A stretch of 32,322 nt of DNA, taken from contig DRGC01000007.1 of NCBI GenBank assembly GCA_011050235.1, positions 1 through 32,322 on the forward strand, read 5' to 3'. The DNA comes from Phycisphaerae bacterium. Its GTDB lineage: Bacteria > Planctomycetota > Phycisphaerae > SM23-33. Positions 1 to 32,322 of the stretch are shown piece after piece (the stretch's first letter is position 1; each line of letters starts with the position of its first letter). The notes under the pieces are model-generated. The model searched no databases, was not told the DNA's origin, and saw only the letters and a program-made list of their open reading frames with translations. Made by a program: the position numbers and the translations under genes.

Positions 1-319
1 CGGTCGTGTAAGCCGCACTCTCCTGTGTCGGGGTCGACGGGACCAACCCGGCGGAGTAGTGCTGGTGCAGCTTACCGGTGATGCCGGTATAGCCGAACTC
101 GGGCGTTACGCCGTCAAAAGACATGACATCGAAGCCCGGGAGACCCGTCTTGTTTTCAACCCTCAACACGACCGACAACAGGCTTTCCGAGCCATCACCA
201 ACGCTTACGGGGTCGGTGATGAAGACATCATACACCGCGCCGTCGAACACTTTGAAGTCCGCTTCGGCCGCGCCCACCATAAGGCCCAAGGCCAACAACA
301 GAGTAGCAAACTTTTTCAT
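1..319 (-). CDS. Secreted protein, N-terminal part only (runs off the window)
   Basis: The minus strand opens with ATG at 319-317 and stays open to the window edge (about 106 residues), so the C-terminus is missing. The start is supported by a GGAG ribosome site six bases upstream (positions 326-329 on the plus strand). The protein begins MKKFATLLLALGLMVGAAEA, a clear signal peptide with an Ala-x-Ala-type cleavage site near residue 20, followed by a soluble segment rich in Val, Asp and Gly. The next gene on this strand is a PEP-CTERM protein, and several neighbours are too, so this is probably another exported PEP-CTERM protein. The sorting signal itself would lie outside the window, so that part is inference. 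I do not recognise the domain. Confidence 0.75.
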   Translation of the reverse strand, partial: MKKFATLLLALGLMVGAAEADFKVFDGAVYDVFITDPVSVGDGSESLLSVVLRVENKTGLPGFDVMSFDGVTPEFGYTGITGKLHQHYSAGLVPSTPTQESAAYTT

Positions 320-786
320 GTTCCGCTCCTTTATCCAAACGTATTGTTGAGAACTCCGGGAACCGCTCCTCGGAGCTCTGCCGCGCGACCCAATTACGAC
401 CAGGAATTCGCCCCTACAGGCCCCTTGTGGGGCTCTCTTTGCCGTCCCTACGTTCTGCCCTCCGCCCCCCCCGGGGGACGATCAATAGGTCGGTATGTAG
501 TGCGCTGTGTCCGTAATTGTCTGGTCACTAGAACAGTATGCATGCTCTGGGGCCAAATCAAATGCGCCTCGACACGCTCGAAGTGTGTTACCCTTGGCGC
601 CTTCATAACCGCTGTCCCAGAACTAGGTAAGATTCTGGGATACTATGAAGATATTCTGGCCAAAACCCCAATCGCCCGGTGTTTTTTTGCTCTTGGGGAG
701 ATGTGGTTCTCGTGGGGCTTGTCAACGGGCCGAAGCAGAGAACGATCGAGCATTTCACGCTCACCACCCAAGCGTTCCCCCAAGCT
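320..786. other. Intergenic region, no gene recognised
   Basis: This stretch separates the start of the first minus-strand gene from the 3' side of the cyclophilin-like gene. It must hold the promoter of the first gene, but I see no convincing -35/-10 pair. The one local structure is an 8-bp inverted repeat, TCCCAGAA at 615-622 with TTCTGGGA at 633-640, of unknown role. Open frames here lack ribosome sites and family resemblance. Confidence 0.5.
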
Positions 787-787
787 C

Positions 788-837
788 ACGAAAGCGGGCG
801 GCAGCCCTTTGTGCAAGAGACCGCCGCCCGCTTTCGT
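788..837 (-). terminator. Stem-loop downstream of the cyclophilin-like gene
   Basis: A perfect 15-bp inverted repeat lies at 788-802 and 823-837, with a 20-base loop. It begins about 50 bases beyond the stop codon of the minus-strand gene ending at 887, the usual place for a terminator. No run of T follows it on the minus strand, so it may act as a Rho-independent-like end or as an mRNA-stabilising hairpin. Confidence 0.5.
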
Positions 838-886
838 TGGTGTTTGGGGTAATTTTGTTGACGTTTTCGAGCTGCGACGCAGCGGA

Positions 887-2299
887 TCAGGCTCGATGGC
901 GGCGCCGGGAAGGGATCTTCGATCGGCGGCGAAGGAGGGCCAGGCCCCCCATGGCCAGCAGGCCGGCCGTTGCTGGTTCGGGAACGTCTCCCGCATCCGG
1001 GATGGACTGGCCGAAGGTGGTGGCCAGGATCGCCAGATCGGTTCCGTCGACGAGGCCGTCGGAATTGAGATTGCCGTTGGCCCACCCGCCGGCGACGCCG
1101 AACCCGGCTCTCATGGCCGCTAGGTCGTCTTCGTTCACCAGGCCGTCGAGGTTCAAATCGCCCATGATCGTTGCGATCCGGCCGGAGGCATCCTGCAGTT
1201 CGACAAGGTACTCAACGACATAAACCAGGTCATCCCGGTCCGCGTCGCCGTCACCGTCGAAGTCATACGCCGCGTCCCCGGCCGGTGTGCCCGGGCCGGT
1301 CAGGTTGGCCAACATCAGGTCAAGGTCGTCCGCATCGACGTCATTATCCCCATCGAAGTCTGCCGACGCCAAGACGACCTCGACGACCAGGACCGAGTCA
1401 AACCATTGCCCCGCGCCGTCTGTCGTGCGGATCGTCAGCTCGGCGGATCCCTCTGCATCGCCTGCGATAGCCAGCGCCAGCGAGCCGTCGGTGAACTGTC
1501 CCGTAACCAGGCCCGGGTTGGAACTGGCCAAAACGGCATAGGTCTGGCCCGTCACGCGAGAGATCGAACTGAAGATAACCAGGTCACTCTCTTGGAGAGA
1601 GCGGGTATCGTCGAAGTCTGGGCTCATCGGCAGGTCGGTGAAAGCGGGATGCCAGACTGAACGCTCCCATACGGGCAGATTGGCGATGCCCCCGACGCCC
1701 CCGTCGAGGCCGACGACCGTCATCCCGTCGTAGAGCACCTCTCCAAATGCCGTATACCCGCCATTGTTCGCCGCCGAGTCCAGAGACGGGTTATCCGTCG
1801 TATTGAAATACCACTGGTTCGTGCCCGAATCCGGGCCGGCGTCCGTTTTGGCTAGAGCGATCGTGCCCTGGCTGTTGAGGATACCCGGTTCGTTGACCAC
1901 GGGGTCGCCGGACGGAACAAACCCCCCGAGGCCGTCGCTGAAGGTGAACCCTCCTCCCTGGACGATGCCGATGCCCGCTCCGGCCGTGTCGACCGACCGG
2001 TGAATGAACGTCTGGGTGTAGTCGCCGCGATCGGCATAGCCGCGGAAGTTCGCCACCGTTGCCGGCGTGCGATCATCGAACAGAGCGACGTCGAACGCGC
2101 CGAACATGGGCGTATCGAACCGGTAGACGGACAAGAAATCCTCAATATCCAGCGACGGCTGCGCCACGCTCGTGCGGAAACTGGTGGACCCAATTTGATT
2201 CGTGAGGCTGCCGTCTGCTTGCGCCTGGTCGACCGCCGCAGAGAGCACGACCACGGCCATCAGAAAAACGACGCTGGTGTTCAAAGTGCGACAGATCAT
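887..2299 (-). CDS. Secreted cyclophilin-type peptidyl-prolyl isomerase with dockerin-like repeats and PEP-CTERM signal
   Basis: The 470-residue protein has a signal peptide (residues 1 to about 28, ending Ala-Gln-Ala). A cyclophilin-type PPIase domain follows at about 55-235; the conserved blocks FIHRS, VQGGGF, NQWYFNTTDNPSLD and YTAFGEV are readable. After a beta-rich linker come four dockerin/EF-hand-like calcium loops (DFDGDNDVDADDL, DFDGDGDADRDDL, DLNLDGLVNEDDL, NLNSDGLVDGTDL). The C-terminus is a PEP-CTERM signal (VPEPATAGLLAMGG, then Arg-rich). Cyclophilins isomerise Xaa-Pro bonds, and PEP-CTERM proteins are processed by an exosortase at the cell surface, so this should act outside the cytoplasm. 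I chose ATG at 2299 over an upstream in-frame ATG at 2338 because AAAGGA sits six bases before it and the signal peptide starts there. About 13 residues follow the Arg cluster. Confidence 0.88.
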   Translation of the reverse strand: MICRTLNTSVVFLMAVVVLSAAVDQAQADGSLTNQIGSTSFRTSVAQPSLDIEDFLSVYRFDTPMFGAFDVALFDDRTPATVANFRGYADRGDYTQTFIHRSVDTAGAGIGIVQGGGFTFSDGLGGFVPSGDPVVNEPGILNSQGTIALAKTDAGPDSGTNQWYFNTTDNPSLDSAANNGGYTAFGEVLYDGMTVVGLDGGVGGIANLPVWERSVWHPAFTDLPMSPDFDDTRSLQESDLVIFSSISRVTGQTYAVLASSNPGLVTGQFTDGSLALAIAGDAEGSAELTIRTTDGAGQWFDSVLVVEVVLASADFDGDNDVDADDLDLMLANLTGPGTPAGDAAYDFDGDGDADRDDLVYVVEYLVELQDASGRIATIMGDLNLDGLVNEDDLAAMRAGFGVAGGWANGNLNSDGLVDGTDLAILATTFGQSIPDAGDVPEPATAGLLAMGGLALLRRRSKIPSRRRHRA

Positions 2300-2640
2300 G
2301 TAGATCCTTTCAATGAATTGCCCCCCCTCCAACACCAAACACGCACGTCACGTCACGTCTGATCGGAATCGCCTGAATGCACATTCTCCATGTCGCTTGA
2401 TCTGCGCCTCCATGCAGACGATCCACAAATTATAGCGGAGGACGGCCAGAATGTCAAACGGATATTTTGCAGCCCCCTAATGCCGGGCCATGCATCAATT
2501 AACCGTTGCAGATCCAGGCGATGCAGCGCAGAATTGGGCGTAACTCCTGCAGACAGACATTGGAAGTGTGATGGAAAGCTTCGTTAGCCCTGTTCACTGC
2601 GGCTTATCGCGAACAGGTCTCATTAGGACGGACCAGGTCG
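2300..2640. other. Divergent intergenic region with an inverted repeat
   Basis: This region must carry promoters for the cyclophilin-like gene (minus) and the GHMP kinase (plus). Near the kinase is a 7-bp inverted repeat, CCTGTTC at 2589-2595 and GAACAGG at 2611-2617. It spans GGCTTAT (2601-2607), which could be part of a -10 region, so it could be an operator or a 5' UTR hairpin. A short ACGTC triplication lies at 2345-2359. No gene is visible. Confidence 0.4.
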
Positions 2641-3723
2641 ATGGATAGGGACGCCAAGCACATGCTTTTCGTTCCCGGGCGGCTATGCCTGTTCGGGGAG
2701 CACAGCGACTGGGCGGCCGAATATGGCACGCACCGGGGTTTCTGCCTGGTGATCGGCACGGACCAGGGGCTATCGGCCGAGGCGACGGCTTGTGAGGACT
2801 TTGTCGTCAAATCGCTTGTCGCCGATAAGCTCGGCCGCCCGACGGGGCGCACGCGCCAGATGAGTTGCACGTTCAAGGCCCAGCGACTGGCCGAAGCCGC
2901 CAAAGACAAGGACGAATTCTTCCGCTACTGCGCGGGGGTGGCCCATGAGATGGTCGCCCGTCCCGGCGTTGTCGGCGGGCTGCACCTTGAGATCGCGGCG
3001 ATGGACTTGCCGCTGAAGAAGGGCGTTTCCAGTTCGGCGGCCGTGTGTATTCTCGTGGCCAAGGCATTTGACGCCGTCTACCGGCTCAACCTGTTCCCGC
3101 ACGAATTGATGGAACTGGCGTATGTCGGCGAGAAGCTCACGGGCAGTCAGTGCGGGCGGATGGACCAGGCGTGCATCTACGGCAAGACGCCCGTCCTGTT
3201 GACGTTCGAGCGCGAGGCCCAGTGTCGTGTTGAGCCGATCTTCCCCGCCCGGCCCATCTACATGTTCTTTGTGGACCTGGCCGGCAAGAAGGACACGATC
3301 AAGATCCTTGGCGACCTGCAAAAGGCGCATCCTGACAGCCCCGCTCTGCAGAAGGCGCTGGGCCAAGAGAACGAACGAATCGTTCGCCAGGCCTATCGAG
3401 CGTTGACCGAAGGCGACGCCGAAACTCTCGGCGCCTTGATGACCGAAGCGCAGGCGAACTTCGATCAACTCGTTGCCCCCCATAGCGCAGAGCAGTTGGC
3501 CAGCCCCTTGCTGCATCAGGCGCTGGCCCTGGACACGCTGGCGCCGCACATCTACGGCGGCAAGGGCGTCGGCAGCCAGGGCGACGGCACGGCCCAGTTC
3601 GTCGCCCGCAGCGAAGATGACCGCCAGGCAGCCATGGACGCGATTACCCAGATGTTTCCGGAAATGCAGTGTCTCCCGTTGACGATCAACTGCGTGACGG
3701 TCCGACAGGCGGTTCGACAATAG
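2641..3723 (+). CDS. GHMP-family sugar kinase (galactokinase-like)
   Basis: This 360-residue protein has the three GHMP kinase motifs. Motif 1 (residues 12-24, [13 protein letters not shown]) is close to the galactokinase substrate-binding signature PGRVNLIGEH. Motif 2 (124-136, [13 protein letters not shown]) is the ATP phosphate-binding loop. Motif 3 (306-316, [11 protein letters not shown]) closes the active site. CGRMDQA at 171-177 resembles the galactokinase GxMDQ block, making Asp175 the likely catalytic base. The expected reaction is ATP-dependent phosphorylation of a sugar, probably at the anomeric hydroxyl; the substrate cannot be read from the sequence. The ATG at 2641 has only a weak ribosome site, and Met8 (2662) is possible. 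A glycosyltransferase follows after 16 bases, so the pair may feed a nucleotide-sugar or glycan route. Confidence 0.85.
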
Positions 3724-3739
3724 CCCGAACACCCCCGCC

Positions 3740-4504
3740 ATGAACTCAATGCCCAATTCAATCGGTACGGACCGCGTGAAGACCTTGACGGTGGTCATTC
3801 CGGTCTACAATGAGTTCGACACCTGGCGGGATCTGTTGTCCCGGGTCGAGAGCGTCGACGTGCCCGGCGTCGCCAAGCAGATCATTCTGGTGGACGACGG
3901 ATCGAGTGACGGCACGCGAGAACAACTCCGCGCCTTTGCCGATAGCCTGGACCCCTCATCCGGCAACGGCCGGGGGCAGGCCTATAAGGTCCTGTTCCAC
4001 GAGGTCAACCAGGGCAAGGGCGCCGCGCTGCGAACGGGATTCGCCGCCGCCGACGGCGACTTTGTCATCATTCAGGACGCCGACCTGGAATACGACCCCA
4101 ACGATTACGGGCATCTGCTCGAGCCGCTACTGGCCGATGCGACCGACGTGGTCTATGGCAGCCGCTTTCTGGCCAAAGAGAACCGAACCGGCTACCTCAA
4201 GAATTATCTGGCCAACCGCTTTCTGACGGGGCTGTCCAATCTCTTCACCAAGCTCAAGCTGACGGATATGGAGACCTGCTACAAGGTCTTCAAGCGCGAC
4301 ATCCTTCAGCGGATCGAGCTGGAGCAGAACCGTTTCGGTTTCGAACCGGAGATCACAGCCAAGCTCGCCCGCCATGGCGTGCGCATCTGCGAACGGCCGA
4401 TCAGTTACGACCCTCGCAGCCACGACGCCGGCAAGAAGATCGGGTGGAAAGACGGCATGCAGGCCGTCTGGTGCATCTTCAAGTACGGGTTGTCACGACG
4501 CTGA
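3740..4504 (+). CDS. Family 2 glycosyltransferase (polyprenyl-phosphate sugar transferase type)
   Basis: The 254-residue protein is a GT-A fold family 2 glycosyltransferase. VIPVYNE (residues 19-25) and [10 protein letters not shown] (50-59) bind the nucleotide. QDADLEYDP (112-120) holds the Asp-x-Asp metal site. YGSRF and the [13 protein letters not shown] block are typical of the dolichol/polyprenyl-phosphate mannosyl- or glucosyltransferase subgroup. No C-terminal membrane helices follow, so it is the short soluble form that transfers a sugar from a nucleotide donor to a lipid phosphate at the inner face of the membrane. It starts 16 bases after the GHMP kinase, with no clear Shine-Dalgarno sequence, which suggests co-transcription and perhaps coupling. 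The exact donor is unknown. Confidence 0.88.
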
Positions 4505-4585
4505 GATCGAACGCTCCCCGCCGGCGCAGCAACCCAGCCATAGCGGCAGGGGCGCGCTGTTGGCGGCAGGTAGCGACCCTCGGTG

Positions 4586-4615
4586 TTGATTGGCGGGGGT
4601 CGGTGACCATACAAT
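4586..4615 (+). promoter_or_regulatory. Probable sigma-70-type promoter of the sugar-catabolic run
   Basis: TTGATT (4586-4591) and TACAAT (4610-4615) are separated by 18 bases. They lie about 43 bases upstream of the GTG start at 4658, giving a 5' leader of roughly 35 bases. The spacing and sequence fit a housekeeping promoter. It separates the kinase/glycosyltransferase pair from the catabolic genes. Confidence 0.55.
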
Positions 4616-4657
4616 CGCCGCCGGCCGTCCGCTCGGCGGGCGTCCGGGAGCCGAATC

Positions 4658-5818
4658 GTGAAGCCAACCATCAAGACAATCGCTTCTCAACCGTCGTGGG
4701 TCGTTCGCAACAAGAACATCGAGCTGGCCGTCACCAAGGCCGGCGGGCAGATGGCCCCGGTCACGTTCTTCCGCAACACGGCCAAACCGGTCCGCCCGTA
4801 CTACATCAGCCCGTGGCAGGGCGAGGGCCTCAAGATCGGTGACCCCGTGCTCGTGCCGCTGCGGGGCGACTTCTTCTGCGCGCCGTTCGGCGCGAACGTG
4901 GACGCCTATCGCGGCGAGCAGTACTGCTGTCACGGCGAGCCGGCCACGCGGAAATGGACGTTCGGCACGCTGGAGCAGGTGGACAAGTTCACCTGTCTGG
5001 CGCTGTCGATGAAGACCAAGACGCGCCCGGGCAGGATCGGCAAGGGCATCATGTTGGTCGAGGGCCAGAACGTTATTTACACGATTCACAGCCTGTCGGG
5101 CTTTTCCGGGTCCATGCCGGTCGGCCACCACGCCACGCTGGCCCTGCCGGAGGCCGAAGGCGCCATGCTCGTCTCGACCAGCGAGTTCAAGCTCGGCCTG
5201 ACCAACCCGACCCCCACGGAGAACCCCGCCGGCGGCGTGTACCAGTCGTTCGCGCTGGGCGGCAAGTTCACCGATCTGTCGCGCATGCCGCTGCGATGGA
5301 AGGACCAGAGTTTCGGCGATTGCACCGCCTTCCCGATTCGAAAGGGGTACGACGACCTGCTGGCGGTGTTCAAGAAACCCTCCAAGACGCCCGCCTGGAC
5401 CGTAGCGGTCAACACGGTCGAGGGCTATCTGTGGTATTCCTTCAAGGACCCCGCCGTCCTGCCGGCGACGGCGTTCTGGATTTCCAATCTCGGCAACCAC
5501 GCGTCGCCGTTTTCCGGGCGAAACCGCTGCCTGGGGTTGGAGGATGTCTGCGCCTATTTCGCCGAGGGCCTGGCCGACTCGGTCCGGGCCAACCGCGTGA
5601 GCCGCGCCGGTTTCCCCACCGCCTTGAAGCTGTCGCCGAAAACTCCCACCGCGATTCATTACATCCAGGGCGTCGCCAAAGTGCCGCGCACCTTCGGCCG
5701 CGTTGTGAAGGTCAATTTCGCTCCCGGCAAGGCGACCTTCGTTTCCTCCAAACGCAAGAAGGTGACGGTCAACGTCTGCCACGAGTTCATCTTCGATAGC
5801 GACCTGGCGGCGGACTAG
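4658..5818 (+). CDS. Probable galactose-mutarotase-like protein
   Basis: I do not recognise this 386-residue protein with certainty. It has no signal peptide and is predicted beta-rich throughout, with conserved-looking blocks such as NKNIELAVTKAGGQMAPV near the start, MPVGHHATLALPE in the middle and NRCLGLEDVCAYFAEG near residue 295. The N-terminal pattern (self-contained beta strands with a Gly-Gly after Lys-Ala) and the central His residues resemble the aldose-1-epimerase/galactose-mutarotase superfamily, whose members interconvert sugar anomers or bind sugars. It leads a run of aldolase, isomerase and kinase genes, which fits a sugar-handling role. The GTG start is supported by GGGAG seven bases upstream and by the promoter about 40 bases before it. 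The next gene starts about 70 bases downstream. Confidence 0.6.
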   Translation: MKPTIKTIASQPSWVVRNKNIELAVTKAGGQMAPVTFFRNTAKPVRPYYISPWQGEGLKIGDPVLVPLRGDFFCAPFGANVDAYRGEQYCCHGEPATRKWTFGTLEQVDKFTCLALSMKTKTRPGRIGKGIMLVEGQNVIYTIHSLSGFSGSMPVGHHATLALPEAEGAMLVSTSEFKLGLTNPTPTENPAGGVYQSFALGGKFTDLSRMPLRWKDQSFGDCTAFPIRKGYDDLLAVFKKPSKTPAWTVAVNTVEGYLWYSFKDPAVLPATAFWISNLGNHASPFSGRNRCLGLEDVCAYFAEGLADSVRANRVSRAGFPTALKLSPKTPTAIHYIQGVAKVPRTFGRVVKVNFAPGKATFVSSKRKKVTVNVCHEFIFDSDLAAD

Positions 5819-5890
5819 GCCTGCCGGGCGGGCCTTGCATTGGCCGCGGCGGCGGTCTCTAATGGACTCTTTGTCGAAAAGGAACTGAGC

Positions 5891-6685
5891 ATGAGTGGAC
5901 AGTCGATTCGTATGGGCCGCTTCCTGGGCCACAACCGCAACGTCGCCCTGGTGGCCGTCGATCACGGGGCCGAGTTCGGCCCGCTGCTGGGCCTGACCAG
6001 CGTGCCGGAGACGCTGGGCAAGCTCGCCGGCGCCGATGGCGTCCTGCTGAACCCCGGCATGATGGGCGCGTGCGGCGATTTCTTCGCCACACCCGACGCC
6101 CCGGCGATGATCGTCCGCCTGACGTGGACGAGCAGCTACTGCTTCCCGTGGAACTACACCGAGGCCCATACCTGTCGCGTCGCCGGCGCGGGTGCGGCCA
6201 TGATCGATGGGGCCGATGTCGTGATGGCGTGCTGCAATCTGCAGTCGGGCGACGAGTCGCTGGATACCGCCAACGTCGCGCTGTTCGCCGAGTTGGCGTC
6301 TGAGGCCGGCAGCGTGGGCGTGCCCATGGTCGGCGAGGTCTACCCGCTTGGGGCCGAGCAACTGCCCGAAGAGGAGCTGCACATGCGCGTCCTGCGCGGC
6401 GCGCGGATCGTGGCTGAGCTTGGGGCCAATGCGGTCAAGACGTTCTACACCGGCAAGCGTTTCGCCGAGGTGGTCGAGGGCGCGGGCATACCCGTGTTCG
6501 TTCTGGGCGCCTCCAAGACCGACGAGATGGGCGCGCTGAAAAAGGCCCACGAGGCGATCTCCGCCGGGGCTCGCGGCGTCGTGTTCGGGCGCAATGTGTT
6601 CCAGGCCGACGATCCCGTGAAGTTCCTGGCCGCTCTGGCGAAGGTCGTCCACCAGGAAGCGACCCCCGAGGATGCGCTGGCATGA
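5891..6685 (+). CDS. Class I (Schiff-base) aldolase, DhnA/LsrF-type
   Basis: The 264-residue TIM-barrel protein belongs to the DeoC/FbaB/DhnA-type aldolase superfamily. VAVDHGAEFGP (21-31) matches the N-terminal Asp-His-Gly block. VPMVGEVYPLGAE (144-156) is a barrel strand. Lys183 in NAVKTFYTGK is the likely Schiff-base lysine. GARGVVFGRNVFQ (226-238) is the phosphate-binding segment. It should cleave or form a carbon-carbon bond in a phosphorylated ketose. ATG at 5891 was chosen over an upstream in-frame start because AAAAGGA lies seven bases before it and the family begins here. The stop overlaps the next start in ATGA (6682-6685), so it is translationally coupled to the MttB-family gene. 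With the downstream isomerase and kinase it completes an isomerase-kinase-aldolase route. Confidence 0.85.
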   Translation: MSGQSIRMGRFLGHNRNVALVAVDHGAEFGPLLGLTSVPETLGKLAGADGVLLNPGMMGACGDFFATPDAPAMIVRLTWTSSYCFPWNYTEAHTCRVAGAGAAMIDGADVVMACCNLQSGDESLDTANVALFAELASEAGSVGVPMVGEVYPLGAEQLPEEELHMRVLRGARIVAELGANAVKTFYTGKRFAEVVEGAGIPVFVLGASKTDEMGALKKAHEAISAGARGVVFGRNVFQADDPVKFLAALAKVVHQEATPEDALA

Positions 6686-8136
6686 GCGGCAGTGAAAACC
6701 ACTCGGCGCTGACATCGGGGCAAATGGAGCAGGTCCATCAGGCGGCGCTGGCGATCCTGGCCGATCCCGGCATGAAGATCATGGAGCCCCGGCTGCTCAA
6801 GGCCCTCGACAAGGCCGGCGCCAGCGTTGATTTCGACACCCAGCGGGTGCGTTTCCCCGCCGAGCTGGTCGATGAGACGCTCGCCTCGATTCAACGCGAT
6901 CTGAAATCCGGCGTGACCATGCCGGTGCTCAACGGCGTGATCGCCTCGCGGACCGACGGCAAGCTGGCCGCCAAGTTCGGCGGCGCCTGCTGCAGCTATT
7001 ACGACTGGGCCTCCCGTTCGTCGCGCGAGCCGAACAACACCGATGTCGTCACCATGCTGCGCCTGGGAGACGCCATCCCCGACGTCGCTCACGTTGGCAA
7101 CCCGGTCATCTACATGCGGACCGACGACGGGGTGCAGATTCCACCGCACCTCAAGCCGATCAAGACCGCCGCCCTGGTCGCCAAGCACACGTCCCGGCCT
7201 TACTCGTGCGAGGTCTGGTCGCTGGAGGGGCTGGAGTTCCAGATCGAGATCGGCTGCGTCGTCCGCGGCTCACTGGAAGCCTACCAGGCCGACCCGATCT
7301 TCATCACCGCCAAGGAGACGATCTCGCCGCTGCAACTGCCGCGCGAGGACGCCGAGGTGCTGATGGCCCTGGCCGAGAAGCAACTGCCCTGCACGATCGT
7401 CCCCATGCCGATATCGGGCGCTTCCAGCCCCGTCACCCCGATCGCCAACGTGGCCATGGCAACCGCTGAGATCCTGGGCGTCTTTACGGCCCTGCGCAGT
7501 TTCGCCCCCGCCGCCCGCGTGGCCGCCGGCGTGATCACGGGCGTGATGGATATGACCAACGGCGATGCGGTGTTCGCCGACCCCAACGCGATTCTGCAGG
7601 ACCGCCTGATCGCCGGCCATTTCGCCGAGCGTTACGGGCTGGACCTGGGCATCGGCACGGGCTACATCGATGCGGTCGTCCCCGGCATGCAGTCGCTGGT
7701 CGAGAAGACCTGGAAGATGCTGGCCAGCTTCAGCCTCGGCAGGACAAACTATCCGGTCGGCATCATCGAGGGCGGCAAGACATTCTGCCCCGCCCAGGCG
7801 ATACTCGACCTGGAAGTCGCCCGTGCGATTCACAAGGCCTTCGGCGCCACCGAGGTGAGCGACGAGGCCCTGGCGCTCGATGTCATCCGCCGGGCGGGCA
7901 TCGGTGGGAGCGTGTTGGCCGACGACCACACGGCCAAGCACTTCCGCGACGTGCTGCACTTCAGCGACGTGTTCAGCCACACCGCCGCCAGCACCGACTC
8001 CCTGCTGGACAAGGCCGATCAGAGGTGGAAAGATATCGTCGAAAACAGCACCCCGTTCGTTCTGGACGGCGACAAGGCCGAGCAGATCGACCAGATCGTT
8101 GCCAAAGCTGAGAAATACTTCGAGGAGCATTCGTAG
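6682..8136 (+). CDS. MttB-family (trimethylamine methyltransferase-like) protein without pyrrolysine
   Basis: The 484-residue protein has the length and landmarks of the MttB superfamily (COG5598). The N-terminal helices read QVHQAALAILADPGMKI and VRFPAELVDETL. The central barrel has PMPISGASSPVT and the helix after it. The C-terminus ends in a long helix (DKADQRWKDIVEN). Known members transfer a methyl group from trimethylamine or quaternary amines such as glycine betaine or carnitine to a corrinoid protein. There is no in-frame TAG inside the gene, so this is a non-pyrrolysine member; TAG is only the natural stop. No corrinoid-binding protein is encoded nearby. It overlaps the aldolase by four bases and precedes the isomerase, so it is embedded in a sugar pathway. 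The substrate, and whether it uses corrinoid at all, are unknown. Confidence 0.85.
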   Translation: MSGSENHSALTSGQMEQVHQAALAILADPGMKIMEPRLLKALDKAGASVDFDTQRVRFPAELVDETLASIQRDLKSGVTMPVLNGVIASRTDGKLAAKFGGACCSYYDWASRSSREPNNTDVVTMLRLGDAIPDVAHVGNPVIYMRTDDGVQIPPHLKPIKTAALVAKHTSRPYSCEVWSLEGLEFQIEIGCVVRGSLEAYQADPIFITAKETISPLQLPREDAEVLMALAEKQLPCTIVPMPISGASSPVTPIANVAMATAEILGVFTALRSFAPAARVAAGVITGVMDMTNGDAVFADPNAILQDRLIAGHFAERYGLDLGIGTGYIDAVVPGMQSLVEKTWKMLASFSLGRTNYPVGIIEGGKTFCPAQAILDLEVARAIHKAFGATEVSDEALALDVIRRAGIGGSVLADDHTAKHFRDVLHFSDVFSHTAASTDSLLDKADQRWKDIVENSTPFVLDGDKAEQIDQIVAKAEKYFEEHS

Positions 8137-8204
8137 GGCCGGGTCTATGGACCCACGGGCGCATGCAAAACGCCCCCTATCGCTCGAATAGAGGAGAAAA
8201 GGCC

Positions 8205-9539
8205 ATGAAGAACCCCAAGGCATTGATGATTCCGTTCGGGTATCCGGGTTATCCGCCCGAGATACTGAAGAAGTTCCGCGACGGCTCGCGCAACCACCTC
8301 AAGCGGCTGGGCATCGACGTAACGGCCACCGCCAACGTGATCGACTTCGCCGACGCCCGGAGAATCCGCGATCAGGTCAACACCACAGACTGCGAGTTCG
8401 TGGTGGTGGTCGTGCTCAGTTGGATCGAAGCGACCAACGTCATCGAGGTCATCCGCGACCTGTCGCACAAGCCCATCCTGCTGTGGAGCCACACCATGTG
8501 GCAGGAAAAGGGCGAGTTCCTGACGCTGGGCCCGATCCCCGGCGCTGGCGTGCTGCGACAGGCGTTCGAGGAGCTGCGATACAAGTTCAAGTTCGTCTAC
8601 GGCCAGCCGGGCGACAAGAGCCTCGACGACGACATCGCCGTCTTCGCCCGGGCCGCCCACGCCTACCATCAGCTCCGCCGCACCCGCATCGGCCTGCTGG
8701 GCTACATGTCGATGGGCATGTACTCGGCCGCGTTCGACCACCTCGGTCTGCTGCGTGACTGGGGCCCGGAGGTCGACCAGCTCGACCAGTACGTGCTGGT
8801 CAAACGCCTCGAGGCGGTGACCAAGACGCAGGTCGCCCCGCTGATCGCCAAGGCGAAGAGGGATTGGGACATCACCAAGAAGGTCCGCCCGCGCGACCTT
8901 GAGATCACGCTGAAGATGTACCTCGCCATGAAGGCCCTGGTGAAGGAACGCCGCTGGGACTGCCTGACGATCAAGTGTCAGTACGAGCTGTCCAAGGAGT
9001 TCGGCTACACGCCGTGCGTGCCGCTGTCGATGCTGGGCAACGAACTGCCGTGCTCGTGCGAAGGCGACATCCCGCTGATTGCGGCCCAGATTGCGATGCA
9101 CCACATCACTGGGCAGATCGTCGCTTACGGCGACATTCACACCGTCGAGCCCAACGGCGTGATTATGGGTGCGTGCGGCTTTGCGCCGTTCAAGATGGGC
9201 GAGGGCCGGCCCAAGGTCGACCGCACCGAGACGCTGTACCAAGGCCTGGCCAACTGCACGATCTACAAGGAAGGCGAGATTACCTTCGCTCGCATGGGTT
9301 ACACGCCCGACCGCAAGCTGAAGATGCACGTGGCCTTCGGCAAGACGCACCGCCCGCGAGCGTTCCACGAAATCGGCTGCCTGCCATATCCGTCGATGGA
9401 AGTCGACCTGCCGGGCCTCGGCGACCAGTTCGCCCAGGGCATGCTCAGCCAGCATTACTCCATCGTCTACGGCGACTGCCGCGCCGAACTGCGCGAGCTG
9501 CTCCGCCTGAGCGATATCGAAGGCGTGTTTGTCGAGTAA
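8205..9539 (+). CDS. L-fucose/L-arabinose isomerase superfamily protein
   Basis: The 444-residue protein has the two-part architecture of the FucI/AraA-type aldose-ketose isomerases: Rossmann-like N-terminal domains (FVVVVVLSWIEATNV near 65-79, RTRIGLLGYMSMGMY near 159-173) and a C-terminal catalytic half. PCSCEGDI (282-289) matches the metal-binding Glu block of the family. Asp310 in AYGDIH and His417 near SQHYSIVYGD are further candidate ligands. These enzymes interconvert an aldose and a ketose with Mn2+. ATG at 8205 has a strong GAGGAG ribosome site eight bases upstream, so I prefer it to an in-frame TTG/ATG further up. It sits 68 bases after the MttB-family gene, and its kinase partner follows beyond a palindromic repeat. 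The sugar is not identifiable by eye. Confidence 0.8.
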   Translation: MKNPKALMIPFGYPGYPPEILKKFRDGSRNHLKRLGIDVTATANVIDFADARRIRDQVNTTDCEFVVVVVLSWIEATNVIEVIRDLSHKPILLWSHTMWQEKGEFLTLGPIPGAGVLRQAFEELRYKFKFVYGQPGDKSLDDDIAVFARAAHAYHQLRRTRIGLLGYMSMGMYSAAFDHLGLLRDWGPEVDQLDQYVLVKRLEAVTKTQVAPLIAKAKRDWDITKKVRPRDLEITLKMYLAMKALVKERRWDCLTIKCQYELSKEFGYTPCVPLSMLGNELPCSCEGDIPLIAAQIAMHHITGQIVAYGDIHTVEPNGVIMGACGFAPFKMGEGRPKVDRTETLYQGLANCTIYKEGEITFARMGYTPDRKLKMHVAFGKTHRPRAFHEIGCLPYPSMEVDLPGLGDQFAQGMLSQHYSIVYGDCRAELRELLRLSDIEGVFVE

Positions 9540-9580
9540 TTGTCGATTGGCCTTGCCGACCGGCCATTACGCGGCGATCA

Positions 9581-9765
9581 GGCCCGAAGGGCCGATAGTG
9601 AGTAGCCGGCGGCGTAAGCCGCCGGTAAGCGGCAATAACGCCGAAGAGCCCCGAAGGGGCGACAGTGGGACGCAGCATTTCCTGCCGCCCCGCCGGGGCT
9701 CTTCGTTCTGTGGCTGGGACCGGGGGCTGACGCCCCCGGCTATTGACCTAGGCCCCTTCGGGGCC
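9581..9765. repeat. Nested palindromic intergenic element (three paired rings of hairpins)
   Basis: The element folds as one large inverted repeat whose arms each carry small hairpins. The outer pair is GGCCC-GAA-GGGCC (9581-9593) with GGCCCC-TTC-GGGGCC (9751-9765). The middle pair is CCGGCGGC-GTAA-GCCGCCGG (9606-9625) with CCGGGGGC-TGAC-GCCCCCGG (9720-9739). The inner pair is GCCCC-GAA-GGGGC (9648-9660) with GCCCC-GCC-GGGGC (9687-9699), framed by a perfect 12-bp arm at 9642-9653 and 9694-9705. Differences between arms keep each small hairpin paired. It looks like a REP/BIME-type element and lies between the isomerase and the FGGY kinase. Confidence 0.8.
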
Positions 9766-9797
9766 TCTTCGCCAAGAGATGACTGAGGGCACCAACG

Positions 9798-11306
9798 ATG
9801 AAACATTTTCTGGCCATTGACCTTGGCACGTCGGCCGTCAAGGCTGCGATCTTCGACGAGCGCGGCAAGCGGGCGGCCCTGGACATCCAGGAATACGCGC
9901 TGCTGACCGAGGGCGAGGATCTGTGCGAACTGCCCGCCGAGACCTATTGGGACAAGTTCGTCGTCGCCTGCAAGAAAGTCCTGGCTGATAGCGCCGTCGA
10001 TCCCAAGGATATCGCCGCGGTGGGCTTCGCCAGCCAGGGCGAGTCGTTCGTCCCGGTCGATGCGTCCGGCAAGCCGCTGCGCAACACCATCGTCTGGCTC
10101 GACAACCGCGCCCACGACGAAGCTGCTGCGATTGAAGCCAAGTTCGGGCGCGATCTGGTCTACAAGACCACGGGCCAGCCCGATGTCGGGCCGATCTGGA
10201 CGGCCTGCAAGATCCTGTGGATCAAGACCCACGAGCCGGACGTCTTTGCGGCGACGGCGAAGTTCTGCCTGGTCGAGGATTTTCTGATCCACCGCCTCTC
10301 GGGCAAGTTTGTCTCGGAGTTCTCGGTGTATTCATCCTCGCTGGTCCTCGACATCAACACGCGGGCCCTGTGGCCCGAGATGCTCGAGTTCATCGGCGTC
10401 TCGGCCGACCATTTCCCCGAGCTGACCGAGTCCGGCAGTGTGGTCGGCCCGATCACGGCCGAAGCGGCCGCGGCGACGGGCCTCTCGACCGAGACGCTGG
10501 TGGTCACCGGTGCGTACGATCACGCGGCCGGCAGCATCGGTGCGGGCGTCACGCACAGCGGTGTGATGAGCGAGACGACGGGCTCATCCATGGCCATCTG
10601 CGCCCCGGTCGATAGCATCGCCTTCGATCCCGAGTTCCGCGTGCCGGTGCACTGCCACGCCATCAGCGGCAAATACTTCTTCAGCCCCTACGGCGAGACG
10701 GCCGGCATGGTGCTCAAGTGGTTCCGCGACAATCTCGGCCAATCGGAGATCGCCCAGGCCGAAGCGACCGGCGGCGATGCGTTCGAAATTCTCAGCGAGA
10801 TGGCTGCAGCCGTCCCGGCCGGTAGCGAAGGGCTTGTGATGCTGCCGTTTCTTTCCGGGACAGGGGCCCCGGAGTTCGACCCCAACGCCAAGGGCGTGTT
10901 CTTCGGCTTGGCGCTGAAGCACACCAAGGGCCATTTCGTTCGGGCCATCATGGAATCGGTCGCCTACATGATCGCCAAGAACGTGGATGTGATGGCCGAC
11001 CTGGGCGTCAAGGTCGACGAGATCCGCTCCCTCGGCGGCGGGGCCAAGAGCGATCTGTGGTGTCAGATCAAAGCCGACGCCATGGGCACGCGGGTGGCGA
11101 TCGTCGAAGAATCCGAACAGGCCCTCAAGGGGGCCGCCATCCTCGCCGGTGTGGGGGCGGGCGTCTTCGGCGACCTGGAAGCGGCCAGCAACGATATGGT
11201 CGCCATCAAGAAACGCTACGAGCCCAACGCCGACAACGCCCAAATCTACGCCGCCGGCCTGGCCACCTACGAGGCGCTCTACGAGAACCTCAAGGGGTTG
11301 TTCTGA
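9798..11306 (+). CDS. FGGY-family carbohydrate kinase (xylulokinase-like)
   Basis: The 502-residue protein is a full-length FGGY kinase. The N-terminal phosphate loop is IDLGTSAVKAAIFD (7-20). GFASQGESFVPVD (76-88) and IVWLDNRA (98-105) are the substrate-side blocks. Asp241 in GAYDHAAGSIGAG is the expected catalytic base, followed by TTGSSMAI. The C-terminal ATP-binding block is SLGGGAKSDLWCQI. It should phosphorylate a ketose, the step after the isomerase encoded upstream. The ATG at 9798 follows GAGGGC by about eight bases. The gap to the isomerase is filled by the nested palindromic repeat, so transcript continuity is uncertain but likely. Conserved xylulokinase-like spacing is visible, but the sugar is not assigned. 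Confidence 0.9.
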   Translation: MKHFLAIDLGTSAVKAAIFDERGKRAALDIQEYALLTEGEDLCELPAETYWDKFVVACKKVLADSAVDPKDIAAVGFASQGESFVPVDASGKPLRNTIVWLDNRAHDEAAAIEAKFGRDLVYKTTGQPDVGPIWTACKILWIKTHEPDVFAATAKFCLVEDFLIHRLSGKFVSEFSVYSSSLVLDINTRALWPEMLEFIGVSADHFPELTESGSVVGPITAEAAAATGLSTETLVVTGAYDHAAGSIGAGVTHSGVMSETTGSSMAICAPVDSIAFDPEFRVPVHCHAISGKYFFSPYGETAGMVLKWFRDNLGQSEIAQAEATGGDAFEILSEMAAAVPAGSEGLVMLPFLSGTGAPEFDPNAKGVFFGLALKHTKGHFVRAIMESVAYMIAKNVDVMADLGVKVDEIRSLGGGAKSDLWCQIKADAMGTRVAIVEESEQALKGAAILAGVGAGVFGDLEAASNDMVAIKKRYEPNADNAQIYAAGLATYEALYENLKGLF

Positions 11307-11333
11307 TCGGTCGGCGCTGCCGCTGAAAGCATC

Positions 11334-11366
11334 CGGGCGGCCGGGCCGCACGGACCCAGCCGCCCG
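11334..11366 (+). terminator. GC-rich stem-loop between convergent genes
   Basis: CGGGCGGC (11334-11341) pairs with GCCGCCCG (11359-11366) across a 17-base loop, followed by TTAT. It lies 28 bases after the FGGY kinase stop and 48 bases beyond the stop of the convergent PEP-CTERM gene, so it may end both transcripts. The stem resembles the one at 788-837, which shares GCGGGCGGC/GCCGCCCGC. Confidence 0.5.
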
Positions 11367-11413
11367 TTATAGTCACCCGCCTTCGGCAGGATTGTTGTGA
11401 AGTTATTGCGGCT

Positions 11414-12058
11414 CTATCGTCTTCGGCGTCGCAGACTCGCGATCGCACCGACGCCAAGCAAGGCCAGCGACGTCGGTTCGGGAACCGTGATCCAGCCGCT
11501 ATTGGCGTTGTCCTCGCCGATCCCCTGAACATGTGCGGCCGTTGGAAACGGACCATGTCCGCCGCCCGGCTTGCTGAGGAAATCGAAAGAGCCGGCCGTC
11601 AGCGAACCGATTCCCGTGATCGTGTAGGAGACATCCTCACCCGGACCGAAACGAGCGGCGTCCCCTCCGCCTGAGGCGAAGTCGAACTTGATATCAAACC
11701 ACCCGTCGCCGTCGGCCTTGAAGGCGTCCACAGACCGGCTGATCGTCGGACTGGTGAAGCTGCCGCTCTTGCTCGGCGCCGAGAACACCAACAGCGTCGG
11801 ATTCAGTGCGGGGTCGAGGTTGAACAGCCATAGGTTGACGAACTCCGAACCGACCAGGTTCGTCGCCGTCAACGTCAGGTCCACCGACCCCGGCGAGCCC
11901 CCATCGTCGAATATGGCAGTCAGCCACGGCGCCGCCCCGGCAGGGGGGGTGGCCCCGCTGAACTCGATACTTAAGGGGTATGACACCACGGACGCCTGCA
12001 GCCCGGCCGTCAAGGCCAAGACTATCACAAGCGCCAAAGCTCTATAGTTGTGCAACAT
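11414..12058 (-). CDS. Secreted PEP-CTERM protein (paralogue A)
   Basis: The 214-residue protein has a signal peptide (residues 1 to about 22, ending Gly-Leu-Gln-Ala), a beta-rich extracellular domain and a C-terminal PEP-CTERM signal (VPEPTSLALLGVGAIASL followed by five Arg). Such proteins are exported and processed by an exosortase at the cell surface. It is a paralogue of the next minus-strand protein (12333-13058). The two share the order SIEFSG, PAGA-PWL-A-FDD, PGSV-LTL, NLV--EFV and F-L along the chain. The ATG at 12058 has AGAGGAGGA five to seven bases upstream. The function of the domain is not recognised; structural or adhesive roles are typical for the class. The 274 bases upstream show no other gene, only an imperfect stem at about 12181-12205. 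Confidence 0.82.
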   Translation of the reverse strand: MLHNYRALALVIVLALTAGLQASVVSYPLSIEFSGATPPAGAAPWLTAIFDDGGSPGSVDLTLTATNLVGSEFVNLWLFNLDPALNPTLLVFSAPSKSGSFTSPTISRSVDAFKADGDGWFDIKFDFASGGGDAARFGPGEDVSYTITGIGSLTAGSFDFLSKPGGGHGPFPTAAHVQGIGEDNANSGWITVPEPTSLALLGVGAIASLRRRRR

Positions 12059-12332
12059 GACGGGTCCTCCTCTGGACCGCTCAATTTTGGTTTTTCAATC
12101 GCATGCATCTGTTGCACGCGGCATTCCTTACAAAACACATCACCCAAGTCGTTTCGGAGGTGAAAAGCTCTTTGCCCTCCCGTCTGCCGGACGCCCGGCC
12201 AGACGATGCTCTTACTGGAAGCCTTGAAATTCTAGGTCTCCCATATCTGGAAGGTAGGATTACTTGTACAGATTGGCATAATCCCGTCAGAATTCGGCCG
12301 ATTTGGGTGCTAGCTATCCAATACTTCTAGAC

Positions 12333-13058
12333 TTATGGCGCATCAAAAACGGGGGAATCTTGCAAATCGCCCGCTGAGTAGCTGGGTGGATTAGATCGGG
12401 CTCGCCTTCGCCGGAGCATGACCAGGCTGCCGATGGTCAGCAATCCGAGCGTGGCCGGTTCGGGTACGGCCGCGGGTGCGGACGTCCAGCCGCCATCGTC
12501 GCCATTGATAGCCTGCACGTGGGCGGCCACAGGATAGGCGCCATTGCCGCCGCCAGTGCTGGTAAGGTCGAAGGAACTGGCCGTCAGCGTGGCAATGCCG
12601 GTGATGGTAAAGGAGGCGGACTCCCCAACGCCAAAGCGTTCCGCACCGCTGCCCTGGTTGCTGGTGGCGAACGCCATCTCGATGTCATACCGGCCGCTGC
12701 CGGCGACGTTCCAACCGTCCGCATCGAGGTTGATCTTCGGGTCGTCAAACAGGCCGATCTTGAGCGGATCCGAGAAGGTCAGATCCTTCGGATCCAAAGA
12801 CGAATTGAGATTGAAGTACCACTTCGAGACGAACTCGTCGGCCACCAGGTTCAACACTTCGAGCGTCAACTCGACCGACCCGGGGGTGTCCTCGTCATCG
12901 AAAGTCGCCTTCAGCCATGGGCCCGCGCCGGCGGGCAACGATCCGCCGCTGAACTCGATGTCCAGGCCGTACGACACCACAAACGCATGCGACAGGGGGG
13001 CAGTGAGCAACACAACTGCCGCTACGGCGGCAGCGCACAACGGGGCTGTCTTCAACAT
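12333..13058 (-). CDS. Secreted PEP-CTERM protein (paralogue B) with a C-terminal extension
   Basis: The 241-residue protein starts MLKTAPLCAAAVAAVVLL, a signal peptide cleaved after Ser-His-Ala. It contains the same beta-rich domain as the neighbour at 11414-12058, in which most of the conserved blocks can be matched. It has a PEP-CTERM signal (VPEPATLGLLTIGSLVML, then Arg-rich). Unlike the neighbour, about 20 residues follow the Arg cluster, ending in an acidic, Pro-containing tail. This is unusual, because the signal normally ends the protein; a frameshift near the end is one explanation. ATG at 13058 was chosen because GGAG precedes it by nine bases and the signal peptide begins there; frame further upstream has no such support. 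The tandem arrangement suggests local duplication. Confidence 0.8.
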   Translation of the reverse strand: MLKTAPLCAAAVAAVVLLTAPLSHAFVVSYGLDIEFSGGSLPAGAGPWLKATFDDEDTPGSVELTLEVLNLVADEFVSKWYFNLNSSLDPKDLTFSDPLKIGLFDDPKINLDADGWNVAGSGRYDIEMAFATSNQGSGAERFGVGESASFTITGIATLTASSFDLTSTGGGNGAYPVAAHVQAINGDDGGWTSAPAAVPEPATLGLLTIGSLVMLRRRRARSNPPSYSAGDLQDSPVFDAP

Positions 13059-13541
13059 AGCTGCATTCTCCAAGTGCGCAGTTAGATCGGTCAGTGACCT
13101 GCGCTGCGCATTCAAGCACAGCCCGACGTATTCGCGGGGCAAGCGTCCATCAAAGCCCGAACCCGCGACGACCTCTCTCCTCCGCATGGAACGCATGCAA
13201 CGGTGTTGTCTGTTCCGTCAAAATCGTAGGCGCGGAAATTCCTCCAACGCGGAATTCACCGAGAAAAACACGCCTGGTGGAGGCCGGCAATCTGCCCGGC
13301 GGGCCCTTGGTATATCGGCGAGCAAGGCGACATGCCTGAGAGCTTTCGGTCCTGGCGGGGGCAAAAGGATTGCCCGTTCGCACCAGTTGGCTTATAACGG
13401 GCCTGCGGTGTCCGCCACCATCTTGCCAACTACGGCCTCGCCCTGCCGGGGGCGGTTTTCGGGAACTTGTGCTTACCGGGGGCGTCCAACCGTGGTAAGA
13501 ACATCCAGAGCGCGGGCGCGCAGCGACAGAAAGGGAATGCC
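13059..13541. other. Divergent intergenic region carrying a promoter module
   Basis: The region separates PEP-CTERM paralogue B (minus) from the DUF4139-like gene (plus). I see no gene in it. The plus-strand promoter module at 13354-13403 is described separately; it leaves a leader of about 135 bases before the ATG at 13542. I found no clear promoter for the minus-strand gene. Confidence 0.5.
13354..13403 (+). promoter_or_regulatory. Promoter module, copy 1 (before the DUF4139-like gene)
   Basis: TTGCCC (13370-13375) and TATAAC (13393-13398) are separated by exactly 17 bases. The block GGGGGCAAAAGGA lies just upstream and CGGG just downstream. A second copy at 15288-15337 has the same two conserved blocks and the same spacing, while the 10 bases in the middle of the spacer differ. 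Conserved boxes with a variable spacer of fixed length are what a promoter should look like. GGGCAA and TTGCCC also form a small 6-bp stem, which could be an operator. Confidence 0.65.
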
Positions 13542-15281
13542 ATGAGAACGCACCATGTCATCACATTCGGTTTGTGTCTACTCCTTCCGGCGGCGTTGGC
13601 CTCGGCGGAATCCATCGACGATCACGCCATCGGCCGGATGCCGGTCAAGGAGGTCACCGTGTTCAAGGACGGCCACGCCTTCGTTCTGCACGAGGGCCCC
13701 ATGCCCACCGACGATGCCGGCAATGTCGTGCTGGACTATCTGCCGGTCCCCGTGATCGGCACGTTCTGGGCCTACGCCGACGATAAGGCCGCCAAGCTCG
13801 CCGGCGTCGTGGCCGCTAGACGCGTGGTGTCGGTCAAGCGGACGGCCCTGACGGTGGCTGAGATGATCGAAGGCAACGTGGGGGCGGCAGTCCGCATCAC
13901 CGAAAAGGACGGCCAGCCGTACGCAGCCACCATCGCAGCGGTGCCGACCCGCAGCACCGAGGAGATCGAGACCACCTCCCCGCCCGGCGCGCCGCCAGCC
14001 CTGCCGGTCAAGGCGAAGGTGGTCCTGCTGACTGTCGAGGGCGGCACGAAGGCGGTGCCTCTGGCCCGCATCCAGGAAGTGACGTTCGCCGATGACTTCA
14101 AGCCCGGCATCGCCAGCGCCGAGTTCCGCAATGTCATGACACTCAAGCTCGACTGGAAACGCAAACCGGCCAAGACCGCCAATGTCGGCATGACCTACGT
14201 GCAGCGCGGCGTGCGCTGGATACCCAACTATCGCGTAGACATCGACGGTAAGGGCAACGCGACGCTTTCGCTGCAGGCGACGCTGGTCAACGAGCTGACC
14301 GACCTGGACAACGTCACCGCCCACCTGGTGATCGGCGTGCCGACGTTCGCCTTCAAGGACACACCCGACCCCATCTCCATGCAGGAGACGGTCGCGCGGC
14401 TGTCGAGTGTCATGCAGCCGAGCAACCAGACGGCATACGCCTTCTCCAACGCCATGATGACCCAGACCGCCATCTACCAGCCTCGGCGTCGGGGCGCGGC
14501 CCAGCCATCGGGGGCGACGATCGATCTGGGCTCGGATGTCGCCGCCGGGGACAAGCAGGAAGACCTGTACGTCTTCACGATCAACAACATCACCCTCAAG
14601 AAGGGCGAGCGGATGACGGTGCCCATCAGCAAGGTCACGCTGCCGTACAAGGATGTGTTCGTGCTCGATCTGCCCTTCGCCCCACCGCCCGAGGCCCAGG
14701 CGAACGCCAACAACCAGCAGCAGGCCGAAATCGCCCGCCTGTTCCATGCGCCCAAGGCCATGCACGTTCTTCGCCTGGCCAACACCGCCGAGGCCCCGCT
14801 GACAACAGCCCCGGCGATGATCGTCCGCGATAGACGCGTGATGGCCCAGGGCATGATTCAGTACACACCCGCCGGGGCTTCGTGCGATTTGACAATGACC
14901 ACGGCGGTCGACGTGGGCGTCAAGGCCAGCGACACTGAGACCGGCCGCGACGCCAACGCACACAAGTGGCACGGCCGTTCCTACGATCGCATCAACCTCG
15001 CCGGCACGATCCACCTGACCAACCATCGCGATAAGACGATCTCCGTGGAGGTCCGCCGGTCGGTGCTGGGCTTTGTCGACTCCGCCTCCGGCGACGGCGA
15101 GATCAAGCAGCTCGGCCGCCACGGGAGTGGCTGGGCGCGGCCGTTCTGGTGGCGCTGGTACAGTTGGCCGAGCTGGTGGCGCCACGTGAACTCCACCGGC
15201 CAGGTCTCCTGGGAGTTCGACCTGAAAGGCGATGAGAGCATCGATCTGGGCTACGAGTGGCACTACTTCTGGCGGTGGTAG
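13542..15281 (+). CDS. Secreted DUF4139-like protein with Trp-rich C-terminus
   Basis: The 579-residue protein has a signal peptide (MRTHHVITFGLCLLLPAALA, cleaved near residue 22). The body resembles DUF4139/mucoidy-inhibitor-A-like proteins: an N-terminal domain beginning VKEVTVFKDGHAFV, and a central YVQRGVRWIPNYRVDID block followed by LSLQATLVNELTDLDNVTAHLVIG, the most typical part of that family. Function is poorly known; family members are exported and often act at the envelope. The last roughly 55 residues hold 11 Trp, many in pairs. ATG at 13542 is preceded by AAAGGGA at five bases, so I place the start there rather than 25 codons upstream. The promoter module about 140 bases upstream should drive it. 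Downstream is a second copy of that module, so the next gene is probably transcribed separately. Confidence 0.8.
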   Translation: MRTHHVITFGLCLLLPAALASAESIDDHAIGRMPVKEVTVFKDGHAFVLHEGPMPTDDAGNVVLDYLPVPVIGTFWAYADDKAAKLAGVVAARRVVSVKRTALTVAEMIEGNVGAAVRITEKDGQPYAATIAAVPTRSTEEIETTSPPGAPPALPVKAKVVLLTVEGGTKAVPLARIQEVTFADDFKPGIASAEFRNVMTLKLDWKRKPAKTANVGMTYVQRGVRWIPNYRVDIDGKGNATLSLQATLVNELTDLDNVTAHLVIGVPTFAFKDTPDPISMQETVARLSSVMQPSNQTAYAFSNAMMTQTAIYQPRRRGAAQPSGATIDLGSDVAAGDKQEDLYVFTINNITLKKGERMTVPISKVTLPYKDVFVLDLPFAPPPEAQANANNQQQAEIARLFHAPKAMHVLRLANTAEAPLTTAPAMIVRDRRVMAQGMIQYTPAGASCDLTMTTAVDVGVKASDTETGRDANAHKWHGRSYDRINLAGTIHLTNHRDKTISVEVRRSVLGFVDSASGDGEIKQLGRHGSGWARPFWWRWYSWPSWWRHVNSTGQVSWEFDLKGDESIDLGYEWHYFWRW

Positions 15282-15287
15282 GCCTCG

Positions 15288-15337
15288 TGGCGGGGCAAAA
15301 GGATTGCCCGCCCATGGCGGTTGGCTTATAACGGGTC
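15288..15337 (+). promoter_or_regulatory. Promoter module, copy 2 (before the aldolase-like gene)
   Basis: TTGCCC (15304-15309) and TATAAC (15327-15332) lie 17 bases apart, in the same context as copy 1 at 13354-13403: GGGGCAAAAGGA upstream, TTGGCT before the -10 box and CGGG after it. The expected transcription start near 15339 leaves a leader of only about 27 bases before the ATG at 15366. An in-frame TTG at 15321 lies inside the promoter and is therefore not the start. Confidence 0.65.
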
Positions 15338-15365
15338 TGCGCCGGTTGCCTGGCGACGACCTGCT

Positions 15366-16589
15366 ATGGACAAGACACTGGACAAGAGGCTCGCGGCTAT
15401 TCACGCCGACCCCAACGCCAATGACTTCATCCTGGCCGACGCCAAGGATGCGGACATGGCCTTCGGGATGGCGGCCCCCGGCAAGAGCCCCGAGCACGTC
15501 GACGGCGGATTCCGTTCGCTCGATGAGTACCGCGACCACATTCGCGAGAACATTCGCCAGGGCCTCGTGGACATCATGCTGATGAGTGTCTCGACGGCCG
15601 AATTCATCGCGCTGAACGAGCGGATGTTCGACCGCTCGACCGTGACGCCCGCCATCCGCGCCAACGATACGTCCGATATCTGGGTCGCTCGCGGAGCGGC
15701 CTATCCGAAGGAGGCGTCGCGCCCGTTTCGCACCGCGCTGATCGACCACGCCCAGTGCGGGCAGATCGCCGACGAGTCGTGCGACCGCACGCGCGGCGTG
15801 AACCTGGGCCTGTACAGTGTGACATTCAGCAACGACGTGGACACCGACCACCAGGTCCTCGAGACCTACAAGGAATTTCGCGTCGAGGCCGAGGCGAAGG
15901 GGTTCCGCCACTTCCTGGAGATCTTCGACCCCAACGCGCCGGTGAATCCGATCCCGCCGCACAAGATCGGGCCGTTCATCAACGATCTGATCGCCCGCAC
16001 GCTGGCCGGCGTCGCCTCGCCGGGCAGGCCGATCTTCCTGAAGATGGTCTACCACGGGCCCAAGTGGATGGAGGAGTTGGCCGGCTACGACCGCCATCTC
16101 GTGCCCGGCATCCTGGGCGGGTCGTCGGGGACGACCTACGACGCGTTCAAGCTGCTGGCCGAGGCGAAGAAGTACGGCGCGAGGGCGGCCCTTTTCGGCC
16201 GCAGGATCAACAACTCCGAGCACCAGCCGAGCTTCATCCAGTTCCTTCGCTGGCTGGCCGACGGCGAGGTCGAGCCGGAAGAGGCCGTCAAGGCCTACCA
16301 CGGCGTCCTGCAGGGCCTCGGTATCAAACCCCACCGGCCGCTGCAGCAGGACATGATGCTGACCACCAGCGTCACCAGCTACGGCGGCTCGGGCGTGACG
16401 ACGTCCCTGCCCTCAGCATCGCCGGGCGCCCGCTCGACAACCGGCAAGCCCAAGAAGACCGAAACGCCAGCATCCCCGGCCCAATCCACCGCCACCAAAC
16501 CCGACGGCCAACCGGACTTCGCCAAAATGACCCCAGCCGAACGCCTCGCCTACCACCAGCAACGTCTTGATAAGATGTTTGGGGATTGA
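15366..16589 (+). CDS. Aldolase-like TIM-barrel protein with a low-complexity linker and helical tail
   Basis: The 407-residue protein is probably an aldolase-superfamily TIM barrel. Lys226 in PIFLKMVYHG sits where class I aldolases place the Schiff-base lysine. GARAALFGRRIN (271-282) resembles the phosphate-binding GARGVVFGRN block of the aldolase encoded at 5891-6685. VPGILGGSSGTTYDAF lies between them. After about residue 335 comes a Ser/Thr/Pro/Lys-rich linker, then a short helix (residues 387-407, KMTPAERLAYHQQRLDKMFGD). That tail is unusual for the family and may be a docking or oligomerisation segment. ATG at 15366 fits the promoter module about 30 bases upstream, although its ribosome site is weak. 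The tail-coding end is found again at 18646-18711 beyond the three-gene islet. The reaction is unassigned. Confidence 0.65.
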   Translation: MDKTLDKRLAAIHADPNANDFILADAKDADMAFGMAAPGKSPEHVDGGFRSLDEYRDHIRENIRQGLVDIMLMSVSTAEFIALNERMFDRSTVTPAIRANDTSDIWVARGAAYPKEASRPFRTALIDHAQCGQIADESCDRTRGVNLGLYSVTFSNDVDTDHQVLETYKEFRVEAEAKGFRHFLEIFDPNAPVNPIPPHKIGPFINDLIARTLAGVASPGRPIFLKMVYHGPKWMEELAGYDRHLVPGILGGSSGTTYDAFKLLAEAKKYGARAALFGRRINNSEHQPSFIQFLRWLADGEVEPEEAVKAYHGVLQGLGIKPHRPLQQDMMLTTSVTSYGGSGVTTSLPSASPGARSTTGKPKKTETPASPAQSTATKPDGQPDFAKMTPAERLAYHQQRLDKMFGD

Positions 16590-16593
16590 AGCA

Positions 16594-16621
16594 GGCTTGG
16601 GGCTTGGGGCCTGAGGCTTGA
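16594..16621 (+). repeat. Four 7-bp tandem repeats (copy 1)
   Basis: The units are GGCTTGG, GGCTTGG, GGCCTGA and GGCTTGA, beginning five bases after the stop codon of the aldolase-like gene. The same four-unit block, 25 of 28 bases identical, follows the tail remnant at 18716-18743. It marks the left edge of the islet. Confidence 0.75.
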
Positions 16622-16778
16622 GCGTAAGAAGAAGCAACAGCCTGGGTGCGATCCGTCACCGGCGGGCACAGCAACCGTGCCGCGACGGCGGACCCAACGG
16701 CCTCCGAGAGCCCCGAAGCCAATCCTCTGGTACGTAGAAGACTTGGCCCCTCCTAACAGGGCGAGGGCCTCTGTCTGC

Positions 16779-17678
16779 TCACGCACCTGGCGGCGGCTTG
16801 CATGACGCAGAGAACTCAGCATCGCTCAGTAATCGTGATCTGATCCGCCTGATATCTGGGTCCGAGATTCGGGGGATTACGTCCTTTACCACCACTCCAA
16901 CTCGCGCAGCGGCCCTTTCTTTCGGCAAAGGCAGCCTGCTTCCCTTGATCGCCTTGTAAACATCTTCTGCCGCCAAGCCTGCCGACACAATTCCTGTCTC
17001 CTCCGCCAGAGTCGCCTCCTTCTGCGACACCCACAAGATATCCCCTAGCACCTGCTTGATGTGTTGCCTCATTTCGCGGCGGTTCCAGTCTTCGGTGGCA
17101 ACACGGGAAAACAGATGCCCCACAAGCCACCCGAGTTTGTTCTGAAACTGTCGCTTGATGCGCCCAGACCGAGCTTGGACCAGCGCCTCATAATGCTCTT
17201 TGGCATGCACCGCAATGCTCACTTGAAGCAACGCGACCGAGGAAACGGCGATCCCAACGCCCGCGTCCGCGTGAAGATAGAAGACTCCTTCGGTCTGTGC
17301 GTTCTGGTTGCATATCCTCTCAAGGAGCAATTGGGCCTTGTCACGTGTTTCCAAGCTGTACAGGCCGGGCACTCGCCCATCGGCGAGCTGAATAGTCTGG
17401 CACGTTGTCTGCAGCAGATCGTGCAGTACATCGCCCAAAGGGCGTATCACCGCGAGGTTGATGTATCTTGCTTTGCAGGGGTCCCCTCGCCCTCGCACCA
17501 GATCACAAGTCTGCGTGAGAACGAGGAATCCACTATACTTCTCGTTGATGAAGTGGTGATGAAAACGTCCAAGGATGTCCTGCAGTCCGGCAGTTGGCTG
17601 AAGAATGTCCCCCTGCTCCAAATCACATTCGCGATCCTCGATGCTTGCGTAAACAGGATGGACGGGGCGACTGGCCAT
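16779..17678 (-). CDS. Unknown protein, third gene of the islet operon (Gln-Thr-Cys-Asp-Leu motif)
   Basis: I do not recognise this 299-residue protein. It has no signal peptide or membrane segment. The N-terminal third contains LEQGDILQP (20-28) and GFLVLTQTCDLVRG (50-63). The second is a striking beta strand ending in QTCDL, which looks like an active-site or metal/ligand motif. Next come KARYINLAVIRPL and a helical C-terminal half rich in Arg, Lys and Glu. ATG at 17678 immediately follows the TAG of the upstream 77-residue gene, and AGAAGG lies four bases before it, so the two are translationally coupled. Base composition across this and the two upstream genes is visibly lower in GC than the flanking metabolic genes, which suggests horizontal acquisition. 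The compact operon with no metabolic neighbours fits an accessory or defence cassette, but that is inference. Confidence 0.75.
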   Translation of the reverse strand: MASRPVHPVYASIEDRECDLEQGDILQPTAGLQDILGRFHHHFINEKYSGFLVLTQTCDLVRGRGDPCKARYINLAVIRPLGDVLHDLLQTTCQTIQLADGRVPGLYSLETRDKAQLLLERICNQNAQTEGVFYLHADAGVGIAVSSVALLQVSIAVHAKEHYEALVQARSGRIKRQFQNKLGWLVGHLFSRVATEDWNRREMRQHIKQVLGDILWVSQKEATLAEETGIVSAGLAAEDVYKAIKGSRLPLPKERAAARVGVVVKDVIPRISDPDIRRIRSRLLSDAEFSASCKPPPGA

Positions 17679-17912
17679 CTAACCTTCTGTTGAAGATTCC
17701 CGTCTCCCAGTCTTGCCATGCTTTGCGCCGTACCTCAGGGAGAGCGGCCCCTCAGAAACTGCCGAGGGGACCGTGTAGATCCTGGGCTTCGGCGGCGGTG
17801 CCGTCGTTGCCTCGCCTGCCATCTCCGCGACGATCTTGACCCTTTCGACTACTGCACCATCCCGTTTCTGATCAGTTGTGTCCACATCCAAGTCACGACC
17901 TTTCGTCGGCAT
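17679..17912 (-). CDS. Small unknown protein, second gene of the islet operon
   Basis: A 77-residue charged protein lies between the two larger islet genes. It begins MPTKGRDLDVDTTDQKRDGA, has a central segment with RVKIVAEMAG, a Pro-rich stretch (APPPKPRIY) and a basic C-terminus. No domain is recognised. The ATG at 17912 has a strong AGGAGG ribosome site six bases upstream and lies within the last 20 bases of the preceding gene; its TAG abuts the ATG of the following gene. This overlap and adjacency support a real gene in a three-gene operon. Its size suggests an adaptor, inhibitor or assembly partner for the neighbours, which is inference only. Confidence 0.7.
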   Translation of the reverse strand: MPTKGRDLDVDTTDQKRDGAVVERVKIVAEMAGEATTAPPPKPRIYTVPSAVSEGPLSLRYGAKHGKTGRRESSTEG

Positions 17913-18546
17913 GTTCTTCCTCCTCAGTAACTTCTACGCACAGTGCCTTCAGAATGTTCTCGGCAGTTTCTCTAACGCTCTTGATTGGGGTCTGCAGCCA
18001 GCCTATCAACTCTCCCACATCGTTACTTGCCCGGTGGAAGTTCAGGAGCAATCTTGATTTCTGATCATCTGCAGTCAAGACTATGTTCACTACTCCCTCG
18101 CCGAAGCGAGCCGCACGGCTGATCGTCCGAGCGGTGACCTGCAAGCCTTTGTCAGCGACCGCGGCATCAAGGTCGGACGTCACCAGCCGAAGAACTGGCT
18201 CAGGTACCTCGTCGGCTTCATAGCCAATGTTGAACCCAACGGCCTCCACAGGCGTCTTGGGTAGCCACTCCAGGGCTTTCACACCTGCCTGCATTCCATA
18301 CTGCAGCGACTCGTAGGTTGGCGCTAGAACGTCAATCCTTAGCTTTCCGGAAGCGCCGCTCACGGCTATCTGCTCGTTCGGATGTTTGACTGTGAAAGGG
18401 GAAACACCGTCCATCGGGACCTCAACCTGCAGATCCTTCTTGTCTTGCAGATCGAAGATGTTTTCGGCAATTTCGCCAGGGCTAAGAATCGCGCGGTTCC
18501 ATCTGCCAGGTATGATCACGTTCCAATCGCAAGGCCTGAAAGGCAT
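17893..18546 (-). CDS. Unknown protein, first gene of the islet operon
   Basis: The 217-residue protein is not recognised. It begins MPFRPCDWNVIIPGRWNRAI, a motif with conserved-looking Cys, Trp and Asn-Arg. The middle part is beta-rich with several Val-rich strands (VEVPMDG, LRLVTSDLD, VVNIVLTADD). It ends in a helix (SVRETAENILKAL) and an acidic tail. There is no signal peptide. ATG at 18546 has GGGAG eight bases upstream; a TTG two codons earlier would be too close to that site. The 3' end overlaps the next gene by 20 bases. The general layout (about 220 residues, beta core, paired with a small and a larger unknown protein) resembles sporadically distributed accessory modules, but I cannot name a family. 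Confidence 0.75.
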   Translation of the reverse strand: MPFRPCDWNVIIPGRWNRAILSPGEIAENIFDLQDKKDLQVEVPMDGVSPFTVKHPNEQIAVSGASGKLRIDVLAPTYESLQYGMQAGVKALEWLPKTPVEAVGFNIGYEADEVPEPVLRLVTSDLDAAVADKGLQVTARTISRAARFGEGVVNIVLTADDQKSRLLLNFHRASNDVGELIGWLQTPIKSVRETAENILKALCVEVTEEEEHADERS

Positions 18547-18645
18547 CGTCAAGTCTCCCTAGTCATATTCCCCTTAGAATAGTAGCTTCTGACAGCCTTT
18601 CTGAAAAGCACAATCTCAATATTGTCAGGGCCAGGGCCGGCCGTC

Positions 18646-18711
18646 AAGATGTCTACTCCTGAACGCCTCGCCTACCACCAGAAACGCCTCGACCAGATGT
18701 TTGGGGATTGA
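18646..18711 (+). pseudogene. Remnant of the 3' end of an aldolase-like gene
   Basis: Twenty-one codons plus TGA encode KMSTPERLAYHQKRLDQMFGD, matching the last 21 codons of the gene at 15366-16589. The match is 54 of 66 bases with no gaps. From the GAA codon onward the differences include three synonymous third-position changes (CGT/CGC, CTT/CTC, GAT/GAC). The rest of the gene is absent; the frame upstream runs into islet sequence. The synonymous pattern suggests a remnant of a diverged paralogue or allele, not a fresh target-site duplication. A 20-codon standalone reading from ATG 18649 is possible but has no ribosome site. Confidence 0.7.
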
Positions 18712-18715
18712 CGTG

Positions 18716-18743
18716 GGCTTGGGGTTTGGGGGCTGAGGCTTGC
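18716..18743 (+). repeat. Four 7-bp tandem repeats (copy 2)
   Basis: The units are GGCTTGG, GGTTTGG, GGGCTGA and GGCTTGC, which align one to one with the block at 16594-16621 (25 of 28 bases). Together with the tail remnant just before it, this forms an imperfect direct repeat of about 98 bases flanking the three-gene islet. Confidence 0.75.
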
Positions 18744-18809
18744 ACTGCCTGCCGACCACATGTTTCTGCAATCTGCTTGCTGGCAGGGGGGGAAGACGTA
18801 TGGCCTCCG

Positions 18810-19958
18810 CTACGTCAGCTCGAGTTCCACGACGGTCTGGTTGGCCTGGGATTCGAGGGCGGCGGTGAAGAGGGTGTGGCTCCAGGCGGTCTCTTGGGGG
18901 GTGGCGCAGGCGGCGAAGGTGCTGGGGGCTGAGCCGGTCGATAGCTCGTGGATGAAGGCGGCCCACATCTGCAGGATGCTGTCGGAGAAGCCGAACTCGA
19001 AGATCCCGCCCGTGATGGATTTGAAGGCGGTCTCGTGGCCGGTGTCGATCTGCCCCCAGACCTGCTCGCCGCCGTCGTATTCGAGGATTTCCAGCCGGCG
19101 GGGGTTCTTGGTCGAGAACCGTGCGCAGGCGGTCGTGCCTTTGATCTCGAGCGACCAGCTGTTGGTCTCGCCCGGTGCGATCCGCTGGGTCTTGAGCGTC
19201 ATCGGGAACAGGTTGCCGTCGCCGTCGGCCGCTTCGCACAGCAGCGTGGCGTTGTCCCACGTCTCGCACGGCACGCGCTTGCCGGACTTATCCGGCCGGG
19301 TCGTCATGATATTGCTCAGCACCGCCCGAACGTTCCGCGGCAGCCAGCCCGCGCGGAAGGGGATGTGGCAGACGTGCATGCCCAGGTCGCCCATGCAGCC
19401 GTACTCGCCGTTCTTGTCGATCATCCGCTTCCAGTTGATGGCCTTGTCCGGGTCCAGGTCGCTGGAGTGCCGGAAGAAGCCGTTAAACTCGATCACCCGC
19501 CCGAACGCGCCGGCGTCGATCATCCGCCCGATCCGCTGAACGCCCGGGCAGAACGGGAACTCGCTGCTGCAGCGAACGAAGACATCCGGATGCTGAGCGA
19601 TGGCGGCCAGGATCGCATCGTTGGCGGGCTTGTCGATGCCGAAGGGCTTCTCGCCCATCAGGTGCTTGCCGGCGGCGATCGTGTCGCAGTAGACCTGCTG
19701 GTGCAGGTTGTGGGGCACAGCGACGTAGACGGCGTCGATGTTGTCGCTGGCCAGCAGCTGCTTGTAGTCGCCGGTAGCCAATGAGATGGTCTGGAAGTTG
19801 TCGGTGTACCAATCGAGAACGCTCTCGTTGGCGTCGCAGACAGCCACGATCTCCGGCCGAGCGTCCATCTCCGGCAAGTGACACCACCGAGCAGCCGCAC
19901 TGGCGAACTCGCGCCCCATCAGGCCGCAACCGATAATGCCGAAGCGAATCGTTTTCAT
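18810..19958 (-). CDS. Gfo/Idh/MocA-family oxidoreductase
   Basis: The 382-residue protein has the N-terminal NAD(P)-binding Rossmann motif GIIGCGLMG (7-15), followed by VAVCD at the end of beta-2. The family Glu-Lys-Pro block is GEKPF (102-106). GCMGDLGMHVCHI (188-199) supplies the catalytic Asp191 and His195 pair. The family oxidises or reduces hydroxyl groups of sugars, cyclitols and their derivatives; the substrate is not evident. ATG at 19958 has AGAGG eight bases upstream and starts right at the Rossmann fold, so an earlier in-frame start is unlikely. It is the last of four collinear minus-strand genes, after an aminotransferase from which it is separated by a palindromic repeat. An oxidoreductase plus a class III aminotransferase would fit conversion of a keto sugar or cyclitol to an amine. 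Confidence 0.88.
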   Translation of the reverse strand: MKTIRFGIIGCGLMGREFASAAARWCHLPEMDARPEIVAVCDANESVLDWYTDNFQTISLATGDYKQLLASDNIDAVYVAVPHNLHQQVYCDTIAAGKHLMGEKPFGIDKPANDAILAAIAQHPDVFVRCSSEFPFCPGVQRIGRMIDAGAFGRVIEFNGFFRHSSDLDPDKAINWKRMIDKNGEYGCMGDLGMHVCHIPFRAGWLPRNVRAVLSNIMTTRPDKSGKRVPCETWDNATLLCEAADGDGNLFPMTLKTQRIAPGETNSWSLEIKGTTACARFSTKNPRRLEILEYDGGEQVWGQIDTGHETAFKSITGGIFEFGFSDSILQMWAAFIHELSTGSAPSTFAACATPQETAWSHTLFTAALESQANQTVVELELT

Positions 19959-19972
19959 TGATACATCCTCTG

Positions 19973-20052
19973 GGGTGGCACGGCTTGCTTGCAAGCCGTG
20001 TTCCTCAAGTCGCCATGGATGCTACACGGGTTGCGAGCAACCCGTGCCACCC
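19973..20052. repeat. Two-hairpin palindromic intergenic element
   Basis: An outer 11-bp inverted repeat, GGGTGGCACGG (19973-19983) and CCGTGCCACCC (20042-20052), encloses two hairpins with 10-bp perfect stems: 19979-20000 (CACGGCTTGC) and 20025-20046 (CACGGGTTGC). The stems differ at one position that is compensated on the other side. It lies between the aminotransferase stop and the oxidoreductase start. Confidence 0.8.
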
Positions 20053-20058
20053 GACTGC

Positions 20059-21417
20059 TTAGCACAGTTGCTTTTCGGTTTCGCCGATGGCTTCGTCGAT
20101 GATATCCAGGCCCTTGAGCAGCAGCTCGTCGCTCATGACGATCGGCGGGCTCATTCGCAGAATGTGGCCGGCCGGGATCCAGGCCAGGCCTTTGGCGAAC
20201 GCCTTCTGGTAGACCATCTTGCCGGCCTCGTCGAAGGGCTCCTTGGTGGCGCGGTCTTTGACCAACTCGATACCCATCAAACAGCCCTTTGCCCGCACGT
20301 CGCCGACGATCGGGTGGTCGTCCTTCATCTTCGCCATGCGCTTGATCGCCAACTCGCCCAGGTGCATCGATCGCTCGAGAAGGTTTTCCTCCTCGATCAC
20401 TTCAATACTGGCCAGGGCGGCGGCGCACGCCATCGGGTTGCCGCCGTAGCTGCTGGAGGCCGAGATCGACTCGAAGCTCTCCCTGTACGGCTCGCGGACG
20501 GCCACGCACGTGACGGGGAACCCGTTGCCGAAGCCCTTGCCGATGGCGACCACGTCGGGCACGACGTCCCAGTGCTCCATGCACAGCCACTTGCCCGTCC
20601 GGCCCCAACTGGTCAGGACCTCGTCAGCCATCAGCAGGATGCAGTTCTCGTCGCAGAATTTTCGGAGCTTGGGGAAGAAGTCATCGGGCGGCATGATCGA
20701 TCCGCCCCAGCCCTGGATGGGCTCGAGGATGAAGGCCGCCACGTCGTGGACGGTGGCCTTGTCGATGTACTCGTCGTAGAACTCGATGTACTTGTCGGTG
20801 TCGATCGTGCCGTCGTCTTTGGTCCACATCGGGCGGTACACATCCGGGCGGGGGACCATATGAAAGCCCGGCGCCCGCGTGGGGCCATAGACGAACGACC
20901 GCACGTGGCCGAGCGAGACGCCGCCGTAGGTCTTGCCGTGGTAGTCGTAGAAGCAGGAGATCATCTCCTGGTGGTTCGTCGCCGCGCGCAGGACGCGCAG
21001 GCCCGCCTCGACGGCCGTCGTGCCCGAATCGTAGAACTGAAAGCCGTTCAGGTCCCCGGGCAGGACGTCGGCGAGCTTTTCCACCAGGGCCGTCTTGATC
21101 GGCGTGGTGAAGTCGTGACAGTTCATCAGCGTGTGGGCGGCCTTGGCGATGGCCTCGCTGACCTTGGGATGACAATGGCCCAGCGTCGCCACGTAGATGC
21201 CGGAGGAAAAGTCCAGGTACGTGTTGCCGTCGACATCCCGCAGCAGGCAGCCCTCGCCGGATTCGAAGACCACCGGAAAGAGCTTCACCTGCCCGCTGAG
21301 GCCCTTGAAGTAGGTCGTGCACCGCGCGTGCATCTCCTTGCTCTTGGGCCCGGGCGGGGGGACCACCACGTGGGGAATCCGGGTGACGTCGCTCGATGCC
21401 GATTTACGTGCTGCCAT
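20059..21417 (-). CDS. Class III PLP-dependent aminotransferase
   Basis: The 452-residue protein is a fold-type I, class III aminotransferase of the acetylornithine/4-aminobutyrate/DAPA group. It shows DVDGNTYLDFSSGIYVATLGHCHP (from 61) typical of the N-terminal arm, SGTTAVEAGLR (131-141, cofactor phosphate) and ADEVLTSWGRTGKW (264-277, Asp265 to the pyridine nitrogen). Lys294 in AIGKGFGNGFP should form the internal aldimine. SSSYGGNPMACAAALA is the conserved late block. It transfers an amino group, usually from an omega-amine, glutamate or alanine, to a keto or aldehyde acceptor. ATG at 21417 is preceded by AAGGAG at seven bases. Neighbours on the same strand are a Gfo/Idh oxidoreductase, a URO-D-family protein and a sugar isomerase/epimerase, so the acceptor may be a keto sugar or inosose (inference). 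Confidence 0.9.
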   Translation of the reverse strand: MAARKSASSDVTRIPHVVVPPPGPKSKEMHARCTTYFKGLSGQVKLFPVVFESGEGCLLRDVDGNTYLDFSSGIYVATLGHCHPKVSEAIAKAAHTLMNCHDFTTPIKTALVEKLADVLPGDLNGFQFYDSGTTAVEAGLRVLRAATNHQEMISCFYDYHGKTYGGVSLGHVRSFVYGPTRAPGFHMVPRPDVYRPMWTKDDGTIDTDKYIEFYDEYIDKATVHDVAAFILEPIQGWGGSIMPPDDFFPKLRKFCDENCILLMADEVLTSWGRTGKWLCMEHWDVVPDVVAIGKGFGNGFPVTCVAVREPYRESFESISASSSYGGNPMACAAALASIEVIEEENLLERSMHLGELAIKRMAKMKDDHPIVGDVRAKGCLMGIELVKDRATKEPFDEAGKMVYQKAFAKGLAWIPAGHILRMSPPIVMSDELLLKGLDIIDEAIGETEKQLC

Positions 21418-21536
21418 GGAACAACTCCTTGTTTACGTAGGGTAACCCACCATTTGAGCAGGATTGGCGGCGATGTCAACGCCGGCGCGCCAGTTGTAGG
21501 GCGAGTGCTTCGCACGCACGCGTCTTCTCATCCACG

Positions 21537-21557
21537 CCCGGCCACTGCGTGGCCGGG
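21537..21557 (-). terminator. Perfect hairpin after the URO-D-family gene
   Basis: CCCGGCCAC (21537-21545) pairs with GTGGCCGGG (21549-21557) around a TGC loop. It begins 19 bases beyond the stop of the minus-strand URO-D-family gene. No T run follows. A smaller GTGC-TTC-GCAC hairpin lies at about 21506-21516, so the pair may be another palindromic repeat rather than a dedicated terminator. Confidence 0.45.
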
Positions 21558-21575
21558 ATCAAATCGCCGACCCCC

Positions 21576-22673
21576 TCAAACCCCAAGCAACTCCTTCTTG
21601 CGTTGCCAATAGTAAATGATGTTGTCGTAGGAAATATCCGGTGGGATCCAGTGGTCGATGGTGGGCACGTAGCCGCCTTCGAACGTCAGGGGGATCTTGG
21701 CCTCCAGTTCGCGGTCGATGGCGGCGCGGTCGGTCATCAACGCGCGCTTGTCGATGCCGCCGCTGATCAGCAGGTCGCGGCCGTATTGTTTGCGGTATTC
21801 GTAGATGTCGTTTCCGCAGACTTGCTCCATCGGGAACACGCCGTTGATGCCCGCGTCCAGCCAAAGCGGGATCAACTGCGAGACGTCGCCGTCGCAATCG
21901 ACGAAGATCACGTCCACGCCCGCCGAGCGGATCACATCCACGATGCGCTTGTAGCGGGGGACCATGAAGCGCTTGACCATCTCCGGCGAGATCAGCGGGC
22001 CGTTGCGGTAGCACATATCCTCCCATAGCTGCACGTAGGTGATCGGGGCCTCGGCCAGGGCCTTGCGCAGGATGGTGGTGGCCAGCTCGGTCGAGAATTC
22101 CATCATGTCCTCGATCAGGTCCGGCTCGTCGTGGAATGCATACAGCACGCGCTCGGGGCCCAGCAGCATGCGGCAAAAGCCGAACAAGCTAGGCCCGCCG
22201 TAGTAGTTCATCACCAGCCCGTACAGATGAAGAATCTTCCCGGCCGAGCGCCACTGGTCGACCTTGGCGTCCCAGTCAGCCGGGTAGCGGGCCGGGTCGC
22301 TCGGGTCGAAGCGTGTCTTGATCGCCTCCCAGTCGGCGCGGGTTTCGACGGGGAAGCTCTCATACTCCGGCATGGACCGGTCGGGGCGATCCTTGAACTG
22401 TCGATACACCAGCCCCATGCGGTCCCGCATGGTGAAGGTCTCGCCGTCCTCCGACAGCGTCTTCTCCTCGAACGCCGGCCGCATGCCGAAGTCCGGGCCG
22501 ACCGTCTCGATCGCATCCCGCTGGTCCATCCAGGCCATGACGTCGTCGGCATCGCCCCCGGTCTGATCCATCCAGGCGGCGATGGTCGCCTCCCACGCGC
22601 CCAACTCCATCAGCGGCGGCCGATCCGTCGACTCAAACCGCATGTGGGCGAGATAGCGCTCGTGAGGTGTCAT
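21576..22673 (-). CDS. Uroporphyrinogen-decarboxylase (URO-D)-family protein
   Basis: The 365-residue TIM-barrel protein belongs to the URO-D superfamily, which contains true haem-pathway decarboxylases as well as cobalamin methyltransferases (MtaA, MtbA, CmuA). It begins MTPHERYLAHMRFESTDRPP, the usual start of the paralogous group common in Planctomycetota. The C-terminal half holds FVDCDGDVSQLIPLWLDAGINGVFPMEQ, where family members place catalytic or metal residues, then ISGGIDKRAL and EGGYVPTIDHWIPPDISYDN. The haem-enzyme N-terminal Arg-rich signature is not evident, so a haem role is unlikely. Methyl transfer is possible, but the usual His-x-Cys zinc motif is replaced by Asp-Cys-Asp. Start ATG at 22673 has GAGG five bases upstream. 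The open frame continues far upstream through a 7-bp repeat and should not be read as a fusion. Confidence 0.82.
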   Translation of the reverse strand: MTPHERYLAHMRFESTDRPPLMELGAWEATIAAWMDQTGGDADDVMAWMDQRDAIETVGPDFGMRPAFEEKTLSEDGETFTMRDRMGLVYRQFKDRPDRSMPEYESFPVETRADWEAIKTRFDPSDPARYPADWDAKVDQWRSAGKILHLYGLVMNYYGGPSLFGFCRMLLGPERVLYAFHDEPDLIEDMMEFSTELATTILRKALAEAPITYVQLWEDMCYRNGPLISPEMVKRFMVPRYKRIVDVIRSAGVDVIFVDCDGDVSQLIPLWLDAGINGVFPMEQVCGNDIYEYRKQYGRDLLISGGIDKRALMTDRAAIDRELEAKIPLTFEGGYVPTIDHWIPPDISYDNIIYYWQRKKELLGV

Positions 22674-22695
22674 GGCGGCCTCGAACTCCCAAGCT

Positions 22696-22778
22696 GGGCG
22701 CCACGCTTCTCCTTGGAAAAGCGCGCTTACGGTTGATTGGCGGGCACGCTTCTGCATACAGCCAGAAGCGTGGCACCC
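22696..22778. repeat. Palindromic intergenic element with internal hairpin
   Basis: GGGCGCCACGCTTCT (22696-22710) and AGAAGCGTGGCACCC (22764-22778) form an imperfect outer inverted repeat (14 of 15). Inside, CACGCTTCTG (22745-22754) and CAGAAGCGTG (22763-22772) form a perfect 10-bp hairpin. The edge sequence GGGTG-CCACG is like that of the element at 19973-20052. It lies between the URO-D-family gene and the sugar isomerase. Confidence 0.7.
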
Positions 22779-22869
22779 GGTTCCTAGTTCCCGGTTCCTG
22801 ACTCCTGGTTGCCGATTCCTGGTTCCCGGCTCCCGATTCCCGGTTCCTGGCTCCCGGTTCCCGGCTCCT
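22779..22869 (+). repeat. Thirteen degenerate 7-bp tandem repeats
   Basis: Thirteen consecutive heptamers fit the pattern GG(T/C)TCC(C/T) or GATTCC(C/T) without a break in register. The array starts immediately after the palindromic element and runs into the stop codon of the sugar isomerase on the other strand (22868-22870). Because 7 and 3 are coprime, three units make a 21-base, 7-residue period in every frame, which keeps long spurious frames open. Confidence 0.85.
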
Positions 22870-23614
22870 ACACCAACGCCCGAATCGCTTCGGCGCATTT
22901 TGCGATCGAGGCGGTGGGGTTGTCGGCTTCGCCTTCGTATTCGATGACGGCCGCGCCGTCGAAGCCGACGTCGTCGAGGGCCTTCAACACGCCGGGCAGG
23001 TCGAGAACGCCCGTGCCGAGCACGACGTCCTCGGGGTCGCCCTTGCGATCGAAGATGAAGTCCTTGAAGTGGATCCCGTGCAGCCGATCGCCGAACTCGC
23101 GGATCATCGCCACCGGGTCTTCGTGGGCATCGAGCGCCCAGGCCGTATCCAGCAGCAGGCCGATCCGCTTGGAGGTGTTGCCGAACACCCACCGGAGCAT
23201 CTCGCAGTTGCCCAGCGCGTGTCGCCCGCCGTGGTTGTGGATGCCGAGAACCATGTCGAACTCGTCGGCCAGCTTCTCGGCCGTGCGGAAACAGCCGGGT
23301 ATCTTGTCCATGTCGAACCCGCCGATCATCAGCACCTTCGCCCCGGCCCTGGCGGCGAACTCGAACCGCACGCGCTCGTCCGCCTCGTCGTCGGCGAACG
23401 AATCCGCCGTCATGGCGACAATGTCGATCCCGGCGTCCTTGAACGTCGCGACCGCCGTGTCGAAGCCGGCCGGGTCGTCGAAGGTGAAGTGCACGCCAAA
23501 TCCGCACAACTCAATCGTCGTCAGCCCGCACTCTTTCACCGCCTTCGCCGTCCGCGCAACATCAAACTCCCGAAAACAGAACGTCTGCACACCGAGGTTC
23601 TTGGCCAAATTCAT
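22868..23614 (-). CDS. Sugar phosphate isomerase/epimerase (AP-endonuclease-2-type TIM barrel)
   Basis: The 248-residue protein is a short TIM barrel of the xylose-isomerase-like/IolE/hydroxypyruvate-isomerase superfamily. GLTTIELCGFGVHF near residue 30, MVLGIHNHGGR near 120, IGLLLDTAWALDAHEDP near 150, LHGIHFKDF near 178 and AAVIEYEGEADNP near 222 are the barrel-end strands with the expected metal ligands (Glu, Asp, His, Glu). Members isomerise or epimerise sugars and inositol derivatives. ATG at 23614 has AAAGGAG seven to eight bases upstream. The stop codon touches the 7-bp repeat array. It is the first of four collinear minus-strand genes and is divergent from a second Gfo/Idh oxidoreductase, a pairing common in inositol and sugar catabolism. 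Confidence 0.87.
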   Translation of the reverse strand: MNLAKNLGVQTFCFREFDVARTAKAVKECGLTTIELCGFGVHFTFDDPAGFDTAVATFKDAGIDIVAMTADSFADDEADERVRFEFAARAGAKVLMIGGFDMDKIPGCFRTAEKLADEFDMVLGIHNHGGRHALGNCEMLRWVFGNTSKRIGLLLDTAWALDAHEDPVAMIREFGDRLHGIHFKDFIFDRKGDPEDVVLGTGVLDLPGVLKALDDVGFDGAAVIEYEGEADNPTASIAKCAEAIRALV

Positions 23615-23647
23615 CGCCTGCTCCTTTCATATCTGAGCGAAACGCTA

Positions 23648-23676
23648 TTGCTACCGGAAAACGCGCCACGATGCAA
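23648..23676 (-). promoter_or_regulatory. Possible promoter of the minus-strand isomerase operon
   Basis: Reading the minus strand, TTGCAT (23676-23671) and TAGCAA (23653-23648) are 17 bases apart, about 35 bases upstream of the start at 23614. The match to consensus is modest. It lies close to the plus-strand promoter at 23693-23721, so the divergent genes could be co-regulated. Confidence 0.35.
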
Positions 23677-23692
23677 TCGCGGCCTGTGGCGC

Positions 23693-23721
23693 TTGACGGC
23701 CGCTGCCCGTGGGCGTATCGT
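23693..23721 (+). promoter_or_regulatory. Probable promoter of the plus-strand Gfo/Idh gene
   Basis: TTGACG (23693-23698) and TATCGT (23716-23721) are separated by 17 bases, about 49 bases upstream of the ATG at 23770. The -35 box is near consensus and the expected leader is roughly 40 bases. Confidence 0.55.
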
Positions 23722-23769
23722 TCGGGGCTTGGATTATCTTGGGTTCGGCAGCTCGAAAGGAGTGCAGTT

Positions 23770-24831
23770 ATGGCCAACGATGTGATTCGGCTGGGCATTA
23801 TCGGCATGGGGCTCAACAACATGGCCTCGACGTTCGTCATGCTCAACGACGTCGAAGACCTCCGCTACGAAATCACCGCCATCTGCAGCGTCCCGCAGGA
23901 GACGGTCGACGAGTGCTGCAAGGAGTTCAACGTTCCCTTCGGCACGACCGACTTCCGCGAGCTCGTCGGCCGCGACGACGTGGACGTGGTCTGCGTGTTC
24001 TCGCCCGACCACCTGCACGCCGAGCACGCGGTCGCAGCGCTGGAAGCGGGCAAGCACGTCGTCTGCACCAAGCCGATGGTCACCTCCGTCGCCGACGCCA
24101 AGCGCCTGGTCGACCTTGCCGGCGACAAGGGCGTCAAGTTCCTCGTCGGCCAAACCATGCGGTTCGACCGCCAGTTCCTCCACGCCAAGAAGCTCTTCGA
24201 CGACGGCGAGCTGGGCGATCTGATTGCGCTGGAGAGTTTCTACCTGCACGACATGCGGCCGATTTTCGACTTCACGCCGTGGCGGCTGAACGTGCCCCAG
24301 GACTTCATGTACGGAGGCTGCGTGCACTCCATCGACGTGATCCGCGCCTTCGGCGGCGATATCGACGAGGTGCAGGCGTTCAGCAATCAGGGCAAGATGA
24401 CGGCCGACTACGCCATTGACGACAACTTCTTCCTGAACGTCCGCTTCAAGAGCGGCGTGATCGGCCGGGTGGCTGGGCTGTACGGCATCGTCCACCCGCC
24501 GACGCCCATGATGCAGTTCGGCCTCTTCGGCAACAAAGGTAGCCTGCAGGCCGAGTTTACCGACAACGCCCCGGGCGAGATCCGCGTGATCCTCGACAAG
24601 TGGGACCCGAAGGAGGCCGAGGTCATGGCGTTCGAGCCCGAGCGCGACCGCAGCGCTTACGGCCACGGGGCGACGGTGATCCGCTATATGCGACACTTCC
24701 AGGACTGCCTGGACAACGACCTCGACCCGTCGCCCAGCGTCATCGACGGCGCCAAAAGCGTCGCCGTCGGCGAAGCGGCCCGCGAATCGATCAAGACCGG
24801 CAAGGTCGTCAAAGTCTTCAACGAGTTCTAA
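23770..24831 (+). CDS. Gfo/Idh/MocA-family oxidoreductase (second)
   Basis: The 353-residue protein has the Rossmann motif GIIGMGLNNMA (9-19), the Lys-Pro block as CTKPM (99-103, where most relatives have Glu-Lys-Pro) and a C-terminal alpha/beta domain with YGGCVHSIDVIRAFGG carrying the expected His. It should be an NAD(P)-dependent sugar or cyclitol dehydrogenase. It differs clearly from the protein at 18810-19958, so the two are not recent duplicates. ATG at 23770 has AAAGGAG seven bases upstream and begins at the fold; the frame extends 33 codons upstream across the promoter and is not coding there. A strong hairpin follows the stop at once, so it may be monocistronic or only partly read through into the isomerase/kinase genes. 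Confidence 0.88.
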   Translation: MANDVIRLGIIGMGLNNMASTFVMLNDVEDLRYEITAICSVPQETVDECCKEFNVPFGTTDFRELVGRDDVDVVCVFSPDHLHAEHAVAALEAGKHVVCTKPMVTSVADAKRLVDLAGDKGVKFLVGQTMRFDRQFLHAKKLFDDGELGDLIALESFYLHDMRPIFDFTPWRLNVPQDFMYGGCVHSIDVIRAFGGDIDEVQAFSNQGKMTADYAIDDNFFLNVRFKSGVIGRVAGLYGIVHPPTPMMQFGLFGNKGSLQAEFTDNAPGEIRVILDKWDPKEAEVMAFEPERDRSAYGHGATVIRYMRHFQDCLDNDLDPSPSVIDGAKSVAVGEAARESIKTGKVVKVFNEF

Positions 24832-24855
24832 CCTGAGAAGCGGGAGCTTCTCAGG
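24832..24855 (+). terminator. Hairpin directly after the Gfo/Idh stop codon
   Basis: CCTGAGAAGC (24832-24841) pairs perfectly with GCTTCTCAGG (24846-24855) around GGGA, starting at the base after the TAA. No T run follows, so it may be an attenuating or 3'-end-stabilising stem rather than a classical terminator. Confidence 0.55.
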
Positions 24856-24907
24856 AAGCACGAAGCACGAAACGGACCGCGCTTCGGCGGGGCGACGTTC
24901 TGTTTCT

Positions 24908-24960
24908 TTCGAATTTCGTATTTCGAAATTGTTTCGAGCTTCGAATTTCGAGCTTCGAGT
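24908..24960 (+). repeat. 7-bp tandem repeats of the TTCGAAT type
   Basis: Seven TTCGARY-like heptamers (TTCGAAT, TTCGTAT, TTCGAAA, then TTCGAGC, TTCGAAT, TTCGAGC, TTCGAGT) occur with one 4-base interruption at 24929-24932. A shorter related run (CGAAGCA type) lies at about 24854-24874. The stretch is markedly richer in A+T than the surrounding genes and lies just before the isomerase start. Confidence 0.75.
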
Positions 24961-24983
24961 TTTTCTAGGCTGGAGTCAACACG

Positions 24984-26393
24984 ATGACCAACCATAACCC
25001 CGTGCGTCCAAGAATCGGCGTGTTGGCCCTGACGCTGGAACTCTACGAAACGCTCGTGCCGGAGTTGCGGCTGCAGCGGGAGACGTGGTTTCGCGAGCAG
25101 GCGTTGCCGGCGCTGGCGCCGGTGGGGGAGGTCGTCTTCGACAAGGCCGTCTTTCGCCGCGAGGATATCGACGCCCAGGTCGCCGCCCTCGAGTCGCAAG
25201 GCGTCGACGCGCTGCTGGTGGTGCTGCTGACCTACTCGCCCAGCCAACTGGCCCTGCCGGCGCTGATCCGCACGCACCTGCCCATCATCGTGTGGAACAC
25301 GCAGGAGCTGCCGGCTGTGGACGACGCCTTCACCACCGCCGCGATGATCGACAACCACGGCGTCCACGGCACGCAGGACCTGTGCAACGTGTTGGGCCGG
25401 GCCGGCGTGGCGTTCGAGTACGTCACCAGCCACGTCAGCGACGACGGCGCCGTGGACAGCCTGGGCGATTTCTTCGCCGCCGCGGCCGCCGTGCGGCGAT
25501 TGCGGTCGATGCGGATCGGCCTGCTGGGCTACCCGTTCCCCGGCATGGGCGATTTCGCCCTGGACACCACGCACATGGCCGCCACGCTGGGCTGTCAGTG
25601 GCAACACCTGACGGTCGAGGACTATATTCTGCGATGCAGCGCCGCCGCCGACGGAGACGCCGCCGACCTGGTCGCCACCTATCGCCAGACGTATGACGTC
25701 GCCGCCGACGTCACCGACGACGACCTGGCGTTGACGGCGCGGACGGAGCTGGCCCTGCGCGGCATGGTGGCCGACAACGGCCTGGACGCGCTGACGTATC
25801 AGTTCATGGCCTTCGGCGACGACGAGCGCACGCCGACCGTGCCGTTTGTGGCGATGAGCCGTCTGCTGGCCGACGGGATCGGCTTCGGCGGCGAGGGCGA
25901 CATCATCGCCGCCGCCGGGACGACGTTCCTCAACACGCTCCACCCGCCGGCGAGCTTCACCGAGGCGTTCACCATCGACTTCGCCGGCAACAGCCTGTTC
26001 ATGAGCCACATGGGCGAGGCCAACGTCGCCATGGCGCGGACCGACCGCAAAGTGCCGCTCATTGCCAGAAAGATGCAAATCACCCGCACGCAGGGCAGGC
26101 AGCTGGAGCTGATCACGTGCTTCCAGCCGGGCCCGGCCACGTTCTGCGCCCTGACGCTGGGCGCCGAGAGCCGATGGCGGCTGATTGTCTCGGCGATGAC
26201 GATTGCCGACTTCGGCCCGCTGGAGATGGAGGTGCCGCACTTCAAGCTCACGCCCGCCGGCGACGTCCGCGACTTCCTGACCGCCTACGCCAAGGCGGGC
26301 GGGCCCCACCATAACGCCGTGTGTTTCGGCGATGCCCGCAGCCGACTGAAGATCGCCGCCGATCTGCTCGGCGCGGACTACCGCGAGATCTAA
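24984..26393 (+). CDS. L-arabinose-isomerase-like protein
   Basis: The 469-residue protein is closest to the AraA branch of the fucose/arabinose isomerase superfamily. The N-terminal half has GVDALLVVLLTYSPSQLALPAL (73-94). The catalytic half has GIGFGGEGDIIAAA (298-311), the counterpart of the AraA Glu-Gly-Asp metal block (Glu304), then SHMGEAN (341-347) and HHNAVCFGD near residue 442, where AraA places its metal-binding His. Such enzymes convert an aldose to a ketose with Mn2+. Sequence outside these blocks is divergent, so L-arabinose itself should not be assumed. ATG at 24984 follows CTGGAG by eight bases. The FGGY kinase starts four bases after the stop, which makes the two an obvious functional pair. 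Confidence 0.82.
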   Translation: MTNHNPVRPRIGVLALTLELYETLVPELRLQRETWFREQALPALAPVGEVVFDKAVFRREDIDAQVAALESQGVDALLVVLLTYSPSQLALPALIRTHLPIIVWNTQELPAVDDAFTTAAMIDNHGVHGTQDLCNVLGRAGVAFEYVTSHVSDDGAVDSLGDFFAAAAAVRRLRSMRIGLLGYPFPGMGDFALDTTHMAATLGCQWQHLTVEDYILRCSAAADGDAADLVATYRQTYDVAADVTDDDLALTARTELALRGMVADNGLDALTYQFMAFGDDERTPTVPFVAMSRLLADGIGFGGEGDIIAAAGTTFLNTLHPPASFTEAFTIDFAGNSLFMSHMGEANVAMARTDRKVPLIARKMQITRTQGRQLELITCFQPGPATFCALTLGAESRWRLIVSAMTIADFGPLEMEVPHFKLTPAGDVRDFLTAYAKAGGPHHNAVCFGDARSRLKIAADLLGADYREI

Positions 26394-26397
26394 CGCC

Positions 26398-27834
26398 ATG
26401 TTCTGCGGCCTCGACCTCGGTACGACGAACATCAACGCGCTGCTGGTCGATGCGCAGGGATCGGTCGTCGCGCGGAGTTCGTCGCCTGTGTCGATCAACC
26501 ACACCGCCGGCGGCGGGGTCGAGCAGGATATCGACGAGATCTGGTCGGCGACGATATCGGCCCTGAAAGGTCTGGGCTCGCCCGATCAACGCGCAGCCGT
26601 TCGGGCGGTCGGCATCTCCTCGCAGGGCGGAGCGATGCAGATCACCGATGCCGCCGGTAAGGCTGTCGGGCCCGTGATCAGTTGGCTTGACGGCCGGGCG
26701 GGCGAATACAACCAGCAGTTGACCGACCGACTTGGCCGGGAGTGGTTCGTCCAGCACGTCGGCCACGCCTGCAGCAATCTGTGTTTGGGACAACTGCTTC
26801 GGCTTCAGGATGAAAGTCCGGCACTGCTGGCGGGGTCGAATCGCATCGGCTTTGTCGGCGACGTGATCGTCTCGCGCCTGGCCGGCCGGGCGGCGCACGA
26901 TGCGACCAGCCTGTCCATCGCGTGGCTGTACAACCCGTCGCTGCGCGACGCCGATCCGGAGGCGTTGAAGCTGGTCGGTGTGAGTGCGGACCAATTGCCC
27001 GCGCTGCTACCGGTGGGCGAAGCGGCAGGGGGGCTGTTGGAGTCCGTTGCGGGCGAGACAGGCCTGCCGGCCGATGTGCCTATCTCGGCGGCGGTGCACG
27101 ATCAGTACGCCGCGGCGCTGGGGTCGGGCAGTGTGCACGTTGGCGACGTGATGTTCGGGGCCGGCACGGCGTGGGTGCTGCTGGCGACAACGGATCGGCT
27201 GGCCCCGCCGGTGACCGACAGTGCGTTTGTCTGCACGCATGTGATCGACGGCCTTTACGGTCAGATGCTGTCGATGGTCAACGGCGGGTCGGCGTTTGCG
27301 TGGGCGGTGGATGTGCTGGGGCTTTCGGATAAGACCGGCGACGAGTTGGATGCAATGATGGCCGACGTCCCGGCCGGTTGCCAGGGCCTGCGGTGCAGGC
27401 CGACGCTGGCATCGGGAGCGGGGGCCGAGGCGGGCGGCGGGCGGTTGGACGGGCTGCGGCTGTCGCACACGCCCGTCCATGTGCTGCGGGCGGTGGCCGA
27501 AGGCCTGGCCTGCGAGTTCGCCCGCTACCTGGGCTTTCTGACGGCGGCGGGCCTGCCGGTTAGCCGTCTTGTGATGACGGGCGGGGCGGCCGCCAGCAGC
27601 GTGACGCCGCAGATTCTCGCCGATGCGACGGGCCTGCCGCTGACGTGCTGCACCGAGACCGACACCAGCGCCTTCGGGGCGGCCGTGATCGCCACAGGGC
27701 TGGTCGAGACCGAAACCAACCTGGCGACGATCTCCGAGCGACTGGCGCCCGGGGCGAAGCAGTTTCAGCCCGGCGGCGACCGCGCCGTCTACGGACCCAT
27801 CGTCGAGGCATACATCGCCGGCCGGGGCGAGTGA
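26398..27834 (+). CDS. FGGY-family carbohydrate kinase (second)
   Basis: The 478-residue protein starts directly at the phosphate loop, GLDLGTTNINALLVD, and contains VGISSQGGAMQI and VISWLDGRA. AAVHDQYAAALGSGSV carries the expected catalytic Asp. The C-terminal LVMTGGAAASSVTPQI binds ATP. It is shorter than, and clearly different from, the FGGY kinase at 9798-11306. It should phosphorylate the ketose formed by the isomerase encoded four bases upstream. No separate ribosome site is obvious, so translation is probably coupled. The gene is very GC-rich, which keeps long false frames open on the opposite strand. Confidence 0.87.
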   Translation: MFCGLDLGTTNINALLVDAQGSVVARSSSPVSINHTAGGGVEQDIDEIWSATISALKGLGSPDQRAAVRAVGISSQGGAMQITDAAGKAVGPVISWLDGRAGEYNQQLTDRLGREWFVQHVGHACSNLCLGQLLRLQDESPALLAGSNRIGFVGDVIVSRLAGRAAHDATSLSIAWLYNPSLRDADPEALKLVGVSADQLPALLPVGEAAGGLLESVAGETGLPADVPISAAVHDQYAAALGSGSVHVGDVMFGAGTAWVLLATTDRLAPPVTDSAFVCTHVIDGLYGQMLSMVNGGSAFAWAVDVLGLSDKTGDELDAMMADVPAGCQGLRCRPTLASGAGAEAGGGRLDGLRLSHTPVHVLRAVAEGLACEFARYLGFLTAAGLPVSRLVMTGGAAASSVTPQILADATGLPLTCCTETDTSAFGAAVIATGLVETETNLATISERLAPGAKQFQPGGDRAVYGPIVEAYIAGRGE

Positions 27835-27844
27835 GGGCTTTCGC

Positions 27845-28909
27845 GTGAAACCGATTCCGCTGACGCACGTGTGGCAATATACGGATGTGGATCGCGCGTT
27901 CTGGGATGAACGCCTGGCCGATTGGTTGCCCGAGCGCATCATCGACGCGCACGTGCACGTGCTCAACCCCGCTCTGTGCCTCGAGCCGATGACGGACGAG
28001 AAGCGTCGCCAGCACTGGGTGGCCGAGGTCGCCGAGCCGCTGGAGGCCGAGGTGCTCTGTCGCTGCGACCGCGTGGTCTTTCCCGGCCGGGATGTTTCGC
28101 ACGTCGCGTTCGGCTGGCCGGACCCGGCGTTCGACGTCGAGGCCGCCAACGAGTACGCGCGGCGGGAGTCTCTCCAGCGAGGCTGGCACGCGCTGGCGCT
28201 GCTGCGGCCGCAATGGTCGGCCGAGCGGGTAGCCGCCGAACTCGACAAGCCCGGCGTGATCGGCGTCAAACCGTACTACGCGATGATCGGCAGCGACCTG
28301 AAGACGCGCGACCGCTACATCGAGGCCGGCATCTTCGAGTTCCTGCCGCATCACGCGCTGGAGGTGCTCAACGATCGCCGCGCGTGGGTGACGCTGCACG
28401 TGCCCAAGGCCGACCGCCTCGGCCACCCGGACAACCTCCGCGAGATCCGCGAGATCCGCCGCCGCTATCCCGACGTCGTTCTCATGATCGCCCACTTCGG
28501 GCGTTGTTACACCGAGTCCCACGCCCGCGAAGGCCTGCTGCCGCTGGCCGACGACGCGGGAATCTATTTCGACAACTCCGCCGTGCTCAATCCGGTCGTC
28601 CACCGCATCGCACTGGAGACGTTCGGGCCCGGCCGCATTATCTACGGCACGGACAATCCCGTCCTGTACATGCGGGGCCGGCGACAATGGCATGACCGGA
28701 CCTACGTCAACCGTACGAACGTCGATTTCCATTTCAACACCGATCGCGAATCGCCCGAGATCGAGGCCGGCTACACGCTCTACATGTACGAGGCCCTGGC
28801 CGCTATCTGCCAGGCGTGTGAGCAGGCGGGCATCGGCCGCGACGGCGTCGAGGCGATCTTCGCCGGCAACGCCCAGCGGCTGATCGATTCGGTCGGACCG
28901 GACCGGTAG
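27845..28909 (+). CDS. Amidohydrolase-family (Amidohydrolase_2-like) metal-dependent hydrolase
   Basis: The 354-residue protein has IIDAHVHV (32-39), the His-x-His metal site of the amidohydrolase superfamily (His36, His38). VTLHVPK and VLMIAHFGRCY follow as barrel-end strands, and IIYGTDNPV holds the late Asp. IFAGNAQRLI at the C-terminus is the typical family ending. Relatives hydrolyse lactones, amides or decarboxylate aromatic acids. In this setting, after an isomerase and a kinase, a sugar-lactone or sugar-derivative hydrolase is plausible, but the substrate is unknown. The GTG start at 27845 is supported by GAGGG about seven bases upstream; only 10 bases separate it from the kinase stop. 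Confidence 0.82.
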   Translation: MKPIPLTHVWQYTDVDRAFWDERLADWLPERIIDAHVHVLNPALCLEPMTDEKRRQHWVAEVAEPLEAEVLCRCDRVVFPGRDVSHVAFGWPDPAFDVEAANEYARRESLQRGWHALALLRPQWSAERVAAELDKPGVIGVKPYYAMIGSDLKTRDRYIEAGIFEFLPHHALEVLNDRRAWVTLHVPKADRLGHPDNLREIREIRRRYPDVVLMIAHFGRCYTESHAREGLLPLADDAGIYFDNSAVLNPVVHRIALETFGPGRIIYGTDNPVLYMRGRRQWHDRTYVNRTNVDFHFNTDRESPEIEAGYTLYMYEALAAICQACEQAGIGRDGVEAIFAGNAQRLIDSVGPDR

Positions 28910-28929
28910 ACCCACCGACCAAGAAACCC

Positions 28930-28959
28930 TTCGCTCCGTCGGCCGGGCAACCGTAGAAT
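28930..28959 (+). promoter_or_regulatory. Possible promoter of the lipoprotein operon
   Basis: TTCGCT (28930-28935) and TAGAAT (28954-28959) are 18 bases apart. The -10 box matches consensus well and the -35 box poorly. The lipoprotein start is 31 bases further on. Confidence 0.45.
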
Positions 28960-28990
28960 GGTCGATACGGTCCAACGAAGGAGCGAGATT

Positions 28991-29569
28991 ATGCTACGAA
29001 TCCGTCCCTCAGTCCTGTCTGTGGTTGCCCTGTTGGCGCTTCTGGCCGGCTGCCAGGTGACAAATCCCGATTACGCCGCGTGGGTGCGTTTCGAGCCCGG
29101 CTCTTACGTGATCTTCGAAGGTGAGCAAAAGATCGGCGACGACGTTCAGCCGGTTCGTATCACCGAAGAACTCATTGGCAAGGACGCCGAGCACGTCTAT
29201 CTGAAACGGACGACCGGCCCGGCCGGAGACGCCGGCGGAGAGCCGCTCGTGGCGATGCGAGTCGAGAACGCCCGAATCGATCCGACCGAGGATATGCGCA
29301 CGCATCCCAAAGCCGTGATCCGCGACGTCGGCACGGAAGATGTCGAGGTGGCCGGGCAGGTATTCCATTGCCCCGTGCGCGAGTTGGAGCTTCACGCGCA
29401 GACGGAGGGGTTCATCGGGACCATGACAGAGATCGTCGGGCGTGCGGCTGTGCATCCGGACATGCCGGGGAGATTTGTGAAGGTGTCTTTTCGCGCGAGG
29501 ACCGCGCATCACGAGTACGAAATGTCGGGGCGGATCGTCGACTTCCGTGCGATTCGGAACCAGGAGTAG
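28991..29569 (+). CDS. Lipoprotein of unknown function
   Basis: The 192-residue protein has a lipoprotein signal: basic start, hydrophobic stretch and the lipobox LAGC, with Cys21 as the lipidation site. The mature part is a small soluble domain with repeated Glu/Asp-Val strands (YVIFEGEQKI, VEVAGQVFHCPVREL), suggesting a beta-rich periplasmic or outer-membrane-attached protein. I do not recognise the family. ATG at 28991 was chosen because GGAG lies seven bases upstream and the signal begins there; an in-frame ATG 33 bases earlier would overlap the -10 region. The next gene begins three bases after the stop. Confidence 0.78.
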   Translation: MLRIRPSVLSVVALLALLAGCQVTNPDYAAWVRFEPGSYVIFEGEQKIGDDVQPVRITEELIGKDAEHVYLKRTTGPAGDAGGEPLVAMRVENARIDPTEDMRTHPKAVIRDVGTEDVEVAGQVFHCPVRELELHAQTEGFIGTMTEIVGRAAVHPDMPGRFVKVSFRARTAHHEYEMSGRIVDFRAIRNQE

Positions 29570-29572
29570 ACC

Positions 29573-30379
29573 ATGTTGGACTGCACGACCGCTGGTGATC
29601 GCGTGGTGAAGACCGTCTGCGGGGCATTGTGTGTCGCTTTCCTGGCAGCGATGGGAATCGGCTGTGAGAGGGTCGATCTGAACACCTACTACACGTCCGC
29701 CGAGCGGATGGACAAAGGGCTCGTTGTCATTCTGCCCGGCATCGAAGGCGAGAGCGCCGCCAACCAGGACATCCGCAGGGGGCTGGACGAGGGGGGCGTG
29801 CCCTATGCCCTGGCGATCTATCGCTGGGGGTTCCCGTTGCCCGGGATCGGCCTGTTCATGAACCAGACGGACACGGCCGGCAATCGCCGCGCCGCCCGGG
29901 AACTGGCCGAGCGGATTGTGCTGTATCAGACCAACTTCCCCGGCCGACCCATTTTCTTATCCGGCCACAGCGCCGGCGGCGGCGAAGTGGTCTTCACGCT
30001 GGAGGCCCTGGGCGAGCTCGGGGCCGAGCCGGTGGAGGGGGCGTTTCTCCTGGCGGCCAGTATCTCCAGCGACTACCCATTGCACGCGGCGCTGCGTATG
30101 ACGCGGCGGGGGTTGGTGAATGTCTACAACCCCGAGGACGATCTGCTGAACACCGGGGCCGTCTTCTTCGGCAACGTGGACGGCGGCCACGCCCCCTCGG
30201 CCGGGCGGACGGGCTTCCAAGGCCGGTACGAGAAGCTCTACCAGTTGCAGATTACGGGGGCGGAAATCGGCATCTTCGGCGACCCGCACTATATCGCCAC
30301 CAACGCATCGCTGATTGCCGAGCGCGGGCCGCTTTGGCTCAACAGCGAGACCTGGCCTCCCCCGCCCCCGGGCCGATAA
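29573..30379 (+). CDS. Exported alpha/beta hydrolase-like protein
   Basis: The 268-residue protein has a hydrophobic N-terminal segment (VCGALCVAFLAAMGIGC) that could be a signal or a relaxed lipobox at Cys31. It then shows an alpha/beta-hydrolase core: GLVVILPGIEGES near 49-61 forms the first strand and oxyanion region. IFLSGHSAGGGEVV (127-140) is the nucleophile elbow with Ser133. NVYNPEDDLL could supply the acid, and GDPHY could supply the His. It is probably an esterase or lipase-like enzyme at the envelope. It starts three bases after the lipoprotein, so the two are co-translated. The first dozen residues are unusually polar for a signal peptide, and a later start is possible. Confidence 0.75.
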   Translation: MLDCTTAGDRVVKTVCGALCVAFLAAMGIGCERVDLNTYYTSAERMDKGLVVILPGIEGESAANQDIRRGLDEGGVPYALAIYRWGFPLPGIGLFMNQTDTAGNRRAARELAERIVLYQTNFPGRPIFLSGHSAGGGEVVFTLEALGELGAEPVEGAFLLAASISSDYPLHAALRMTRRGLVNVYNPEDDLLNTGAVFFGNVDGGHAPSAGRTGFQGRYEKLYQLQITGAEIGIFGDPHYIATNASLIAERGPLWLNSETWPPPPPGR

Positions 30380-30420
30380 CGATGCGGCGCGGCCGAGTTC
30401 TGTGGATACCGGAGGGGTCA

Positions 30421-30619
30421 GGCCAACGGCCTGACATGTATCAGCCTGGGGCGAAGCCCCAGGATCTTGGCATTACCGACAGGGAAGCCCCAACGGGGCG
30501 AAATGAGCTATTCGCAATGGGTTATCGATCGATCATATCGCTCCTTCAGAGCTTCCGCACCGTTGGATGATGCTGTCCTAGGGCTTCGCCCTAGGCTGAT
30601 ACATATGAGGCCGTTGGCC
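30421..30619. repeat. Large inverted-repeat element with structured 43-bp arms
   Basis: The left arm (30421-30463) and right arm (30577-30619) are inverted copies with 39 of 43 positions matching. Each arm contains two small hairpins: GGCC-AAC-GGCC at the outer end and CCTGGGGC-GAA-GCCCCAGG (left) or CCTAGGGC-GAA-GCCCTAGG (right). The G-to-A and C-to-T differences between arms compensate each other inside the hairpin. The middle holds GCCCC-AAC-GGGGC (30487-30499). It follows the hydrolase gene by 41 bases, contains no gene, and looks like a non-autonomous REP/MITE-type element. Confidence 0.8.
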
Positions 30620-30942
30620 TCGAAAAGAAGCTAATCGAGGCCACCAATCCCTTAACTTGGGGCCATTGTACGGTGTCCCCTGAACTCATCCTGATCTCTG
30701 ACGGGGGTCATCTTGTATGACGTTGGCGGGGGGCGGCATGGGGAACTCGACGCTTGTCTGTGCGTCAAAACTATCGAACGCCGCGGCCGACGCGGGCGTA
30801 ACAGGTTGTGGCGATCGAGCTGCGCGGCGGGCAAACTGTTGATTCTCGCGCGAGTTGCGTGTAGGCTGGAATTTATTGCCGAGGCGCGATTAACCGGCGA
30901 ATCAGGGCGGCTTGTGCCGCGTCGAATAGGTAGGGACGACCT
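30620..30942. other. Intergenic region with a possible promoter for the last gene
   Basis: No gene is visible here. A weak -35/-10 pair, TTGATT (30839-30844) and TAGGCT (30862-30867), has a 17-base spacer and would give a leader of about 70 bases before the ATG at 30943. Confidence in that promoter is low. Confidence 0.35.
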
Positions 30943-32322
30943 ATGGACGACAGGGGTATCGATAGAGCGGTAGACGCGTTCATCTCTCGTGTGGCGGGCT
31001 GGCTGTATCTGCGGTTCGTCCTGCGGTGGACGGCGGTGTGGTGCTTTGCCTGGGGGACCGGCGTGCTGATCCTGCGATACGCGATCCGGGCCGAGCCGGG
31101 GCCGCTGCTTTGGGGCTTGGCGGCGGTGGGCGGCATTCTGATTGTGGGCATTGTCGCAGCCTATCGCCGGGCGCCTTCACGGACGGCTGTGCGAGCGGCG
31201 CTGGACGGGTCGCATCGCTGCGGCGGGCTGGTGATGGCGTCGCGCGAGGCCGACCTGGGCGCGTGGCGGCCGCCGTCGCTGGATCCGGATCGCCTGACCC
31301 TTCGCTGGCACGGCCGGCGGCCGCTGGCGCTGTTGGCGGCGGCGATGGCGTTTGTGCTGATCAGCTTCATGCTGCCGCAGCGTTATCTGACGACCGGGCC
31401 GGGCCGGACGATGAACATCGGTTCGCAGGCCGCAGCCCTCACCGAGCAGATCGAGGCGCTCGAGGAAGAGGGCGTCATCGATGAGGAGCAGGCCGCCGAC
31501 ATGGAGGCCAAGCTCGATCAGATCGAGTCCGAGGCGACCGGGGATGACCCGGTCAAGACATGGGAGGCGCTGGACCACCTCGAGACAACTCTCGCCGACA
31601 TGGCCGACCAGGCCGCCGAGGAGGCGATCAACGACACGGAAAAGCTCGGCCAGGCCGGCGCCTTGGCCGACGCGTTGGACATGACGGCTGACGAACTGGA
31701 TCCGTCGGCGCTGACGGCGGCGATGGGCGAGTTGGCGGACATGGTCAGCGAGGCGCGAGCGGAGTGCGAGGCGGCCGGCGAGGCGCTTTCCGATGAGATG
31801 GCCCAGGCGTGTGAGAATGGGACACTGTCGGCGGAGCAACTGGGCGAGTTGGCCGAACAGTTGAGTCAGTCTCAGAGCGGTCTGGGCGAGTCGCTCAAGC
31901 GTTTGGCCGAGGCCAGGCTCATCGACGCCCAGACGCTGGCGCAGTTGCAGCGGATGGCGGGCCAGTGCGACAGCGGACAGTTGGCCGATTTTCTAAAGGC
32001 CGCCTGCAGCGGCGATGGCGACGGCGACGGCGATCTGGCCGGGATGTCGCTGGCCGAGGTGATCCGTTTGGGATTGGCTGATGCCAGCGGCGGCGACCGG
32101 CCCGGGCGCGGGGGCGTCAGCCGGGGCCGAGGTGACGCGGCCATGACCTGGCGAGATCCGACCAGCAAGGAAAACACCGCGTTCGAAGAGCAGGTCCTCC
32201 CGCCGGCATCGCTGGCGGCGATTCGCGACAGCGAGCGCATCGGCCTGAGCACCGGCGCGCCCACGGTCGCGGAGGCCGGGCCGTCGGCGGGCGGGGCGCT
32301 GACAAGGGCGTCGGCCGGGGGC
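30943..32322 (+). CDS. Membrane protein with long acidic helical region, N-terminal part only
   Basis: The frame opens with ATG at 30943 (AGGGA six to seven bases before it) and runs off the window after 460 codons. Two transmembrane helices lie at about residues 29-47 and 55-75 and a third at about 125-144. A cytoplasmic-looking stretch between them contains RTAVRAALDGSHRCGGLVMAS. From about 155 to 360 the chain is strongly helical and acidic, rich in Ala, Glu, Asp, Gln and Leu, and probably forms coiled coils. GGVSRGRGDAAMTWRDPTSKE (about 388-408) is a distinct motif. This layout resembles uncharacterised membrane proteins found beside MoxR ATPase and DUF58 genes in Planctomycetota, but the rest of that locus would lie outside the window, so the link is inference. 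Confidence 0.75.
   Translation, partial: MDDRGIDRAVDAFISRVAGWLYLRFVLRWTAVWCFAWGTGVLILRYAIRAEPGPLLWGLAAVGGILIVGIVAAYRRAPSRTAVRAALDGSHRCGGLVMASREADLGAWRPPSLDPDRLTLRWHGRRPLALLAAAMAFVLISFMLPQRYLTTGPGRTMNIGSQAAALTEQIEALEEEGVIDEEQAADMEAKLDQIESEATGDDPVKTWEALDHLETTLADMADQAAEEAINDTEKLGQAGALADALDMTADELDPSALTAAMGELADMVSEARAECEAAGEALSDEMAQACENGTLSAEQLGELAEQLSQSQSGLGESLKRLAEARLIDAQTLAQLQRMAGQCDSGQLADFLKAACSGDGDGDGDLAGMSLAEVIRLGLADASGGDRPGRGGVSRGRGDAAMTWRDPTSKENTAFEEQVLPPASLAAIRDSERIGLSTGAPTVAEAGPSAGGALTRASAGG

Follow-up and report, generated by a model that had tools for sequence, protein, structure and literature searches.

The window, by which we mean the whole stretch of DNA analysed here, is an entire 32-kb contig (32,322 nucleotides) from a Phycisphaerae genome of 4.0 Mb in 98 contigs. 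Within it, a 2-kb islet lies between an aldolase-like gene (15351-16589, plus strand) and a Gfo/Idh-like gene (18810-19958, minus strand). The islet holds three minus-strand genes, referred to here as A, B and C. Gene A (17893-18552) is an open frame encoding 219 aa from its first start or 217 aa from its second, the latter being the start chosen in an earlier note on this DNA. Gene B (17679-17912) encodes 77 aa and overlaps A by 20 bp, and its TAG abuts the ATG of gene C (16779-17678), an open frame of 299 aa. The earlier note had described three packed genes with this overlap and this junction, and we recovered the same overlap and junction.

The GC content is 0.637 over the whole window but 0.565 at 16621-18641, and the GC3 of A, B and C is 0.62-0.63, compared with 0.81-0.92 in 14 other window genes. 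Given this GC3 gap, the islet is compositionally foreign, and the lower GC seen previously is borne out. As had also been reported, the islet contains no recognisable integrase or transposase. A, B and C are without a match in Pfam, NCBIfam, PHROGs and PADLOC. Scans of the islet for promoters, terminators and Rfam families were at chance level or empty.

Elsewhere in the window, a 29-bp inverted repeat (GGGTGGCACGGCTTG...; 90% complementary, with a 22-nt loop) is present at 19973-20052, upstream of the Gfo/Idh-like gene, and is possibly a dispersed palindromic element. PEP-CTERM-like sorting tails end three window proteins (887-2338, 11414-12058 and 12333-13196), the latter two of which resemble each other and look like relatives.

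Flanking repeat and insertion site

The insertion site is the host aldolase-like gene, which lies outside the system and whose 3' end is duplicated. The left direct repeat (16520-16620, plus strand) comprises the last aldolase-like codons and a heptamer tail, and the right direct repeat (18642-18742, plus strand) comprises an orphan aldolase-like 3' end and a heptamer tail. The two copies are identical at 83 of 101 positions (BLAST E 2e-23 within the genome), and the C-terminal peptides that they encode read KMTPAERLAYHQQRLDKMFGD and KMSTPERLAYHQKRLDQMFGD, each ending at a stop codon. The aldolase tail KMTPxxRLAYHRxRL is conserved in most relatives of the aldolase-like gene; hence, the duplicated segment is a genuine gene 3' end, and the right repeat is an orphan gene end. 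An end of this kind is what either integration at the 3' end of a gene or recombination with the allele of a donor would leave behind.

The non-coding part of the repeat, at window positions 16590-16620 and 18712-18742, is the heptamer tail (GGCTTGGGG... and GGCTTGGGGCTTGGGGCCTGAGGCTTG...). This heptamer repeat is dispersed and intergenic, being found after genes in at least 6 other places in the genome (L003-L008), so that only the coding part of the flanking repeat is site specific. The earlier description of a flanking repeat derived from a host-gene 3' end is therefore upheld for the coding part but not for the heptamers as a site-specific feature.

Other members of the family and class carry relatives of the aldolase-like gene at 57-70% identity. 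The comparison with relatives lacking the islet, which the earlier note had suggested, could be made with these: in the other genomes carrying the gene, neither A nor C is found within 1.5 kb of it. None of these genomes offers a clean empty site, in that the Gfo/Idh-like gene was unseen within 1.5 kb of their aldolase gene.

Occurrence of the operon in other genomes

C is present in 3 of 100 relatives (the window's own genome included), and A is present in those three as well, at one place each. A wider profile search found the operon in 4 of 392 genomes of the window's phylum (its own genome among them), 4 of 297 genomes of the phylum of a Deltaproteobacteria record, 2 of 398 genomes of the phylum of a Rhodocyclaceae record (one copy being broken) and, in the order of the latter, 1 of 330 genomes, this being the seed itself; all four counts include the seed genomes. 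The operon is thus rare and sporadic, occurring in no more than ca. 1% of the genomes sampled. Its closest relative is in G060 (L017), a genome with the public title "Actinomycetes bacterium" that is placed in the class of the window's genome; the public title is probably wrong.

The gene order A-B-C recurs in other Planctomycetota, in the Deltaproteobacteria-type phylum, in a Rhodocyclaceae genome and in two phage contigs from IMG/VR, which answers affirmatively the question, raised in the earlier note, of whether the three genes co-occur elsewhere. Wherever the sequence suffices, A is followed by an ORF of 65-125 aa (B) and then by C, so that a small gene always precedes C; in G1008, the B region is broken by undetermined bases. 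A gene-sized ORF spans the gap from the end of A to the start of C in all 9 of the 9 loci tested, for which the combined probability by chance, as estimated from shuffled gaps, is ca. 1.5e-9. A and C have diverged together: over ten loci, their distances correlate tightly (Mantel r 0.88, p 5e-5). Between one Phycisphaerae genome and one genome of the Deltaproteobacteria-type phylum, the C proteins show 56% identity, which points to transfer between phyla.

In scans of viral sequences, a narrow profile found nothing, and broader profiles found the two IMG/VR contigs, L064 and L065. tblastn searches yielded no significant relative of C in reference phages and no copy of the operon (no significant relative of C or A) in 72,556 plasmid records.

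Genomic neighbourhoods

In the Rhodocyclaceae genome, A-B-C is directly preceded by a complete type I restriction system of HsdM, HsdS and HsdR (PADLOC E 4e-190, 7e-77 and 2e-175, respectively), on the far side of which a Tn7/Mu-type transposase, TniB and TniQ are encoded. From these, A-B-C appears to be cargo of a putative Tn7-like element. In G826, A is directly downstream of an MmeI-like type IIG enzyme (E 2e-278), and a serine recombinase lies ca. 1.8 kb beyond C; in G1008, A comes after the end of a different type IIG enzyme (PADLOC E 3e-31, with the BseCI methylase as its PDB match). On contig L064, the neighbour of A-B-C is a TOPRIM ATPase of the AAA/OLD-like kind (PADLOC Old E 6e-22), and beyond it come portal, terminase, scaffold and capsid genes of P2 type. 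L064 also encodes, in the defence hotspot, a 231-aa protein of no known family (10209-10901), whose gene separates that of the OLD-like ATPase from the portal gene and which could be a partner of the OLD-like protein. The other phage contig, L065, shows genes matching phage protein families, followed by A, B and the start of C.

The remaining loci are more varied. In G876, the operon is flanked by purL-like and purQ-like genes, and in G645, it is near an integrase-core-type transposase. The copy in G136 (L032:8452-10157), an 8-Mb genome, is a decayed islet, with a broken C that loses its frame after ca. 130 residues, near a Mutator-family transposase.

Altogether, 4 of the ca. 9 loci with readable neighbours adjoin recognised defence genes, and 2 are in phages. 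Judging from typical gene counts, a random gene would abut a restriction gene at a base rate of well under 1%. With so low a base rate, the adjacency to defence genes is unlikely to be due to chance, although the loci are few (ca. 9). Proximity to known defence genes, which the earlier note had proposed as a check, is thus seen for HsdMSR within the Tn7-like element, for the two type IIG enzymes and for an OLD-like ATPase beside a P2-like portal. The copy in the window is itself without a defence neighbour.

Predicted properties of the three proteins

An AlphaFold2 model of C, built from 8 natural sequences, had a pLDDT of 83. In VIA-align, all 50 rows listed for this model were MazF, CcdB or Kid structures, the best of them aligning 106 residues (model residues 18-187; rmsd 3.7) with a Z of 8.4, although a Z of about 8 is a level reachable without kinship and near background. 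In a Foldseek search of viral predictions (BFVD), endoribonuclease and PemK-like proteins came out on top, at weak E values of 0.02-0.1. We therefore consider that residues ca. 18-193 of C likely form a MazF/CcdB-fold domain; given the weak E values and the modest Z, this is held as a similarity of fold and not as proven homology. In the model, a helical C-terminal domain follows the MazF/CcdB-like domain.

Sequence comparisons did not place C in the PemK/MazF family. PF02452 gave no match up to an E of 10 with the window's C or with eight members of the C-family alignment, and hhalign of C with ten PemK proteins was not significant (P 0.03-0.05, with inconsistent registers), so that sequence profiles do not support membership. 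Searches of PDB sequences with C alone and with a C profile found nothing. PADLOC gave one weak single-member match (E 0.03) among ten C proteins and none for the C of L029 and L064. Weak matches to MazG, FlbT, Cas11 and the like in profile searches with A, B and C were single-member noise.

The invariant polar residues of C include H7, Q22, D24, Q56, C58, D59, Y72, R79, N124, N126, H162, K181 and R192, and its invariant motifs are Q22-G-D24 and Q56-x-C58-D59, the latter within an unusual Q-[S/T]-C-D loop. The QTCDL motif to which the earlier note had drawn attention is at the centre of this set. The invariant polar residues look like a catalytic site. MazF has an active site with an arginine and a threonine, from which the invariant residues of C presumably differ.

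For A, an AlphaFold2 model from 7 natural sequences reached a pLDDT of 88.5. Its best Foldseek matches were all TATA-binding proteins (E 6e-5, prob ~1.0), with an rmsd of ca. 10 and TM-scores of 0.27-0.40 as listed, and its predicted strand/helix order repeats twice, as in TBP. In VIA-align, a Z of 7.4 was tied with that of AdoMetDC and arginine kinases, and the A profile had no match among PDB sequences. The model of A thus resembles a saddle-shaped alpha/beta protein of TBP-like fold, a weaker fold match than that of C. Relatives of A from all complete loci share the invariant motifs GxWNxxIxxP, LPxTPxxAxGxN and NFH. We also considered whether A might be a SecB/TAC chaperone, an identity ruled out when hhalign was used to compare ten A proteins with 13 SecB proteins (probability 0.3%, 10 columns).

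B is poorly conserved in sequence across loci and is probably a small, disordered linker protein; searches of Pfam, NCBIfam, PHROGs and PADLOC revealed no known antitoxin domain or other domain in it. The B of G876 (L038:7601-7978) is longer, at 125 aa, with an apparent internal repeat (KDVFQFTYD/KDTFSFTYD), and an R-rich C-terminal end is common to the B proteins of G876 and G826. Based on the long, repeat-bearing B of G876 and this common end, B may occur in two subtypes.

Discussion

In the current study, we examined a three-gene islet in a planctomycete genome and found that the same three genes travel together, in the same order, through distant bacteria and their phages. The interpretation that we favour, and to which we would give about an even chance, is that the islet is a copy of an undescribed, horizontally moving conflict module, most likely an anti-phage system of the toxin-antitoxin type. 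We infer the following roles, trigger and outcome. C would be the effector, its MazF/CcdB-fold domain bearing a polar site unlike that of MazF (Q56, C58, D59, Y72, R79 and others) and being fused to a helical domain; it would probably act as a nuclease or, alternatively, poison some other core process. B, as a small linker protein, may be the antitoxin or adaptor that holds C inactive. A would serve as a sensor or regulator, controlling B and C through its contact with nucleic acid or with some phage product. The outcome would be phage defence by growth arrest.

The earlier note had taken the islet for a mobile accessory operon of an undescribed family, and this is strongly supported; its suggestion of a defence system is well supported by association. 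In P2-like phages, the stretch from gpA to gpQ, the portal gene, is known to house defence genes, as with old and tin in P2 (PMC9122126), and restriction systems and OLD-family nucleases are common cargo of Tn7-like elements (PMC8649781). A-B-C likewise lies beside OLD-like and portal genes in one case and beside HsdM-S-R in another, but unlike that known cargo, its proteins match no PADLOC-DB 2.0.0 model. The family is absent from Pfam, NCBIfam 2026, PHROGs and PADLOC 2023, although newer defence catalogues could list it under another name. In full-text searches of the literature, we found no description of the motif, of a TBP-like/MazF combination or of a tripartite MazF system.

Several observations count against the defence reading. 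One is the lack of a defence neighbour in the window itself. Sequence profiles do not support a kinship of C with PemK/MazF, the Z of 8.4 is modest, and loci with readable neighbours are few (ca. 9). A further observation concerns B: type II antitoxins usually bear a recognisable DNA-binding domain, and the lack of one in B counts against a reading of the toxin-antitoxin type.

Restriction enzymes are directly upstream of A in 3 of the ca. 9 readable loci, and these are of two enzyme types. This raises the alternative that A-B-C is an accessory of restriction-modification that modulates the neighbouring enzymes, such as a guard that brings about cell death once restriction has failed or been inhibited. 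However, none of the copies in the window, between purL and purQ, associated with IS elements or in the two phages has a restriction enzyme directly beside it, and we regard a restriction accessory as unlikely. A second alternative is that A-B-C is purely an addiction module, a cassette of the toxin-antitoxin type that stabilises mobile elements and plays no part in phage defence. Such a role would fit the predicted MazF/CcdB fold of C, the small size of B and the copies in a Tn7-like element and in phages, but it is hard to reconcile with the lack of any copy in 72,556 plasmid records, with the copy beside Old in the P2 defence hotspot and with the third conserved gene, A, which would be unusual in a simple addiction pair; we think it similarly improbable. 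It may also be that the operon has no role in conflict at all, being an accessory operon whose function (enzymatic, binding or regulatory) has nothing to do with phages and which mobile elements carry by chance. No domain is recognised by sequence, and the invariant polar residues of C would suit an enzyme of unknown substrate, but the operon's rarity, its sporadic spread across phyla and its repeated adjacency to defence genes make this quite improbable. Finally, carriage by two phage contigs and a Tn7-like element might suggest counter-defence, whereby the elements use A-B-C to weaken restriction or another form of immunity in the host, but this is very improbable, since the Tn7-like element has its own restriction system adjoining A-B-C, the islets in the window and in G876 are chromosomal and without phage genes, and the genes in the P2 hotspot are typically defence genes (PMC9122126).

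Returning to the toxin-antitoxin-type defence system, its nearest relations by likeness are the MazF/PemK/CcdB superfamily (PF02452) and the tripartite TAC systems. With the former, A-B-C shares the predicted fold of C, a QGD start, short strands in a similar order and a small partner gene ahead of the toxin-like gene. Unlike members of that superfamily, C is 299 aa long rather than ca. 110, has helical insertions and a C-terminal domain, lacks a PF02452 match and contains the conserved Q-[S/T]-C-D loop; moreover, there are three genes rather than two. CmdTAC is a tripartite system in which a phage component releases the toxin (PMC11618068), and A-B-C would operate along similar lines. As with CmdTAC and TAC (PMC11618068), we have three small genes, a proposed toxin and antitoxin plus a third protein, and a setting of phage defence. 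However, the gene order is different, A has no SecB signal and C matches no ADP-ribosyltransferase profile; by the latter two differences, A-B-C is not a member of the CmdTAC family. As for TBP, A is alike in its predicted, twice-repeated strand/helix order and its Foldseek E of 6e-5, but it differs in its low TM-scores, in a VIA Z of 7.4 that is shared with other folds and in having no sequence match.

One speculative extension, which we consider doubtful, is that a TBP-fold A is the sensor of foreign nucleic acid (or of a phage product), whereupon a disordered B releases a MazF-fold C with a new Gln-Cys-Asp active site, the whole constituting a new immune class.

If the favoured interpretation is true, an uncatalogued three-gene family would join the bacterial defence repertoire, hosted by poorly cultured Planctomycetota and the Deltaproteobacteria-type phylum, with phages and a Tn7-like element as its carriers. 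C would then be a MazF/CcdB-fold protein with new active-site residues, and A would provide an unusual example of a TBP-like fold within a bacterial conflict system. At ca. 2 kb, A-B-C is small enough for direct testing.
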